A stretch of DNA of 64,000 nt from an uncultured Chloroflexales bacterium. GTDB taxonomy: Bacteria; Chloroflexota; Chloroflexia; Chloroflexales; Chloroflexaceae. The notes beneath the pieces were generated by a model. That model saw nothing but the letters and a program-made list of their open reading frames with translations, was not told where the DNA came from and ran no database searches. This document shows positions 1 to 64,000 of the stretch, one piece after another (positions within the stretch are counted from its first letter, which is position 1; the number at the start of each line of letters is the position of its first letter). The DNA lies in NCBI GenBank assembly GCA_937918935.1, contig CAKZSI010000028.1, positions 124,001 through 188,000 of the forward strand, read 5' to 3'. The translations under genes were made by a program, and so were the position numbers.

Positions 1-1021
1 CAGCCCGAACCGACGGGACCGTGGCGCTGAAACTATCGTCAAGCAGCGTGGCCCCGCTGGCTGCCGGCAGGGGCCGCAGGCGCCCGGCGGGCGGTTCAAT
101 GTGTGCCAGAGCCGCTGCGCAGGTTGCCAGATCCATTCCACAGACCAGACCGATCGCGACGGCAGCCAGGGCGGCATACACCCCCGGCTCTCCCAGAAGG
201 GGCACGTGGGCCTCAACCGTCTCGGCGCCCCGCCGCAGGCGCAGGCGGGCGCCTTCGAGAGTGTAGCGCGGCGCCTCGGCCCACAGATCCAGGCCGGGAG
301 TGAGGCCGTAGAAGAAGGTGTGCGACACGCCTCCGGCCAGGGCGCGTACCCGGGGATCGTCGCCGTTCAGCACCGCGATGCCGTCAGGGGGCAGGGCCGC
401 GACCAGGGCGCCCTTCTCGGCGGCGACGCCGTCGAGGTTCCCCAGGCCGCGCAGGTGGGTCTCGCCCACGGTGGTGACCACGGCGATATGAGGCGGAAAG
501 AGGGCCGCGAGCCGGGCAATCTCGCCGGGGCGGTCGCTGCCGTACTCCAGCACAGCGAAGCAGTGTTGCATCTCCAGGTGCGCCAGGGCGATGGGCAGGC
601 CCAGCAGCGAGTTGAAGCTCCGCCGGGTCTGGAAGGTGGGGGCCAGCGTCGCCAGCACGGCGGTGATAGCGCGGCGAGTAGTGGTCTTGCCGACGCTGCC
701 GGTCACGCCGATGACCCGTGGAGCGACGGCGGCCAGGCGAGCGGCGGCCCAGCGTTGCAGCAGGGCCTGGGGATCGTCGCTGAGCACCACCGTGGCGGCG
801 CCCGGGTCGGCGGGGGGCCAGCGGCAGAGCACACCGGTAGCTCCCGCGGCCAGCGCCGCAGGGATGTAGTCGTGCCCGTCGGCGCGCGCCGTGCGCAGAG
901 CGATGAAACACGCCCCGGGCGTGGTGAGGCGCGAGTCGTAGGACCAGTCGGCGAAGGTGGTCGCACGGGGAGCGGCATGCAGGCGCCCACCCGCGGCGAG
1001 CAATTCGTCAAGCGCAATCAT
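1..1021 (-). CDS. MurF-like Mur ligase, C-terminus cut by window edge
   Basis: An open frame enters from the window edge and starts at the ATG at 1021, so about 340 N-terminal residues are present. They follow the order of UDP-MurNAc-tripeptide:D-Ala-D-Ala ligases: an N-terminal UDP-substrate domain (about 1-95), the ATP P-loop GSVGKTTT (108-115), the SFNSLLGLP and VLEYGSDRPGEIA segments of the central domain, NGDDPR, and the beginning of the C-terminal domain (LLDDSF). MurF-type enzymes act in the cytoplasm in the last soluble step of peptidoglycan precursor synthesis. A complete murF lies in the dcw cluster at 48468, so this is a divergent second copy. Its true substrate is open. It is divergent from the permease gene at 1133. 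Confidence 0.85.
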   Translation of the reverse strand, partial: MIALDELLAAGGRLHAAPRATTFADWSYDSRLTTPGACFIALRTARADGHDYIPAALAAGATGVLCRWPPADPGAATVVLSDDPQALLQRWAAARLAAVAPRVIGVTGSVGKTTTRRAITAVLATLAPTFQTRRSFNSLLGLPIALAHLEMQHCFAVLEYGSDRPGEIARLAALFPPHIAVVTTVGETHLRGLGNLDGVAAEKGALVAALPPDGIAVLNGDDPRVRALAGGVSHTFFYGLTPGLDLWAEAPRYTLEGARLRLRRGAETVEAHVPLLGEPGVYAALAAVAIGLVCGMDLATCAAALAHIEPPAGRLRPLPAASGATLLDDSFSATVPSVRA

Positions 1022-1034
1022 GCCGGGTATTATA
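1021..1034 (-). promoter_or_regulatory. -10 hexamer placing a possible leaderless start
   Basis: On the minus strand a perfect TATAAT (1034-1029) lies 7 nt upstream of the ATG at 1021. Transcription from it would start at or next to the ATG, giving a leaderless message, and no Shine-Dalgarno is seen. No convincing -35 is present at 16-18 bp. The motif is nearly symmetric and also reads TATAAT on the + strand (1031-1036), so it could serve the permease gene instead. Confidence 0.35.
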
Positions 1035-1073
1035 ATGTCTCCCAACGCCCATCGCTGCCCGACGGCCGGGTCC

Positions 1074-1098
1074 GCGAGGGCGAAGCCCTCCCAGAAAC
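1074..1098. repeat. Repeat module B (partial copy)
   Basis: GAGGGCGAAGCCCTC followed by CCAGAAAC is a short hairpin with the trailing CCAGAAA that marks the second module of the dispersed intergenic repeat described in the findings. It lies between the divergent MurF-like and permease genes. Confidence 0.5.
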
Positions 1099-1132
1099 AT
1101 TCTTTCTATCGAATATCGAAGCAGGCATTCCA

Positions 1133-2086
1133 ATGAACGAAGTTGCCGTCGCGCGGCGCGCCGAGCGGGCCACCTGGGTATGGATGGGGGTGGCGCTGCT
1201 GGCCCACACCGGCTGGGGCGCCTATCCGGTGCTGGCGCGCTACCTCCAGACCGTGAGCGCCCTGCCCAGTATGGCCTTGCTATCCCTCGGTAACCTGATC
1301 GCCCTGCTGGTGTATGCGCCGTTCGCGCTGCGGCATGTCGACAGGCGCGTGCTGTGCTCGCGAGTGATCTGGGCCTTCGCGCTGGTCGTGGTGCTTCGAG
1401 CAATCACCAATCTTCTTGCCGCCCGCTACACGCTGGCGATCTACGTCCAGTTGATCACCCTGATGACGCCCCTGCTGGTGGCCTTGCTCAGCGCGGGGCT
1501 GTTTCGCGAGGCCCTGCCGCCCTTCACCTGGCCCGCGATAGGCTTCTCGTTCGCCGGCTCGCTGCTGATGATGAGTGGCGATCTCGGTGGCGAAGGCCCC
1601 CTGTTCCGTATCGGCAGGGGCGACCTGGCGGGTCTGGCCCTGGCGTTGACCTCGGCCCTGTGTCTGGCCTTCTACATGCTCCTGGTGCCGCGCGCGGCGA
1701 AGCAGGCCGTTTCGGGCGAAGCGGTGCTTCTGGTGCAGTTGATTGCTCTGACCCTGACCACCGGGGCAATCAGCGTGTTGCTGGGCGAGGATGCGGGGCG
1801 CTTCACCGCCATCGGCGCGAGCGACTGGGCGGTGTTTGGCGCCTTCGTCGGCTTCGTGCTGCTTGGGGCCAACGTGGGGCAGATCGCCGCCCTGCGGCGT
1901 CTGGGCGCGCCGCGGGTCAGCAGCACGATGGCCTGGCGGCTGATTGCCACCCTGGCGCTGGCGGCGCTGCTGCTCGGCGAGCGCCTGACCTCGTTCTGGC
2001 AGGTCCTGGGGGCAGGGATCGTCCTGGTCACCATTACCATCTACCTTTCGCGGCAGCGGCAGGGCGTCGCTACGCATGAGCCGTGA
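1133..2086 (+). CDS. EamA/DMT-family transporter
   Basis: The 317-residue product is almost entirely hydrophobic, with about ten predicted membrane segments in two halves, as in EamA drug/metabolite transporters (usual length about 290-310). The start at 1133 (MNEVAVARRAERATWVWMG) places the first membrane segment about 15 residues in, and the frame upstream of it is GC-rich shadow without transporter character. The family exports or imports small metabolites across the inner membrane, but the substrate cannot be read from sequence. It precedes the epimerase gene by 90 bp on the same strand, so co-transcription is possible. No strong ribosome binding site is visible. Confidence 0.8.
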   Translation: MNEVAVARRAERATWVWMGVALLAHTGWGAYPVLARYLQTVSALPSMALLSLGNLIALLVYAPFALRHVDRRVLCSRVIWAFALVVVLRAITNLLAARYTLAIYVQLITLMTPLLVALLSAGLFREALPPFTWPAIGFSFAGSLLMMSGDLGGEGPLFRIGRGDLAGLALALTSALCLAFYMLLVPRAAKQAVSGEAVLLVQLIALTLTTGAISVLLGEDAGRFTAIGASDWAVFGAFVGFVLLGANVGQIAALRRLGAPRVSSTMAWRLIATLALAALLLGERLTSFWQVLGAGIVLVTITIYLSRQRQGVATHEP

Positions 2087-2176
2087 TACCATGTTGGATT
2101 GCCGTATGTGGCATTCCGGTGAGATCTGACGACCCTGCGTGTGTGGGCCGTTGAACAAGAATTGGCGTAATAACCC

Positions 2177-3259
2177 ATGGCAGCAGCAACCACCATCCGC
2201 GCCCTCGGCGTTGAGCGTCTGGATATCCCCCTGCGTGCGCCGTTCGGCATCGCTGGCGGGGCGCAAGAGCTGGCCCGCAACCTCCTGGTGACGCTGGAAC
2301 TCGCCGACGGCACGCGCGGCTATGGCGAAGCTGCACCCTTCCCGGCCTTCAACGGCGAGACGCAGGCCGGCGCCCTTGCCGCAATCGAGGCGGTACGCCC
2401 GCGCATCGAGGGGGCGGACGCCCGTGAATGGCGCGCGATCGCTGCAATGCTGCGCGAGACGATCGGAAACGTGGGCAGCGCCCGCTGCGCCATCGAAACC
2501 GCCGTTCTCGACGCCCTCACCCGCCGCGCGGGCATGCCGCTGTACGTCTTCTTCGGCGGCGCGAGCCACGCGCTGGAGACGGATATGACTATCACCACCG
2601 GCACGGTTGAGGCGGCGGCGGTTGCGGCGCGGGAGATCCTCGGGCGCGGGATTCGGGTGATCAAGGTCAAGATCGGCGCGGGCGACCTGGCCCTCGACCT
2701 GGCGCGGATCGGCGCCATTCACGCCGTTGCGCCCGACGCGCCGCTGATCCTCGATGGCAACGGCGGGATAAGCGCCGATACGACCCTGGCGCTGCTGGGC
2801 ACGTTGCGGGTACAGGGCCTGCGTCCGGCGCTGCTGGAGCAGCCGGTGCCCGCCGACGACTGGGAAGGGTTGCGGCAGCTCACGCGCTGGTCCGGCGTGC
2901 CCGTGGCCGCCGATGAAAGCGCCGCGAGCGCGGCCAGCGTGCTGCGCCTGGCTGCCGAGCGCGCCGCCGACGTGATCAACATCAAACTGATGAAGTGCGG
3001 GGTGGTCGAGGCGCTTGAGATCACGGCGATTGCCCGTGCCGCCGGTCTGGGCCTGATGATCGGCGGCATGGTCGAATCCATGCTCGCGATGACCATGTCG
3101 GCGCACTTCGCCGCCGGGCTGGGCGGGTTCTCCTTTGTGGATCTGGATACGCCGATGTTCCTGGCCGAAAACCCGTTTGACGGCGGCTTCCGCCAGCACG
3201 GCGCCCGGCTCAGTCTTGACCACATCGCGGCCGGACACGGGGTGGAGCCGCGAGGTTGA
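2177..3259 (+). CDS. Enolase-superfamily dipeptide epimerase (L-Ala-D/L-Glu type)
   Basis: The 360-residue protein has the muconate-lactonizing-enzyme fold: a capping domain (about 1-130) with the family GYGEAAPFP motif, then a barrel carrying the catalytic lysine motif VIKVKIG (KxK), metal ligands in LDGNGG, LLEQPV and AADES, the second lysine in NIKLMKCG, and GGMVES near the end. These are the marks of L-Ala-D/L-Glu epimerases, which recycle murein dipeptides. Other dipeptide epimerase specificities are possible. The MurF-like gene nearby also concerns peptidoglycan precursors, but it is on the other strand and beyond the permease. The start is the ATG after TAACCC; no good ribosome site is seen. 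Confidence 0.85.
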   Translation: MAAATTIRALGVERLDIPLRAPFGIAGGAQELARNLLVTLELADGTRGYGEAAPFPAFNGETQAGALAAIEAVRPRIEGADAREWRAIAAMLRETIGNVGSARCAIETAVLDALTRRAGMPLYVFFGGASHALETDMTITTGTVEAAAVAAREILGRGIRVIKVKIGAGDLALDLARIGAIHAVAPDAPLILDGNGGISADTTLALLGTLRVQGLRPALLEQPVPADDWEGLRQLTRWSGVPVAADESAASAASVLRLAAERAADVINIKLMKCGVVEALEITAIARAAGLGLMIGGMVESMLAMTMSAHFAAGLGGFSFVDLDTPMFLAENPFDGGFRQHGARLSLDHIAAGHGVEPRG

Positions 3260-3300
3260 GGCAAGCCGTCGCTACGTTATTGCTTCTCCTCGGCGGGGAG

Positions 3301-3327
3301 GTTCGGAGAGGCCGCGCCCCTCCGAAC
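3301..3327 (+). terminator. Hairpin downstream of the epimerase gene
   Basis: GTTCGGAGAGGC (3301-3312) pairs with GCCCCTCCGAAC (3316-3327) over 12 positions with one wobble or mismatch and a 3-nt loop. No T tract follows, so it is either a repeat element or an RNA-stabilising 3' end rather than a classical intrinsic terminator. Confidence 0.4.
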
Positions 3328-3496
3328 GAACAGGATTCCCGTCGGGGCCTGTGATCCCCTGACCTCTGCCTGTGGCGGCGCCACGATGAACTGACACAGG
3401 GGAACTAGACCGCACCCTCCCCTCTGCCGGGCAAAGGCAGCCATGGTGTAGAAGTTCCATCCAAGATCAACCGGCTACGCTTGGATCTTCTTACCA

Positions 3497-3525
3497 TAGT
3501 CACGCGCGTTCGGCCCCCCTATACT
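3497..3525 (+). promoter_or_regulatory. Candidate sigma-70 promoter of the ANTAR regulator
   Basis: TAGTCA (3497-3502, four of six matches to TTGACA) is followed after 17 bp by TATACT (3520-3525, five of six matches to TATAAT). The predicted transcript would begin near 3532 and give a leader of about 80 nt before the ATG at 3615. Confidence 0.5.
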
Positions 3526-3614
3526 GAAAAGAATACCAGATCTGATCGCACCGAAGCTCCCTCGCGCCGGGGCCGGCGTAGCGAGGGGCTTGTTGTCTTT
3601 TGCGAGCGTAGCGT

Positions 3615-4193
3615 ATGACGACGCGACTGATAATTGCCGATGACGATCCGCTTATTCGTATGAACCTGCGGGAGATGCTGCAAGAGCAGGGCTACCTGGT
3701 CGTGGGCGAGACCGGCGACGGGTTGAGCGCGGTCAACCTCACCCGGCAGGTGCGCCCGGAGTTAGTGCTGCTCGACGTGAAGATGCCGCACATGGACGGC
3801 ATCACCGCGGCGAAGATGATCGGCGACGAACACCTGGCACCGGTGTTGCTGCTCACCGCCTATAGTTCGCGCGAACTGGTTGAGCAGGCACGGGCTGCCG
3901 GCGTGCTGGGATACCTGATCAAACCAGTGCGCGACGCTGATTTGATGCCCTTGATTGAAGTGACTGTGGCGCGCTGGATGGAACGGATTCAGCGCCGCAA
4001 GGAACTGGCGCAACTGCAGGAGCGTCTGGAGACGCGCAAACTGGTGGACCGGGCCAAGGGCTACCTGATGGATCACCAGGGCCTGAGTGAGGCCGAGGCC
4101 TTCCGCAAGATCCAGCAACTGGCGATGAACAGTCGCAAGACGATGCGTGAAGTGGCGCAGGCCATTTTGCTCGCCAGGCAGTTGAGCGCCTGA
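3615..4193 (+). CDS. Response regulator with ANTAR RNA-binding output domain
   Basis: The 192-residue protein has a receiver domain (about 1-120) with the acidic pair in IADDDP, the phosphorylation aspartate in LVLLDVKMP, the threonine in LLLTAYS and the lysine in YLIKPV. A helical linker leads to a C-terminal ANTAR domain (about 135-190) with AKGYLMDHQGLSEAEAF and a conserved helical end. ANTAR proteins bind paired stem-loops in nascent RNA and prevent termination, as do AmiR, NasT and PdtaR. No histidine kinase is adjacent, so the partner is encoded elsewhere. The gene appears monocistronic, with its own promoter; the next gene starts 102 bp downstream with a strong ribosome site. Confidence 0.9.
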   Translation: MTTRLIIADDDPLIRMNLREMLQEQGYLVVGETGDGLSAVNLTRQVRPELVLLDVKMPHMDGITAAKMIGDEHLAPVLLLTAYSSRELVEQARAAGVLGYLIKPVRDADLMPLIEVTVARWMERIQRRKELAQLQERLETRKLVDRAKGYLMDHQGLSEAEAFRKIQQLAMNSRKTMREVAQAILLARQLSA

Positions 4194-4295
4194 TGGTGAA
4201 TACACTCGCGTTCTTCTTTCACCGTGTTGTAAAGGTGCGGGCAAGTGGAGTTATGGTATGCTCACCTCGCGTAGGAAGCGAAGGAGAAGACCACC

Positions 4296-5381
4296 ATGGC
4301 TCACATCGCCCCACACCAGCCTTGTCTGACGCGCCATGCCGTGATCCTGGCCGCTGGCGAGTCGACCCGCACCCGCCCGCTCACCCTCCACCGCCCGAAG
4401 CCCCTGATCCCGCTGCTTGGGCGTCCGCTCCTGGCCCATATCCTGGATGCGCTGGTAGGTCTGGTTGAGCGGGTCACTCTTGTGGTCGGCTACCGCGCGG
4501 AGATGGTCGAGGCGGCATTCGGGAGCGCATACCGCGGAATGGTCCTGCATTATGCCCGTCAGGAGGTGATGAACGGCACGGCGGGGGCGCTGCTGGCGGC
4601 CGGCCCGATTGATGAGTCGTTCTTCCTGCTTTACGGCGATAATCTGGTGGCCCACGAGGATATCGTGGGGGTGTGTTGCGCGCATTACAGCGTGGCCGGG
4701 TTGCGTGTGGCCGACGCTCGCTCCTTCGGGGTGCTGGAGATGGTTGATGGGACCGTGCGCCGGATCGTCGAGAAGCCGGCCGATCCGCCGCCCGACGCGC
4801 TCGCCAATGCAGGCGTGTACCACTTCGACGGGGCGGTCTTTCCGCTTCTGGAGCGGATCGTGCCCTCGCCACGCGGGGAGTTGGAACTGACGGACCTGGT
4901 TGGCGCGTTGGCGATGGAGCAGCCGGTGCAGGCTCACATCTGTACGGGCCACTGGGTTCCGGTAGGCACTCCCTGGGAGGCGTTGAGTGCGGCGCAGTTT
5001 TTGCTGACGCAGCGGGGGGGGGAGCAAGTCTGGATCCACCCCGAGGCGCGGATAGAGCCAGGGGCGCGGATCATTGGCCCGGCGGCGATTGACTCCGGCT
5101 GCGTGGTGCACGCCGGCGCGGTGGTTGCCGCCTCGGTGCTCGGCGCTGGCGCGATCGTTGGTCCCGGGGCGCGAGTGTCGTACTCGTGGCTCGACGATGG
5201 ATCGCGTGTGGGCGTGGGGGCCAGTCTGGAAGCACAGGTTTTCGAGGAGGTGCAACCCGTGGCCGAGACGCGGGGGATGCTAAGCCGCACGCAGTTGATC
5301 ACCCGCGGTGCAGTGCTGGCGCGGGGTGTTAGCGTGCCCGACGGGGTGGTGATCGCGCCGGGAAGCATTGTCAGGGCCTGA
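4296..5381 (+). CDS. Sugar-1-phosphate nucleotidyltransferase with left-handed beta-helix
   Basis: The 361-residue protein begins with a nucleotidyltransferase domain (about 10-240) carrying the signature AAGESTRTRPLTLHRPKPL, a GTAGAL motif and the metal-binding YGDN. A C-terminal left-handed beta-helix follows (about 245-361), with hexapeptide-like repeats rich in G and A such as IEPGARIIGPA and IVGPGARV. This architecture belongs to GlmU/RmlA2-like enzymes that make NDP-sugars from sugar-1-phosphates in the cytoplasm. There is no clear acetyltransferase active site, so the helix may only oligomerise or regulate. The start at 4296 follows AAGGAGAAG at a good distance. The base or sugar used cannot be assigned. 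Confidence 0.8.
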   Translation: MAHIAPHQPCLTRHAVILAAGESTRTRPLTLHRPKPLIPLLGRPLLAHILDALVGLVERVTLVVGYRAEMVEAAFGSAYRGMVLHYARQEVMNGTAGALLAAGPIDESFFLLYGDNLVAHEDIVGVCCAHYSVAGLRVADARSFGVLEMVDGTVRRIVEKPADPPPDALANAGVYHFDGAVFPLLERIVPSPRGELELTDLVGALAMEQPVQAHICTGHWVPVGTPWEALSAAQFLLTQRGGEQVWIHPEARIEPGARIIGPAAIDSGCVVHAGAVVAASVLGAGAIVGPGARVSYSWLDDGSRVGVGASLEAQVFEEVQPVAETRGMLSRTQLITRGAVLARGVSVPDGVVIAPGSIVRA

Positions 5382-5454
5382 TCGGATCGGGCTGGGAAAT
5401 GAGACTTCCCCTCAAGAGGGGAGGTTCGAAGGGGCGAAGCCTCTCCGAAAGCAC

Positions 5455-5495
5455 CTTTCCGGTGCGGCGCGGTGAAGCCGCGTCGCACCGGAAAG
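5455..5495. terminator. Long hairpin between convergent genes
   Basis: An 18-bp stem (5455-5472 pairs with 5478-5495, one wobble) closes a 5-nt loop. It lies between the converging nucleotidyltransferase (+) and alcohol dehydrogenase (-) genes, where a bidirectional terminator is expected. It lacks a T tract, and the surrounding sequence is made of repeated GC-rich elements that recur near 44060-44110. Confidence 0.45.
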
Positions 5496-5601
5496 GGCAA
5501 CCCTGCGGAGGCCGCAGGCCCCCGCAACCTCCGCCGAGACGCAGTCTCGTTGTAGCATCAGGGCGACCAGTTTTTCGCCGATGCCTGAGTGCTCAAATCC
5601 C

Positions 5602-6756
5602 CTACCACATCTGTCGGAGGAGGTTGAGCAGGTCCTCCTCGGTGGCGTCGCGCGGGTTCCAGAACATTGCCGCCTCGACGATGGAAAGGGCGGCAAGTTC
5701 AGGCAGCGCTGATTCGGGGATCTCCACGTCGCGCAGGCGGAGGGGCAGGCCACAGTCGGCGGCCAGGTTCTTCACCGCGGTGATCCCGTCGGCAATAACC
5801 TCCTCGTCGCTGCGCCCGCCGGCATTCACCCCCATAGCGCGGGCGATGCGCACGTAGCGTTCGGGTGCAACCGGGGCATTAAACTCCATGCCGTAGGGCA
5901 AAATGATCGAATTGAGCGTCCCGTGATGCACAGGATAGTGCGCGCCGATGGCGTGAGAGATGGCGTGCACCACGCCGAACCAGCTATTCGAGCAGGCCAC
6001 GCCGGCCATGCACGAGGCGAGGAGCATCTGGCTGCGTGCCTCGAGATTGCCGCCCTGGTGCACGGCATCGCGCAGATGGTTGGCGATAACGTCAATCGAA
6101 GCCAGGGCCAGGCTATCGCTGAAGGGATTGTTCTCGGTGGAGACATAGGCCTCGATCGCGTGTGAGAGGGCGTCCATCCCGGTGGCAGCCGTCAGGCGCG
6201 GGGGCAGGGTGAGGGTCAACTCAGGGTCAAGCACCGCGATATCAGGCATCAGATAGCGACTTGCGAGGCTGATCTTGCGGTTTTCGTCCTCATCCTTGAT
6301 CACGGCGACCACCGTCACCTCGCTGCCGGTGCCGGCGGTAGTGGGGACGGCAATCATCGGTGTCAGCGGCTGGATGATCGTATTATAGCCTTCATACTGA
6401 GGGATCTCGCCACCAAGGGTAAGCAAGATACGCATGCCCTTGGCCGTATCAATCGGGCTGCCGCCACCGAGCGCGATGAGTAAGTCGGCACGCGCGGCGC
6501 GGGCCGCCTCGGTGGCCTCGTTGACGGTTGCCAGTGACGAGTTGGGGGGCACATTATCGTAGATGCCCACCACTTCGGCGAAGCCTTCAATACCCGCCAG
6601 CACCGGTTCGAGCAAGCCGGCCGCCACCACCCCCTTGTCGGCGACGATAAACGCGCGTTCCGCGGCGAGTTCCTGTGCCAGCGAACCCAGCTCGCGCGCC
6701 AGACCCGCCTTATATTGGACCCGCGCCCTCAGGCCGAACTCGAAAAACTCCTGCAT
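5602..6756 (-). CDS. Iron-containing alcohol dehydrogenase
   Basis: The 384-residue product fits the family length. It has an N-terminal NAD(P)-binding domain with GGGSPIDTAKG (about 95-105) and PTTAGTGSEVT (about 137-147). The C-terminal helical domain carries the metal ligands in ATGMDALSHAIEAYVS (Asp and His) and in VVHAISHAIGAHYPVHHG (two His). These group III enzymes oxidise or reduce short alcohols, aldehydes or diols in the cytoplasm with Fe2+. The substrate, for example ethanol, butanol or 1,3-propanediol, is not determined. The ATG at 6756 is preceded by AGGACGGTGGGG. The gene stands alone, converging on the nucleotidyltransferase gene. Confidence 0.9.
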   Translation of the reverse strand: MQEFFEFGLRARVQYKAGLARELGSLAQELAAERAFIVADKGVVAAGLLEPVLAGIEGFAEVVGIYDNVPPNSSLATVNEATEAARAARADLLIALGGGSPIDTAKGMRILLTLGGEIPQYEGYNTIIQPLTPMIAVPTTAGTGSEVTVVAVIKDEDENRKISLASRYLMPDIAVLDPELTLTLPPRLTAATGMDALSHAIEAYVSTENNPFSDSLALASIDVIANHLRDAVHQGGNLEARSQMLLASCMAGVACSNSWFGVVHAISHAIGAHYPVHHGTLNSIILPYGMEFNAPVAPERYVRIARAMGVNAGGRSDEEVIADGITAVKNLAADCGLPLRLRDVEIPESALPELAALSIVEAAMFWNPRDATEEDLLNLLRQMW

Positions 6757-6907
6757 ACCCCACCGTCCTTTGGCTCACTGCGTCATGTCGTGAGTCCATT
6801 ATACGGGGGTTGTGAAGGGGGGGCATCATCATGGAGCATGCGGGGAGGGCTGCATCCTCCCCGCAATCACTCACCTGCGCGCCATGCGGAACGAACAGCC
6901 CGCGCGC

Positions 6908-7633
6908 TCAGCGTTCGGCCAGGAGCATGGCGATGTAGTTCAGGGTGGCGCGGCGGGCCTGGGGATGCAACTGGCGCCACAGATCGAGCAGCCGAAGCTC
7001 GTCGGACGCGCCGACAGCCGTCGGAGTGAGGGAAGGCACTGTGGGAGCGCCTGGGAGGGGGGCGTGGTTTGACCCGGGCAGTGCGGCGGCAAGCTCCGCG
7101 GTCGCCGGAGCGGGGACTGCCGCGGGGCGCTCTTCGGTGGCGGGCCGGGCCGGCGCGAGGGCGCCGCCGTGCTGCTGCACGGTATTGGCGATAATCACGC
7201 TGGCCATTTCGTAGGCCGGCACGCCGAGCACCTCAGCCAGACGCCGGGCCTGATCGGCGTCGGGCAGGGTCTGGTTGTGCAGATAGTTGCGCAGCGCCCC
7301 ATCACTGATTTTAGTCGCACGGGTAAGTTTGGCGCGTGAGAAACGGCCTTCCATTTTCGCCTGGAGCCACTCCCCGAAGTTAGGAGCAGCGGTGGGTGCG
7401 AGTTGCATGCGCCACCGCACTTCCTCCACGGGCATATCCAGGGCCTCGCCGATCAATTCGAGGGTGCGCTGGCGAGGGCGCTGGGAGGTGCCGCTGATAA
7501 ACTGGCGGAGCGAAATCGCGCCAACATTGATCGATTGGGCATAATTGCTGAGCGACTGACCGTTCTCCATTGCCGCGTAAAAGAGCAATACCGACAGCGG
7601 TGCATTCTCCGGAATAGTGCCATTGTGTGGCAT
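6908..7633 (-). CDS. Regulator with two XRE-like HTH domains
   Basis: The 241-residue protein shows two separate XRE/lambda-repressor-like helix-turn-helix segments. The first spans about residues 20-75 (SLSNYAQSINVGAISLRQFI, then ...LIGEALDMPVEEV). The second spans about 88-145 (SRAKLTRATKISDGALRNYL, then ...RRLAEVLGVPAYEM). An Ala/Pro-rich linker (about 150-205) leads to a short C-terminal helix (LDLWRQLHPQARRATLNYIA). The 35-residue spacing of turn helices within each unit suggests DNA binding, possibly to a bipartite operator. The start is supported by AGGAG 8 nt upstream of 7633. It is transcribed away from a long AT-richer intergenic region that may contain its own operator. Its target is unknown. 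Confidence 0.7.
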   Translation of the reverse strand: MPHNGTIPENAPLSVLLFYAAMENGQSLSNYAQSINVGAISLRQFISGTSQRPRQRTLELIGEALDMPVEEVRWRMQLAPTAAPNFGEWLQAKMEGRFSRAKLTRATKISDGALRNYLHNQTLPDADQARRLAEVLGVPAYEMASVIIANTVQQHGGALAPARPATEERPAAVPAPATAELAAALPGSNHAPLPGAPTVPSLTPTAVGASDELRLLDLWRQLHPQARRATLNYIAMLLAER

Positions 7634-8408
7634 AGCCAGACTCCTAACAAGCCACGAACGACCTCAAAGCATCACGGGAACCTGATACCACCTGTCCACC
7701 ATTCTGGCGATCACCGCTACGTTGCCAGTTCGCGGCCATGCGGCTGCAAGCGGGGGAGGGTATGTCGTTCAGCCGGTTTTGGACCCTCCGAACCTCCCCG
7801 CAGATAGAACACGACGACCTGGCATTGCACGTCGCCAGCGACGCTAAAACAAGGCCGAGTATAGACAACGGATCGATCACAGGCCACAAATCTCGGCGCG
7901 CGTAGTCTAACCTGGTCGCGATATGCTTACACTAATGGTTCTAAGGTGATAGTATTAGCTATTATCGCGAACTATTGGCAGTATACGTCAACAGATCTAT
8001 CCTGTCAAGTATTGGGTAGGATTATGTTCATAGAAACACCATACCCGTCGCTGATAAACACGGTTTTCTGTGCCTGGTCCGCCATTGTTGCTTCGAGGGG
8101 CGTACTGAAGGATGGTCTACGATTATGGCTCAGGCTGTGTTACAATCGGTTTGTCTTATGGGCGCAGCCCTGACTGTCAGTGCGCCTGATGTGAACCCGG
8201 GGAAACCAGGTTGCCGCTACCCCTGGAGGGGCGCTGGCGCCTCAACACCGGTTGTAAGGAGGGTGGGAAACCCGGTTTTCTCAAGCCCCTACCTGCGGGG
8301 AGGGTCTGGAAGGGCAAGGCCATCCCAGAAATCCTGTTTCGTTTTCCGCCCGCTGTGGGCGGAACAGGGGTTTGCGGGGAGGCAGAGACTCCCCACCTCC
8401 AGGAGACA
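7634..8408. other. 775-bp intergenic region with degenerate repeats
   Basis: No convincing gene is seen. The part from about 7900 to 8060 is clearly richer in A and T than its surroundings and probably holds the promoter of the two-HTH regulator. From about 8199 the region is built of the dispersed repeat: a degraded palindrome (8199-8215), a clearer one (8265-8280) and a module B hairpin (8297-8340). The 75-codon frame at 7946-8173 has no homology I recognise and poor codon use. Confidence 0.6.
8265..8340. repeat. Composite dispersed repeat (modules A and B)
   Basis: GGGAAACCCGGTTTTC (8265-8280) is followed by GGGGAGGGTCTGGAAGGGC and CATCCCAGAAATCC (8297-8333). This is one of the full composite copies: palindrome first, then the second hairpin module with its CCAGAAA tail, directly upstream of the S9 peptidase gene. 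Confidence 0.6.
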
Positions 8409-10451
8409 ATGACACGCTCACGCTTTACCGTAGACGATCTGTACGAACTGGGGTGGCTGGAGGACGTGCGCATCAGCCCGGATGGGCAAACGGTGGCGTA
8501 TGTCCACGTAACGATTGAGCGACGGGCCAATCGTTACCGCCGGGCGATCTACCTGGCGCCAGCCGGCGGCGGGCCGCCCCGACGGTTCACGGCCGGCAAT
8601 TCGCAGGATCGACAGCCGCGCTGGAGTCCGGACGGGGGGCGTCTGGGGTTTGTTTCCGACAGGCACGACGATCGGGGGCAGATCTATGTGATTGCCCGTG
8701 ACGGCGGTGAGGCGCAGCAACTCACCGCCATGCTCAACGGTGCGAGTGATCCGGTCTGGAGTCCTGACGGGCGGATGATCGCCTTTCTGGCGGCGGTGAG
8801 CGAGGAGGAACGCCGCCGCGAGGAGAGTGGCGAGCGCCCGCCGCCTCCCGCCGATGACTGGGAAGCGAAGCGCGTCGAGGAGCAGCGCCAGCGCGATGAG
8901 GAGCGGAAGACCGATCCGCGGGTCATCACCCGGCTGCCCTACCGTGGCGGGACGAGCTTTTTCGACGGGCGGCGCCGCCACATCTATGTCGTAGAGGTTC
9001 CCGAGGGAGATATTGGCGCCTGCCCCCCACCGCGGCGCCTCACCGATGGCGACCTGCACTTTGGCCCGCCGGCCTGGATGCCCGATGGTGCGGCCCTGCT
9101 GACGACCGCCACGCGTGATCCCGAGGCCGATTCGCTCTTTGCCTACTACGACGTGCTCCGAATACCTCTCACGGGTGAGCGGCCCATGGCGCTCACTGCA
9201 CCTGGATTCTCGTACTTCGATCCGCAGCCCTCGCCCGATGGCAGCCTGATCGCCTTCCGCCGCCTGAGCGAGGCGCGGCTGCTGGGCGAGGGCAGCCGGG
9301 TGGCGATCGTTGCCGCCGCGGGCGGCGAGATCACCGACCTGACCGCCCATGCCGACCTGGACGTGGAACGCTTCCTCTGGCGCCACGACGGGGCCGGGGT
9401 TCTCTTTTCCGCCGGCTGGTACGGTGATGCGCACATCTACAGTATTGGCCTGCCGGGTACGACCACCTTCCGCAGCGGTGAAACCCTGGTCAGCGGCCGG
9501 CGCATCGTGAGCGAGTTCGACGTGGCCCGCGACGGGACCATCGCCTTCATCGCCGGAAGCGCCGACAACCCCTGTGATCTCTACCTCCGCACGCCCGACG
9601 GCGCCGAGCGCCGCCTGACGACAATAAACCAGCCGCTCCTCGATCAGCGCATTATCGCGCCGATCGAGGAGGTGCGCTACCTGGCGCCCGATGAGCAGGA
9701 AGTACAGGGGTGGGTGCTCTATCCGCCAGATGTTGAGGATGGCGGGTTGCCCGCTCCACTGATCGTCTGCATCCACGGTGGCCCGCATACGATGTGGGGG
9801 CCCGGCTTTCGCACCATGTGGCACGAGTGGCAGACACTGGCCGCTGCCGGCTACATCGTGTTCTTTTGCAACCCTCGCGGAAGCGACGGCTATGGTGAAG
9901 GCTGGCGCGACGCCATTCGCGGGCGCTGGGGCGAAGCCGATGCCCCGGATATCCTGGCCGGGGTGGAGATGCTCATCGCTACCGGACGGGTGGACCCGCG
10001 GCGAATCGGGGTGACGGGTGGCTCCTATGGGGGGTACATGACCGCCTGGTTGCTTGGCCACACTGATCGGTTCGCCTGCGGCGTGGCCGCCCGTGGCGTC
10101 TACAATCTTATCACGCTCCACGGCACTTCGGATGCCCACGAGTTGATTGAGATCGAGTTTGAAGGCTATCCCTGGGAACTGGCCGAGGAGTTGTGGGAGC
10201 ATTCGCCCCTGGCGCATGCTCACAAGATTAACGCGCCGCTGCTGCTGCTGCACAGCGAACTCGATTATCGTGCGCCGATCAGCGAGGCTGAACAACTCTT
10301 TGCCTTTCTCCGTCGCCAGAGAAAGGTCGTGGAACTGGTGCGCTATCCTCGCGAAGGTCACGAACTTACGCGCAGCGGCGAACCTGACCATCGTGCCGAC
10401 CATTTGCGCCGAACACTGGACTGGTTCGAGCGTTATTGCAAAAGGACATAG
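8409..10451 (+). CDS. S9 family prolyl oligopeptidase-like peptidase
   Basis: The 680-residue protein has an N-terminal seven-bladed propeller (about 1-410) with WD40/TolB-like repeats (SPDGQTVAYVH, WSPDGGRLGFVS, WSPDGRMIAFLA). A C-terminal alpha/beta-hydrolase domain follows, with the nucleophile in GGSYGGYMTAW (about residue 540), the aspartate in HSELDYRAP and the histidine in REGHELTR. This is the acylaminoacyl-peptidase/DPP branch of S9, which cleaves short peptides. The start at 8409 follows CAGGAGAC and gives no signal peptide, so the enzyme is probably cytoplasmic. Frame upstream of 8409 consists of repeat sequence and is not coding. Confidence 0.9.
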   Translation: MTRSRFTVDDLYELGWLEDVRISPDGQTVAYVHVTIERRANRYRRAIYLAPAGGGPPRRFTAGNSQDRQPRWSPDGGRLGFVSDRHDDRGQIYVIARDGGEAQQLTAMLNGASDPVWSPDGRMIAFLAAVSEEERRREESGERPPPPADDWEAKRVEEQRQRDEERKTDPRVITRLPYRGGTSFFDGRRRHIYVVEVPEGDIGACPPPRRLTDGDLHFGPPAWMPDGAALLTTATRDPEADSLFAYYDVLRIPLTGERPMALTAPGFSYFDPQPSPDGSLIAFRRLSEARLLGEGSRVAIVAAAGGEITDLTAHADLDVERFLWRHDGAGVLFSAGWYGDAHIYSIGLPGTTTFRSGETLVSGRRIVSEFDVARDGTIAFIAGSADNPCDLYLRTPDGAERRLTTINQPLLDQRIIAPIEEVRYLAPDEQEVQGWVLYPPDVEDGGLPAPLIVCIHGGPHTMWGPGFRTMWHEWQTLAAAGYIVFFCNPRGSDGYGEGWRDAIRGRWGEADAPDILAGVEMLIATGRVDPRRIGVTGGSYGGYMTAWLLGHTDRFACGVAARGVYNLITLHGTSDAHELIEIEFEGYPWELAEELWEHSPLAHAHKINAPLLLLHSELDYRAPISEAEQLFAFLRRQRKVVELVRYPREGHELTRSGEPDHRADHLRRTLDWFERYCKRT

Positions 10452-10934
10452 ACTCAACGAGGCATGCCACACTCGCATACGTATTCTTCGCGTCATGCAT
10501 CACAGAGAATAGTATTTTCTGTGCGTTCCCTGGCCGGTTCTTTTGCAGTAACCTGATTACTCAGTTGCATATGCAACTGTTCGCCAGAGTATTACTGTTC
10601 AATCATCCTTTAATACTCCACTGAGTGTCACGTGTTGCACAATTTTTGCAATTAGTCTGAAAAAAGGACTTCTCAAATGGGCATGGCTGTGGTAAACTTT
10701 CCGTTACAAGCAGCGTCACGTAGCAGCGCGAGTTTCCCCGGTATCCCCGGTCTCCCCGCCCGCACGACCTCCAGGCCCGAGGCACAGCACGGGACGTTGT
10801 GACGCCGTTGCACGCCAGGCGAGGCGAGGCATGCGCGGCGCGCCGTATGGCATAGGCTGAAGTGAGGAGCGCAGGGGATTTCCCTGCCATTGCTGTGCTA
10901 CGGCGACGGCCTGGCACGCAGGAGTTGGACCGGA
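10452..10934. other. 483-bp AT-richer intergenic region with operator-like palindrome
   Basis: No gene is seen. The first 230 bases are unusually AT-rich for this genome and contain a perfect 18-bp palindrome (10562-10579) and a TTGCAC/TTTGCAAT stretch. The remaining sequence up to the RRM gene is GC-rich and is probably its leader. No clear -35/-10 pair could be chosen. Confidence 0.55.
10562..10579. promoter_or_regulatory. Perfect 18-bp palindrome, candidate operator
   Basis: CAGTTGCATATGCAACTG reads identically on both strands and lies in the AT-rich gap between the S9 peptidase and the RRM gene. Its size and symmetry suit a dimeric DNA-binding regulator. No known regulator motif is recognised. 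Confidence 0.5.
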
Positions 10935-11246
10935 ATGCAAGTGAAGCTCTTTGTCGGCAACCTGGCCTGGAGCGTCGATGATCAGATGCTGGAGGGTGTG
11001 TTCAGCCAGCACGGCGATGTCCAGAGCGCGCGCGTTATCTACGATCGTGATACAGGCCGCTCGCGCGGGTTCGGGTTTGTCGAGATGGACGTTGAGGACG
11101 TGTCGTCAGTGATCCGTGCGACGGATGGCCTGGCCGTGGCGGGCCGGCCGATCCGTGTCAACGAAGCCGAAGATAAGGGCGGCTTCCGCGGTCCCCGCCG
11201 TGACAGCGGTGAACGCGGCGGCTACGGCGGCGCACGCCGGTACTAG
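10935..11246 (+). CDS. Small RRM-domain RNA-binding protein
   Basis: The 103-residue protein is one RNA-recognition motif (about 1-80) with RNP2 as LFVGNL and RNP1 as RGFGFVEM, followed by a short Arg/Gly-rich tail (RRDSGERGGYGGARRY). It resembles the cold-responsive Rbp proteins of cyanobacteria, which bind single-stranded RNA and may act as chaperones. The start at 10935 places LFVGNL at residues 5-10, as usual in this family. A long leader and a strong terminator (11305-11334) suggest a single-gene transcript that may be temperature-controlled, by analogy only. Confidence 0.9.
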   Translation: MQVKLFVGNLAWSVDDQMLEGVFSQHGDVQSARVIYDRDTGRSRGFGFVEMDVEDVSSVIRATDGLAVAGRPIRVNEAEDKGGFRGPRRDSGERGGYGGARRY

Positions 11247-11304
11247 TCGCCCTGATTGAACTGGAATACGCCTCGGCCAGTTCCCCCTGGCGTCTGCACC
11301 TCCA

Positions 11305-11334
11305 CCCTCTGTCGAACGACAGGGGGTTTTTCTT
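11305..11334 (+). terminator. Intrinsic terminator of the RRM gene
   Basis: CCCTCTGTCG (11305-11314) pairs with CGACAGGGGG (11317-11326) and is followed directly by TTTTTCTT. Nine pairs with one G-T wobble and a T tract make a standard Rho-independent terminator 58 bases after the stop codon. Confidence 0.85.
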
Positions 11335-11470
11335 ATGGGCATTGCTTTTCGCGTTGGAAAAGTGTTCAGCAGAAGGAGGGAGTCGGGCGCCTTCCGCGCT
11401 GAGGGGAGGCTGGGAGCGGGGGATGCTGCGAACCGTACCATATTCGCGAACTTTGCCTTATAGTACTGGT

Positions 11471-12487
11471 ATGACCGAGACGCTCCTCCACCTGACTCCA
11501 CGTGGTCTGTACTGCCCGCCGGGCGATTTCTTCATCGATCCCTGGCAGCCGGTGTCTCGCGCGGTTATTACCCATGCCCACAGCGACCATGCACGCCCCG
11601 GTATGCGGGCGTACCTGACCACCCACGAGGGTCAGGCGGTGCTGCGCGGTCGCCTTGGCCCCGATGCCGCTATCCAGACGCTGGCCTACGGAGAGCCGCT
11701 GGGCCTGAATGGGGTAGAACTGTCGTTGTATCCCGCCGGGCACATGCTCGGCGCGGCCCAGGTGCGCGTCGCGTATCGGGGCGAGGTGTGGGTCGTCTCC
11801 GGCGATTATAAGACCGAGACCGACCCTACCTGCGCGCCCTTTGAGCCGGTGCGCTGCCACACCTTTGTCACCGAGGCGACGTTTGGCCTGCCGATCTACC
11901 GCTGGCGCCCCCAGGCCGAGGTCCTTGCCGCCATCCACACCTGGTGGCGGGCGAATCAGGACGCGGGGCGCGCCAGTTTGCTGTTTGGCTACGCGCTGGG
12001 CAAGGCCCAGCGCCTGCTGGCGGGCCTTGATCCGGCAATTGGCCCGATCTTCTGCCATGGGGCAGTCGAGCGATTCAACGGCATCTATCGCGCCGCCGGT
12101 ATTGCGCTGCCCCCTACCGCTTACACCGGCGCAGCCACGCGTGAAGTGGACTGGTCCCGCGCCTTGATCATCGCCCCGCCTTCGGCACAGGCCAGCGCCT
12201 GGATGCGCCGCTTCGGCGAGGTCTCCACTGCCTTCGCCTCGGGCTGGATGCGTATCCGGGGTGCGCGTCGGCGCCGTGGCGTGGATCGCGGTTTCGTGCT
12301 CTCCGATCACGCCGACTGGCCCGGTCTGCTTGGCGCTATCGCGGCCACTGGCGCCGAGCGGGTCTGGGTGACCCACGGCTACAGCGCCGTACTGGCGCGC
12401 TGGCTGACGGAGCAGGGGTTGGATGCCCGTCCGATCACCACGCCCTTTGAGGGCGAGCAGGGCGCGGCAACGGGTGAGGAAGAGTGA
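11471..12487 (+). CDS. MBL-fold exonuclease associated with DNA ligase
   Basis: The 338-residue protein is a metallo-beta-lactamase/beta-CASP-like nuclease. It has the metal motif HAHSDHA (about 33-39), PAGHMLGAAQV, VSGDYKTETDPT and a late SDHADWPGL. It matches the ligase-associated DNA exonuclease family, which usually lies next to an ATP-dependent DNA ligase, as it does here with 76 bp to the ligase start. These pairs are thought to process and seal DNA ends, often together with an Lhr-type helicase and an MPE phosphoesterase that are not seen here. The start at 11471 gives MTETLLHLTPRGLYCP, the usual N-terminus. Confidence 0.9.
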   Translation: MTETLLHLTPRGLYCPPGDFFIDPWQPVSRAVITHAHSDHARPGMRAYLTTHEGQAVLRGRLGPDAAIQTLAYGEPLGLNGVELSLYPAGHMLGAAQVRVAYRGEVWVVSGDYKTETDPTCAPFEPVRCHTFVTEATFGLPIYRWRPQAEVLAAIHTWWRANQDAGRASLLFGYALGKAQRLLAGLDPAIGPIFCHGAVERFNGIYRAAGIALPPTAYTGAATREVDWSRALIIAPPSAQASAWMRRFGEVSTAFASGWMRIRGARRRRGVDRGFVLSDHADWPGLLGAIAATGAERVWVTHGYSAVLARWLTEQGLDARPITTPFEGEQGAATGEEE

Positions 12488-12518
12488 TTTCACCCTCCAC
12501 TGTCAGGTGGAGGGGCGT

Positions 12519-12537
12519 GGGGAAACCTGGTTTTCCC
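12519..12537. repeat. Palindromic repeat module A
   Basis: GGGGAAACCTGGTTTTCCC, one mismatch from the consensus palindrome, lies in the gap between exonuclease and ligase. Confidence 0.75.
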
Positions 12538-12563
12538 ATGGGAACAGTGCAGGAGATCCCTGA

Positions 12564-14162
12564 ATGCGGGCCTTAGCCGAATTGTATGCTGCACTGGACG
12601 AGACGACGCGGACCAGTGAGAAGGTCGCCGCCCTGGCGCGCTACTTTGCCGCTGCGCCGCCGGCGGATGCGGCGTGGGCGCTCTACTTCCTCAGCGGGCG
12701 CAAGCCGCGCCAGGTGATTGGCTCGCGTCGGCTGAGCGAGTGGGCGATCGACGCTGCGGGGGTGCCCGCGTGGCTGTTCGGCGAGTGCTACGACGCGGTG
12801 GGTGACCTCGCCGAAACGGTGGCCCTGCTCCTGGCCGATACGCCGTCCGCCGTCGCTGCGGGCGAGCCCGCCAGCCTGTCCTTCTGGATCGAGGAGCGCC
12901 TGCTACCCCTGCGAGAGGCTGATGAGGCCACCCAGCGGGCGGCGGTGTTGCAGGCCTGGTCCGAACTCGATCAACCCCGGCGTTTCTTGTGGAACAAGCT
13001 CATCACCGGCGGCTTCCGCGTGGGCGTATCGCAGCGACTGGTGGTTCGTGCCCTGGCTCAGGTGAGCGGAGTTGAGGATACGGTGATCGCTCATCGCCTG
13101 ATGGGCGACTGGGCGCCGTCCGCGGATTGGTACCGCGGCCTGTTCGTCAGCCAACGCGCCGACGCCGATGTGAGCCGGCCCTACCCCTTCTTCCTGGCCC
13201 ATTCGCTGGAGGATGATCCGGCCAGTCTGGGCACGCTCGAGGAGTGGCAGGCCGAATGGAAGTGGGACGGCATTCGTGCTCAGCTCATCCGCCGCGCGGG
13301 CCAGAGCTTTCTATGGTCGCGCGGCGAGGAGTTGATCACCGAACGCTTCCCTGAACTGGCCGAGGCAGCCGCGCGCCTCCCCGACGGCACGGTGCTCGAT
13401 GGTGAGGTACTGCCCTTCCGCGATGGGGTGGTGCTGCCCTTTGGCCAGTTGCAACGCCGCATCGGGCGTAAGCAACTGACCCGCAAGATCCTCGCCGAGG
13501 TTCCGGTGGCGCTGTTTGCCTACGACTTGCTCGAGGTAGAGGGCCGTGACCTGCGCGGCGCACCGTTGCGCGAGCGCCGCGCGCGGCTCGAGCAGATACT
13601 TGACTCGGGGGATGATGCTATTCGTATTTCGCCCCTGGTATCAGGGAGCACCTGGGATGAACTGGCTGCGGCGCGCGAGCGTAGCCGCGAGGTAAACGCC
13701 GAGGGGCTGATGCTCAAGCGTCGCGCCTCGCCCTACCGGGTCGGGCGGGTGCGGGGCGACTGGTGGAAGTGGAAGGTCGCGCCCTATACAGTGGATGCCG
13801 TGCTCATCTATGCCCGGCGCGGCAGCGGCAAACGGGCCAGTCTCTACACCGATTACACCTTCGGGGTTTGGGCGGGCGATACACTGGTACCCTTCGCCAG
13901 GGCTTACTCCGGGCTGACCGACGCCGAGATCCGCGAGGTGGACGCCTTCGTGCGCCGCAACACCGTCGAGCAATTTGGTCCGGTGCGAACGGTGCGCCCG
14001 GAGCTGGTGTTTGAACTGGCCTTTGAAGGGCTGCAGCCCTCAACGCGCCACAAGGCGGGCATTGCAGTGCGTTTCCCACGCATCCTGCGCTGGCGCCGCG
14101 ACAAACCGCCGCGTGAGGCCGATACCCTGGAGATAGTGCGGGCGATGTTAAGGGAGGGATGA
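12564..14162 (+). CDS. ATP-dependent DNA ligase
   Basis: The 532-residue protein has an N-terminal helical DNA-binding domain (about 1-200). The adenylation domain follows, with the nucleotide-attached lysine in EWKWDGIRAQ (motif I, about residue 233), then DGEVL, FAYDLL, EGLMLKRR and WWKWK. The OB-fold domain carries FARAYSGLTDAE and FPRILRWRRDK. The length and order agree with bacterial LigB/LigC-type ATP ligases, which seal nicks with ATP rather than NAD+ and usually act in repair. The start is the ATG after AGGAGATCCCTGA. With the exonuclease upstream it forms a two-gene repair cassette. Confidence 0.93.
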   Translation: MRALAELYAALDETTRTSEKVAALARYFAAAPPADAAWALYFLSGRKPRQVIGSRRLSEWAIDAAGVPAWLFGECYDAVGDLAETVALLLADTPSAVAAGEPASLSFWIEERLLPLREADEATQRAAVLQAWSELDQPRRFLWNKLITGGFRVGVSQRLVVRALAQVSGVEDTVIAHRLMGDWAPSADWYRGLFVSQRADADVSRPYPFFLAHSLEDDPASLGTLEEWQAEWKWDGIRAQLIRRAGQSFLWSRGEELITERFPELAEAAARLPDGTVLDGEVLPFRDGVVLPFGQLQRRIGRKQLTRKILAEVPVALFAYDLLEVEGRDLRGAPLRERRARLEQILDSGDDAIRISPLVSGSTWDELAAARERSREVNAEGLMLKRRASPYRVGRVRGDWWKWKVAPYTVDAVLIYARRGSGKRASLYTDYTFGVWAGDTLVPFARAYSGLTDAEIREVDAFVRRNTVEQFGPVRTVRPELVFELAFEGLQPSTRHKAGIAVRFPRILRWRRDKPPREADTLEIVRAMLREG

Positions 14163-14178
14163 GCAGTGTAGAGGTGTG

Positions 14179-14208
14179 GCAGAGAGGGGAGCGTGATCCC
14201 CTCTCTGC
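14179..14208. terminator. Perfect hairpin between convergent genes
   Basis: GCAGAGAGGGGA (14179-14190) pairs perfectly with TCCCCTCTCTGC (14197-14208) over 12 bp around a 6-nt loop. It lies 17 bases after the ligase stop and before the end of the Fe-S gene on the opposite strand. No T tract is present, but its position suits a bidirectional terminator. Confidence 0.55.
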
Positions 14209-14272
14209 TGTAGCTTCAGGCGGGAAGGATCGCGTGCAGTTCCGGGGGCCGATGGCAATTCGCAGTCGCGCC

Positions 14273-16465
14273 CTACGGGGCTTCTTTTACCGCTTCCAGC
14301 AGCAACTCGGCGATGTCACGGCGCTGCAGGGTCTCGTCGCGGCCAGTGTTCTTAGCGGCATCCTCGAACATCACCATGCAGAAGGGGCAGCTCATCGCCA
14401 GGGTCTGGGGCTGGTTCTGGGTGAGTTGCTCCAGGCGGATGTAGTTGACCTGTTCCTTGCCCCAGCCCTCCAGCCACACGTTCCCGCCACCGCCGCCGCA
14501 GCACATGGCCCGCTCGCGGTTGCGCTCCGGGGCTTCGACCAGCTTAACGCCAGGGATGCTCTGCAGCACCTCGCGCGGCGGTTCGAACACATCGTTGTAG
14601 CGCCCGATGTAGCAGGGGTCGTGGTAGACCACGGTCTGGTTGATCGGGCGGACAGGTTTGAGCTTGCCGCTCTTCACCAGTTCGTCGAGCAACTGGGTGT
14701 GGTGCACGACCTCGTACTCGGTGCCGGCCCCACCGCCAAACTGGGGATACTCGTTCTTGATGGTGTTGAAGCAGTGGGGGCAGGTCGTCACGACACGCTT
14801 GAAGCGGTACTGCTTCATCGTCTCGATGTTCTGCTGAACCTGGGACTGGTAGAGCAATTCCTCGCCCATACGCCGGGCCGGGTCGCCATTGCATGTCTCC
14901 TCATCGCCGAGGATGGCGAAATCCACGCCTGCCAGTTGCATGAGCTGGACGAAGGCGCGGGCAACGCGCTTGCTGCGTTCGTCGTAGCTCGGAGCGCAGC
15001 CGACCCAGTAGAGCACCTCGGCCTCTTCCTTTTCGGCCATCACGGGCACATCAAGCCCTTCGGCCCAGGCGGTGCGCTCCCGCTGGGGCAGGCGCCAGGG
15101 GTTGCCGGCCCGCTCGATGCCCTCGAGCACCCGTTTGACTCCGGCGGGGACCTCGCTGGCGATCATCGTCAGGTGGCGCCGGGCGCCAACAATATCGTCC
15201 ACGTGCTCGATCATCGCCGGGCACTCATAGACGCAGGCGTAGCAGGTGGTGCAACTCCAGAGTTCATTCTCGGTGAACAGGTTGCCGTAGAGTGGTATGG
15301 TCTCCACGTCAATCGCGGCGTGGCCATTGCCGTTGCTCTTCCCGTGCTCCTCGCCCGCCTCCAGTTCCGTGACCTGCTTCACCGTACCGTCTTTGAAGCG
15401 GATCGGCTCCTGGCGCATCAGGTCGTGCAGCTTGGTGATAATATACTTCGGCGACAGGTCGGCGCCGGAGGCGTGGGCCGGGCAATTGGCCTGGCAGCGC
15501 CCGCAGCGCATACAGGCATCGAGGTCGAGGCGCTGCTTCCAGCTCAAGTCGGCGAGAGTGGCGATACCCAGGCGCGGCTCGTCCTTCTCGATCTCCGCCT
15601 CCAGGTCAGGGATGGGGTCAAGGGCGCCCTGTGGGGTGGTGTCGCGGAAGAAGGTATTGAGAGGGGTGTAGAAGATATGTTTGAACTTGCTGAACGGCAG
15701 GGTGGCGATAAAGGCGGCGGTGGCGCCGGCGTGGGTGAACCAGAGCAGTTGATGCAGCCCCAGGGCCACGGGACTGCCGTCGCCGAGGCCAATGGCGCGG
15801 AACAGCCCGGCCAGGCCGAAGCCCACAAAGGCCAGGGGCGCCCAGCTCTGCTCGTAGGTGAACGTCAGGCACTGCTCGTGGCTGGGCCAGCACTGGTTGG
15901 CGATGCGTAGCCCTTCGATGAGGAAACCCCCGATGCCGAGGAACAGCAGCACGGCGAGCACCCAGGCGTCGGTGCGGCGGCTGTCGAGGCGTGGCTCCTT
16001 GCGCTGGTAGCGCCGCAGGGCCGCCCAGAGCAACCCCAGCACGAAGACCAGGCCCAGGGTATCGAGAATGATCTCATACGTCTGGTAGAAACCGCCGACC
16101 AGGATCTTGCCGGCTTCCTCGCCCATCAGCGGGACGGTAAAATCCTCTTCCACGGCGATGATATCCGTGCCGATGAAGAGCGCCAGGAAGCCGAAGAAAA
16201 TCAGCGCGTGCATGGAGCCGGGCCGGCGGTCGCGGAGCACTTTCTTCTGGCCGAACAGTTGCACCAGAAACTCCGCCGCCCGCGAGGAAACCTGGTTGAG
16301 CCGGGGATCGGGGCGTCCTTTGCGCCACCGGCCAATGTCGCGGATAATGCCCCAGGACATCACAACTGTGGTGACGAGGATGAGACTGTAGAGGAAGAGC
16401 GAGCCGTACGGCTGGGGGATGTTCCAGTAGATCTCGCGGAGCGCAATGACTTGCTCTTGCTGCAT
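14273..16465 (-). CDS. Membrane Fe-S oxidoreductase with CCG domains (HdrD/FadF-like)
   Basis: The 730-residue protein starts with about six membrane segments (1-300, NarI-like cytochrome b fold). A ferredoxin-type domain holds two 4Fe-4S motifs, [12 protein letters not shown] and [12 protein letters not shown]. Two cysteine-rich CCG domains follow ([42 protein letters not shown] and SCPFCMVMF). This layout is that of membrane oxidoreductases passing electrons between a soluble carrier, often electron transfer flavoprotein, and menaquinone. It resembles FadF/EMO and HdrD. The partner here is not identified because no etf genes are adjacent. The gene ends opposite the ligase gene and diverges from the LysK-like gene. 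Confidence 0.85.
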
Positions 16466-16560
16466 GGTGCCGCTGCACCTTTCTAGAGCTTCGGGCCGTG
16501 GAATTCTTGCGTATCATAACATCTGGTTCCCGGAGCGTCAAAGCGAGGTTTGTTAACGAA

Positions 16561-17625
16561 ATGCGCGACGATCATCACTATTTGGATGAGACTGGCTTGC
16601 TCGAAGCTCTGTTACGCATCCCTTCCCCCTCCGGGCAGGAGGAGGCCGCCGCCTGTTTCCTGGTGGAACAGATGCGCTCGTTTGGTTGGCAGGCCTTTGT
16701 TGATGCTGCGGGCAACGCGGTGGGGCTGGTGGGTACGACGGGGCCGCTGGTCGTGCTGCTGGGGCACATTGACACAGTGCCCGGCGCGGTTCCGGTGCGG
16801 ATCGAGGCGGGCAAGCTCTACGGTCGTGGAGCGGTGGATGCCAAGGGGCCGTTTGTGGCCTTCATCGCCGCGACGCGCCGGGCCGAGCTGGCCGGGCGCC
16901 TGCGCTGCCGCGTCGCGCTCATTGGCGCCACGGAGGAGGAGGCCGCCACTTCCCGGGGCGCGCACTACGCTCGTGACCAGTACGCCCCGGCCTTCTGTGT
17001 GATTGGCGAACCGAGCGGCTGGGATCGGGTGACCCTGGGCTACAAGGGACGCTTGCTGATACACTACCGTTTCGAGCAACCCGCAGCCCACAGCGCCGGC
17101 GAGTTGCCTGCCGCGCCCGAGGCGATGGTGGCCTTCTGGCGGGCAGTGGAGGTCCATTGCGCTGCTTACAACGCCGGGCGTGCGCGGCTCTTCGACCAGT
17201 TGATCCCCTCGCTGCGGCGCGTGGCCAGCGGTGGCGATGGTCTCAGCGACTGGGTGGAGGCCACGGTGGGCCTGCGTCTACCCGAAGGGGTGGACCCGGC
17301 GACCCTGGCCGAGACGCTTTCCACTCTGGCCGGTGGGGCTACGCTGCGCTTCGAGGGCGCCTGTCCCGCCTTTCGCGGCCCGCGCACGACGCCGCTGGCG
17401 AGCGCCTTCGTGCGGGCCATTCGCGCTCAGGGGGGCCAGCCGGGCTTTCTCCACAAAACCGGCACCGCCGATATGAATGTGGTTGGTCCGGCCTGGGGCT
17501 GCCCGATCGTCGCCTACGGCCCCGGCGACTCGCGGCTTGACCATACGCCCGATGAGCATCTGGACCTCGTTGAGTTCCGGCGGGCCATCGCCGTCCTAGC
17601 CGAGGTTCTGGCGGGGCTAACTTGA
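16561..17625 (+). CDS. LysK-like [LysW]-amino acid hydrolase (M20)
   Basis: The 354-residue zinc peptidase shows the M20 motifs [30 protein letters not shown] and GEPSGW, with a metal histidine near the end. The stretch [20 protein letters not shown] is typical of LysK, which releases lysine or ornithine from the carrier LysW. The closely related acetylornithine deacetylase ArgE/DapE is the alternative. The chosen start is ATG 16561 ([20 protein letters not shown]). An upstream in-frame start at 16498 would lie within the divergent promoter. No lysW, argX or lysZ gene lies in the window, so carrier and partners must be elsewhere. Confidence 0.8.
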
Positions 17626-17629
17626 ATGT

Positions 17630-17648
17630 GGGGAAACCGGGTTTCCCC
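17630..17648. repeat. Palindromic repeat module A
   Basis: GGGGAAACCGGGTTTCCCC begins 5 bases after the stop codon of the LysK-like gene. A module B copy follows at 17664-17698. Confidence 0.8.
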
Positions 17649-17663
17649 GTGCCCCTGCCAGAT

Positions 17664-17698
17664 GGGAGGGTGAAGCCTTTCCAGGAAAATCCTTTTGC
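17664..17698. repeat. Repeat module B
   Basis: GGGAGGGTGAAGCCTTTCC followed by AGGAAAATCCTTTTGC is the second module of the composite repeat, 15 bases behind module A. Confidence 0.6.
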
Positions 17699-17730
17699 AT
17701 CCCACGGGGATATGATGTCATCCGAACAAG

Positions 17731-17746
17731 TGTTTCACGTGAAACA
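17731..17746. promoter_or_regulatory. parS-like site (ParB-binding centromere)
   Basis: TGTTTCACGTGAAACA is a perfect 16-bp palindrome identical to the widely conserved chromosomal parS consensus bound by ParB. It lies in the non-coding gap between the LysK-like gene and the SDR gene. It is flanked by two copies of the dispersed palindrome but is not part of them. Chance occurrence of this exact 16-mer in 64 kb is very low. parS sites usually lie near the replication origin. Confidence 0.8.
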
Positions 17747-17764
17747 GGCCGGATGGAAGGGCGT

Positions 17765-17783
17765 GGGGAAACCTGGTTTCCCC
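17765..17783. repeat. Palindromic repeat module A
   Basis: GGGGAAACCTGGTTTCCCC is a perfect consensus copy, followed by a GGGAAGGTCTGGGAGGGC-type module B remnant up to about 17838. It ends only 69 bases before the SDR start. Confidence 0.85.
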
Positions 17784-17852
17784 GCACCCCCGCGAGCCGG
17801 GAAGGTCTGGGAGGGCCGGGTCTGCCGAGACCTCCCCTGAGAGGATGGGAGC

Positions 17853-18809
17853 GTGTCCGTGATCCTCATCACCGGAGCGGGCGGTTACATCGGGCGGAGC
17901 CTTGCCCGCGCCCTGCGCGCCCGCGGGACCGCCGTGCGTGGTCTCGACCGCGATGGCGCCGCGCTGGAGACGCTAGTCGCCCTGGGGGTCGAGCCGCTGC
18001 TCGCCGATGCCAGTGACGCCTCGGCGCTGGCGGCGGCCCTGAACGGTGTGGAAGTGGTATACCATCTCGCCGGCTCGGCCCTGGGGCGCCCGGCGACGAT
18101 CCGGCGCTCGAATGTGGGCGGCGCGGAAGCCCTGGCCGCGGCCTGCGCGGGCCGGCGGCTGCGGGCAGTAGTCTTCGCCAGCAGTGGGGCACTCTACCCC
18201 AGCGGTTCGGGCTGGCTCACCGAGGAGACGCCGCCGGCGCCGGCCTTTCATTACGCCCGGGCCAAAGCCGAGGCCGAACGGGTGCTGCTAGAGGCGTACC
18301 GGCGCGATGGCACGCCAACGCAGATCGCCCGCATCGCCGCGGTGTACGGCCCGGATAGCCCGGCGTTGATGGTCGAGCAGGTGCGGCGGGGGCGCTTCCC
18401 GCTCATCGGCGGCGGGAAGGGCTATGCCTCCAACATCCACCTCGATGATCTGGTCGAGGCCCTGCTGGCCATGCCCGAGCGGGGTCAGGCCGGGCGGATC
18501 TACAATCTGGCCGATGATCGCCCCGCGCCCATTCGCGAGTTTTACGACTACCTGGCGGCCCTGCTCGGCGCCCCGCCCCCGCCCTCCATGCCTCCCCTTG
18601 CCGGGCGCGCCCTGGTACGACTGCTCGGCGCCGCGAGCCGCCTGCGCGCGCGGCCCAATCCGCTGCCGGTGGATCTGGTGGCCATGGCTTCGGTATCGCA
18701 CCGTATGGCGAATCGGCGCATGCGCGAGGAGCTGGGGGTGCGCTTGCGCTATCCCTCGTACCGCGAGGGCCTGCCGGCGGCGCTGGGTGTTGAGGTGACG
18801 TTACGGTGA
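17853..18809 (+). CDS. NAD(P)-dependent epimerase/dehydratase (extended SDR)
   Basis: The 318-residue protein begins at a GTG (17853) after GAGAGGATGGGAG. It shows the Rossmann motif ITGAGGYIGRSLA, a following acidic residue (GLDRDG), and the SDR active site as FASSGALYP and YARAKAEAE (Tyr and Lys). A substrate-binding half includes RIAAVYGPDSPALM and NIHLDDLVEALL. Related enzymes act on nucleotide sugars or on 3-beta-hydroxy substrates, so the substrate is open. The next gene (histidine phosphatase) starts 126 bp downstream on the same strand, so they may share a transcript. Confidence 0.85.
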   Translation: MSVILITGAGGYIGRSLARALRARGTAVRGLDRDGAALETLVALGVEPLLADASDASALAAALNGVEVVYHLAGSALGRPATIRRSNVGGAEALAAACAGRRLRAVVFASSGALYPSGSGWLTEETPPAPAFHYARAKAEAERVLLEAYRRDGTPTQIARIAAVYGPDSPALMVEQVRRGRFPLIGGGKGYASNIHLDDLVEALLAMPERGQAGRIYNLADDRPAPIREFYDYLAALLGAPPPPSMPPLAGRALVRLLGAASRLRARPNPLPVDLVAMASVSHRMANRRMREELGVRLRYPSYREGLPAALGVEVTLR

Positions 18810-18935
18810 TTTGTTTTCCTCACTCTCCCGCAACCCACTCCCACCGCAGGTGCAGGAGGAGCAGGCGTCGAGCGCGGCGAGGCGCGGGAGGGTGAGAAGC
18901 GGCACGGCCGCGTTTCCATCAGGAGGTGCACCGGT

Positions 18936-19550
18936 ATGCGAACCAGCGTCTGGCTCGTGCGCCACGGTCAGACCCGCGCCAATCTGGAGCGGCGCTACCA
19001 GGGCCTCGGCGACAGCCCGCTCACCAACTACGGGCGCCTGCAGATCGAGGCGCTGGCGGCCCGCCTGCGCCCTGTGCCCTTTCGCGTCGCCCTGGTCAGC
19101 CCGACCGAACGCACGCGTCTCACCGCGGAGGCCATCCTCGCGGGACGGGCCGGGATCGAGGCGCGCCTGGAAGCGCAGTGGGCCGAGGCGCACCAGGGCC
19201 GCTGGGAGGGGTTGACCTACCGCGAGGTGCTGGCGCGTTACCCCGATGAGGCCCGCGCACGCTGGGCCGATGGTCTTGATGGGCGGCCCCAGGGCGGCGA
19301 GAGTCTCGCCGAGGTGTACGCGCGCGTGTCGGCGGCCTGGGGCCGCCTGCTCCAGGAGCATGCAGGAGGGCGCGTGCTGGTGGTCACGCACGCCACGCCG
19401 ATCCAGTTGGCGCTCTGCATCTGTTTTGGCCTTTCCCCTGCCGCGCAGTGGCACTGGCGGATTGACCTCGGCAGCATCACCGCAATCGATGTCTATCCCT
19501 CAGGCCCCATCGTGCGCATGGTCAACGAAGTGCCGCGCATTCCGCGGTAG
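18936..19550 (+). CDS. Histidine phosphatase, probable alpha-ribazole phosphatase (CobC-like)
   Basis: The 204-residue protein has the phosphohistidine motif VRHGQTRAN (about 6-14), a conserved SPTERTRLTAEA, and the second histidine in VVTHATPIQL. It belongs to the phosphoglycerate-mutase-like histidine phosphatases. The next gene, 37 bp downstream, encodes cobalamin synthase CobS. By context this is probably the phosphatase that removes the 5'-phosphate of alpha-ribazole (CobC) in the nucleotide-loop assembly branch. Sequence alone cannot exclude another phosphomonoester. AGGAGGTG lies just before the ATG. Confidence 0.8.
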   Translation: MRTSVWLVRHGQTRANLERRYQGLGDSPLTNYGRLQIEALAARLRPVPFRVALVSPTERTRLTAEAILAGRAGIEARLEAQWAEAHQGRWEGLTYREVLARYPDEARARWADGLDGRPQGGESLAEVYARVSAAWGRLLQEHAGGRVLVVTHATPIQLALCICFGLSPAAQWHWRIDLGSITAIDVYPSGPIVRMVNEVPRIPR

Positions 19551-19587
19551 CGGGAAACGACGTGGCCCTGGCGAAAGGAAGAACCCC

Positions 19588-20382
19588 ATGCAGCACGACC
19601 CGTACCACGACCGGCGCTGGAACCCCTGGTCAGTCGTGGTGGGTCTTGGCGAGGCCATCCGCTTCCTGACGATCATCCCGCAGCCCTGGCTGCCACCCAC
19701 GCACGAACGCAGCGCCATTGTGGCCCTCCCCTGGTTCCCCGCCGCGGGACTTGTCATCGGCGCGCTGCTCTGCCTGGTGGGCTGGCTCGCCGGCTGGATC
19801 TGGGGCGGTCTCGTGGCGGCGGCGCTGATCGTGGTGAGTTGGGGCGCCATCACAGGGGGACTGCACCTGGATGGTCTGAGCGACACGTTCGACGCGGTAT
19901 TGAGCTGGCGCTCGCCCGAGCGTAAACTGGAGATCATGAAAGACAGCCGCGTCGGGGCCATGGGCGTGCTGGCCCTGATCGCCGTGTTGCTGTTGAAGGT
20001 CGTCCTGCTCGCCGGCAGCGGCGCGGCCTGGTGGCAGGCCGCGCTCCTGGCCCCGGTACTCGGGCGCTGGGCCGTTTGCTACGCGATCTTCTTCTTCCCG
20101 GCGGCGGCGCCAGGGGGCCTGGGGCGCGCCTTTCACGACCAGGCGCGGCGCGCCGACGTGATTGTCGCCAGCGCCGCCACCACGCTGCTGGCGGCGCTTG
20201 TGGCAGGCCCGGCGGGCCTGGCGGCGCTGCTGGCCGTCTGGGCAGCGACGCATCTGCTCGCCCGCTGGTGGACGCGCGATCTCGGCGGGTTGACGGGTGA
20301 TACCTACGGCGCCCTGTGTGAGATCGCCGAGGTGGCGGCCCTGGCGACCCTGACCGCCAGGCCGATCTTTGGGGGAGGTTAA
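19588..20382 (+). CDS. cobS: Adenosylcobinamide-GDP ribazoletransferase (cobalamin synthase)
   Basis: The 264-residue integral membrane protein has the CobS signature GGLHLDGLSDTFDAV (about 88-102) and KDSRVGAMG, with multiple hydrophobic helices rich in Ala, Leu and Val. It joins adenosylcobinamide-GDP with alpha-ribazole at the inner membrane in the last steps of B12 synthesis. The chosen start at 19588 follows GAAAGGAAG. The frame is open further upstream but that part overlaps the phosphatase gene and is not coding. It follows the phosphatase gene by 37 bp, so the two are probably one operon. No cobalamin riboswitch is seen upstream. Confidence 0.92.
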   Translation: MQHDPYHDRRWNPWSVVVGLGEAIRFLTIIPQPWLPPTHERSAIVALPWFPAAGLVIGALLCLVGWLAGWIWGGLVAAALIVVSWGAITGGLHLDGLSDTFDAVLSWRSPERKLEIMKDSRVGAMGVLALIAVLLLKVVLLAGSGAAWWQAALLAPVLGRWAVCYAIFFFPAAAPGGLGRAFHDQARRADVIVASAATTLLAALVAGPAGLAALLAVWAATHLLARWWTRDLGGLTGDTYGALCEIAEVAALATLTARPIFGGG

Positions 20383-20435
20383 AGGCTATTCTGGGGGGCG
20401 CACCCTCCCAAAGCATGTTTGCGGACCGGGGGTGT

Positions 20436-20454
20436 GGGGAAACCTGGTTTCCTC
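20436..20454. repeat. Palindromic repeat module A
   Basis: GGGGAAACCTGGTTTCCTC, one mismatch from consensus, lies between cobS and tsaD. Confidence 0.75.
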
Positions 20455-20639
20455 ACGCCCCCGCCAACCGGCAGTGGGTGTTGCTTCTCCCCTTCCCGCT
20501 CCACCAGAGAGGGAGGAGGTTAGAGGCGGGTGAGGAACATCTGGCCTCGCTCCACAACGACGGGATGAAAAAAAGAGTTCTCCTGGGAGAGCCAGCCCCT
20601 TCCATCCACGACCTGTTTTCACATAAAGGACGCATACTC

Positions 20640-21701
20640 ATGAATGAACTCCCCCCCACCTTTACCATTCTGGCCCTGGAGACCTCATGCGATGAGACTG
20701 CCGCAGCGGTCGTGCGCGGGGGACGCGAGGTGCTTGCCAACATCGTCGCCTCACAGATGGATATGCACGAGCGCTACGGCGGGGTGGTGCCGGAGGTGGC
20801 CTCGCGCCAGCACATCGTGACCCTCGTTCCGGTGGTGGAGGCCGCCTTGCAAGTCCTGCCGGGGGGGTGGAACGCTGTGCATGCCGTGGCCGCTACCCAC
20901 GGCCCGGGCCTGAGCGGGGCGCTGCTCACTGGACTCAACGCTGCCAAGGCTATGGCCTGGCAGCGTGGGTTGCCCTTTGTCGGGGTGAACCACCTCGAAG
21001 CGCACATCTATGCCAACTGGCTCGATACGACCCCGCCACAGTTCCCCCTCATCGCCCTGGTGGTGTCGGGCGGCCACACCGTGCTCGCGCTGCTGCGCGA
21101 CCACGGCGACTATACGCTGCTGGGGCAGACCCGCGACGACGCAGTTGGCGAGGCCTTCGACAAGGTGGCGCGCATTCTGGGTCTGGGTTACCCTGGCGGG
21201 CCGGCCATCCAGCAGGCGGCGGCGGGGGTGACCGGCGCGCCGGCATTGCCCCGCGCGTGGTTGCGCGACAGCTATGACTTCTCCTTCAGCGGCCTGAAAA
21301 CCGCGGTGTTGCACCGCGTGCAGGAGCGGCAGACGCGCGAGGCACGGCTACCCCGCGCGCAAGGGGCCGCGCCAGGGCCGGCGCTCGACCCGCAGTTCGT
21401 GCGGCAGATGGCCTGGGCCTTTCAGGAGTCGGTAGTGGACGTGCTGGTGACCAAAACGGCGGACGCGGCCCGGCGTTACGGCGCCGCCGAAATCGTGCTG
21501 GCGGGGGGCGTCGCGGCCAACCTGCGCCTGCGGGAAGAACTGGCGCGCCGCGCGCCGGTTCCGGTGCGCTACCCGCCCCTGGCCCTCTGCACCGACAACG
21601 CGGCGATGGTGGCCGGAGCCGCGTTCTACCGCTTCGCCGCCGGGGTGCAGAGCGACTGGGATCTCGATGTGACCCCTGCGCTGCGTCTGGGGGCTACTTG
21701 A
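20640..21701 (+). CDS. tsaD: tRNA threonylcarbamoyladenosine synthase subunit TsaD
   Basis: The 353-residue protein starts MNELPPTFTILALETSCDET, with the ASKHA-fold phosphate motif ETSCDET. It has the metal-binding histidines in VPEVASRQHIV and VNHLEAHIYANW, the family segment VVSGGHT, and GGVAANLRLRE near the end. TsaD with TsaB and TsaE transfers the threonylcarbamoyl group to A37 of tRNAs reading ANN codons. An earlier in-frame ATG at 20565 would add 25 residues but lacks family support. The 3' end overlaps the convergent 7TM-HD gene by 8 bp. Confidence 0.95.
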   Translation: MNELPPTFTILALETSCDETAAAVVRGGREVLANIVASQMDMHERYGGVVPEVASRQHIVTLVPVVEAALQVLPGGWNAVHAVAATHGPGLSGALLTGLNAAKAMAWQRGLPFVGVNHLEAHIYANWLDTTPPQFPLIALVVSGGHTVLALLRDHGDYTLLGQTRDDAVGEAFDKVARILGLGYPGGPAIQQAAAGVTGAPALPRAWLRDSYDFSFSGLKTAVLHRVQERQTREARLPRAQGAAPGPALDPQFVRQMAWAFQESVVDVLVTKTADAARRYGAAEIVLAGGVAANLRLREELARRAPVPVRYPPLALCTDNAAMVAGAAFYRFAAGVQSDWDLDVTPALRLGAT

Positions 21702-23883
21702 CCAGTTGCGGCGCGTAATCTACTCGCGGATGGTAGATGGACTGCAGGCTGTTGACGAAGGCCTGTTTGATCTGGGTCAGTTCGCGCATGGTGAGCGGAG
21801 CGTTGTCGAGTTCACCCTCGCGCACGCGGGCCTCGATGATCGACTGCACCAGTTCCTCTAACACCTGCACCCCGGCGGGGGCGCCGTTGTGACCGCCATT
21901 GCCATTGGCCGCGACCAGTTTCCCATTCTGGGCCTTTGAGCGCACTGTAGCCTCCACCGAGTCGGCCAGCATCAGAATTGCCTGCTCGCGTGTTTGAGGG
22001 CGCGGGCCGGGGTAGCGGAAATCGGTCTCGCTCACGCTATCCTCCTCCTGGAGGGCCTGCTGGTAGAAGTGGCGAATCAGGCCGGTGCCGTGGTGCGTAG
22101 CGATAAAGTCCACGATTTGCTCGGGAAGACCCGCGCTGCGGGCCATTTTGATGCCTTCGCGCACGTGATCAATGATGATCTGGGCGCTGGTGACAGGATC
22201 CAGGTCATTGTGCACGTTCTCCCGGCCCATCTGGTTATCGGTGAAGAAATAGGGGCGGATGGTTTTGCCGATGTCGTGGTAGTACGCGGCGACCCGCAGC
22301 AGCAGCGCGTCGGCGCCGACCGCCTCGGCGGCGGCTTCGGCAAGGTTGCCTACGGCGACGCTGTGGTAGTAGGTGCCCGGGGCCTCGCGGATCAGTTTGC
22401 GCAGCAGCGGGCGCGAGGGATGGGCCAGTTCCATCAGTTGCAGCGGCGTCACCTGCCCGGCTGCGCGGCTCACCGGGTTGAAGACGCCGATCGCGAAGAT
22501 CGCCGAGAGGGCCCCGTTCATACCGGCGAAGACGGCCACAGGCGCCAGATAGGTCATCAGGCCACCGGCCAGCAGCGTTGGCTGGCGGATCAGCCAGAAG
22601 GCCAGTTCGGCCACCAGCACCACCACCGCAACGCTCACCCCGCCCAGCAAAAAGGATCCCACACGCTCGGCATCGTGGGTCATCAGCACAGCCGCCAGGC
22701 AACTGCCGAACAGCGTCAGGGCCAATCCCAGGGCGTTGTGCTCCATCACCCCGATGGTGGCGCTCATCAGTGCGGCGGCGGCCAGGCTGACACGCCCGTT
22801 GAAGACGACCGTCAGGGTAATCGCCACGGCCGCCAGCGGGAAGAAGAACGTCCAGTCGCCAACTGCGGGCAACACCAGGCGGGCGATAATCAGCGTGAAG
22901 ATGATCAGAGTGATCATCACCAGCAACCCGCGTGGGCGCCGTCCGATGGAGGTTTCAAAACTCAGTACGTAGGCCATGAAGCCTACGCTCATCAGCGCGG
23001 CAAAGAGACCGCGACCGGAGATGCCTGCCCAACTCAGGGGTGTGGGCATCGCGCCGGTCTGTTGCAGTTTCTCGATCATCTCGGGGGTGATGATCTCGCC
23101 CTCGCGCACGATGGCCTCGCCGGCCAGCACACGCACCTGCTGCGGCGGCACGCTGTCGCGCGCGCGCTGGCGACGCTCGGCGGTTGCGGCCTCATCGAGG
23201 GTGCGGTTGACCCGCAGAAAGGCCTCGGTGAAGAAGCGGGCCAGATCGCGCTCCTGAGGCGACAGGTCGGTAGTGGCGAGCCAGTAGGCCAGCCAGCGTT
23301 CACGCAACTGGATCAGGGCCCGTTCATCTACGGCGTAGTCGTAGCGTTCGATCGCCCGGTCGTAGAGGGCCAGGGTTTGCCGGCGCACCTGCTCCCACTG
23401 ACTATCGCTCAGGGCGAGGATCTGCTCGGCCTGGCTCTCCGAGATCTGCAGGGCGGCATTGGGCAGTGCCGCCAGTCTGGCCACTTGATCGGCACGCTGG
23501 AGCGAAGGGTCGTCACGCACACGAGTAATTGTCTCGAGCAGCGCGCTGAGGTCCAGGCGTTGCTGCACCGGGATTAGCGGATCGAAGACATAGACCAGGT
23601 TATCGGGATTATTCTCGGCCTGCGCCTGACGTTCGGCGGTACGCACCTCGCTGACGTAGGTCACCTCTTTGGGCGCCCAGATACTCGTCGGGCTGGGTTG
23701 GCCCACTTCGAGGCGCCCGTATTCACCGGGGAGGCTGAGGGTCAGCGCCGCCCAGATCCCGACGAACAACAACAAACCCTCAAGGGTCATGATCAGGCGC
23801 AATCGGCGGGAGAACGCTTCAGCCGGCTGGAGAGGCCGGAAGCGTGGCAGGCTGGAAACCCAGCGTCGTCGCGTGATATTCAT
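21694..23883 (-). CDS. 7TM-HD family phosphohydrolase (PgpH-like)
   Basis: The 729-residue protein has an N-terminal membrane anchor, an extracellular 7TMR-HDED region (about 70-290, with QAENNPDNLVYVFDPLIPVQ), seven membrane segments (about 300-490), and a cytoplasmic HD domain. The HD domain has the metal motif AAYYHDIGKT and later histidines in VHNDLDPVTS and ATHHGTGLIRHFY. In Firmicutes this architecture (PgpH) degrades cyclic di-AMP. The start at 23883 (MNITRRRWVSSL) was chosen because the first 30 residues of the longer frame are charged and not conserved-looking. It lies upstream of nothing on its strand but follows the yqeY and gmk genes. Confidence 0.88.
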   Translation of the reverse strand: MNITRRRWVSSLPRFRPLQPAEAFSRRLRLIMTLEGLLLFVGIWAALTLSLPGEYGRLEVGQPSPTSIWAPKEVTYVSEVRTAERQAQAENNPDNLVYVFDPLIPVQQRLDLSALLETITRVRDDPSLQRADQVARLAALPNAALQISESQAEQILALSDSQWEQVRRQTLALYDRAIERYDYAVDERALIQLRERWLAYWLATTDLSPQERDLARFFTEAFLRVNRTLDEAATAERRQRARDSVPPQQVRVLAGEAIVREGEIITPEMIEKLQQTGAMPTPLSWAGISGRGLFAALMSVGFMAYVLSFETSIGRRPRGLLVMITLIIFTLIIARLVLPAVGDWTFFFPLAAVAITLTVVFNGRVSLAAAALMSATIGVMEHNALGLALTLFGSCLAAVLMTHDAERVGSFLLGGVSVAVVVLVAELAFWLIRQPTLLAGGLMTYLAPVAVFAGMNGALSAIFAIGVFNPVSRAAGQVTPLQLMELAHPSRPLLRKLIREAPGTYYHSVAVGNLAEAAAEAVGADALLLRVAAYYHDIGKTIRPYFFTDNQMGRENVHNDLDPVTSAQIIIDHVREGIKMARSAGLPEQIVDFIATHHGTGLIRHFYQQALQEEDSVSETDFRYPGPRPQTREQAILMLADSVEATVRSKAQNGKLVAANGNGGHNGAPAGVQVLEELVQSIIEARVREGELDNAPLTMRELTQIKQAFVNSLQSIYHPRVDYAPQLVK

Positions 23884-23959
23884 ATTCCCGTGTCGCCGGT
23901 CGCGGGCACGGTCCCTCTCCGGCGCGTGGCGGCCTGCGGGCCGCGTCCACAGGTAACAC

Positions 23960-24511
23960 TCATGCTCCTGCAAGTAATTCGCGCGCTACCTGGTTGAGCG
24001 TGCGCCCCTCGGCGCGGCCCTTGAAGCGCTCTATCAGCACCGGCATCAGTTTGCCGATGGCGGTAGGGCCGCTGAGGCCCAGCTCCGCGATGACCGCGGC
24101 CACCTCGGGACGCAGCTCTTCGGCGCTCAGCATGCGCGGCAGGTAGGCTTCGAGAACGGCGATCTCAGCCTCCTCCTGGGCGGCGAGATCGAGCCGGCCT
24201 CCCTTGCGGTACATCTCGGCGGCCTCCTGGCGGCGCTTGACCTCTTTGGCGATCACGGCCACCTGCTCGGCCGGATCGAGGGCTTCTTGCCCGCGGGTCT
24301 CAATCGCTGCCAGAGCCGCGTCGCGAGCGGCGGCATCGTGGGCGAATTGTTGTTCAATTGCCCGTGCCGCCGCTTCGTAGCGCGCCCGCGCCGCCTCGAG
24401 CCGGGCGCTCTGCAGGGCCGCGCGGGCGCTGCGGATCGCGTCGACACGCACCTTGTCACCCGCTTTCATCGCTGTTTTCAGATCGGCTGCCAGTTGCTCG
24501 TCGATCGTCAT
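23960..24511 (-). CDS. GatB/YqeY domain protein
   Basis: The 183-residue protein has the YqeY helical fold, with a GGRLDLAAQEEAEIAVLEAY segment (about 110-130) and a C-terminal region with TAIGKLMPVLIERFKGRAEG. This is the tRNA-binding helper domain related to the GatB tail, whose cellular role is unclear. It is longer than most YqeY proteins (about 150) because of a helical insertion (about 35-75). The start at 24511 (MTIDEQLAADLKTAMKAGDK) has the usual N-terminus. The gene lies 10 bp after gmk on the minus strand and 76 bp before the 7TM-HD gene, so all three probably form one operon. Confidence 0.85.
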   Translation of the reverse strand: MTIDEQLAADLKTAMKAGDKVRVDAIRSARAALQSARLEAARARYEAAARAIEQQFAHDAAARDAALAAIETRGQEALDPAEQVAVIAKEVKRRQEAAEMYRKGGRLDLAAQEEAEIAVLEAYLPRMLSAEELRPEVAAVIAELGLSGPTAIGKLMPVLIERFKGRAEGRTLNQVARELLAGA

Positions 24512-24521
24512 GGCCCTACCT

Positions 24522-25154
24522 CTACAACGTAACCTGACGCGGAAATACGCGCTGCTTCTCGGCAATGATGATCGCCCGGATCTGCCCGACCGCCTCGTCC
24601 AGCCGATCCTCCCGGTTGATCACTACATAGTCAAAGTGCCGCACCTGTTCCATCTCCTCGCTGGCCATCGCCAGGCGCCGCTCGATCTCCTCCGGGCTCT
24701 CGGTGCGGCGCACGGTCAGCCGCCGGCGCAGTTCCTCGGGGCTGGCGGGCGCCAGGAAGATGAACACCGCTTCCGGCGCCAGCCGTTTGATCGTCGCCGC
24801 GCCATCAACGTTGATCCGCAGCAACACATCGCGCCCGCTGGCCATCGCCTGGCGCACCTCGGACTTCGGAATACCCTTGTACTGTCCGTAGACCTTTGCC
24901 CATTCCAGGAGTTCGTCGTCCCGGATCATCTGCTCGAAACGCTCCACCGAAACGAAGTGGTAGTCGTAGCCGTCAATCTCTCCCGGACGGATGGGCCGGC
25001 TCGTCGCCGTGACCACGAAGTGAAAAGGGAAGGCCAGTTCACGCATGCGCATCAGCACCGAGTCCTTCCCCACCCCCGATGGCCCCGAGATGACGACTAG
25101 CAGCGGCACGGGTGGATTCCCATCAAGCTGGGGATTGCGGAGAAGTGGTGACAT
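24522..25154 (-). CDS. gmk: Guanylate kinase
   Basis: The 210-residue protein has the P-loop SGPSGVGKDSVLM (about 23-34), the GMP-binding SRPIRPGEIDGYDYHFVS and WAKVYGQYKG, and the lid RRTESPEEIERRLA. It phosphorylates GMP to GDP with ATP. A 17-residue N-terminal extension precedes the core; a shorter start is possible but no better ATG lies nearby. An aspartate replaces the usual threonine after the P-loop lysine (GKDS rather than GKST), which is seen in some family members. It is the first gene of the probable gmk-yqeY-7TM-HD operon, divergent from rqcH. Confidence 0.93.
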   Translation of the reverse strand: MSPLLRNPQLDGNPPVPLLVVISGPSGVGKDSVLMRMRELAFPFHFVVTATSRPIRPGEIDGYDYHFVSVERFEQMIRDDELLEWAKVYGQYKGIPKSEVRQAMASGRDVLLRINVDGAATIKRLAPEAVFIFLAPASPEELRRRLTVRRTESPEEIERRLAMASEEMEQVRHFDYVVINREDRLDEAVGQIRAIIIAEKQRVFPRQVTL

Positions 25155-25249
25155 CGGTACCGCGCGTCCTCGTTTCAGGTGTGCCGTAGCCCGCTTCAGC
25201 GCCCGCGCGAAGCCTCCTCAGACATGACCACGATCACTCGCGATTTGCT

Positions 25250-25270
25250 ATGATACCATCAGGGTATCAT
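25250..25270. promoter_or_regulatory. Inverted repeat in the gmk-rqcH divergent region
   Basis: ATGATACC (25250-25257) and GGTATCAT (25263-25270) form perfect 8-bp arms around ATCAG. They lie 17 bases before the rqcH ATG and overlap a TATGAT -10-like hexamer (25249-25254). This position suits an operator controlling rqcH, or both divergent genes. Confidence 0.5.
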
Positions 25271-25287
25271 CCTAGTGGGAATCAGGT

Positions 25288-27117
25288 ATGTACTTTGACG
25301 CTCTGACCCTTGCCGCGGTTGCCGATGAATTGCGTGAGAGCGTCCTCGGCGGGCGCGTGCAGCGGGTGATCCTTACCGGTCCGCTCAGCCTGGGCCTGGA
25401 GGTCTACGCCAATCGCCAGCGCGTGCAGGTGCTCGCTTCGGCCCATCCGCAAGTGGCCCGCGTGCATCTGGTACGCGGACGGCTCACACGGGGAGTCGCT
25501 CAGGAGACGCCACTGCTCCTGCTATTGCGCAAGTATGTGCTGGGCGGGCGGATCATAGGCGTCGAGCAGCCAGTGCTCGAACGGGTGCTTGTGCTAAGTA
25601 TAGTCAAACCGGTGTCCTTATGCAACAGCAATCCGCCCGCCGGCGCCCCCGACGTTGACGAGGCCGAACCTGAAGCCAGCGAGCCTGATGCCCTTCCCAT
25701 GACCACCCTCGAAACGCTGCGCTGCGAATTGGTGATTGAGCCACAGGACCGCCGCAGTAACATTGTCCTGGTGGATGATGATAACCGCATTCTCGATAGC
25801 GTCAAGCGCGTCACCCCGCGGATGAGCAGCCGGGTGGTCCTGCCGCGCCACGTCTACGAATTGCCGCCCCCGCCCGATAAGCGCGATCCGACCCGCGCTA
25901 CCGCCGCCGGTATCGCTGCCCTCGCCACCGGCCGCGAGCGCGACCTGGCCCGGGCGTTGGTGGCGGCCTACCGCGGGGTCTCGCCTCAGGTGGCCCGCGA
26001 GGCGATTTTCCGCGCCCTGGGGCGCGTCACGGCCACCGTGGACGAGCCGCTGCCCCACTACACCCTGGCGGCGCGGCTGCGCGAGTTATTTACTGCCCCT
26101 CCCGAGCCTGCCCTGGCCCTCGACGAGGACGGTCGGCCCGTGGCCTACGCGCCTTATGCCCTCACCCATCTGCCGCGCGTGGTCGCCGTCGCCAGTATGA
26201 GCGAGGCCCTGGAGCGTTTCTACCTTGCCCATGAGCAGTTGACCGGCCACCAGCAGCGGCGCGAGGCCCTGAGCGGGCAGCTTCAGGCAGCGCGGGCGCG
26301 CCTCGAGCGCCAGCGCGCCCAGATCGCCGCAGAACTGGAGAAGGCCCGTGAGGTGGAAACCCTGCGCTGGGAGGGGGAGATGATCTTCGCCTTTATGCAC
26401 ACCCTGCGCCCTGGACAGGAGACGCTTGAGGTGGAAGGGCGCCGCATCGCCCTCGACCCGCGCCAGAATCCGGTCGATCAGGCCCGGGCCCGCTTCCGCG
26501 CCTACGACAAGGCCCGCAGCGCCCTCAGCGGCCTCCCCGAGCGGCTCGAAGGTGTCGAGAACCGCATCCGCGGCCTGGATGAACTGGAGGCCCTTCTGCA
26601 ACTCAGCGACGGCTACGACCAGATCGAGCAACTTGCCCGCGAGGCCGAGGAACTGGGCTACCTCTACGAAGCCGCTGGCGCGGCCCCCGCGCGCCGCGCG
26701 GCCCACCCGACGCGCCTGCGGCCCCTGCAACTCCTCTCCCGTGACGGCCTGGAGATCGCCGTTGGGCGCAGTGCCCGCGAGAATGAGCACGTCACCTTTC
26801 GCCTGGCCCGGGGCGACGATCTCTGGCTCCACGCCCGCGGCCTCCCCGGCGGCCACGTGATCGTGCGTAGCGGCGGGCGCCCCGTGCCCGAGACGACCCT
26901 GATGGAAGCTGCCGGTCTGGCGGCCTACTTCAGCCCGGCCCGCGCCGAGCCGGCGGTGGAGGTGGATGTCTGCCGCCGCACCCTGGTGCGCAAGCTGCCC
27001 GGTGGTCCCCCCGGCCTGGTCACCTACCGCGCCGAGCGCACCCTGCGCGTGGCCCCCCGGGCGCCGGAGGTGCGCAATGCGGCGGATAGCCCCGCCGCCC
27101 CCGGCGCGCCGGGTTGA
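25288..27117 (+). CDS. rqcH: NFACT protein RqcH (ribosome quality control)
   Basis: The 609-residue protein starts MYFDALTLAAVADELRESVL, followed by an NFACT-N domain (about 1-265), a helical and coiled-coil region (about 300-450, LQAARARLERQRAQIAAEL) and the C-terminal NFACT-R domain with GDDLWLHARGLPGGHVI (about 510-526). RqcH binds obstructed large ribosomal subunits and recruits tRNA-Ala to add alanine tails to stalled peptides. In older annotations this family is called fibronectin-binding protein. The length agrees with bacterial RqcH. It is divergent from gmk with a 133-bp intergenic region. Confidence 0.9.
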   Translation: MYFDALTLAAVADELRESVLGGRVQRVILTGPLSLGLEVYANRQRVQVLASAHPQVARVHLVRGRLTRGVAQETPLLLLLRKYVLGGRIIGVEQPVLERVLVLSIVKPVSLCNSNPPAGAPDVDEAEPEASEPDALPMTTLETLRCELVIEPQDRRSNIVLVDDDNRILDSVKRVTPRMSSRVVLPRHVYELPPPPDKRDPTRATAAGIAALATGRERDLARALVAAYRGVSPQVAREAIFRALGRVTATVDEPLPHYTLAARLRELFTAPPEPALALDEDGRPVAYAPYALTHLPRVVAVASMSEALERFYLAHEQLTGHQQRREALSGQLQAARARLERQRAQIAAELEKAREVETLRWEGEMIFAFMHTLRPGQETLEVEGRRIALDPRQNPVDQARARFRAYDKARSALSGLPERLEGVENRIRGLDELEALLQLSDGYDQIEQLAREAEELGYLYEAAGAAPARRAAHPTRLRPLQLLSRDGLEIAVGRSARENEHVTFRLARGDDLWLHARGLPGGHVIVRSGGRPVPETTLMEAAGLAAYFSPARAEPAVEVDVCRRTLVRKLPGGPPGLVTYRAERTLRVAPRAPEVRNAADSPAAPGAPG

Positions 27118-27245
27118 CATTGCACCCTCACGTCGGTACAATCGGGCAACTTTAACCGGGTGATCTGACGCCCCAGACCTCACAGCGTTGCCAGACCTGT
27201 CGGGTCCGGGTTGCCTATCAGGTTGCCCCTGTCAGGCAGGGGCTC

Positions 27246-27263
27246 GGGAAACCAGGTTTCCCC
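27246..27263. repeat. Palindromic repeat module A
   Basis: GGGAAACCAGGTTTCCCC lies between rqcH and the small membrane protein gene. A short module B hairpin (GAGGGCGTCGCCCTC) follows near 27330. Confidence 0.75.
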
Positions 27264-27371
27264 ATAGCCCTCCAACCGGCCATCTGGGTACCCACGCGGC
27301 TTTGCCGCACAAAGACGCGACAAATCGAGAGGGCGTCGCCCTCCCGGATCTTCCCGCGCGGAGCCTGTGTT

Positions 27372-27620
27372 ATGTTCAAACGCCCCGGACCGAACGAGAG
27401 CGAACAGGATCGCCTCTGGCTGCGCCAGTTTCGGGCGGTGATCGAGACCCAGATCGCCCGGCGCCCCTTTCTGTTTCAGATGCGCGCCGTGGCGCGCCAG
27501 CTTGGCTACGAGCGCGAGCGCTGGCCGCTTCTGCTCCCCTTCCTGCTCGTGGTCTTCCTGTTCGTCTACCGCCGCGAACGTGCCCGCGTCCTGGAGGTTG
27601 CCCGCCGGCTGGCCGATTAG
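27372..27620 (+). CDS. Small hypothetical membrane protein
   Basis: The 82-residue product MFKRPGPNESEQDRLWLRQF... has a charged N-terminal half and one membrane segment (about 50-68, WPLLLPFLLVVFLFVY) followed by Arg-rich residues. No family is recognised. Codon use resembles its neighbours, with third positions mostly G or C. No good ribosome binding site is seen before the ATG, so the start may differ. It sits between repeat palindromes and converges on the Gmad2 lipoprotein gene. Confidence 0.55.
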   Translation: MFKRPGPNESEQDRLWLRQFRAVIETQIARRPFLFQMRAVARQLGYERERWPLLLPFLLVVFLFVYRRERARVLEVARRLAD

Positions 27621-27628
27621 GTGAAGGT

Positions 27629-27647
27629 GGAGAAACCTGCTTTCCCC
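27629..27647. repeat. Palindromic repeat module A
   Basis: GGAGAAACCTGCTTTCCCC, two mismatches from consensus, lies 8 bases after the stop of the small membrane protein gene. Confidence 0.65.
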
Positions 27648-27665
27648 ACGTCCCTGCCGGTTCGA

Positions 27666-27700
27666 GGGATATGGGGAAACCCCGGGTTTCCCCATATCCC
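27666..27700. repeat. 35-bp perfect inverted repeat, extended module A
   Basis: Two 17-base arms (27666-27682 and 27684-27700) are perfect reverse complements around one base. The inner part is the GGGGAAACC palindrome, extended outward by GGGATAT/ATATCCC. It lies between convergent genes and could act as a bidirectional terminator. Confidence 0.85.
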
Positions 27701-27724
27701 TTGCCTCAAGGTTGCCCTACGCCC

Positions 27725-29941
27725 CTACGGCGTCCGTGGGATCGGGCGTGGGTTGGGGTAAGGCTGCGGCGCTACCTGGAGCTGCACCGACGCCTCGGCC
27801 AGAATGACGTTGGTGATGTCGTTGCGATCGAAGATCGTCACCACGATCGGGCCGCCCTGCGGCGGAAGGGTAAAGGTGAGTTGGGCGCTGAAGGTGATCG
27901 GCGCGCCGATAACGCGCGGCTGGAGGACGGGGAACTCGCCGGCCCCCAGTTCGCCGTTGACCACGTTCGTGATTCGATAGTTGAGCTTTCCCTGGTACGG
28001 TGTCACGGCAAGCTGCCCGTCAACCGTCACCGGGCTGCCGACCAGTGTATCGGTGACGGGTGCGGTGATGATGATGCGTTGATTGTCGCCCTGCCCGCCC
28101 GGCCCCGTGGTTGGCGTGGCCGTGGCTCGCGGCCGCACCTGGAGCCGCACGTTGGCGCTGGCGATGATCTGGCCCGCCCCGTCGCGGTCGTAAATCTCGA
28201 CGATGATCGCTCCGCCCTGCGGCGGCTCGGCGAAGCTGAGCGAGGCGACGTAGGGCACGTTGGTGGTCTGGCCGGGGGCCGGGCGCACCGGGAAGCTGCC
28301 CTGGCCAAGGTTCTCACGCGCCGGAGTGCGAATGACGTAGTACAACTCGCCGAACTGCGGCGGCAGGGCGGCGCGGCCGGTGACGACCACCGGGCTGCCG
28401 ACCACGGTGTCGGTGGGTGGGGTTTCGATGGTGATTGCCTGCCGCGTCGGGAGCGGTGTGGGCGTGGCGGTTGGGGGCGGCCCGGCCACCACCAGTGGCA
28501 GGGTGGCGCTGGCGCGTACCTGGCCGTTGCCCGGGTCGAGTTCCAGCAGTTCAAGGGTGATTGGCCCGCCCCCTGGCGGCATGTTGAAGAACACCTGGGC
28601 GGTGAAGCGCCCGCCGCCCTCCTGGGTGCCGGCCACACCGAACTGACCCGCACCGATCTGTTGCCCTCGCGCGTCGCGTACCCGGTACGTCAACTGGCTG
28701 CCCTGGGGGAGCCGTACCGTGCGCCCCACCACCGTCATCGGGCTGCCCACCTGCTGGTTGGGTGGCGGCGATTCGATGATGATTGCCTGCTGCTGCAGCG
28801 CGACGTTCAGGTCAATGCGCGCGCTGGCGGCGATCTGGCCCGTGGTCGCGTCCTGGTCTACGATCTCGACCGTGATGCGCCCGCCCGCCGGCGGCACAGC
28901 GAAGGTCAGGCTGGCGTTGAAACTGCCTGGCCCGTCCGGCGCTCCGGCGACAGGGAAGGCTCCCTGGCCAATCTGGTTGCCCGTGGCGTTGAGGATGCGG
29001 TAGCCCAGTGCGCCCTGGAAGGGGAAGCGCGCCGTGCGCCCGGTGATCACCACCGGGCTGCCCACGGTGGTGCCCGGCGGCGGGGTGTCAATGAGAATCG
29101 CCTGTGGCGGCGCGATCACCAGCACCAGGCTGGCGCGGGCTACCGGTGGCGCGCCGCCAGCGCCCGGCTCGAAAACCTCCAGCGTAATGTCGCCCGCGCT
29201 GGGGGGCAGGTTGAAGGTCAGCGAGGCGTTGAAGACGCCTGTGCCCTGTGCTGTGGCCGATACCGGGAAGGCGCCACTGCCAAGCAGCCCGCCGGCCGCG
29301 TCGCGGAAGGCGTAGCTCAGGCTGTTGCCGGCAGGCGGCTTCGCGGTGCGCCCGGTGATCACCACCGGGCTGCCCGCCACCGTGCGCGGCGGGGGCGTGT
29401 CAATCACGATCTCCTGCTGCGGCGCGGGCGAAGCCGGCGGCGTGGGCGAAGCCACCGGCGTGGCTGTCTCGGCGCCGGGGGTGGGGGCCTGGGCCGCGCT
29501 GAGCCGTAGCATCACCGAGGCCAGCGCCCGGATCGAGCCGTTGGCCGCATTGATCTCCACCACCTCGAGCCGTCCCATCCCCGACTGCGCCAGGGTATAA
29601 AGGACGGCGCCGCTGAAGGCCCCGGGGCCGTTCTCCGGCCCTGTGGTGGTAAAGTAGCCCTGGGCCAGCAGCGCCCCGTCGGGGCCGAAGAGGCGGTAGT
29701 TGAGGTTGCGCTCGAAGGGTTGCAGGGCGACCGTACCGCTCACCGCGATGGGTGAGGTTACGGTGGAGTCGCTCAACGGTGTGAGGATGGTAATCTGCTG
29801 GGTCGCGACGCCCGCGCCAGCGGGCGTCGCCGTAGGCTGGCGGCCCGGCGCCCCGCAACCGGCCAGGATCAGGCTTACGCAGCACAGTGCTACGATGCGC
29901 CATCGTAGCATGCGCCGCCGACGAGCGGTTGGCTGGCACAT
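27725..29941 (-). CDS. Lipoprotein with six Gmad2-type Ig-like repeats
   Basis: The 738-residue protein has a lipoprotein signal peptide ending in LILAGC. Six tandem domains of about 95-105 residues follow. Each begins with a motif like IVIDTPPPRTVAGSPVVITG and contains GxGAFPV and LTFxxPPxGGxITVEI segments, as in Gmad2 immunoglobulin-like domains. Low-complexity Pro/Thr linkers separate the repeats. It is expected to be membrane-anchored outside the cell and to bind wall polymers or proteins, which is an inference. The start at 29941 was chosen for GAGGT 8 nt upstream. An inner ATG at 29911 is possible. Confidence 0.85.
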   Translation of the reverse strand: MCQPTARRRRMLRWRIVALCCVSLILAGCGAPGRQPTATPAGAGVATQQITILTPLSDSTVTSPIAVSGTVALQPFERNLNYRLFGPDGALLAQGYFTTTGPENGPGAFSGAVLYTLAQSGMGRLEVVEINAANGSIRALASVMLRLSAAQAPTPGAETATPVASPTPPASPAPQQEIVIDTPPPRTVAGSPVVITGRTAKPPAGNSLSYAFRDAAGGLLGSGAFPVSATAQGTGVFNASLTFNLPPSAGDITLEVFEPGAGGAPPVARASLVLVIAPPQAILIDTPPPGTTVGSPVVITGRTARFPFQGALGYRILNATGNQIGQGAFPVAGAPDGPGSFNASLTFAVPPAGGRITVEIVDQDATTGQIAASARIDLNVALQQQAIIIESPPPNQQVGSPMTVVGRTVRLPQGSQLTYRVRDARGQQIGAGQFGVAGTQEGGGRFTAQVFFNMPPGGGPITLELLELDPGNGQVRASATLPLVVAGPPPTATPTPLPTRQAITIETPPTDTVVGSPVVVTGRAALPPQFGELYYVIRTPARENLGQGSFPVRPAPGQTTNVPYVASLSFAEPPQGGAIIVEIYDRDGAGQIIASANVRLQVRPRATATPTTGPGGQGDNQRIIITAPVTDTLVGSPVTVDGQLAVTPYQGKLNYRITNVVNGELGAGEFPVLQPRVIGAPITFSAQLTFTLPPQGGPIVVTIFDRNDITNVILAEASVQLQVAPQPYPNPRPIPRTP

Positions 29942-29998
29942 ACCGGCTACCTCGTGTGGCCACGGCTGCAACCGCCGTGGCCATGAACCGCGGGAACA

Positions 29999-32338
29999 CT
30001 ACTTCAAGTACTTGCGGAACCAGGCCACCTGCTCCTGCGCCGCGTAGAGCTGGTTGGCCGGATCTTCCAGGCCGTGCCCCTCACCGATGAAGCGGAGCAT
30101 CCGCGCCGGCAGGCGCCGGTTCACCAGTTGCAGGTGCAGATTCTCGTTCTGGGTGATCGGCAAGAAGTCCTCGGTGCCGTGGAAGGTGAGCACCGCCGCC
30201 TTGATCCGCCCGGCGTTGTAGGCCGGCGAGTCGCGCCGGTACTCCTCCGGGATGTTGTAGGGCGGCAAGCCCTGCAGGTAGGGGACCAGCCGGTCGTAGC
30301 CGCGTGTCCAGTCAGTAATCAAATCGATGAACGCGCACTGGGGGTTGGCCGCGGCGTAGAGATCAGGGTGGCGCACCACGCTCTGCAAAGTGAAGTAGCC
30401 CCCGTAGGAACAGCCGGTAATCCCGACCTTGCCCTGCCGCGTCCAGCCACGGGCGACCATCTGGCGCACGATCTCGGCCTGCTCGTCAATGTCAATCGCG
30501 CCGAAGTTGTTGCTGTCGGCCAGGGCGTTGAAGACCGCCGGGGTATAGCCGGCGCGCCCGGCCAGCGGAGTGATCAGCAGCGGAAAACCCATGGCCGGCA
30601 GGAGCGTCGAGGGGTTTTCGACGTTGACCAGCCAGCGGTTCACCATGGCCACGCCTGGCCCGCCCTCCTGCCACACCACCAGCGGTGTGTCACGAGGGGG
30701 GAATGGGGTGTCGGCTGGCTGGACGAGCACCCCCACGCGGGTCTGGCCGTTGCGCAGGGTGAAGCGCACCGGGTCCTGGCGCAGATTGGCGAACAGCCGC
30801 AGTTCCTCGTTGAACCAGGTCATGCGCGTAAGGCCCCGCCCGTCCCAGCCGAGCCGGTAGATCTCCGGCGGCTCGGTGTAGGAGCTGAACATAAAGACGA
30901 TCTCGCGGCTGGTGTTGGTGGCGTAGACGTTGTAGTACGAGCCGGCCCGGTTGGCCAGGTTGCGCAACTCTCCACTGACGCGATTGTAGTAGTAGGGGTG
31001 GCGGTCGGTACCCTTCTGGGCGCGGAAGATGATCTCGTCGGGGGAGACGAACTCCGCCGCCGCCCGCGAGAAGGCCCCGCTGCTGAACAGATCGCTCTCC
31101 AGCCGGCCCACCTCGCGGCCGGAAAGGTCGTAGAAGCGGAACGAGGTCCGTTCCGAGAACTGTGGCGTGTAGATCGGGTGCCGCCGGCCCTTGAGGCGCG
31201 CCGGGTGCCACGCCTGCACCAGCAGCGTGCCCTGGTCGGGCGACCAGGCATGGGCCGACAGGATAGGCGGCAGCGTTCCGCTGGGCTGGATGATCTGCAC
31301 CGCGCCACTCGCCCAGTCAACCATGTAGGTGTTGTTGTACTGCAGGATGGGGTTCTCGGACGGAGCGAGGTTGCCGGTCACGTCGCGGTAGACCTGCTCG
31401 GAGAGCAGGGCCCCGTCGAGCGCGGGGCGCTCCTGATCCGGATCAAAGAGGCCAAAGATCGATATGGCGAGCCGCGACGAGTCGCGTGTCCACGTGTCAC
31501 CGAAGAGCACCGACGCAGCAGGTACGGTGGTCATGTAGCGCAGGCTGCCATCGCGTCGATCAAAAAGCGTCAGGTCGAGGGTTTCGGGTGTGGCCGCAAT
31601 CTCACCCGTCTCGCCCTCGCCGTCCTGGCGCATCCACAGCCGATCGAAGACCGGGTGACCGCGCACCCGCGCGACGGCCCGTTGCAGCCTGGGGGGCAGG
31701 GGGATCGCCGCCGCAAGTCTGGCGCCGGGGGCCACGCGGGCAACCGGCACACGGATCGGGCGCGCCATCTGCGCCTCCTCCTCGGCTTCGGCCGGCAGGA
31801 GCACGAGGAGAAAACGGTCGAGATCAGGCGCGACGGTGACGATCCCGCTGTCCGGCGGCAGCGTGATCCGCTCGCCGCTCACCTTCAGCGTATCCCGGTT
31901 GATGCGCAACTTGACAACGGCTTCTTCAGGCGTGTCGGCGCGCTCATCAATCGCCAGCGCCCCCAGGTGCTGCCCGTCGAGCCAGACGAAGCGCGAGAAG
32001 CCCACCAGGGGCAGCGGCGTCAGGCTCCCGAACGCCTCCGGGTCGATCGTCCGTACTGTCCCGTCGCTCAGGTTCATGAAACCTACCTGCTCCTCGGAGA
32101 CGATGAAGATCGTCTGGTCGTCGGGGCTGGGCGGGCTGAAGGGCAGGTAGAGCTTGGTTTCCTTCTGGATCCGTTCGAGACGCTCAACCTCTTCGGGTTC
32201 CAGCAGGTCCTGTCGCTGGCCGGGCCGCGAGGAGTCAATGTTGAGGACATTGTTTCGTGCTTGCTGGGCCTGGGCCGGGCCGACGACTGCCACGCAGGCG
32301 AGGATCAGCAACAGGGGGAACCACCGCCGGAGGTGCAT
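29999..32338 (-). CDS. Secreted S9 family peptidase
   Basis: The 779-residue protein begins with a clear signal peptide (MHLRRWFPLLLILACVAVVG, ending near AQA) after AAGGAG. A long propeller region follows (about 40-540). The C-terminal hydrolase domain has the nucleophile in GITGCSYGGYF (about residue 640), the aspartate in FHGTEDFLP and the histidine in GEGHGLEDP. It is a prolyl oligopeptidase/DPP4-like serine peptidase, expected to act outside the membrane on peptides. The frame remains open upstream of 32338 but that stretch covers the divergent promoter region. It lies 57 bp before the Gmad2 lipoprotein gene on the same strand and is probably co-transcribed with it. Confidence 0.9.
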   Translation of the reverse strand: MHLRRWFPLLLILACVAVVGPAQAQQARNNVLNIDSSRPGQRQDLLEPEEVERLERIQKETKLYLPFSPPSPDDQTIFIVSEEQVGFMNLSDGTVRTIDPEAFGSLTPLPLVGFSRFVWLDGQHLGALAIDERADTPEEAVVKLRINRDTLKVSGERITLPPDSGIVTVAPDLDRFLLVLLPAEAEEEAQMARPIRVPVARVAPGARLAAAIPLPPRLQRAVARVRGHPVFDRLWMRQDGEGETGEIAATPETLDLTLFDRRDGSLRYMTTVPAASVLFGDTWTRDSSRLAISIFGLFDPDQERPALDGALLSEQVYRDVTGNLAPSENPILQYNNTYMVDWASGAVQIIQPSGTLPPILSAHAWSPDQGTLLVQAWHPARLKGRRHPIYTPQFSERTSFRFYDLSGREVGRLESDLFSSGAFSRAAAEFVSPDEIIFRAQKGTDRHPYYYNRVSGELRNLANRAGSYYNVYATNTSREIVFMFSSYTEPPEIYRLGWDGRGLTRMTWFNEELRLFANLRQDPVRFTLRNGQTRVGVLVQPADTPFPPRDTPLVVWQEGGPGVAMVNRWLVNVENPSTLLPAMGFPLLITPLAGRAGYTPAVFNALADSNNFGAIDIDEQAEIVRQMVARGWTRQGKVGITGCSYGGYFTLQSVVRHPDLYAAANPQCAFIDLITDWTRGYDRLVPYLQGLPPYNIPEEYRRDSPAYNAGRIKAAVLTFHGTEDFLPITQNENLHLQLVNRRLPARMLRFIGEGHGLEDPANQLYAAQEQVAWFRKYLK

Positions 32339-32511
32339 AGAGATGTGCTCCTTACATGCTGAAACAGTGTAAAGCAGAATTGAATAAATAATATCAAACT
32401 TTTGAGGAAAATGGTATACTATGCTGCGAATAGTCTTTACGGTTCCGCGACACCGGCAAGTGTTGCCCCCGGCGGGTTGCCTTTGCCCGGGGGCGCGAAG
32501 GCAGCGTTGAT

Positions 32512-34038
32512 ATGGAGTGCGCCGAGGCGCGGCAGTTGCTCGACGCAGGGGTGGCGCCGGGGTCCACCGATCCGCGTCGCGCAGCGTTGGGGTTCCATCT
32601 GGCCCGTTGTGCCGCCTGCCGCGCCTATCGGGAGCATCCGGGGGACCTGGGGTTGCTCGCTGCGCTGCTGCTGGAGGCGCCGCCGCCCGCCCCACCTGCG
32701 CGTCCGCGCCCCCCCGTGCCGCGGACGCGCCGCGCGCGCCCCCCTTCAACCTGGTGGCGCTACGCGGCCTGGGCCGTGGCGATCGCCCTGCTGGCCGGGC
32801 TGGGCCTCGTGGCGGGCCGCATCGCTGTGGCCGCGTACACCATTCAGAGCAACCTGGCGGCTATGCGGGTGACCGGTGCGCCCCTTCCCACTCCGGCGAT
32901 ACGAGTGGCCGACGCACCCCTGGTCGTGGCGACACCGGTGTTGCCGGGGGCCGCAACGCTCCCGCCTGCCCCGTCGGCGCGTCCCGATCGCCCTGCGGCC
33001 GGCATTGCCCCCGCCAAGACGGGCCTCGCTACCGCCGTGGCGCCGGGTCTGATCCCTTCTGCCACCGCTTTTCCCTCCATCGGCGCCAGCGCCACGCCGG
33101 TGCGCCTGCCGGCGATTGATGGGCAGCCCGCCCCTGCTTTGCCCGTTATCAGCGCCGCGCCGCCGCACCCCCCGGTGATCGGCGGGCAGCCCATCCCCAC
33201 TCTGATGCCGACCGTCCCGGTGCGGCCGGTTCCCCGCGAGCCGCTCAACATCCTCCTCCTCGGCAGCGACCGTCGCCCCGGTGAGGGCTGGCAGACCCGC
33301 TCCGACGCGATCGTGGTGGTGCGCCTGGATCCGGCACGGCAGCGTATCGCTCTGCTCTCGCTTCCGCGTGACCTGGTGGTGAACATTCCCGGCTATGGCT
33401 ACTCCCGCATCAATGCCGCCACGGTGTACGGCGAGTCAGACCCGCATCTCGGCGGCGGGATGGGGCTGGCCCGCGTCACGGTGAGCGAGTTACTGGGTCT
33501 GCCCATCCACCACGTGGTCCGCGCCGATTTTAGCGCCTTCATCGCCGCGATTGATGCCATCGGCGGGGTGGACGTCGTGGTGGAGCAGGAGTTGTACGAT
33601 CCGGCCTATCCTACCATGGACTACGGCTACATGGTGGCGCACTTCCTGCCCGGGCCGTACCACATGGACGGCGAGACGGCGCTGATCTACAGCCGCATGC
33701 GCCACATGGACAGCAACTATGCCCGCAATCGCCGCCAGCAACAGGTGCTCGTCGCCGCCTTCCAGCGTGTGCGCGACCAGAATCTGATCGGTCAGGTGGA
33801 GATGCTGGCCAATCTGACCACGGCCCTGCGCGACCACATCCAGACCGATCTGAGCCTGGAGCAGATGATCGGCCTGGCCTGGGCCTTCCGCGACGTCGCG
33901 CCCGAGATGGTGGAACGCTATGCCCTCGACGAAAACGGGGTCTACGAGGGGGGCATCGCGGGCGACCCGTATGCGACGTTGCCTTTGCCCGGCGCGGTGG
34001 AGACCCTGGTGGCGCAGTTTGTGCAGGGAGCGGAGTGA
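32512..34038 (+). CDS. LytR-CpsA-Psr ligase with zinc-finger-like N-terminus
   Basis: The 508-residue protein has a cytosolic start with Cys3, His29, Cys33 and Cys36 (HLARCAACRAYR), the spacing of anti-sigma zinc-finger (ZAS/zf-HC2) domains. A membrane segment (about 82-106) and a long Pro/Ala/Thr-rich extracellular linker (about 107-240) precede the LCP domain (about 243-440). That domain has NILLLGSDRR, LSLPRDLVV, GYGYSRINAA, DFSAFIAAIDAIGGVD and ALIYSRMRH with its catalytic arginines. LCP enzymes transfer anionic polymers from a lipid carrier to the wall. The zinc-finger-like start is unusual. It diverges from the S9 peptidase gene. Confidence 0.88.
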   Translation: MECAEARQLLDAGVAPGSTDPRRAALGFHLARCAACRAYREHPGDLGLLAALLLEAPPPAPPARPRPPVPRTRRARPPSTWWRYAAWAVAIALLAGLGLVAGRIAVAAYTIQSNLAAMRVTGAPLPTPAIRVADAPLVVATPVLPGAATLPPAPSARPDRPAAGIAPAKTGLATAVAPGLIPSATAFPSIGASATPVRLPAIDGQPAPALPVISAAPPHPPVIGGQPIPTLMPTVPVRPVPREPLNILLLGSDRRPGEGWQTRSDAIVVVRLDPARQRIALLSLPRDLVVNIPGYGYSRINAATVYGESDPHLGGGMGLARVTVSELLGLPIHHVVRADFSAFIAAIDAIGGVDVVVEQELYDPAYPTMDYGYMVAHFLPGPYHMDGETALIYSRMRHMDSNYARNRRQQQVLVAAFQRVRDQNLIGQVEMLANLTTALRDHIQTDLSLEQMIGLAWAFRDVAPEMVERYALDENGVYEGGIAGDPYATLPLPGAVETLVAQFVQGAE

Positions 34039-34047
34039 GCGCCCCGC

Positions 34048-35082
34048 TCACCGCCGCAGATAGACGGCGATGGCGTCGGGGACGGGGCGCTGCGGGCGGG
34101 GCCAGAGGGCCTGGCCACGCCAGACCGCCTGGGTAGAGGTGTCGTCATCGCCGCCGAGGGCGTCGTGGCAGCCCATATTGCGCAGGGCGCGCGCCAGTTC
34201 CACCCCGGTGATGCCAGCGGAATTGGCCAGCACCAGAAACGAACGCCCGCCCGGGAGATCGCCGACGCAGACGGCAGTCTTGGGATAGGCGCCGCTGTAC
34301 ACGGTCATGCGCCAGTCGAGTTGCACGAAGTCCTCACCTAGCGGGTTGAAGGGGAGGAACTCGTCGGTCTCGGCGCCGACGGCGGGATTGGCCATCTTGC
34401 CCTTCCAGAGGATCACCGGCCCGCCGCCTACGGCCTGCTGGCAACTCCGCAGTTCCTCGGCGTCGAAAAGCCCGATCATCGCCCGCCGGTCAGCCGTGAT
34501 GCACAGTGCGCTGCGCCAGGGGTTCACCCGATGCACCACGCCGTTAATCACCACGCTGCCCTCGTTGGAGGTGCGTACCGCGCCGTGGAAGCCGAAGGCC
34601 ATCGCCCAGAGCAGGTCCATGTCCTCGCGCGCGGCGAAGGGCGCGTTGGCCATCTCCACCACCGGTTGCAGGTGCCGCTGCCCATCGCGCCAGACGGTGT
34701 CGCCGCTGGCATCACTGCCGGGGATGGCCCCGTCGGCGTTGATGACCTCGATGTGTACGCGCTCATCGAGGCGCGCCACGGTGTAGAGCAACTCTCCGCC
34801 CCCGACGCCGCGCCGGTAGAACTCGACCAGCCCCTCGCTGGCGCGCTCCTGCAGGGCGCTCTCGCGGTTGAAGCCCTCCAGGCGTTCGTGGGCGGCAGGG
34901 GGCGCCGGTTGTGGCGCCAGACGGCCAACCAGACCTTTCGTCACGGGTTGGCTCGCCATAGCCGCTGTCATCGCCCAGCGCGAGATCACCGTCGCGTCAG
35001 CCGCGGGCCGCACGAACAGGAAGTATGCCCCCAGGGTGGCGAGGAGCGCCAGGGCAATCTGATGGACGGTTCGCAGCGACAT
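34048..35082 (-). CDS. NAGPA-like (phosphodiester glycosidase-type) exported protein
   Basis: The 344-residue protein starts with a signal anchor (about 8-26). Its C-terminal half has AVGGGPVILWKGK, a YPKTAVCVGDLPGGRSFLVL block, GITGVELARALRNMGCHDAL and GGDDDTST. These follow the pattern of the NAGPA/DUF2233 family, where the last motif is usually LDGGGS. Family members hydrolyse phosphodiester-linked sugars, but the altered motif leaves activity uncertain. The gene is convergent with the LCP gene, 9 bases from its stop, and divergent from the CapA-like gene. A family assignment from motifs alone is moderately secure. Confidence 0.65.
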   Translation of the reverse strand: MSLRTVHQIALALLATLGAYFLFVRPAADATVISRWAMTAAMASQPVTKGLVGRLAPQPAPPAAHERLEGFNRESALQERASEGLVEFYRRGVGGGELLYTVARLDERVHIEVINADGAIPGSDASGDTVWRDGQRHLQPVVEMANAPFAAREDMDLLWAMAFGFHGAVRTSNEGSVVINGVVHRVNPWRSALCITADRRAMIGLFDAEELRSCQQAVGGGPVILWKGKMANPAVGAETDEFLPFNPLGEDFVQLDWRMTVYSGAYPKTAVCVGDLPGGRSFLVLANSAGITGVELARALRNMGCHDALGGDDDTSTQAVWRGQALWPRPQRPVPDAIAVYLRR

Positions 35083-35279
35083 TCGGGCACTCTATGCCAT
35101 CAGGACAACGTGAGGTGTTCCCGGGGCGGCGTAGTTCTTCCCACACCCCTCCAGGATGGTATCACACGCCTGATGCAAATGGGCAAGCCCCGGACCCCGG
35201 GTTTTTGCCCGAACAATATCTTTCGGTATGGTATTATAGCATAGATGTGCTAATTTTTTCCCTGCCTGAGGAGGCGCGC

Positions 35280-37472
35280 ATGGCTCGCCCCATCTCCCTC
35301 GTACTCCTGCTGCTCACGCTGCTCGTCGCCCTGCCGCCGGGCGCAACCGCTCGCGCCCAGCGCGCCGATGGGCTCGACCAGCCGCTGCTCGCTGCCAACC
35401 TGTGTGGTTCGGGGGATGGCTCGGAGACCCACTTCACCATTGCCGCCACCGGCGACACCTTCCCCCACGAGAACATCCAGGCCGTGGGCGAGAGCCAGGG
35501 CTACGATGTGCTTTTCGATGCTGTGCGTCCCTTCCTCCAGGCCGCTGACCTGGCCTACACCAACTTCGATGGGGCCATGCTTGAAGGCTCACCGATCAGC
35601 GGCTATCCCCTGTTCAACTTCAATCCGGCCCTGGCCACCGCGCTGCGGAACGCGGGGATCGACGTGGTCTCCACCGCCAACAACCACATCCTCGACCGCG
35701 GCCCCGAGGGCATTGATGCCACCCTGCGCGTGCTGGAGGCCAATGGCATCCTGCAACACGGCACATCCCCGATCGGCGCCGTCCGCCCGCCGTATTTGCC
35801 GCTGACCCTCACCCGCGACGGCGTCAGTCTGACAATCGGCTTCATTTCGGCCACCTGGGGCGCCAACGGCATCCCCGATCCGCACGGGCAGGTCAATCTG
35901 CTCTACGAGTCGAGCGAATATGGCCAGCAGGGGGGCGTGCGCCAGCGCATCCTCGACGCCATTGCCCAGGCCGATCGGGAGACCGACCTGGTGCTGGTCG
36001 CGGCGCACTTCGGCTTTGAGTACCAGTTCTACCCCCACGAGAGCCAGATCGATGCCGTCCGGCGCATGGCCGAGGCCGGCGCCGATGTGATCCTCGGGGC
36101 GCAGTCGCATACTCTGCAACCGGTGGACATTCTTGACGTCAGCGGGCGCAGGACCCTGGTGATCTACTCGCTGGCGAACTTTCTGGCCTCCCAGGGGGCC
36201 TTTCAGGCCAGCGCCTATTCGGCCACGTCGGTGATCTTCTACGTCGGCCTGGCCCGCGGCGCCGATGGTCAGGTGCGGGTGACGGGCTACCGCTATCTAC
36301 CGACCATTCACATTGACAACGACACGCGCCCGGCGCCCATCCAGCCCGGCAGTGCCGATGACGTGATCGCCCACGTCCGAACGATGATGCGCGATCCCGG
36401 CGGCCTGCGCCAGGTGTCGCCGGAGCCGCCCGCGCCCGGGGCGATCATCCCGGTGTGTCTTCCGATTGCCCTGGCCGAAACGCCCGAGACGCCAATCACC
36501 GGTGACTTTGCCCAGCACTACGCCACGCTCGGCGGAACGCTCCCCCGTCCTCTAACCGACGGGATTGCCGTACTGGGGCTGCCCCTGGGGCCGGCGGTGA
36601 CCGAGCCTGCCGGTGACTGCGCCACGCCCGTGCCGGTGCTCTACACCGAGCGGCAACGTCTCGAGCTCCACGCCGCCGAGCCATGGCCCTTCCGCGTTTC
36701 TGGCTCGCTTCTGGGGGTCGAGGCCTTCACCCGCCGCTACCCTGGCGTGGCGCTCCAGCGGCGCACCGATCTCGCGGCTACGGACGCCTTCGCCGATCCG
36801 CGCTTTCGAGCCTTCTACGAGCAGTTCGGCGGTCTGGCGGTTTTTGGCTACCCCATCTCTGGCCCGCTCAACGAAGAGCATCCCGAGACGGGTGAACCCG
36901 TGACAGCGCAGTATTTCGAGCGCGCCCGCTTCGAAGTGGCGCCCGGCGCCCCTCCCGGCGCGCCGCTGACCGAGCAGGTGCGCCTTGGCCTCCTCGGGCG
37001 CGAGTTGCTCGCCGCCGGCGGGGTGGCCAGGCTCTGCCCGGGGTCCCCGGCGACCGACCTGTCCGTCCCGGCAGGAGCGACCCGAGCCGGACGGACCGAC
37101 GGGGGAGCGCCGCGTAGCGCATCAGAAGGCGGGCGCGGGTGGCTCGGCGGCCTGTTCGACCGGACGTTCAATCAAACCGTCTGGTGGTTGCCGATGCTGG
37201 CCCTGACTGCGCTGCTGGTGGTGCTGGTGACCTTGGTCGGGTTTGCCGTGGCCGACTGGCGCTCCTTTCGCCGGCAAGGCGCCAGGCGGCGCGCCTATCG
37301 GCGCCGGCGCAGCGCCTTCGAGCGGCTGGGCCAGGCGCCCGTGCAGGCGGTGCCTGCCCGCGAGACCCGGGAAACTCGCGCCACGGCCCATACCGGCACG
37401 ACCGTCCGCCAGGCGCCGCTCGCCCCAGACGATGATGACGAGGCCTTCTTGCGGCGTCTCCTGGAAGAATAA
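35280..37472 (+). CDS. CapA-like phosphoesterase with FGYP repeats and membrane anchor
   Basis: The 730-residue protein has a signal peptide (1-24), then a CapA/PgsA metallophosphoesterase-like domain (about 45-340). That domain has AATGDTFPHE, NFDGAML, STANNHILDRG, AHFGFEYQFYPHES, GAQSHTLQP and YSLANFLASQ. Two repeats of the FGYP...QYFERARFE...LGLLGREL type common in Chloroflexota follow (about 400-580), then a membrane segment (about 633-655) and a basic cytosolic tail. CapA proteins take part in export or assembly of poly-gamma-glutamate or related polymers. The start is ATG 35280 after TGAGGAGGCGCGC. The gene has its own AT-rich upstream region. Confidence 0.82.
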   Translation: MARPISLVLLLLTLLVALPPGATARAQRADGLDQPLLAANLCGSGDGSETHFTIAATGDTFPHENIQAVGESQGYDVLFDAVRPFLQAADLAYTNFDGAMLEGSPISGYPLFNFNPALATALRNAGIDVVSTANNHILDRGPEGIDATLRVLEANGILQHGTSPIGAVRPPYLPLTLTRDGVSLTIGFISATWGANGIPDPHGQVNLLYESSEYGQQGGVRQRILDAIAQADRETDLVLVAAHFGFEYQFYPHESQIDAVRRMAEAGADVILGAQSHTLQPVDILDVSGRRTLVIYSLANFLASQGAFQASAYSATSVIFYVGLARGADGQVRVTGYRYLPTIHIDNDTRPAPIQPGSADDVIAHVRTMMRDPGGLRQVSPEPPAPGAIIPVCLPIALAETPETPITGDFAQHYATLGGTLPRPLTDGIAVLGLPLGPAVTEPAGDCATPVPVLYTERQRLELHAAEPWPFRVSGSLLGVEAFTRRYPGVALQRRTDLAATDAFADPRFRAFYEQFGGLAVFGYPISGPLNEEHPETGEPVTAQYFERARFEVAPGAPPGAPLTEQVRLGLLGRELLAAGGVARLCPGSPATDLSVPAGATRAGRTDGGAPRSASEGGRGWLGGLFDRTFNQTVWWLPMLALTALLVVLVTLVGFAVADWRSFRRQGARRRAYRRRRSAFERLGQAPVQAVPARETRETRATAHTGTTVRQAPLAPDDDDEAFLRRLLEE

Positions 37473-37493
37473 CCTTCAGCAAGCGCGGGCATA

Positions 37494-37508
37494 GAGAACC
37501 CGGTTCTC
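37494..37508. repeat. Variant palindrome related to module A
   Basis: GAGAACCCGGTTCTC is a perfect 15-base inverted repeat with the AACC(C)GGTT core of module A, in the convergent gap behind the CapA-like gene. Confidence 0.5.
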
Positions 37509-37565
37509 CCCCTTTTCTTCCAGGCGGCGTTGGGGTCACGGGCGCTCGCCCACGGGCCGTGGCGC

Positions 37566-37584
37566 GGGGAAACCTGGTTTCCCC
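37566..37584. repeat. Palindromic repeat module A
   Basis: GGGGAAACCTGGTTTCCCC, perfect, with the symmetry extended by CGC/GCG on both sides. It lies between the convergent CapA-like and deacetylase genes and could end both transcripts. Confidence 0.85.
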
Positions 37585-37653
37585 GCGTTCACGTGAGACC
37601 CCATGCGGCTTCGCTGCACAGCGATGATACGAAAACCCTCGCGGGGACGTTTC

Positions 37654-39753
37654 TCACCTCAGCACGGCGCTCAACGTGGTCGGCTGCAACCCCAGGGCCC
37701 TCATGCGATCGAGATAGCCAGGCAGCGCCGCGGCGCTCTTGTGGCGGCCGTGCAGCAACAGAATGGCGCCCCTGGCCTGGGCGGGATCGGCCGCGACGCG
37801 CTCCAGCCAGGCCGGCATGCCTGCGTCGTCGGTGCTCCAGTGATAGGCGATGTAACCGGCCCGGCCGATCGTTTCGACCATCTGCGGAGTGGAGTTGCCA
37901 TAGGGGAAGCGGAAGTACGGACGAGTGCTGCCGCCGGTGATCTCGCGCGCGATGCGCTCGGTTTCCACCAGTTCGTTGACCGCCCCATCGGCGCCGATGG
38001 CCGAGAAGGCCGGGTGGGTCAACGAATGATTACCAAGTTCGTGACCACGACTCACAATCGCCTTCGCTGCCTCGGGGAACGTCTTCATCCAGCGGCCGGT
38101 CACGAAGAAGGTACCCTTGATCTGGCGCGCGTCGAGCGCGTCGAGGATGGCGTAGAGACTCGCGTCGTCAATTTCAATATCGAAGGTCAGCGCCACCAGG
38201 GGTTGGTCGAGGTTGCCCTGTTTGATGATCGGCGCTGGGGGCAGGCTCTCGCCGTCCTGGTAGACCGGCACGACCAGGGGCCGCCCGGGGCGCAACGTTT
38301 CGCCAGGCAGCAGGCGATTGAGCGCGGCCAGGGCGGCGGGGTCGCTGCCGGCGCGCCGGGCGATGCTTTCGAGCGTGTCGCCGGCGGCCACCACGGTGCT
38401 GAAGAAGGTCCGCGGTTCGGGGACGCTGGCGGGGCCTGGCGGCGGACCCGGCTGAGCCGATGGGCTGGGCGTCGGCGCAGACGTCGGTCCTTTTTTTTCA
38501 TCTCCGGCGGCGCTCGATGGCAGCGCCCGGCTCACCAGGGTGATCAGCACCAGAATGGCCGCGGCCAGGGCGATCAGTCGCGGCTGCAACAGTGGATTGC
38601 GGGATGGAGCGGATCGTGGCGGCCGTTTTACCGGCTTGCCCACCCTGGTGGTATCCACAACGAACGCGCGCGCGGTTTGCAGGGCGTGATTCATCGCCGC
38701 CGTGGCGCGACGCGGGCGGAGCGGGGCGCCCACGGGCATACGCGGGGGCGCGGCAGCGACCTCCGGTGGCGGTTCCACGCGCGCCGGACCGGGAACATAG
38801 CTGAACAGCGCCTCGGTACCGGGCACGAGCCAGAGGCGTGGGGCGCCCCACGGCTCCTCCTGGCCCTCCAGCGCCGCCCGTCCATCGGTAACCGCCAGAT
38901 CGACCGGGTCACCAGCGGTGATGGCCGTGTAGCACGGCCCGCAGACGCTCGCGACCTGCGTGGCATCGAGGCCGCCAAGGGCCAGGGCGGTAATGCCGAG
39001 ATCGTCGTGCAGGCGGTTGGCCACCGCGCTCAGGGCCGCCGCGTCGGCATCGGCGCTGGCGGCCAGCGTAACCAGGCGCAGATCGGGATGGTCGGCGAGA
39101 ATGCTGGCCAGACCGCCCCCGTCCAGCCCTCGTCCGAGCCGCAGCCGGGCGGCGTCGCCCTGGCCCCAGGCGTCGGTCGCGATGATGTGCAGCATGTGGC
39201 AGGGCTCTTCGGCCAGAGCCTCGCGCAGGGCAAGGGGGTCACTGTCGCGCAGGAGATCGATCACCATGCGCCCGGACCGCGCCGCGTCGGCAAGGGCGTG
39301 GCCCAGCGGAGCGATCGCCGCTTCGGCGTCGGGGGCGCAGGCGATCAGCAGGCGCACCGGGCCGCTGAGGGGCAGGGGGCGCGGCGGCGAGCGCAGTTCT
39401 CCCGAGCGCACCAGGGTGTAATCCTCGCGCACGGCGGGGCGCCAGGGGCGGCTCTGGCCAAGGGTGGCCCACTCCCAGGGCAGCCCGGCCAGCTCGGGCG
39501 CGGCATAGAGCTGGATCTGGATGCGCGCGCCGGCCTCATCGGCGCCCCGGGCCACGTCAATCAACAACTGGCGCACCGGATTGGGAAACAGCGCCCGCCC
39601 GACGGCCAGGCTCAGCGCCTCAGGCTCCGCCGAAGCGTCAGGCAGCACCAGGGGCGCCTCGGCCCCACGCCCTGCGGCAAAGGCACGCACCACATAGTTC
39701 GCCGGACCGCGCCCGCTGACGCTCAGCTGAAAGGGAATCACAGCAGAGCTCAT
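37654..39753 (-). CDS. CHAT-like domain fused to LysM and polysaccharide deacetylase
   Basis: The 699-residue protein has four parts. Residues 1-320 follow the CHAT protease fold (ELAGLPWEWATL, SGPVRLLIA, CHMLHIIATDAWG, RLVTLAASADA), but the catalytic His and Cys positions read Thr193 and Ser233. A membrane segment (about 392-408) and a Pro/Ser linker lead to one LysM domain (about 450-497). A NodB deacetylase domain follows (about 518-699) with TFDIEID, HSLTHP, RFPYGN and LLLHG, so the active residues look intact. The C-terminus should face outside and deacetylate glycans, and the CHAT-like part should be cytosolic. This combination is unfamiliar to me. It is 221 bp downstream of the GHL10 gene. 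Confidence 0.85.
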   Translation of the reverse strand: MSSAVIPFQLSVSGRGPANYVVRAFAAGRGAEAPLVLPDASAEPEALSLAVGRALFPNPVRQLLIDVARGADEAGARIQIQLYAAPELAGLPWEWATLGQSRPWRPAVREDYTLVRSGELRSPPRPLPLSGPVRLLIACAPDAEAAIAPLGHALADAARSGRMVIDLLRDSDPLALREALAEEPCHMLHIIATDAWGQGDAARLRLGRGLDGGGLASILADHPDLRLVTLAASADADAAALSAVANRLHDDLGITALALGGLDATQVASVCGPCYTAITAGDPVDLAVTDGRAALEGQEEPWGAPRLWLVPGTEALFSYVPGPARVEPPPEVAAAPPRMPVGAPLRPRRATAAMNHALQTARAFVVDTTRVGKPVKRPPRSAPSRNPLLQPRLIALAAAILVLITLVSRALPSSAAGDEKKGPTSAPTPSPSAQPGPPPGPASVPEPRTFFSTVVAAGDTLESIARRAGSDPAALAALNRLLPGETLRPGRPLVVPVYQDGESLPPAPIIKQGNLDQPLVALTFDIEIDDASLYAILDALDARQIKGTFFVTGRWMKTFPEAAKAIVSRGHELGNHSLTHPAFSAIGADGAVNELVETERIAREITGGSTRPYFRFPYGNSTPQMVETIGRAGYIAYHWSTDDAGMPAWLERVAADPAQARGAILLLHGRHKSAAALPGYLDRMRALGLQPTTLSAVLR

Positions 39754-39913
39754 ATTCGTTAATGGTTGTCTGGGTGAAGGTTGACACTTCTGTAGGTACT
39801 ATAGCATACGAATAAGAACTTTACCAGTACTGGCGCATGAATTTCTGTCAGGAGTTTTAAGTTCTTGTATGGTTGCGAAGCGGCGTTGCCTCTCCGCAAC
39901 TATGCTTTACTGT

Positions 39914-39957
39914 AAAAAAGGGAGGGTCTGGGAGGACACAGCCCTCCCAGACCCTCC
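39914..39957 (-). terminator. Intrinsic terminator of the GHL10 gene
   Basis: GGAGGGTCTGGGAGG (39921-39935) and CCTCCCAGACCCTCC (39943-39957) are perfect 15-bp arms around a 7-nt loop. Read on the minus strand the hairpin is followed by CTTTTTTACA, so it is a strong terminator 18 bases after the GHL10 stop. Its sequence is also a copy of repeat module B. Confidence 0.85.
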
Positions 39958-39974
39958 TGGTAGAGCGTGAAGCG

Positions 39975-41480
39975 CTACAGACTGGTAACCAGCCCTGGCT
40001 GTACCACCACCCCCTCGCGCCACGTCTGCCGTCCATCGGGGTGGGTAAACGCAAGGGTGTAGCGACCGGGCGGCAGTTCCACGGCCCCGAACCATCCGTC
40101 ACCCGCCGCGGTCAGGTCGCGGAGCCACGCGCCGTTGTGAAAGAGCGTCACCTTCGCGCCGGGGGCCACCTGCCCGTCAACCACAGCAATGCCTTGCAGG
40201 TGGCCCCCGGTGGGCGCGACGATCCACGGCCAGGCGGGGGCCATGGCCGGCTGCGCGAACACCGTTGCGCGCAAGCGATCCATAAACGCCCGCCGCGCCT
40301 CGTCGTTGGACCCGCCGATAGGGTTGGCGTAGGAGAAGAAGGCTACCCCCGCCGTACTGCGGCCCTGCGCATCGGTGGCCAGGGCCCGTTGCACCTGGCT
40401 CACATTCTGCTCGGGCGTGTTGAGCCAGGCGCCGATGCCGGCCACGATCGCCCGGCGCCCGGCGTGCTCGCGGCTGAAGCGCAGCCAGCCGTCGTACCAG
40501 TCTCGCGAACGGGCATTACCCTCGGCAAAGTAGTACATCGGCACGGCGAAGTCGAGGATGCCCTCCTCGAGCCAGGCCGGCCAGTCCTGGAAGACGCGAT
40601 CGTAGGCCGCGGAGCGCCACCACTCGCCGTTGTTGCCCAGCCCACCCCAGGCGATTGTCGCCGCACTCACCTGAATCGTCGGCTGTTCAGCCCTGGCGCG
40701 CAGGTATAACCGGCGAGCCAGTTCACTCACCCGGTCGCGCCGCCACTGCGACCAGGCGGGATCGTCGGGCGCGGGACGGCTGTCGAGCGGGCGGCCGTGG
40801 GCCTGATTGAAGCGTTCCACGCTCACCTGGTTGTAACCATACTCCTTGCCGGCGAAGCGAATGTAATCCCAGTGGATGCCGTCCAGCGCCGGGTAGGCAC
40901 GCAGCAGATGCTGGACCAGCCGTTCCAGGTAAGCGATAGACTCGGGATGCCCGAAATCCAGATCGCCCACCTGCACCCCGCTGTAGGTTGCCGTCGTCCA
41001 GCGTTCGGCGCCGCTGGCCCGCGGGCCATGACTGGTGCAGATGTGCTGCGGGTGGTTCCAGAGCGGGTCGGATGAGCGACAGGTTACGGAGATGACTAGC
41101 CAGGCGTGGACCTGCACGCCCCGCGAATGGGCCTTTTCGATCAGGTATTCAAGGGGATCAAACTCGTGGGCGGGCGCCAGGCGCGGGTCAGCCCCCCGCG
41201 GCTCGAAAGACCGATTGTACCATGCGTCGCCGTGACGGCGGACCTGCACGAAGATCGTATTGGCGCCGGCGCGCACGACGTTTTCCACCAGTTCGTCAAC
41301 CTGCGGATGGTTGTAGAAGCCAGGGTTGAGGTTATCCACCCAGAAGGCGCGCAGTTGCGCCAGCGGCGCCTGTGCCTCCGCCGGGCGGGATGCGGACGGT
41401 GCGAGCAGGGCGGCGAGGAGCAGCACGGTGGTCAGCACGAGGGCGGGATGCTTGCTGCGGAGCGTAGGGGATGCACGCAT
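39975..41480 (-). CDS. Secreted GHL10-family glycoside hydrolase
   Basis: The 501-residue protein starts with a signal peptide (about 1-36, ending AEAQA) after AGAGGAGG. The GHL10 (DUF187-like) barrel follows (about 42-400), with LRAFWVDNLNPGFYNHPQVD, ANTIFVQVRRHGDAWY, GVQVHAWLVI, GIHWDYIRFAG and DFAVPMYYFAEGN. A small beta-sandwich end domain (about 425-501, GRYTLAFTHPDG) resembles a carbohydrate-binding or carboxypeptidase-regulatory-like fold. The family acts on extracellular polysaccharide, sometimes wall glycans. The substrate is unknown. It precedes the CHAT-deacetylase gene on the same strand but a terminator intervenes. Confidence 0.88.
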   Translation of the reverse strand: MRASPTLRSKHPALVLTTVLLLAALLAPSASRPAEAQAPLAQLRAFWVDNLNPGFYNHPQVDELVENVVRAGANTIFVQVRRHGDAWYNRSFEPRGADPRLAPAHEFDPLEYLIEKAHSRGVQVHAWLVISVTCRSSDPLWNHPQHICTSHGPRASGAERWTTATYSGVQVGDLDFGHPESIAYLERLVQHLLRAYPALDGIHWDYIRFAGKEYGYNQVSVERFNQAHGRPLDSRPAPDDPAWSQWRRDRVSELARRLYLRARAEQPTIQVSAATIAWGGLGNNGEWWRSAAYDRVFQDWPAWLEEGILDFAVPMYYFAEGNARSRDWYDGWLRFSREHAGRRAIVAGIGAWLNTPEQNVSQVQRALATDAQGRSTAGVAFFSYANPIGGSNDEARRAFMDRLRATVFAQPAMAPAWPWIVAPTGGHLQGIAVVDGQVAPGAKVTLFHNGAWLRDLTAAGDGWFGAVELPPGRYTLAFTHPDGRQTWREGVVVQPGLVTSL

Positions 41481-41538
41481 AGGGCCTCCTCTGGCCAGGA
41501 TTTCGTGGCGGCATTATGCATGGGAGGAAGGCCGTTGT

Positions 41539-41628
41539 CAACCTCCCCTGGCAGCGGGGAGGCTTCGGCTGCCCCCCAGGACCGTCCGTTCCTTCGGCCA
41601 ACCTTCCCTGGCAGCGGGGAGGCTTCGG
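41539..41628. repeat. Tandem 60-bp repeat with internal hairpin
   Basis: A 30-base unit at 41539-41568 recurs at 41599-41628 with one change, exactly 60 bases on. Each copy contains a CCTCCCC...GGGGAGG hairpin around TGGCAGC (the second with one mismatch). Confidence 0.75.
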
Positions 41629-41656
41629 GAGGGCACGACCCTCTCGGGAACCCTGC

Positions 41657-41701
41657 GGAGAGGGTCTGGCAGGGCCGCGCCCTCCCAGGAAAATCTCTTT
41701 T
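41657..41701. repeat. Repeat module B
   Basis: GGAGAGGGTCTGGCAGGGC and GCCCTCCCAGGAAAATC form a hairpin with the usual AGGAAAAT tail. Confidence 0.6.
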
Positions 41702-41717
41702 GCTAGTTGGAGAGTTT

Positions 41718-41736
41718 GGAGAAACCTGGTTTCACG
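41718..41736. repeat. Palindromic repeat module A (degenerate)
   Basis: GGAGAAACCTGGTTTCACG shares the central AAACCTGGTTT but has diverged on both sides. Confidence 0.6.
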
Positions 41737-41750
41737 TGGCCCGCAAGGCA

Positions 41751-41779
41751 GGCGGGTCTGGAAGGGCGAAGCCCTCCCA
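41751..41779. repeat. Repeat module B
   Basis: GGCGGGTCTGGAAGGGC followed by GAAGCCCTCCC is a further copy of the second module. Confidence 0.55.
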
Positions 41780-41785
41780 ACGAAA

Positions 41786-41824
41786 GAGGCGGGAGCGGGA
41801 GAACACTCTCCTCTCACTCCCGCC
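41786..41824 (-). terminator. Probable terminator of htpX
   Basis: GGCGGGAG (41788-41795) pairs with CTCCCGCC (41817-41824), with an inner GGGAG/CTCTC extension. On the minus strand it is followed by CTCTTTCG. The T tract is weak, but the position 24 bases after the htpX stop fits. Confidence 0.5.
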
Positions 41825-41847
41825 TTGTGTTGCCTGTCCGCAGGGCC

Positions 41848-42729
41848 TCAGGCGGCCATCATCGGGCTGCGGGTGGCCATGTTGCGCAGTCGGGCGATCC
41901 GCTCACTGGTATCGGGGTGGGTGCGGAACAATCCAGCCAGCCCGCCCATCAGCGGATTAATGATATACAGATGCGCGGTGGCGGGGCTCGTCTCCATCGG
42001 CAGGCGCCCGGCGGCCCACTCCAGCTTCTCCAGAGCGCTGGCCAGGGGCAGCGGATCGCCGAGGATGCGAGCGCCGCCGGCATCGGCCAGGTACTCGCGC
42101 GAACGTGAGATGGCCATCTGGATGATCACTGCGGCGATGGGCGCGAGGATGATCATCAGAATGCCGCCGACCATCTCGGCGATGCCGCCGTTATCGTCAT
42201 CGCTCTGCCCGGTAAGACCGGCGAATATCATGCCCCACATCGCTATATCGGCCAGCATCGTGACAGCGCCGGCGATCGTCGCGGCGATACTGGAGACCAG
42301 CGTATCGCGATGCTTGATGTGGGCAAGTTCGTGGGCAATCACTCCGGCCAGTTCGTCGCGGGTGAGCAGGCGGGCGATGCCGGTAGTTACCGCCACCGCG
42401 CCATTGGCAGGGTTGCGACCCGTGGCAAAGGCGTTGGGCGTCTCGGTCTCGATAATGTAGACCCGCGGCCTGGGAATGCCCGCCCGCTGCGAAAGCACCT
42501 CGACCATCTCGTGCAGTTCCGGCGCCTCTGCCGGGCTGACCTCGCGAGCGCCGCTCATCCGCAATGCCAGTTTATCGGAGAACCACCACGCGCCCATATT
42601 CATCGCCATGGCGATGATCAGGGCGATGATCATCCCCACTTGCCCGCCCAGGGCGCCGCCGATCACAATGAACAGTGCCGTCAAGCCAGCCAGCAGAATT
42701 GTTGTCTTAAAGGTGTTCCAGATTCGCAT
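41848..42729 (-). CDS. htpX: HtpX-like membrane zinc metalloprotease
   Basis: The 293-residue M48 peptidase has two N-terminal membrane segments (about 8-50), the zinc motif VIAHELAHIKHRDT (about 130-143), two further membrane segments (about 150-200), and the third zinc ligand in SREYLADAGGA. HtpX degrades misfolded inner-membrane proteins with its active site on the cytosolic side. The start at 42729 (MRIWNTFKTTILLAGL) is the normal N-terminus. Upstream frame covers repeat sequence. Length agrees with the family. The gene is preceded on its strand by the response regulator, 250 bp upstream. Confidence 0.93.
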   Translation of the reverse strand: MRIWNTFKTTILLAGLTALFIVIGGALGGQVGMIIALIIAMAMNMGAWWFSDKLALRMSGAREVSPAEAPELHEMVEVLSQRAGIPRPRVYIIETETPNAFATGRNPANGAVAVTTGIARLLTRDELAGVIAHELAHIKHRDTLVSSIAATIAGAVTMLADIAMWGMIFAGLTGQSDDDNGGIAEMVGGILMIILAPIAAVIIQMAISRSREYLADAGGARILGDPLPLASALEKLEWAAGRLPMETSPATAHLYIINPLMGGLAGLFRTHPDTSERIARLRNMATRSPMMAA

Positions 42730-42979
42730 AGCCTCACCACTCCAGCATCGGTATGAACAGCAGTCTGTTACGATAACGCGACGTCGTCTTGACGGGAGGT
42801 GCAGGGGCCAGGCCCCTCCGCACCTCCCCTGCAGGGGGAAATCAAGTTGTAAGCAATACTGGTTATACCTGATGCTTGTGATGGGCAAAAGAGCGCTGCT
42901 ACCCCCGTGCCGGGGGGAGAATCTCACCCGTTGGTTTCGTCAGAGATGTGAACCTGACCGGAACAGGGCGACCGGCCCC

Positions 42980-43648
42980 TCAGAGCATATCCGGCGGGGG
43001 AACCAGACCGCGCTGCACGGCGACAATGGCCGCCTGGGTGCGATTGCTCACGCCGAGCTTCTGGAAGATCTCGCTCAGGCGATTGCCGACGGTCTTTTCG
43101 GACAGGCTCAGTTTGAGGGCAATGGCGCGATTGTCGTCGCCCTGGGCCACCAGGGCCAGAATGTCGCGCTCGCGGGGGGTGAGCAGATCGGCGGAGACGG
43201 GGGCCGTATCGCCGCGCCGGAGCAGGTCGAGCACGCGGGCGGCGGCGCTGCCGGCCAGCGTCGCTTCGCCGCGATGGACCACCTGGATGGCTTCGATCAG
43301 TTCGCTTGAGTCAGCATCCTTGAGCAGGTAGGCGTTGGCCCCCGCGCGGAGGGCTTCGAGCACGGTTCGCTCATCGCGGTGCATCGTCAGCACGACGGTG
43401 CGTGTCTGCGGGCTGACGGCGGCGATCTGGCGCGCCGCCTCGATGCCGGTGATGCCGGGCATGGAAATGTCGAGGATGGCAATGTCGGGTCGGTGCTGGC
43501 GGGCTCGGGACACCGCGGCAAGACCATCGCTCACCTCGGCCACCACTTTGAAGCCGCCCTTGCGCTCCAGCAACTCGCGCAGCCCCTGGCGGAACATCGT
43601 GTGGTCATCGGCGATAAGAATGGTAATTTGCTCGCTGCTCGTAGTCAT
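42980..43648 (-). CDS. NarL/LuxR-family response regulator
   Basis: The 222-residue protein has a receiver domain (about 8-125) with IADDHTMFR, the phospho-aspartate in IAILDISMPG, VVLTMHRDE and LLKDADSSE. A LuxR-type helix-turn-helix follows (about 155-215) with LTPRERDILALVAQGDDNRA and LSLSEKTVGNRLSEIFQKL. Phosphorylated dimers of this family bind DNA. No histidine kinase is adjacent, so it is an orphan in this window. GAGGATC precedes the ATG at 43648. htpX lies downstream on the same strand, but the 250-bp gap makes a shared transcript uncertain. Confidence 0.92.
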   Translation of the reverse strand: MTTSSEQITILIADDHTMFRQGLRELLERKGGFKVVAEVSDGLAAVSRARQHRPDIAILDISMPGITGIEAARQIAAVSPQTRTVVLTMHRDERTVLEALRAGANAYLLKDADSSELIEAIQVVHRGEATLAGSAAARVLDLLRRGDTAPVSADLLTPRERDILALVAQGDDNRAIALKLSLSEKTVGNRLSEIFQKLGVSNRTQAAIVAVQRGLVPPPDML

Positions 43649-44210
43649 ATCAGATCCTCACTGGCCCGCTCTCGAATGGCAGGAACATAACGCGGTGCAG
43701 AATAACGATCGTGTCCCCTTGATCCGCGGAAACTGCTATTCAATGCCATGATACCACCTTCGCGAGGGTTTGGGAGGGCTCTGCACACCCAGACCCTCGC
43801 TCCTCGTCTTGCCGGGAAGTGAAAGCGCCGCATCAACCACTGAGCACCGGTTGAAGGAGGGTTGGGCACGGTGCGCAGGTTCGTAACGGTTTGCCGTGCT
43901 CTGCCCTCTTCCTGATCCTTCCCCCCTGGGGCAGGGAGTCCCGCCCCTGCCCCTGTTGGGCCAGGATTCGGTACAGGATGGCAGCGTAAGCGGAGTGCTG
44001 CGCAAATCTTCGCCCTCACCGTGATAGCGCATTACCGCTACGTTGTCACTGGCTGCGCCAGGTGAGGGCAGAACTTCGGGGGCCTGCGGCCCGCGCAACC
44101 TCCGCCAGAGGTAAAGTGATCAGGTAGAATTACGCCCCTTTGTCGTTACCGTGTAAAGTTAACATAAACATGACATCTACATCTGAAGGGCAATTGTTGC
44201 CGAAAAACGC

Positions 44211-44239
44211 TTGAAATGGTGGGGGCAGTGGGTTATAAT
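44211..44239 (+). promoter_or_regulatory. Main sigma-70 promoter of the dcw cluster
   Basis: TTGAAA (44211-44216) and a perfect TATAAT (44234-44239) are separated by the optimal 17 bp. Transcription would start near 44246, inside the GTGGG repeats, giving a leader of about 145 nt to the mraZ ATG. Confidence 0.85.
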
Positions 44240-44275
44240 GTGGGGCACAGTGGGGAAAAGTGGGACAAAGTGGGG
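44240..44275 (+). promoter_or_regulatory. MraZ operator: four GTGGG repeats every 10 bp
   Basis: GTGGGG, GTGGGG, GTGGGA and GTGGGG begin at 44240, 44250, 44260 and 44270, exactly one helical turn apart and directly behind the -10 hexamer. Two further GTGGG units lie at 44219 and 44228 between the hexamers. MraZ proteins repress the dcw cluster by binding such direct repeats, so this is almost certainly an autoregulatory site. Confidence 0.88.
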
Positions 44276-44390
44276 ATAGAACACACGTTCGTATCACATT
44301 TGCAAACGGCCCCACGCCGTACAGGTCTTTCCGGCGGCGTGTGTGAGTCGGAGTCGCAGCGCGACGATGCGAACGTTCGGGGCCAGGTCA

Positions 44391-44822
44391 ATGTTCCTGG
44401 GCGAGTTCGAGCATACCATCGACGAGAAGGGCCGCGTCGCCATTCCGGCACGCTTCCGCGAGGAGCTGGGCGAGGGCTTCGTGTTGACCCGGGGCTTCGA
44501 TGTGTGCTTGCAGGGGTTCCCGCGCCCGATCTGGCAGCAACTCTCGGATCGGATCAGCAGCCTGCCGATTTCCAGCGCCGAGGCGCGCAATATGCGCCGC
44601 ATCCTCTTCGGCTCCGCCGCTGAAGTGGAGATTGACCGTCAGGGCCGTATCCTCATTCCCCAGAACCTGCGCGAATATGCCGGGCTTGCCGAACAAGTTG
44701 TGATTACGGGGATGAACACGTATTTCGAACTCTGGTCCAGCGAACGCTGGCGCGAGGTGCAGTCCAATCTGGCCGACAATGGCGCGGCGATTGCTGAGCA
44801 GTGGGCCAATCTGGGGATCTGA
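44391..44822 (+). CDS. mraZ: Transcriptional regulator MraZ
   Basis: The 143-residue protein begins at ATG 44391 as MFLGEFEHTIDEKGRVAIPA, the usual start of MraZ. It has two AbrB/SpoVT-like swapped-hairpin halves with DEKGRVAIPARFREEL and DRQGRILIPQNLREYA. MraZ forms ring-shaped oligomers and represses the division and cell-wall cluster from TGGG repeats, which are present just upstream. An earlier in-frame start at 44343 would add 16 Ser/Arg-rich residues that are not expected in the family. It is the first gene of the dcw cluster; rsmH follows after 175 bp. Confidence 0.95.
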   Translation: MFLGEFEHTIDEKGRVAIPARFREELGEGFVLTRGFDVCLQGFPRPIWQQLSDRISSLPISSAEARNMRRILFGSAAEVEIDRQGRILIPQNLREYAGLAEQVVITGMNTYFELWSSERWREVQSNLADNGAAIAEQWANLGI

Positions 44823-44898
44823 GAGGCGCCAGGGTTCCGCGCGGGAGGGTCCGGGAGGAAGCGTCCCTTCGGTTGGAAGGGAACCGCAGCTCGCCGTG

Positions 44899-44940
44899 GC
44901 AGGATCTGGGATGGCTCCGCCCTCCCAGAAAGAAATCCAG
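44899..44940. repeat. Repeat module B between mraZ and rsmH
   Basis: GCAGGATCTGGGATGGC and GCCCTCCCAGAAAGAAATCC form the second-module hairpin with its CCAGAAA tail. Confidence 0.55.
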
Positions 44941-44997
44941 ATAACCCTGGTGCTCCGGGTGGACCTCAGAGCTGCGTACTGGACGTGAAAGGGCCAT

Positions 44998-46053
44998 ATG
45001 GTGCTGGTCAGGGGCAATAGTTGGCAACTGGCGCTTGCCTCACGCCTGCCGGTGGAGGGGCCGGCGCACACTTGTGCGTCCTGGCCGGCGGGTCACGCCG
45101 TCAGATGGGCGCTCGACCAGCCCGAACCGGCTGCGTTTCACCATGTTCCGGTGCTGTTAGAGGCGGTGCTTGAGGGGCTGCGCCCCGCGCCGGGCGCCAC
45201 GCTGATCGACGCGACGGTTGGCGGCGGCGGGCACGCCCTGGCGCTCCTCCGCGCGGCGCAACCCGGTGGCCGGCTCCTGGGTATTGACGCCGATCCAGCC
45301 GCTCTCGCCGCCGCCCACGCCCGCCTTACCGCCGCGGGCCTGCCCCCCGGCAGCTTTGTGCTGCACCACGGGCGCTTTGCCGACCTTCGGGCAATCGCGA
45401 CGGCTCACGGCTTTGATACGGTTGATGCCGTTCTGCTCGACCTGGGCGTCTCCTCGCACCAGCTTGACACCCCGCAACGGGGCTTCAGCTTCTCCGCCGA
45501 GGGGCCGCTCGATATGCGCCTGAACCCCACTGGCGGCCCGACCGCCGCCGATCTGGTTAATCGGCTCGGTGAGCACGAACTGGCCGATCTGATCTACCGC
45601 TACGGCGAAGAACGCGCCTCGCGCCGCATCGCCCGCCTGATCGTCGAGCGGCGACGTCAGGCGCCCATCACGACCACCGCTGACCTGGCCAACCTCGTGC
45701 TCCGCGCGGTCGGACGGGGCGGGCGCGAGCGGATTCACCCCGCCACGCGTACTTTTCAGGCCCTGCGTATCGCCGTGAACCGTGAACTCGAGCAACTCGA
45801 GGCGGCGCTGCCTCAGGCCGTGGAGTTGTTGCGCCCCGGCGGTCGCATGGCGGTGATCAGCTTCCATTCGCTCGAGGATCGTATTGTGAAGCAGTTCTTC
45901 CGCGCCGAGTCGGGCTATGGCGGCAGCGCCAACGAGCGCCCGCCGCGCCTGACGATTATTACTCGAAAACCCATCGAGGCCGGCGCAACCGAGGTTGCTG
46001 CCAATCCTCGCGCCCGCAGCGCCCGCCTGCGGGTCGCCGAACGTTGCGCCTGA
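44998..46053 (+). CDS. rsmH: 16S rRNA (cytosine1402-N4)-methyltransferase RsmH
   Basis: The 351-residue protein has the family start [14 protein letters not shown] after a 47-residue extension, the SAM-binding [14 protein letters not shown] and [11 protein letters not shown], then [25 protein letters not shown] and the late [16 protein letters not shown]. It methylates C1402 of 16S rRNA together with RsmI. GAAAGGG precedes the ATG at 44998 at a suitable distance, so the long N-terminus is kept, though a downstream start would give the normal family length. The ftsL gene follows 37 bp later. Confidence 0.93.
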
Positions 46054-46090
46054 GCTTCGTCGCTCGGGCACAGGAGACAGGAGCTTGCAG

Positions 46091-46480
46091 ATGGCCGTCA
46101 ATTCACGTCGCATTTCGTCCATTGAAGGCGCCCGCGCGCGGCGCCTGGCCCTGCCTCGCTACCTGCGCCTCGATGGTGCGCGCTATCTGCTCGGGCTGGT
46201 GATCCTCCTGTGCCTGATGAGCCTGATCGTCCTGGTGCAGACCGGCGTGGTCGCTACCCGGGGGTACGCCATCAGTACCCTCGAGACGCAAAAAGTGAAC
46301 CTGCTGCGCGAGCGCACCCGGCTTCAGGAACGGCAGGCCCGCGCCCAGTCGCTGGAGCGCATCCGCCGCCGCGCCGAGCAGATCGGTATGCTGCCGGTGC
46401 AAGAATGGCAGATCCGCTACATCGAATTGCCTGCCGCAGTGACGCCGCCGCTGGTTCCCCCTGACGCTGGTTCCAAATGA
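46091..46480 (+). CDS. ftsL: FtsL-like division protein
   Basis: The 129-residue protein has a basic cytosolic start (about 1-32), one membrane segment (LLGLVILLCLMSLIVLVQTG, about 33-52) and a short outer coiled coil (LETQKVNLLRERTRLQERQA, about 62-81) with a heptad of Leu. A short tail follows. The topology and the position between rsmH and the PBP gene match FtsL, which joins FtsB and FtsQ to activate FtsWI. Sequence is poorly conserved in this family, so the call rests on topology and context. The start at 46091 follows AGGAGCTTGCAG. Confidence 0.8.
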   Translation: MAVNSRRISSIEGARARRLALPRYLRLDGARYLLGLVILLCLMSLIVLVQTGVVATRGYAISTLETQKVNLLRERTRLQERQARAQSLERIRRRAEQIGMLPVQEWQIRYIELPAAVTPPLVPPDAGSK

Positions 46481-46532
46481 CAGAAGGCAGGGACAACCCA
46501 CAGGGATCCAGGCTCGCAAGCGTAGAGGACTT

Positions 46533-48344
46533 ATGAGCGCCCAGAGCACATCTCGCCTCAACCAGCACGCCGGGGTTGCCGCCGGCAGATCGTGGGTGCG
46601 CCTCTCACGCTGGCGCATCAATGTGCTGCTCTTTCTCTGCCTGCTGTTGATCGCCCGCATCGTGCTGCGCCTCGGCGAGTTGCAGGTGCTGCGCCACGCC
46701 GAGTTGCGTGACCTGGCCAATCGCGAGATTGCCCAACAGATCACCCTCATGCCCACCCGGGGCATAATCACCGATCGTCTGGGGAACGTTCTGGCCATTG
46801 ATGTTGACCGCGAGAGCCTCTGGGTGGTGCCGTCGCAGGTGAACCAGGAACGGGCGCCTCGCCTCGCGCTCACCCTCTCGACCCTGGTCGGCAAGCCCGC
46901 CGAGGAGATCCTGGCTGCCCTCACCGCCACCGATCGCTACTGGCTGCCGGTGGCTCGCTGGCTCGAACCCGAGGTGGCCGCCCAGATCGAGACGCTCAAC
47001 GAACCGGGCCTGCGGCTGGAGTACGAGCCGCACAGGGTCTACCCGCAGGGGACGCTGGCGGCCCACGTGGTCGGCGCAGTCAACTTCAATGGCGATGGGA
47101 TCAGCGGGATCGAGGCCTTCTACAACTCGCAACTCAAGGGGATAACCGGCACGCTGGAGGCCGAGTTCGACGGCGCCCGCAATCCCATCGCCATTGCGCC
47201 CTCTCGGACCGTGCCGCCGCGCAATGGGATCAATATCCAGACCACCCTTGATCCCTTTATCCAGTACATGATCGAGCGCGAGTTGAAGAAGGCGATCGAG
47301 GCGCACAACGCCGACGGCGGCTCGATTATCGTGATGGACCCGCGCACCGGGGCCATTCGGGGGATGGCAAACTGGCCCATCTTCGACCCGAATCGCTATG
47401 GCGATTATGCTCCGGAGATCTACGGTCGCAATCCTGCGATCAGCAATCTTTATGAACCAGGCAGTACCTTCAAGATTATGACCGTGTCGGTCGGGTTGCA
47501 GGCGCGGGCCTTTACCGCCGATACCACCGTGAACGACACCGGTGTGATCTACCGTTATGGCTACTCGCTTAGCAACTGGAACAGCGGCGCCAATGGCGCC
47601 CTGACGCCCGAAAAGGTGCTGTATTTTTCCAGCAACGTCGGCGCGCTGCAACTGAGTGAACTGACCGGTCCCGAGAAGTTTTATGCCCTCCTCCACGATT
47701 TCGGCTTCGGGCGCCCTACCGGGATCGATCTCGGCGGTGAGGAGCAGGGTCTGGTCAATAGTTGGGGCAGCCCGACATACAACGATCTGAACTTTCTGAC
47801 CAACGCCTATGGCCAGGGCATCTCCGTCACCCCCTTGCAGATGGTGCAGGCCATGGCGGCCATCGCCAATGATGGGGTGATGATGCGGCCCTACGTCGTT
47901 GAACGCCGCTGCGATGGATCCGTCTGCACCGATACTGAGCCGGTAGAGGCCGGACGGCCGGTTGAGCCGGGGGTGGCCTGGACGGTGCGGCGGATGCTGG
48001 TGCATTCCGCCAACCATTACGCGCCCGTGGTGTGGGCCCCGATCACCGGCAGTTATGCCGATACCTGGCTCGTGCCCGGCTATCGCGTCGGAGCGAAGAC
48101 GGGCACCTCCAGCATCCCGATCGAGGGTGGGGGCTACGATCCCAACTATACCATCGGCTCGGTGCTGGGCTTTGGGCCGCTTGACAATGCCCACTTTGCC
48201 GTGCTGGTCAAGATTGACCGGCCCAAAGACGATATCTGGGGCGTTGGCACCGCCATCCCGGTTTTCTACAAGGTGATGGACGAGTTGCTGCGCTACGAAC
48301 GCCTCCCGCCCGATCCGGCCCTGGTTGATCCGGGGCAGTCCTAG
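46533..48344 (+). CDS. ftsI: Division transpeptidase FtsI (class B PBP)
   Basis: The 603-residue protein has one membrane segment (about 29-47), a dimerisation/pedestal domain (about 60-240) and the transpeptidase domain. That domain carries the nucleophile motif STFK (Ser311, Lys314), SSN in the YFSSNVGAL stretch, and KTGTS (from Lys522). It cross-links septal peptidoglycan outside the membrane with FtsW. There is no obvious PASTA domain, so it is nearer to the FtsI/PBP3 form. AGAGGAC lies before the ATG at 46533. murF follows directly; murE, often found here in other bacteria, is missing. Confidence 0.93.
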   Translation: MSAQSTSRLNQHAGVAAGRSWVRLSRWRINVLLFLCLLLIARIVLRLGELQVLRHAELRDLANREIAQQITLMPTRGIITDRLGNVLAIDVDRESLWVVPSQVNQERAPRLALTLSTLVGKPAEEILAALTATDRYWLPVARWLEPEVAAQIETLNEPGLRLEYEPHRVYPQGTLAAHVVGAVNFNGDGISGIEAFYNSQLKGITGTLEAEFDGARNPIAIAPSRTVPPRNGINIQTTLDPFIQYMIERELKKAIEAHNADGGSIIVMDPRTGAIRGMANWPIFDPNRYGDYAPEIYGRNPAISNLYEPGSTFKIMTVSVGLQARAFTADTTVNDTGVIYRYGYSLSNWNSGANGALTPEKVLYFSSNVGALQLSELTGPEKFYALLHDFGFGRPTGIDLGGEEQGLVNSWGSPTYNDLNFLTNAYGQGISVTPLQMVQAMAAIANDGVMMRPYVVERRCDGSVCTDTEPVEAGRPVEPGVAWTVRRMLVHSANHYAPVVWAPITGSYADTWLVPGYRVGAKTGTSSIPIEGGGYDPNYTIGSVLGFGPLDNAHFAVLVKIDRPKDDIWGVGTAIPVFYKVMDELLRYERLPPDPALVDPGQS

Positions 48345-48467
48345 CGGGCGCCGGTCTATCAGCTTCTTCTCATCAGGCGCGGTTTCGCCGCGGCGCATGA
48401 GGAAGGGGAACATGGACTATAATTGCCCTCGACTTTCCCCTGGCTTCCACGGGGTTCGGAGGGCAAG

Positions 48468-49946
48468 GTGTTGCAGTTGTTTGATGTCTTGATTGGGGTG
48501 CAGCCGCGCTGGTCGCGCACGCCGCCGCCGCTCCCGTCCGCATGGCAAACGCTGAGCTTCGGCGAGGTGGTGACCGACTCGCGGGAGGTGGAGCCTGGAA
48601 CGCTCTTCCTCGCCCTGGCGGGCGAACGCACCGATGGACATAATTTTCTGGCCGATGTGCTGGCGCGCGGCGCGAAGGGGGCTCTGGTCACCCGCGCTGC
48701 GGTCGAGGCCCGACGCTCGGCCCTCGGCGGGGTCGCCCGCCCCTGGGTCATCGTCGAGCCCGCCACTGCCGAGGGCCTGGCCGATGCGCCGCCCGATGCG
48801 TGCCTGCTCATCGCCGTAGACGACCCGCTGATGGCCGTTCAGCGCCTGGCCGTCTACCATCGCCGAAAGCTCGCGCCTACCGTTGTTGGTATCACCGGAA
48901 GCGTGGGCAAGACCTCCACTAAGGAGGTTGTGGCGGCCGTGTTGAGCCGCCGTTTCCGAACCTTAAAAAGTAAACGCAGTTTTAATAGCGAGGCCACCCT
49001 TCCGACCTCCCTGCTCCGGTTGACGCCCGACCACGATGTCGCCGTGCTGGAGATGGGGATGTGGGCGCCGGGCGAGATCCGCTTCCTGGCGGCGCTTGCC
49101 CGGCCCCGGGTCGGGATTGTGACCAACGTCGGCCCGTCGCATCTCGAACGCCTCGGCAGCCTTGAGGCCATCGGCTGGGCCAAGAGCGAGTTGCCCGAGA
49201 GTCTCCCCGCCGAGGGCTGGGCCATTCTCAACGCCGATGATCCGCGCGTGCGGGCTATGGCCACGGCTACGTCGGCCCGCGTCTTTACCTACGGCTGCTC
49301 CGCCGATGCCGACCTGCGCGCCGACGCGATCACCAGCTTTGGCCTCGAGGGGATCGCCTTTGTCGTCCATCACGCCGGCGCCAGTGTGTCGCTCCGTTTG
49401 CCCATGATCGGCAGACATAACGTGTACACCGCCCTGGCCGCGGCGAGCGCCGGCCTGGTGCTCGGTATGAGTTGGCACGAGATTATTGAGGGTCTCTGTG
49501 ACCTGCAAGCCGACTCGCGCGTCAATGTGATGACCACCCCCGCTGGCGCGACCCTGATTGACGATAGCTACAATGCTGCGCCGGTCTCGACTCTCGCGGC
49601 CCTCGATGTGCTGGCCGACCTCGATGGTCCCCGCGTTGCCATTCTCGGCGATATGCTGGAGCTTGGCCCGCTCGAGGAAGAAGGGCACCGCCGCGTCGGG
49701 CGCCGGGTCGCCGGGGTCGCCGAGCGACTGATTACCCTGGGGCCACGGGCGCGCTGGATTGCTGATGAGGCCCTGGCGGCCGGGATGCCCCCCGAAGGGG
49801 TGCTCGCCTGCAGCCGTCACGAGGAAGTGGTCGCCGCCGCACGACTGCTGCTGGCCCCCGGCGTTCGCGTGCTGGTCAAAGGCTCGCGCGCCATGGAGAT
49901 GGAACGCATCGTCGCAGCGCTGCAACGGCGATCGGAGGAGGAGTGA
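48468..49946 (+). CDS. murF: UDP-MurNAc-tripeptide:D-Ala-D-Ala ligase MurF
   Basis: The 492-residue protein has the three Mur ligase domains: UDP-substrate binding (about 1-130, with VVTDSREVEPGTLFLAL), the ATPase core with GSVGKTST (144-151), SFNSEATLP, VLEMGMWAPGEI and NADDPRVRAM, and the C-terminal domain with LIDDSYNAAPVS and ILGDMLELG. It adds D-Ala-D-Ala to the stem peptide in the cytoplasm. The start is GTG 48468 with GGAGGG upstream; the frame extends to 48423 without support. Its stop and the mraY start are separated by one base. Confidence 0.95.
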   Translation: MLQLFDVLIGVQPRWSRTPPPLPSAWQTLSFGEVVTDSREVEPGTLFLALAGERTDGHNFLADVLARGAKGALVTRAAVEARRSALGGVARPWVIVEPATAEGLADAPPDACLLIAVDDPLMAVQRLAVYHRRKLAPTVVGITGSVGKTSTKEVVAAVLSRRFRTLKSKRSFNSEATLPTSLLRLTPDHDVAVLEMGMWAPGEIRFLAALARPRVGIVTNVGPSHLERLGSLEAIGWAKSELPESLPAEGWAILNADDPRVRAMATATSARVFTYGCSADADLRADAITSFGLEGIAFVVHHAGASVSLRLPMIGRHNVYTALAAASAGLVLGMSWHEIIEGLCDLQADSRVNVMTTPAGATLIDDSYNAAPVSTLAALDVLADLDGPRVAILGDMLELGPLEEEGHRRVGRRVAGVAERLITLGPRARWIADEALAAGMPPEGVLACSRHEEVVAAARLLLAPGVRVLVKGSRAMEMERIVAALQRRSEEE

Positions 49947-49947
49947 G

Positions 49948-51045
49948 GTGGACGTCCTACGTGCGGTGCTGGTGCAGGATATGGCCCGCGCGCTGCTCCT
50001 TGCCGCAGCCGCGTTCGCGCTGACCCTGATCGTCGGCGCGTGGTACGTGCCGTTTGCCCGCCGGCACAAACTTGGCAAGCAGATCCGTGCCGATGGCCCC
50101 CAGAGCCACCTGACCAAGATGGGCACGCCGACGATGGGCGGGATTATGGTCGTCAGCACGGTGGTGTTGCTCACGGTGCTGTTCAATCTGGTGGATCGCT
50201 GGTCAATGCTGCTCCCTCTGGCCGTGCTGTTGAGCTTCGCTGTGCTCGGTGGGGTAGATGATTGGATGAGCCTGACCGGCTCCCGCTCCAAAACCTACGG
50301 CTTTACCGTCCGTTATAAGTTCTGGCTGATGATGGCCGTGGCCTTCATCGCCTCGCTGGCGCTCTACCTGCCGCCGCCGTTCGGCCTCGGCCACGAAGGG
50401 CGCTTGCAGATCCCCTTCGTTGGCGAGCGCGATATCGGGGTCTTCTTCATCCCCATCGCCACGCTGATCATCGTGTTTATCGCCAACGCGGTGAACCTGA
50501 CCGATGGCCTCGATAGTCTCGCCGGCTGGAACCTGACCCTGGCCTTCGGCGCCTATGGCGTGATGACCTTCCTCGCCGAGCCGCGCCTCACCAACCTGAT
50601 GGCCTTCAGTTTCACCCTGGTCGGGGCCTGCGCGGCCTTTCTCTGGTACAATGCCCATCCGGCGCAGGTCTTCATGGGCGATCTCGGCGCGCTGGCCCTC
50701 GGCGCAACCCTGGCAGTGGTCGCTCTGCAATCCCAGCAGTGGCTCTTGCTCCCGGTCGTCGGCTTCGTCTTCGTGGTTGAGGCCCTGTCGGTGATCATCC
50801 AGACCGGCTATTTCAAGTGGACGAAATGGCGCTACGGCCAGGGCCGCCGAGTGTTCAAGATGGCCCCGCTCCACCATCACTTCGAGTTGCTCGGCTGGAG
50901 CCAGGTGCAGGTGACCCAGCGGTTCGTGTTGATCGCTACGGTCGCGGCGATGATCGGCATCTCGCTGGCCATTCTCTTCGCGCCCCCGGCGCCAAAACAG
51001 GTCGAGCAGAATCCAACCACTCTCGTGGTCGAGACTAATCCGTAA
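49948..51045 (+). CDS. mraY: Phospho-MurNAc-pentapeptide transferase MraY
   Basis: The 365-residue membrane protein has about ten hydrophobic segments and the family motifs: the DGPQSHLTKMGTPTMGG region, NAVNLTDGLDSLAG with the acidic metal ligands, FMGDLGALALG, and the late PLHHHFELLGWSQ. It makes lipid I from UDP-MurNAc-pentapeptide and undecaprenyl phosphate. The start is GTG 49948 with GGAGGAG upstream (49934-49941); the longer frame lies inside murF. Its stop overlaps the murD start (TAATG). Confidence 0.95.
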   Translation: MDVLRAVLVQDMARALLLAAAAFALTLIVGAWYVPFARRHKLGKQIRADGPQSHLTKMGTPTMGGIMVVSTVVLLTVLFNLVDRWSMLLPLAVLLSFAVLGGVDDWMSLTGSRSKTYGFTVRYKFWLMMAVAFIASLALYLPPPFGLGHEGRLQIPFVGERDIGVFFIPIATLIIVFIANAVNLTDGLDSLAGWNLTLAFGAYGVMTFLAEPRLTNLMAFSFTLVGACAAFLWYNAHPAQVFMGDLGALALGATLAVVALQSQQWLLLPVVGFVFVVEALSVIIQTGYFKWTKWRYGQGRRVFKMAPLHHHFELLGWSQVQVTQRFVLIATVAAMIGISLAILFAPPAPKQVEQNPTTLVVETNP

Positions 51046-52517
51046 TGATGGAGCTTCGCGGCAAGCGCGTGCTGGTGATGGGCCTGGGAGTCCACGGCGG
51101 GGGTCTGGGTGTCGCGCAGTGGCTCTTGCGCCAGGGAGCGACGATTACCGTCACCGACCTGGCCTCTCCTGAGGCCCTGGCCGCCCCGCTGGCCATCCTG
51201 AATGCCGCCGCTGCCCAGATCGGCGCCAGCGTGGCCTACACCCTGGGCGAACACCGCGCCGAAGATTTTACTTCCCACGATCTGGTCGTCGCCAACCCCG
51301 CCGTCCGCCCCGACTCGCCCTGGCTGGCCCTGGCCCACGCCGCCGGCGCGCCCGTCGAGACGGAGATGACACTCTTCTTCCGCGCCTGTCGCGGCCCCAT
51401 TCTCGGCGTCACCGGCACCAAGGGCAAGACCACCACGGCCCTGCTCCTCGGCGCGATGCTGCGCGAAGCCTTCCTCGATACGGTGGTGGCCGGGAACATG
51501 CGCGTCTCGGCACTGGCGGCCCTCGACAGCATCGGCCCCGCCACGCCGGTGGTGCTGGAACTGTCGAGCTTCCAGCTTGAGCGCCTCGGCGCCGCCAGCC
51601 TCAGCCCGCGCTACGCGCTGATCACCAATCTCTCGCCCGACCACCTCAACTGGCATGGCTCGATGCAGGCCTATGCCGCCGCCAAGCGCCAGATCTACTG
51701 GCATCAGCCCGCCGACGGGGTCGTGGCGCTGAATGACGCCGATGACGCTTCGGTCGAGTATTTTCCGCTATCCGACCAGGGGGGCCGGCTGATCCGCGTC
51801 CGCGCCGGCCCGGCCTGGTCACGGGCAGCCAGTCGCTGGTCTCGGCCGCCGCGGCAGCCGGCGGCGACGGTGGCGTTGCGTGATGAGTGGGTGATCTGGA
51901 ACGACCCGGAGGGGGTCCTTGGCCCGCCCTCGCCGCCGGAGGGCGAAGCGCTCTTCACCCGCGACGAGGTGCGACTGCCCGGCGCACATAATCTCGCCAA
52001 CGCGATGATGGCCGCCGCCCTGGCACGGGGCTTCGGGGTCGCCGCCGAATCGCTCCGCGCCGCCCTGCGGGGCTTCAGCGGCGTCGAGCATCGTCTGGAG
52101 TTGGTGCGCGAACTCGACGGGGTGCGCTATGTCAACGACACTACCGCTACCAACCCCGCCGCCGCCCTGGCCGCGCTGGAGACCATTCCCCCGCCGGTGG
52201 TGTTGATCGCCGGGGGCGCCGATAAGCAGCTCGAGTTTGCCGCCCTGGGCGCGGCGATCGCCCGGCGGGTCAGGGCACTGGTCCTGCTGGAGGGCAGCGC
52301 CACGCCGCGCCTGCGCGAGGCCGTGCGCGCCGCTGCTTCTGGCCCCTCGCTCATCGCCGGGCCGTATGGCGACTTCGCCAGGGCGATCCAGACGGCCCGC
52401 GACCTCGCCGCGCCCGGTGATACGGTGCTCCTCTCACCCGGCTGCGCCAGTTTCGGCATGTTCCGCAACGAGTTCCACCGTGGTGAGGAGTTCCGCCGCC
52501 TGGTGGATGAGTTGTGA
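51045..52517 (+). CDS. murD: UDP-MurNAc-L-Ala:D-Glu ligase MurD
   Basis: The 490-residue protein starts MMELRGKRVLVMGLGVHGGG with a Rossmann-like UDP-binding domain. The ATPase core has GTKGKTTT (124-131), LELSSFQLE, NLSPDHLNWHGSM and the carbamoylated-lysine region, and the C-terminal domain carries FSGVEHRLELV and NDTTATNPAA. It adds D-Glu to UDP-MurNAc-L-Ala. An insertion near 245-300 (Pro/Arg-rich, SRAASRWSRPPRQPAATVAL) makes it longer than most MurD (about 450). Its start overlaps the mraY stop, implying translational coupling. Confidence 0.94.
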   Translation: MMELRGKRVLVMGLGVHGGGLGVAQWLLRQGATITVTDLASPEALAAPLAILNAAAAQIGASVAYTLGEHRAEDFTSHDLVVANPAVRPDSPWLALAHAAGAPVETEMTLFFRACRGPILGVTGTKGKTTTALLLGAMLREAFLDTVVAGNMRVSALAALDSIGPATPVVLELSSFQLERLGAASLSPRYALITNLSPDHLNWHGSMQAYAAAKRQIYWHQPADGVVALNDADDASVEYFPLSDQGGRLIRVRAGPAWSRAASRWSRPPRQPAATVALRDEWVIWNDPEGVLGPPSPPEGEALFTRDEVRLPGAHNLANAMMAAALARGFGVAAESLRAALRGFSGVEHRLELVRELDGVRYVNDTTATNPAAALAALETIPPPVVLIAGGADKQLEFAALGAAIARRVRALVLLEGSATPRLREAVRAAASGPSLIAGPYGDFARAIQTARDLAAPGDTVLLSPGCASFGMFRNEFHRGEEFRRLVDEL

Positions 52518-52687
52518 ACTGCCATCCGGGTTCGCTGCGCGGGCTTCATATAAGACGAGGTTTCAGGCCGCCCCCCTCCCAGCCTCTCCCTATGAGGGGA
52601 GGCGCGTGACCCCCGGTGGGGGAGGGGCCGCACAGTGCCCTGGCCCTCCAGTTGCCACAGATCCCCGTTCCGGCTATCCTGTACGCT

Positions 52688-53566
52688 ATGACACAACTAC
52701 CCGACGAATCTGATGACCTGGACGGGGTGCTGCGGCGCCTGGAACGGGAGTTCGGGGCGCGCTGGCCCGCCGAAGGTCCCAAGGACCCGCGCCGGTCCCT
52801 GCCGGGGAGCAGCGACCCGGTGGGCCAGGAGGCCCCGCCGCCCCCCCCACCGACGCCGGTGTTGCTGGCCCGGCGGCCACGGGCCGTGTGGGTGTTGCTG
52901 GCGGCCATCCTGCTGATGTACGGTCTGAGCGCCTTGCTTAGCGCTTCCCTGTTCCAGCCCGATTTGCTGGTGTTGCTTGTGCTGGGGGCCAAGGAGAATG
53001 GCCTGATTGACGCCGGCCAGTACTGGCGCCTGGTCGGAGCGATGTTTCTGCACGCCAACCTCATCCATATCTTCTTCAACAGTTTTGCTCTCTACGCCCT
53101 CGGCCCTGAGAGCGAACGAATCTACGGCACGCCGCGCTTCCTGGTCCTCTACTTCCTGGCCGGGATCGGCGGGAGCGTGGCATCGTACCTGCTCTCGCCC
53201 GCACCCGCCGTCGGCGCCAGCGGGGCAATCTTCGGGCTGATCGGCGGCCTGGGGGTGTTCTACTACCTGAACCGCGCCACCCTCGGCGAGTTCGGACGCG
53301 CGCAACTCCAGAGCATGGTCGCGATCGCGGTGATCAATCTGATCATCGGCTTTTCGTCCGCCGGGGTGATTGATAACTGGGGGCACCTGGGCGGGTTGAT
53401 CGCCGGCGCGCTGGCGGCGCTGGCCCTGGCGCCGCGTCTGACGTTGGACCCGCGTTTCTACCCGCCGCTGCTGGCGCGAAGCGCGCCCCCGTGGGGATGG
53501 GCCGCCGTGGCGGCGCTGTGCATCGGGTTGATCACGCTCGCCCTGCTCCTGCCGGGGGCCAGGTGA
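52688..53566 (+). CDS. Rhomboid-family intramembrane serine protease
   Basis: The 292-residue protein has a cytosolic acidic start (about 1-65), then six or more membrane segments. The nucleophile is in VGASGAIFGLIGG (GASG), the catalytic histidine in DNWGHLGGLIAG, and HANLIHIFFNSFALY carries the conserved His/Asn. Rhomboids cleave membrane proteins within the bilayer. It lies between murD and ftsW, 27 bp before ftsW, so it is probably co-transcribed with the division genes, which is unusual. A 170-bp gap with GC-rich repeat remnants separates it from murD. The ATG at 52688 has no strong ribosome site. Confidence 0.9.
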   Translation: MTQLPDESDDLDGVLRRLEREFGARWPAEGPKDPRRSLPGSSDPVGQEAPPPPPPTPVLLARRPRAVWVLLAAILLMYGLSALLSASLFQPDLLVLLVLGAKENGLIDAGQYWRLVGAMFLHANLIHIFFNSFALYALGPESERIYGTPRFLVLYFLAGIGGSVASYLLSPAPAVGASGAIFGLIGGLGVFYYLNRATLGEFGRAQLQSMVAIAVINLIIGFSSAGVIDNWGHLGGLIAGALAALALAPRLTLDPRFYPPLLARSAPPWGWAAVAALCIGLITLALLLPGAR

Positions 53567-53593
53567 GCACGCCCGGGCAATCAGGGGGAACCT

Positions 53594-54853
53594 GTGACCG
53601 AACGCACCTCCCGACCGGATTACGTCCTGCTCGCTACCGTAGGCTCACTGGTGGCCCTGGGCCTGGTGATGGTCTACAGCGCGAGCTTTATTGAGGCTTT
53701 CCGCGATCACGAAAACCAGTACTACTATCTGGTGCGCCAGACGATCGGCGCTGTCATTGGTACGATCGGAATGCTTGTCGCTATTCGGATCGATTATCGA
53801 ATCTGGCGGCGGTACTCGGTGCATCTGATGGGGGTGGCGCTCCTGCTGCTCTTCCTGGTGCTGATCCTGCCCGATTCGATGACGAAGGTCAACAACTCGC
53901 GCTCGTGGATCCGCTTCGGCGAAGGCGTGCTCGGCCTGGTGAGCATCCAGCCCGCCGAACTGGCCAAACTGGCGATTATCATCTACTTCGCTGACTGGCT
54001 CTCACGGCGCAGCGAGAAGTTGGGCAACGTGACCTATGGTCTCATCCCCTTCAGTGTGATGCTCGGCCTGGTCTGCGGCCTGGTGATGATGCAGCCGGAC
54101 CTGGGCACCACCGTCGTGCTGGTGTTGATTGGCGGGGTGATCTACTTCGCCGCCGGGGCCAATCTCTGGCACGTGGCCGGCGCCGCCGCCCTGGGCGCGG
54201 GGGCCTTCTGGTTCCTGGTCTTCGTTATGGGGGTGCGTAACTATCGCATCCTGGCCTTTCTCGACCCCTGGAAGTACTACGACACCTTCGGCTTCCAGCC
54301 CATCCACGCGATGCTGGCCCTGGGCAGCGGGGGGGTCTTCGGCCAGGGGTTGGGCCAGGCGCGCCAGAAGTTCCAGTGGCTGCCGCAGGCCTACACCGAT
54401 ACAATTTTTGCCATCATCGGCGAGGAACTGGGGTTGATCGGCACGCTGGCGGTGATGGCAGCCTTCGTGGTGTTCGCCTATCGCGGTTTTCGCATCGCCG
54501 GGCGCGCCCCGAACCCCTTCGCCGCCCTCGTCGCCGTCGGCATCACCAGTTGGATCTGCCTCCAGGCGCTGCTCAATATCGCGGTGACCACCTCGCTGCT
54601 GCCCTTCACCGGGTTGACGCTGCCGTTTCTCTCCTATGGCAATACCTCGCTCTACACGAGCATGATTGCCGTTGGCATCCTGTTGAACATTTCGAGACAC
54701 ACTGTTCACCACCACTCACAGGAGATTACCGATGCCCCGCCCCTTCGGCGCTTCCCCGCCTTCCTCGCCCTGCAGCATCGTTTTGTCTGGCGGGGGCACG
54801 GGCGGTCACGTGTATCCGGCCCTGGCGGTCGCCGCAGCTATCGCCGCCGCTAG
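53594..54853 (+). CDS. ftsW: Septal peptidoglycan polymerase FtsW
   Basis: The 419-residue SEDS protein has about ten membrane segments and family motifs, including MVYSAS early, SIQPAELAKLAIIIYFADWL, MQPDLGTTVVL, FGQGLGQARQKFQWLPQAYT and LPFLSYGNTSL. It polymerises lipid II with FtsI. The start is GTG 53594 after GGGGGAACC. The C-terminus is odd: after VGILLNISR about 45 Arg/Ser/Pro-rich residues continue into the murG gene in another phase, so the genes overlap by 122 bp. I see no alternative stop; a sequencing frameshift cannot be excluded. Confidence 0.93.
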   Translation: MTERTSRPDYVLLATVGSLVALGLVMVYSASFIEAFRDHENQYYYLVRQTIGAVIGTIGMLVAIRIDYRIWRRYSVHLMGVALLLLFLVLILPDSMTKVNNSRSWIRFGEGVLGLVSIQPAELAKLAIIIYFADWLSRRSEKLGNVTYGLIPFSVMLGLVCGLVMMQPDLGTTVVLVLIGGVIYFAAGANLWHVAGAAALGAGAFWFLVFVMGVRNYRILAFLDPWKYYDTFGFQPIHAMLALGSGGVFGQGLGQARQKFQWLPQAYTDTIFAIIGEELGLIGTLAVMAAFVVFAYRGFRIAGRAPNPFAALVAVGITSWICLQALLNIAVTTSLLPFTGLTLPFLSYGNTSLYTSMIAVGILLNISRHTVHHHSQEITDAPPLRRFPAFLALQHRFVWRGHGRSRVSGPGGRRSYRRR

Positions 54854-55931
54854 GCCCCGCGACACCGCGCTGCAACTGGTGTACGTGGGGAGCATCGGGG
54901 GGATGGAGGAACGCATCGTGGCCACCGAGAGCCAGTTGCCCTTCAGGGGGCTTCCCGCCGCGGCCCTGCGCGGGCGCGGGCCGTTGGGACTGGCCCGTGG
55001 GGCCGTGACCATCGCCGCCGGTGTGCGCGCGGCGTGGCGCCTGCTCGCCGAGTTACGGCCCGACGCTATTCTTGGCACCGGTGGCTACGTCTGCGTGCCG
55101 CTGTTCCTCGCTGCCCGCGGTCGCCGTGTGCCCACATTGATCTACCTGCCCGACGTCGTGCCCGGTCTGGCCGTGCACTTCCTCTCGCGCATCGCCACTC
55201 GCACGGCGACCAGCGTCGAAGAGTCCCTGCCGCACCTGGGTCTGCGGCCCGGCCATCCCCGCGCCCTGGTCACCGGCTACCCCGTGCGCCCGGAGTTGTT
55301 CGCCCAGGATCGGGCCGCCTGCCGTCGGGCCTTCGACCTCGTGGACGAACTTCCGGTGCTGCTGGTGTACGGCGGGAGTCGTGGCGCGCGCAGCCTCAAC
55401 CGGGCAATAGAGGCCCTGCTGCCGGATCTGCTTGCCCACTGCCAGATCATCCACGTCTGTGGCCGCGAAGGCGATGAGGTCTGGCTGCGGGAGGCGGCCG
55501 GGCGCCTGCCGGAGACCCTGCGGGCGCGTTACCGGCTCTTTCCCTACCTCGGTGACGGCGCCGGGCCACACGCGATGCTCCGCGCCTTCGGTGCGGCTGA
55601 TCTGGCCGTGTGTCGTAGCGGCGCCTCCACCCTGGCCGAACTACCTGCCGCAGGACTCCCGGCCATCCTGGTGCCCTATCCTTATGTTCATCAAGACGAG
55701 AACGCCGATTACCTGGTGCGCCGGGGCGGGGCAGTCAAGGTGCCCGACGCGGAAATGCTTGGCAGCGGATCGCCGCAGACAGGGCCGCTCTACCGGACTG
55801 TTCTCCGCCTGATTCACGATCCGGCGGAACGCGCGCGGATGGCCGACCGGAGCCGGGCGTTGGCCCGGCCCGACGCCGCGCGCAACCTGGCCGATGCGCT
55901 GCTTGGTCTCGCCGCAAGGAGGGGTGGCTGA
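54732..55931 (+). CDS. murG: UDP-GlcNAc:lipid I transferase MurG
   Basis: The 399-residue GT-B protein has the glycine-rich LSGGGTGGHVYPALAVA (about 17-33), GTGGYVCVPLFLAARG, YGGSRGARSLN, the UDP-GlcNAc site CRSGASTLAELPAAGLPAILVPYP, and HQDENADYL. It makes lipid II on the inner side of the membrane. The ATG at 54732 with CAGGAGA upstream gives a 15-residue extension before the family start; no closer ATG exists. It overlaps the ftsW frame by 122 bp and its stop overlaps the next start (TGATG). Confidence 0.94.
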   Translation: MPRPFGASPPSSPCSIVLSGGGTGGHVYPALAVAAAIAAARPRDTALQLVYVGSIGGMEERIVATESQLPFRGLPAAALRGRGPLGLARGAVTIAAGVRAAWRLLAELRPDAILGTGGYVCVPLFLAARGRRVPTLIYLPDVVPGLAVHFLSRIATRTATSVEESLPHLGLRPGHPRALVTGYPVRPELFAQDRAACRRAFDLVDELPVLLVYGGSRGARSLNRAIEALLPDLLAHCQIIHVCGREGDEVWLREAAGRLPETLRARYRLFPYLGDGAGPHAMLRAFGAADLAVCRSGASTLAELPAAGLPAILVPYPYVHQDENADYLVRRGGAVKVPDAEMLGSGSPQTGPLYRTVLRLIHDPAERARMADRSRALARPDAARNLADALLGLAARRGG

Positions 55932-56587
55932 TGGATCTCACCAGAGCAGGCCAACTCATACCACTCGCCCAGACTTCGATCACCCTGACCCTGACCGGGG
56001 TGACCCTCTTGTTGATCGTGCTGGCCATTGGCGGGTACTGGGGCTTCCAGCAGGGCTTTCGCAACATGCTCACTGTGACCCTCTGGACGATTGCCGCCTA
56101 TGTGCTCACAGTGCAGGGTGGCGACTTCGTGATCGGGGTCATCAACCGCTTCTGGCAGAATGGCCCTGCCCTGATTGCCTTCTTGCTCGGACAGGACCCC
56201 AATGCTGCGCCGGAACTCGATCCGCTGATCAGTCCGACGTTGCAGATCCCGCTCTTCTTTCGGGTGATTACCTTCGCGGCCCTGGTGTTCCTGGGCTTCT
56301 TCTTCAATAAGACCGCCGGCTGGCGTGGCAACCCCAGCCCCAAGGAGCCGCTGGCCCAACCTCTGGGCCTCTTCGTGGGGTCCCTGGTGGTCCTGCTGTG
56401 GTCCAACGCCGCGGTGAGCTTCTGGAGGGAGTATCGGGCCGGCGGGGGCCTGCTGATTGATCCGCTGGAACGCTTTCTGAATGCCCTACCCGACGTGGGC
56501 GCGTTCATCCCGTCGCTGATTACGATCTTCTTTCTGATCTTAATTATCCTGGTGGTGGTTAACTTCCCCAAGGTCTGGAAGCCTTGA
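55931..56587 (+). CDS. Four-helix membrane protein of unknown role in dcw
   Basis: The 218-residue product has about four membrane segments (near 20-40, 50-70, 110-130 and 190-210), with a GYWGFQQGFRNMLTVTLWTI segment that vaguely resembles CvpA-family proteins. I do not recognise a family with confidence. The start overlaps the murG stop (TGATG), which implies coupled translation and a link to lipid II synthesis or division. It is followed by a 242-bp repeat-rich gap before murC. Confidence 0.8.
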   Translation: MDLTRAGQLIPLAQTSITLTLTGVTLLLIVLAIGGYWGFQQGFRNMLTVTLWTIAAYVLTVQGGDFVIGVINRFWQNGPALIAFLLGQDPNAAPELDPLISPTLQIPLFFRVITFAALVFLGFFFNKTAGWRGNPSPKEPLAQPLGLFVGSLVVLLWSNAAVSFWREYRAGGGLLIDPLERFLNALPDVGAFIPSLITIFFLILIILVVVNFPKVWKP

Positions 56588-56634
56588 ATGGGCAAGGCGT
56601 CGAAGGGCGAGGCCCTTCTAGCGGGCAGGTGCAA

Positions 56635-56653
56635 GGGGAAACCTGGTTTCCCC
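56635..56653. repeat. Palindromic repeat module A
   Basis: GGGGAAACCTGGTTTCCCC, perfect, in the gap between the membrane protein gene and murC. Confidence 0.85.
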
Positions 56654-56685
56654 CCCTTCTCTAACTCTACCATCTGGAGGGGCGC

Positions 56686-56704
56686 GGGGAGGCTTCGCCT
56701 CCCC
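56686..56704. repeat. GC-rich hairpin
   Basis: GGGGAGGCTTCGCCTCCCC is a perfect inverted repeat with a short TTC loop. Related hairpins built on GGAGGGC/GCCCTCC occur at about 56780 and 59324. Confidence 0.6.
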
Positions 56705-56829
56705 ACAACCACCGTTCCGCGTGTAGTGGGCGCGCCCACTGGCGCAGCCCGGGCCGCCGCCGCAGGCGGAACCAGCGGAACGCGGAGGGCCCGGCCCTCC
56801 ACACCTTTAAGGGGCGCGCAAAAACAGGC

Positions 56830-58239
56830 ATGCACTACCACATCATCGGCATCGCCGGGTCGGGCATGAGTGCCATCGCCGCGATCCTGCTCGACCAGGG
56901 CCACAGCGTCAGCGGGTCGGATCTGAACTCCAATCGCCTTACCGCTGCGCTGGCCGCCCGTGGCGCCACGATCTACCAGGGCCACGCGTCGGCCCACGTT
57001 GCCGGCGCTGACGCGGTGCTGGTCACCGCTGCCGCGCGCCCCGACCATCTGGAACTGGTCGCCGCGCGCGACGCGGGCATTCCCGTGCTCAGCCGGGCCG
57101 ACCTGTGGCGCGAGTGGTCGCGCCAGCGCCCGGTGGTTGCCGTGGCTGGCACGCACGGCAAGACGACCACCAGCGCCATGATCGCCGTGGCCCTGCGCGG
57201 CGCTGGCGTCGAGGCGGGCTACCTGATCGGCGCCGAGGCGCCCGACCTGGGCGGCAATGCCGCCTGGGGGCGCCCAGACGCGCCACTGGTGATCGAGGCC
57301 GATGAGTACGAACGGGTCTTCCTGGCCCTGCACCCCGCGGTCGCAGTGATTACCAATGTGGAGTGGGATCACCCCGACATCTACCCCTCCGCCGAGGAGT
57401 ACGCCGCTACCTTCGCCCGCTTCGCCGCTCTGGCGCCCTCACCCGACCGCGTGGTGCTCTGCGGCGATGATCCGGGCGCCCTGGCCCTCGGTCTGGCCGA
57501 GGCGACGCTCTACGGCATTGAAGAGTCCCTGGCCACTGACCCGGTCTCGTGCCGCCTGGCGCCCTTCGACTGGTCGGCCAGCGGTGTGGCGCCCACCGCC
57601 GATGGCGGCGTGCGTTTCGACCTGTGGCGCTACAACCGCCAACGCTTCGCCGAGCAGCGCCCTGGCGGTCTCAGCCTGCGCTTGCCGGGGCGCCACAACG
57701 TCCGCAACGCCCTGGCGGCCCTGGCCGTCTGCGCGCTGCTCCAGGCGCCTCTCGACGCCGCTGTGCGCGCCCTGGCCGCTTTCCGTGGCACGGCGCGGCG
57801 CTTCGAGATTAAAGGTGAAGCCGCAGGCGTGACGGTGGTTGATGACTACGCCCACCACCCCACCGAGGCCCGCGCCACGCTGGACGCGGCGCGAGCGCGC
57901 TTTCCGGGGCGGCGGCTGGTGCTCTACCTCCAGCCGCACACCTTCAGTCGTACCACTGCCCTGCTCGACGTCTGGCCGGTGGCCTGTGGCGCCGCTGATC
58001 TGGTGCGCGTGGGCAATGTGTATGCTGCCCGCGAGCAGGGCGACGCCCCGGCCCTGGCCCGTGCCCTCGCCGAACGGGTTGCCGCCCTCGGCCTCGACGC
58101 ACGCTACGCTGGCGGCGTCGAAGCCGCCGCGCGCCTCCTGGCCGCCGAGGTGCGGCCTGGCGATGTGGTGCTGACCCTCGGCGCCGGCGACGGCGACCGC
58201 GTCGGGGTCCTGCTGCTGGAGCATTTGCGTGCCGGATGA
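56830..58239 (+). CDS. murC: UDP-MurNAc:L-Ala ligase MurC
   Basis: The 469-residue protein starts [20 protein letters not shown] with the MurC N-terminal motif. The ATPase core has GTHGKTTT (107-114), [12 protein letters not shown] and [12 protein letters not shown], and the C-terminal domain has [27 protein letters not shown] and [11 protein letters not shown]. It attaches the first L-Ala to UDP-MurNAc. Mpl recycling ligases are related, but the position inside dcw supports MurC. Its end overlaps the murB start by 11 bp. Confidence 0.95.
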
Positions 58240-59194
58240 TAATGGGCCGCAGCGCGTCATCGCCCTGAACCAGACGCGCCATCCCCGATCCAAAATGGAC
58301 CTTTCGACTGCCCCGCTCCCCATCCGCGAATACGAGCCAATGGAGCGCCACACCTCCTGGCGCGCTGGCGGCGTCGCACGCTACTACGCTGAAGCTGGCA
58401 CTCGCGCCGAGGCGCTGGCCCTGGCGGCCTGGGTGCGCAACCACGCACTCCCCCTGGTCTGGGTGGGGCGCGGCACCAACCTGCTGGTGCGCGACGCGGG
58501 TTATCCGGGCCTGGTCGCGGTATACCGGGCGCAACAGTGGCGGATTGACGAGCATGGTGATACGGCCGTGTTGGCCGTCGAAGCCGGCGCCCCGATGGCC
58601 GGTCTGGCCCGTCGGCTCGCCGCCATGGGCTGGGCCGGCCTGGAGTGGGCTGAAGGTCTGCCCGGCGCCGTCGGCGGGGCCGTGGTCGGTAACGCCGGTT
58701 GCTACGGGGGCGATACCGCCCACGTTCTGCTCAGCGCCGAAGTGCTGGTGGACGATGTGGTCGAAATCTGGCCCGTCGAGCGGCTGGCCTACGGCTACCG
58801 CGCCAGCGCCCTCAAAGAGGCCCCCGTTGCGCCAGGCGCGCTCCCGCCCCTGGTGCTGTCGGCCACCTTCCGGCTCACCCGCGACGACCCGGCCAGACTT
58901 ATGGCCTCCATGCAACGCATTGCTGCCGAACGCAAGCGTAAAACTCCCGCCGGAAGCTCCTGTGGCAGTGTGTTCAAGAACCCGCCCGGCGACAGCGCCG
59001 GGCGCCTGATCGAGCGTGCCGGGTTGAAGGGGCGCCAGGCGGGCGGCGCGATCATCAGCCCCATCCATGCCAACTACATCGTCAATACCGGTGGCGCCAC
59101 CGCCGCCGATATCCTGGCCCTGATTGACCTCGCCCGGAGCGAAGTGCTGCGCCAGTTCGGCGTGGCCCTCGAGTTGGAGGTGTGCGTGTTATGA
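58229..59194 (+). CDS. murB: UDP-N-acetylenolpyruvoylglucosamine reductase MurB
   Basis: The 321-residue FAD enzyme has the N-terminal [48 protein letters not shown] split across the FAD site, the catalytic serine in [10 protein letters not shown] and the C-terminal glutamate in ALELEVCVL. It reduces enolpyruvyl-UDP-GlcNAc to UDP-MurNAc. The GTG at 58229 was chosen because GGAG lies 7 nt upstream. An ATG at 58295 would give a more usual N-terminus but has no ribosome site. It overlaps murC by 11 bp. Confidence 0.94.
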
Positions 59195-59218
59195 GGGCGC
59201 CACCGTCTGGAGCGGCGC

Positions 59219-59360
59219 GGAGAGGCGGAGCCTCCCTGCACTCCCCGCTTCCGCCCCCGGCGGCAGCCCTGTCCTGGCCGCGCCGGGGCGCGTACCCGCC
59301 GCGGGCGGAACGGTACGGATCGCGGAGGGCGCAGCCCTCCGCACCTCCCCATTTCGTGCA
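59219..59360. repeat. GC-rich repeat pair between murB and ddl
   Basis: GGAGAGGCGGAGCCTCCC near 59219 and GGAGGGCGCAGCCCTCC near 59324 are two inverted repeats. A GCGGGCGGAACGG stretch between them recurs in similar form upstream of murC (about 56765). The 209-bp gap has no gene. Confidence 0.55.
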
Positions 59361-59403
59361 GCGAAACCATCTCGAAACAGACTGATCCCAGGAGAAGCAA
59401 CGC

Positions 59404-60501
59404 ATGTCCGGCAAAATGACCGTCGCCGTGCTCTTCGGCGGCCAGAGTGGCGAACACGAGGTCTCCCTGGTCTCCTCCCATGCCATTATGACCACCCTGG
59501 ACCCCGCGCGCTACGAGGTATTGCCGGTGGGGATCACCAGAGAGGGCCGCTGGCTGGCCGGCGCGGGCGCCCACGCCGCCCTGGTCGCCGCGGCTGATCG
59601 CGCCCGCCTGCCCGCGGGTGTGACCCTCTCCACCGAGGTTGCCGGGCCGTTAATCGAGGACTTCGACCTGCTCCATGCCGCTGGCCAGGTTGACGTGGTC
59701 TTCCCCGTGCTCCACGGGCCGATGGGCGAGGATGGCACGGTGCAGGGCCTGCTGGAACTCGCGGGCCTGCCCTACGTCGGCTGCGGTGTGGCGGCGAGTG
59801 CAGTGGGGATGGACAAGGCCCTGATGAAAGCCGCCTTCGCCGCTGCCGGCCTGCCGCTGCTCCCCTGGCGCCTGGTGCGCCGCGTGGACCTGCTGGCCGA
59901 TGGCGAGGCCGCCTGCGCGCGGGTCGAAGCGGCGCTGCGCTACCCGGTCTTCGTCAAGCCGGCAAACATGGGCAGCAGCGTTGGCGTCAGTAAGGCCCAG
60001 GACCGCAATGGCCTGCGCGCGGCCCTGGCCGAGGCGGCGCGCTACGACCGGCGCATCGTTGTGGAGCAGGGCATCCCGGCGCGCGAGATCGAGGTGAGTG
60101 TGCTCGGCAACGACGCGCCCGAAGCCAGCGTGCCCGGCGAGATCGTCCCGTCGGGCGAATGGTACGACTACACCGCCAAGTACCTCGCCGGGGCCTCACG
60201 CCTGTTGATTCCCGCCCCGCTGGAGGCCGCACTGACCGAACGGGCGCGCGCCATGGCCCTGGAGGCTTTTCTGGCGATTGACGGCGCCGGCCTCTCGCGG
60301 GTGGACTTTCTGCTCGACCGTGAGACCGGCGCCCTCTGGCTGAACGAGGTGAACACTATGCCCGGCTTTACGCCGATCAGCATGTACCCCCAGTTGTGGG
60401 CTGCCAGCGGGCTGGCCTATCCCGATCTGCTCGACCGGCTCATTCAACTGGCGTTGGAACGCCATCAGCAACGCCGCAATGCATGGCCCGCGCCAGGGTA
60501 A
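59404..60501 (+). CDS. ddl: D-alanine:D-alanine ligase
   Basis: The 365-residue ATP-grasp protein has the N-terminal VLFGGQSGEHEVSLVS, HGPMGEDGTVQGLLEL, a VFVKPANMGSSVGVSKA ATP-binding loop, EVSVLG, and the late LNEVNTMPGFTPISMYP with metal ligands. The Tyr in the EWYDYTAKY segment is the usual omega-loop marker of D-Ala-D-Ala specificity. The dipeptide is the MurF substrate. CAGGAGAAG precedes the ATG at 59404. Placement within dcw is common in some phyla. Confidence 0.95.
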   Translation: MSGKMTVAVLFGGQSGEHEVSLVSSHAIMTTLDPARYEVLPVGITREGRWLAGAGAHAALVAAADRARLPAGVTLSTEVAGPLIEDFDLLHAAGQVDVVFPVLHGPMGEDGTVQGLLELAGLPYVGCGVAASAVGMDKALMKAAFAAAGLPLLPWRLVRRVDLLADGEAACARVEAALRYPVFVKPANMGSSVGVSKAQDRNGLRAALAEAARYDRRIVVEQGIPAREIEVSVLGNDAPEASVPGEIVPSGEWYDYTAKYLAGASRLLIPAPLEAALTERARAMALEAFLAIDGAGLSRVDFLLDRETGALWLNEVNTMPGFTPISMYPQLWAASGLAYPDLLDRLIQLALERHQQRRNAWPAPG

Positions 60502-60524
60502 ACCCTGCTTGCCCTTCCCGGCGC

Positions 60525-60562
60525 GGGAGAGTCTGGCAGGTCGCGGCCCGCCCAGGAAAACG
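60525..60562. repeat. Repeat module B between ddl and ftsQ
   Basis: GGGAGAGTCTGGCAGGTC and GCCCGCCCAGGAAAACGC form a degenerate second-module hairpin with the AGGAAAA tail. A small GCGCGG/CCGCGC hairpin follows at 60581-60597. Confidence 0.55.
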
Positions 60563-60628
60563 CTTTGTCATTCCCGTGTCGCGCGGTCAAGCCGCGCGGG
60601 CCCCGTAATTACAGACGGTACAACGCCT

Positions 60629-61516
60629 ATGGAGTATAACGCTCCCAACACCCGTGAACGCATCGCGGCGCGCCGCCAGCAGCGGCGGGCCGCGCCACCC
60701 CCGGCGGCCCCACGCCGGCCTCCGGCGGCGACCCCGCCACCGGGTCACCAGGCCGTGCCGGGTATGTGGCGCTCGCTGAACTCCTGGCTGTTGAAGGGCC
60801 GGATCCTCAGCCTCGCGCTCTGCATTGCCACCCTCGGCGTCCTGGCCTACACCCTCACCTCCCCGCGCTTCAGCGTGTGGCAGATCCGTGTCGAGGGCAA
60901 CCGCATCCTTGAAGCCGAACTGGTGACCGACCTGGCTGATGCCCTCGGGCGGCCTATCTGGTTCGTCAAACCCGCCGCCGTCGCCGCGCGCTTGCGCGAG
61001 AACGCCTACATCGCCTCCGCCTCGGTTGACCTGGCCCTGCCCGACGTTATGCGCATCCGCATCGTCGAACGCCGACCTGAGGTGCGCTGGCAGGCGGGTG
61101 GGGTGCACTACCTGGTTGATGGTACCGGCAAGGTCCTCGGCCCGGCCCGCGAAAGTGCCACCGACGACGTGCTGGTCATCGCCGACACCTCGCACCTGGA
61201 GTTGAAGCCCAATGACCTGGTGGACGTTGACGCCGTGCATCTGGCCCAGGAACTGGCCCTGCGCTTGCCGGTGGAACTGGGTCTTACCCCGGCCCAGATC
61301 GGCTGGGACTACGGCCTGGGCGTGTTCGTGCGCGGCCCCCTCGGGCAAACGATCGTCTTCGGACAGAGTGAGAATCTTGATCGTAAACTGGCCATATTGA
61401 ACGTATTGTTGCAAGATCAAACTGCGTTTACCTATCTAGATCTACGATCATCGAACCCGTTCTATCAGAACCGGGCGCCCACCGCGCCGGCCCCGGTCAG
61501 TGCTCCGGCCCCGTAG
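60629..61516 (+). CDS. ftsQ: Division protein FtsQ (POTRA)
   Basis: The 295-residue protein has a basic, Pro/Ala-rich cytosolic start (about 1-55), one membrane segment (about 58-80), a POTRA domain beginning FSVWQIRVEGNRILEAELV, and an FtsQ domain (about 155-265) with IRIVERRPEVRWQAGG and a late LDLRSSNPFYQN. A Pro/Ala tail ends the protein. FtsQ links cytoplasmic and outer division proteins. The start at 60629 was chosen over the longer frame, which reads back through the gap and into ddl. Confidence 0.9.
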   Translation: MEYNAPNTRERIAARRQQRRAAPPPAAPRRPPAATPPPGHQAVPGMWRSLNSWLLKGRILSLALCIATLGVLAYTLTSPRFSVWQIRVEGNRILEAELVTDLADALGRPIWFVKPAAVAARLRENAYIASASVDLALPDVMRIRIVERRPEVRWQAGGVHYLVDGTGKVLGPARESATDDVLVIADTSHLELKPNDLVDVDAVHLAQELALRLPVELGLTPAQIGWDYGLGVFVRGPLGQTIVFGQSENLDRKLAILNVLLQDQTAFTYLDLRSSNPFYQNRAPTAPAPVSAPAP

Positions 61517-61587
61517 AGACCTGAGGCGTGGAAGAGGGCAACCCTTTCCGCGGTTGCGTGCCAACTGCGAAAAGACGAGAGAACGCT

Positions 61588-62838
61588 ATGCAACGAACCA
61601 TCGTTGGAATCGATGTCGGTACCACCAAAGTCTGCACCATCGTGGCCCAGGTGTCCGACGCAGGCAAGCTCAACATCCTTGGGGTTGGCCTCACCCCGAG
61701 CAAAGGACTCGATAAGGGCGTCGTGGTCAATATCGATGACGCCGTCAACGCTATTACCGCCAGCGTCGAGAAGGCCGAACGCCTGAGCGGCTACCGCGTC
61801 GCCACCGCCTTCGTGGGGGTGAGCGGCCGTCACATCTCCTCGCTCAACAGCCGGGGCGTGGTGGCGGTGCAGCGGCCCGACCGCGAGATCACCCGCAACG
61901 ACGTCGCGCGGGCGGTCGAATCGGCCCAGGCGGTCGCCATTCCCACCCAGCGCGAGATTATCCATGTCATTCCCCGCGCCTACGTGGTGGACGGCAACGA
62001 GGGCATCCGCGACCCCATCGGTATGAGCGGCTTCCGCCTGGAGGTGGAGACGCACATCGTCACCGGCGAGGTGATGGCCATCCAGAACCTCATCCGCAGC
62101 GTGCAGAAGGCAGGATTGGAGATTGACGACCTGGTGCTGCAACCGCTGGCCTCCGGTGAGGCGGTGCTCACCGACGAGGACAAGGATCGCGGGGTCATGC
62201 TCGTGGACATTGGCGGCGGCACCACCGACATCGCCATCTTCGTGCAAGGCGGAGTCTGGCACACCAGCGTCATCTCGGTGGGCGGCAATCACTTTACCAA
62301 CGACATCACCTACGTGCTGCACACACCCCACAACACCGCCGAGTACCTCAAGATCCGCTACGGAAGCGCCATCGCCGAGGAGCCGTCGCGCGAGGGTGAA
62401 GAGGGCGACCTGGTCGAGATCGACACCCTGACCGTCGGCGAAAAGCAGAAAATAAGCCGCCACCTGCTCAACGAGATCATCCAGGCCCGGGCCGAGCAGG
62501 TGGTGGAACTCATATACAACGAGATCAAGCGCAGCGGCTACGAGGGCCTGCTCCCGGCAGGCATCGTCCTTACCGGCGGCGCGGCCCAGTTGAGTCGCTT
62601 CGACGAACTGGTGCGCGAAATGCTCGGTATACCGGTGCGCATTGGCGTGCCCGCTGATCTCAGCGGCCTGGCCGACTCCCTCGACAGCCCGACCTATGCC
62701 ACCGGTGTGGGCCTGCTGCGCTGGGGCTCGCGCCACGGACTTTCGATGCTCGGACCCACCCATCGTTCGGAGGAGCGGCAGGGTTGGGGCAATGTCTACG
62801 AACGCTTCAAGGGCTGGATTCGCGAGTTCCTGCCGTGA
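61588..62838 (+). CDS. ftsA: Cell division protein FtsA
   Basis: The 416-residue actin-like ATPase has phosphate motif 1 (VGIDVGTTKVCTIVAQ), the SHS2/1C region, MLVDIGGGTTDIAIF (phosphate 2) and GIVLTGGAAQLSRFDELVRE (adenosine motif). The C-terminal KGWIREFLP is an amphipathic membrane-targeting helix. FtsA tethers FtsZ to the membrane. The start is ATG 61588 after a weak purine-rich stretch. It is 157 bp upstream of ftsZ, with two repeat palindromes between them. Confidence 0.95.
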   Translation: MQRTIVGIDVGTTKVCTIVAQVSDAGKLNILGVGLTPSKGLDKGVVVNIDDAVNAITASVEKAERLSGYRVATAFVGVSGRHISSLNSRGVVAVQRPDREITRNDVARAVESAQAVAIPTQREIIHVIPRAYVVDGNEGIRDPIGMSGFRLEVETHIVTGEVMAIQNLIRSVQKAGLEIDDLVLQPLASGEAVLTDEDKDRGVMLVDIGGGTTDIAIFVQGGVWHTSVISVGGNHFTNDITYVLHTPHNTAEYLKIRYGSAIAEEPSREGEEGDLVEIDTLTVGEKQKISRHLLNEIIQARAEQVVELIYNEIKRSGYEGLLPAGIVLTGGAAQLSRFDELVREMLGIPVRIGVPADLSGLADSLDSPTYATGVGLLRWGSRHGLSMLGPTHRSEERQGWGNVYERFKGWIREFLP

Positions 62839-62865
62839 ACTTCCCCGTTCCCGAGCAGGAGTGTG

Positions 62866-62883
62866 GGGGAAGCCGGGTTCCCC
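62866..62883. repeat. Palindromic repeat module A
   Basis: GGGGAAGCCGGGTTCCCC, a diverged copy, 27 bases after the ftsA stop. Confidence 0.65.
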
Positions 62884-62932
62884 GTCTTTCAACCGGTGTT
62901 GGGGTGCCTGATCCCCGGCCGGGCCGGGGTAT

Positions 62933-62951
62933 GGGGAAACCCGGTTTCCCC
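62933..62951. repeat. Palindromic repeat module A
   Basis: GGGGAAACCCGGTTTCCCC, extended by AT/AT outside, lies 44 bases before the ftsZ ATG. It may affect read-through from ftsA into ftsZ. Confidence 0.85.
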
Positions 62952-62995
62952 ATGTTCACAACAGTATCTGACCATCATTTACCAGGAGGAATACC

Positions 62996-64000
62996 ATGGT
63001 TGACCGCACCAACAATGGCCTGGCGCTCGAGGATTTTGCGCAGATCAAGGTCGTGGGAGTCGGGGGTGGAGGCAGCAATGCGGTGGATCGTATGATCGCC
63101 GACGGGGTGCAGGGAGTAGAGTTCATCACCGTCAACACCGACGTGCAGGCCCTGATGCACTCCCTGGCGCCGACACGCATCCGCATCGGCGACAAGTTGA
63201 CCCGCGGGCTTGGTTCGGGGGGCAACCCGGTGATCGGCCAGAAGGCCGCGGAGGAGAACCAGGAAGACATTTACGAGCAACTCAAAGGGGCGGACATGGT
63301 CTTCGTCGCCGCCGGCATGGGTGGCGGCACCGGCACCGGGGCCTCGCCGATCATCGCCGGGATTGCCCACGACCTCGGCGCATTGACCGTGGGCGTGGTA
63401 ACGCGCCCCTTCACTTTCGAGGGCAACCACCGCCGCAAACTGGCCGAATCCGGCATTGACCAGTTGCGCCCCGTGGTTGATACGCTGATCGTCATTCCCA
63501 ACGATCGCCTGCTCCAGATGGCCAGCAAAAACACCTCCTTCACCCAGGCCTTCCAGATGGCCGACAACGTGTTGCGCCAGGGCATCCAGGGTATCGCCGA
63601 CCTCATCACCCAGCGCGGCTTGATCAACCTCGATTTCGCCGATGTCAAGACGATCATGGCCCAGCAGGGGTCGGCGCTGATGGCCATTGGCTACGGCAAG
63701 GGCGACAGCCGTGCAGTTGACGCGGTGAACCAGGCCATTGCCAGCCCCTTGCTCGAGGTGAGCATTGACGGCGCCAAGGGCGTGCTCTTCAATGTGACCG
63801 GCGGCGAGGATCTCGGCATCCTCGAAGTCTACGAGGCCGCCGACATTGTCGCCAAGCAGGTGGATCCCGACGCGCATATTATGGTTGGCGCGGTGATTGA
63901 CCCGACCTACCCGCCCGGCGAGATCAAGGTCACGCTGATCGCCACTGGCTTTGATCTGAGCAAGCCCAATGCCAGCGCACAGCGTTCGCGTTCCTACCCC
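62996..64000 (+). CDS. ftsZ: Cell division protein FtsZ, 3' end cut by window edge
   Basis: The first 335 residues are present. They show the tubulin-like GTPase domain ([16 protein letters not shown]; the signature [18 protein letters not shown] at 109-115; [15 protein letters not shown]) and most of the second domain with DFADVKTIM and [15 protein letters not shown]. FtsZ polymerises into the division ring. The ATG at 62996 has an excellent ribosome site, AGGAGG, 7 nt upstream, the strongest in this cluster and fitting high expression. The C-terminal tail binding FtsA lies beyond the window. Confidence 0.97.

Follow-up and report, generated by a model that had tools for sequence, protein, structure and literature searches.

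A transmembrane CHAT-derived pseudo-protease joined to a LysM-NodB half in Chloroflexales

Introduction

What does a caspase-fold domain without protease chemistry do on one side of a membrane when the same polypeptide continues on the other side as a putative wall-acting enzyme? The question is raised by a 699-residue protein encoded in a 64-kb window, the whole stretch of 64,000 nucleotides analysed here, from an uncultured member of the Chloroflexales. The roles usually considered for pseudo-caspases are those of decoys or of regulators of proteolysis. A preliminary description of the locus had read the protein as an inactive-looking CHAT protease domain followed by one membrane segment, a LysM domain and an intact NodB deacetylase domain, had suggested that the inner domain senses a ligand and had found the domain order in no described system. 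These claims are taken up below where the respective results are given.

Results

Layout of the gene and the membrane segment

The open reading frame, its translation and its homologues show that the frame named in the preliminary description is real, intact and conserved; its features are listed in Table 1. Pfam matches confirm the LysM domain and the presence of a NodB domain, and no TPR was matched by Pfam in the 699-aa protein. The p20 family PF00656 (Peptidase_C14) likewise gave no match in this protein, nor was it among the families matched by 26 homologues.

Table 1. Features of the pseudo-CHAT gene and its upstream flank; positions are those of the 64-kb window.
Feature	Residues	Position	Strand	Basis or remark
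Whole gene, pseudo-CHAT / TM / LysM / NodB	1-699	37654..39753	-	ORF and translation; ATG start
Pseudo-CHAT domain (predicted cytosolic)	1-320	38794..39753	-	profile, PF12770, HMM and Foldseek matches
Thr193, catalytic-His position	193	39175..39177	-	aligned column
Ser233, catalytic-Cys position	233	39055..39057	-	aligned column
Cytosolic linker (predicted)	321-390	38584..38793	-	basic before TM
Single TM segment	~391-411	38521..38583	-	hydropathy
Pro-rich linker (predicted extracytoplasmic)	412-452	38398..38520	-	28% Pro
LysM domain	453-497	38263..38397	-	PF01476 match 454-496, E 4e-8, over cut-off
NodB/CE4 domain	514-699	37657..38214	-	PF01522 Polysacc_deac_1 match 514-634, E 5.6e-25
Altered CE4 motif 1, D525-I526-E527	525-527	38173..38181	-
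Intrinsic-terminator-like hairpin, upstream of gene		39921..39957	-	17 pairs and T run

One hydrophobic stretch separates the two halves, as had been claimed, and a corresponding segment follows the pseudo-CHAT domain in 41 of the 42 homologues examined, fused or not. Because it is present even in members without NodB, we regard the membrane-anchored pseudo-CHAT as the conserved core of the family. An N-inside topology is likely for the 699-aa protein, judged from the basic residues that precede the segment (the 20 residues before it carry a net charge of +6, and the charge after it is 0). Charge is higher before than after the segment in 31 of 41 members; the remaining 10, mostly forms of family f4 that consist of the N-terminal half only, show no positive-inside bias. 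Among the homologues the cytosolic linker measures between 10 and 86 aa, and in the other fused members the outer Pro-rich linker is 43-83 aa long. Linkers that are this long, flexible and variable in length around a single membrane segment fit tethering better than rigid signal transfer.

The only A8/T8 run of the window (G+C content 67%) lies at 38491-38498, six codons past the membrane segment and thus between the halves, where slippage would give the CHAT domain and membrane segment followed by about 100 unrelated residues. A programmed frameshift at this run was rejected because the run is not conserved: in close relatives it reads A6 or A5 or is missing.

Residues 1-320 belong to the CHAT lineage

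Judged on the protein itself the Pfam check fails, as residues 1-320 give no match to PF12770 even at E = 10, whereas 11 of 26 homologues do match this family (best E 1.9e-8) and two homologues from f4 pass its curated cut-off (24.6 and 34.6 bits against 24). A profile made from 26 homologues of residues 4-320 found a single match among PDB sequences, the SAVED-CHAT protease 8tl0 (E 7.8e-9). The family profile also retrieves canonical CHAT domains in Chloroflexota with E values from 1e-10 to 1e-37; these are PF12770 members (85-120 bits) and align with the pseudo-CHAT family column for column. The AlphaFold model of the pseudo-CHAT domain, calculated from a four-sequence alignment, is of low confidence (pLDDT 56, pTM 0.49), and although the top five Foldseek matches to it are all chains of 8tl0 (E 8e-6 to 8e-5, TM-scores about 0.35), this fold match serves as supporting evidence only. 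It is thus the homologues and profiles that identify residues 1-320 as CHAT by descent, and the CHAT pattern that the preliminary description had recognized is borne out by the profile matches. SAVED-CHAT, the nearest solved CHAT domain by profile and fold, differs in being a canonical protease with a SAVED sensor domain from type III CRISPR and in having no membrane segment, LysM or NodB.

The catalytic dyad is lost throughout the family and the domain is under selection

In an alignment with canonical CHAT domains, Thr193 occupies the column of the His of HxxxHG and Ser233 that of the Cys, so that the replacements first noted in this one protein agree with the aligned columns. The catalytic Cys is present in none of 43 distinct family members, while the His column holds a His in just one (G060, by chance, as its relatives have Arg); both dyad residues together occur in 0 of 43. 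Canonical CHATs, by comparison, carry the His in 12 of 14 cases and the Cys in most. Since the dyad is missing across all 43 members, its loss is ancestral to the family and no local mutation. Two family members have a Cys one position earlier than the catalytic column. A further dead CHAT domain, outside this family, was seen in a 1619-aa frame (L118), in which a second CHAT domain at 913-1209, beside one canonical CHAT, has Pro and Asn in the His and Cys columns.

Within the genus the CHAT part has a dN/dS of 0.13-0.27 and the LysM-NodB part one of 0.10-0.22, meaning that purifying selection on the pseudo-CHAT domain is as strong as on the deacetylase half. These values rule out decay of the domain and argue that it is functional although catalytically dead.

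The deacetylase-like half has an altered metal site

The NodB half was modelled with a pLDDT of 77 and matches CE4 structures in the PDB by both sequence and fold (Foldseek E 1.8e-14). Its site is, however, not intact as had been stated. The first motif of CE4 enzymes reads TFDD, in which the first Asp acts as base and the second as metal ligand (PMC5855634, PMC4505593); here it reads TFD525-I526-E527 (TFDIE), with Ile526 in place of the canonical metal Asp. Each of the 15 fused members, intact or contig-cut, has TFDIE, and so does a split one. The base D525, H576 and H580 (motif 2, HSxxH), R615 (motif 3, R-F-P-Y) and H668 (motif 5) are all kept, without variation across the fused clade. Both sequence and fold place the PDB entries of BA3943 nearest; this protein is annotated as a CE4 family pseudoenzyme and also has no motif-1 metal Asp but, unlike the 699-aa protein, has lost the motif-3 Arg; both residues are missing in the sequence of 6hpa. 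The nearest NCBIfam model is PdaB (TIGR02764), with a score far below the equivalog cut-off, and neither PdaB-like nor BA3943-like proteins carry a CHAT domain. The altered motif and a pseudoenzyme as nearest structure make catalysis less than certain. On the other hand, MurNAc deacetylases lack the same Asp and yet are active (PMC5855634), and stand-alone NodB relatives from Chloroflexales also miss this Asp while keeping the other residues. Deacetylase activity appears likely.

One old fusion with repeated loss of a half

The family (E < 1e-45) occurs in only two families of the host's order, f1 and f4. Full-length homologues, 72-90% identical, occur in all four other members of the genus, and a search for the same architecture in Chloroflexota gave 14 intact fused genes in total (five in the genus, three in g5 and six in g23/g27) and one cut at a contig end. 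The single-contig 5.8-Mb genome G042 carries a fused gene of 707 aa. The pseudo-CHAT domain with membrane segment, without the outer half, is present in many other genomes, including the Chloroflexus group; among the carriers of the family are presumably Chloroflexus aurantiacus and Roseiflexus RS-1. In the loci with the N-terminal half only, a tblastn search downstream found nothing left of the outer half.

The pseudo-CHAT tree requires at least four changes between the fused and unfused state. All fused LysM-NodB halves, by contrast, fall into one clade (support 100, stem 1.03), which points to one ancient fusion, and a stand-alone protein from G017 lies inside this clade. In that protein (L027) the LysM-NodB unit stands behind a different, signal-peptide-like N-terminus, and the genome has no pseudo-CHAT gene. 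The simplest history that the trees suggest would be one fusion before the split of Chloroflexaceae and Roseiflexaceae, after which one half was lost repeatedly, in most cases the outer. A mobile origin on plasmids was rejected, as no plasmid record covers the query and only the NodB half is matched, at less than 60% identity.

Two disrupted copies might suggest that the fusion arose in assembly or that two genes are read through by chance. One is in G009, whose two halves occupy different, overlapping frames; the other, in G016, has its CHAT part interrupted by an in-frame TAG and its NodB motifs degraded (entries L037 6001-8210 and L010). These two cases are sequencing error or decay, and the 14 intact fusions from several genera, one of them on a single-contig genome, together with the single clade of fused C-terminal halves refute this explanation practically beyond doubt.

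Of 60 genomes tested, 37 have a pseudo-CHAT gene, and every one of these also has the type II reaction-centre family PF00124; 12 of the 23 genomes without the gene have this family too. The co-occurrence is confounded by kinship, but a comparable link with phototrophy has been proposed for pseudo-orthocaspases (PMC6426788).

Genomic context

The terminator-like hairpin separates the gene from a co-directional GHL10 gene upstream, and with a convergent neighbour on the other side the gene is probably its own transcription unit. This neighbour, at 35205-37472 of the window, codes for a PGA_cap (CapA-like) protein whose long C-terminal extension carries a membrane segment and a basic tail. Genes for LCP, NAGPA and PGA_cap proteins are located upstream in the host genus and in G016. 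In f4 a GT4 glycosyltransferase gene lies at most two genes upstream on the same strand, mostly adjacent, in nine of nine loci (L104, L105, L106, L107, L113, L114, L115, L099, L108), and here the two genes probably form one operon. The association with envelope-glycan genes is therefore consistent, with partners differing between the two families. In the window the dcw (division/wall) cluster follows at 44.4 kb, an adjacency that most homologues do not share. An Rfam scan of the 64-kb window gave no matches.

Discussion

A CHAT-derived pseudo-protease, predicted to lie on the cytosolic side, is thus joined to a putatively extracytoplasmic LysM-NodB half, a composition that profile matches and an old fusion of single origin uphold. 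Selection has preserved the inner half, and in several lineages this half has persisted after the outer one was lost; it is therefore probably a docking or control module rather than a protease. What the members of the family share throughout is the membrane-anchored dead CHAT domain, with the outer half optional, which is why we rank docking or tethering first: that the protein is a membrane-spanning adaptor, whose pseudo-CHAT domain docks the wall-acting half onto a cytosolic partner, seems to us plausible and just short of probable. According to this model a CHAT domain without protease chemistry would have been retained as a cytosolic protein-binding module. It would dock onto a predicted partner, most plausibly the machinery that builds or divides the envelope, and so fix the site of the protein. 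The one membrane helix and the flexible Pro-rich linker would place the LysM-NodB unit into the wall, where LysM would bind peptidoglycan and NodB would N-deacetylate it or, should the altered metal site be dead, only bind it. In lineages without the outer half, the anchored pseudo-CHAT domain would keep its docking role alone.

The best working analogue is HetF of the filamentous cyanobacterium Anabaena, a divisome component built of CHAT, membrane segment and TPR (PMC8406250). It is through binding to FtsI, its two-hybrid partner, that HetF is brought to septal peptidoglycan synthesis, and this binding is abolished by mutation of E130 or L278, both within the CHAT domain as delimited by its authors (aa 1-555; PMC8406250). 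Like the 699-aa protein, HetF combines an N-terminal CHAT domain with one membrane segment following it, occurs in a filamentous phototroph and is linked to peptidoglycan synthesis. It differs in having TPRs and neither LysM nor NodB and in being a putative protease, with a conserved active site that is reportedly required for its function; for this last reason it is no precedent for a pseudo-protease, and for this and its TPRs it does not belong to the same family. A link to division would rest on this analogy and on the dcw neighbourhood in the window.

A somewhat different role is that of an inside-out receptor, close to the ligand sensor of the preliminary description: the pseudo-CHAT domain would bind a cytosolic ligand or protein, and a signal crossing the membrane, for instance by oligomerisation, would switch the deacetylase on or off. 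The topology, the age of the fusion and the selection on the pseudo-domain are compatible with this, and the nearest solved relative, SAVED-CHAT, belongs to a ligand-activated filament, meaning that a CHAT domain can respond to assembly. However, the protein has no sensor domain such as SAVED, the pseudo-CHAT with its membrane segment exists alone in many genomes and the deacetylase half in at least one, and variable Pro-rich linkers on both sides of the single helix offer no rigid coupling. That the halves are separable counts for docking over allosteric coupling, and together with the long flexible linkers it disfavours the ligand sensor, which we consider unlikely.

Equally improbable in our estimate is a double pseudoenzyme, in which the CE4 domain is dead as well and the protein only serves to tie a cytosolic complex structurally to peptidoglycan. 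The replaced metal Asp in every fused member and the pseudoenzyme BA3943 as nearest structure would fit, and a membrane segment with LysM would suffice for tethering. Against it stand the invariant remaining residues, with E527 as a possible substitute ligand, the active MurNAc deacetylases that manage without the same Asp, and the stand-alone relatives that retain the rest of the site.

The inner domain could also act as a decoy or dominant-negative partner of the cell's active CHAT proteases, like dead eukaryotic caspases, with LysM-NodB as a later rider. The genome has four other CHAT genes, all ordinary PF12770 matches, its relatives have up to 27, the pseudo-CHAT domain persists without NodB, and bacterial conflict systems commonly contain inactive caspase effectors (PMC7159879). 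The gene has no PADLOC match, though, and at the examined loci no conserved CHAT or defence neighbour was found, for which reasons a defence gene was rejected; envelope-glycan genes adjoin instead, and the vertical, near single-copy inheritance is unlike that of defence islands. We hold this explanation to be very unlikely.

Other known systems share parts of the architecture. Deacetylase-metacaspase fusions have been described in Xanthomonas and relatives (PMC3501461). They resemble the 699-aa protein in uniting a PF01522 deacetylase with a caspase-fold domain, but their order is deacetylase, metacaspase, TPR, the domain is a metacaspase and not CHAT, and the His-Cys dyad is intact in all 17 described. 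Pseudo-orthocaspases are likewise caspase folds with a replaced His-Cys dyad, conserved in phototrophic bacteria, but they belong to the p20 family and not to CHAT; no fusion to a deacetylase was found in the accessible part of the survey cited above, which reports them as absent from phototrophic Chloroflexi (PMC6426788). A search of the accessible literature found no membrane-spanning pseudo-CHAT described, whether by itself or followed by LysM-NodB, and within that literature the statement that no described system has this order stands. The feature itself is well supported.

In a wider sense, the protein may be specific to the phototrophic Chloroflexales lineage and remodel the wall from the inside out, with a dead caspase-fold domain in the cytosol that controls or positions a peptidoglycan-modifying enzyme across the membrane; we offer this tentatively and with considerable doubt. 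What the locus presents is a pseudo-caspase retained at the membrane by selection through the divergence of two families and coupled to cell-wall chemistry. Chloroflexus, having only the half made up of pseudo-CHAT and membrane segment, suits a direct test of the docking idea. Together with HetF, the protein suggests that filamentous phototrophs may use CHAT domains as docking modules in the growth of their envelope.
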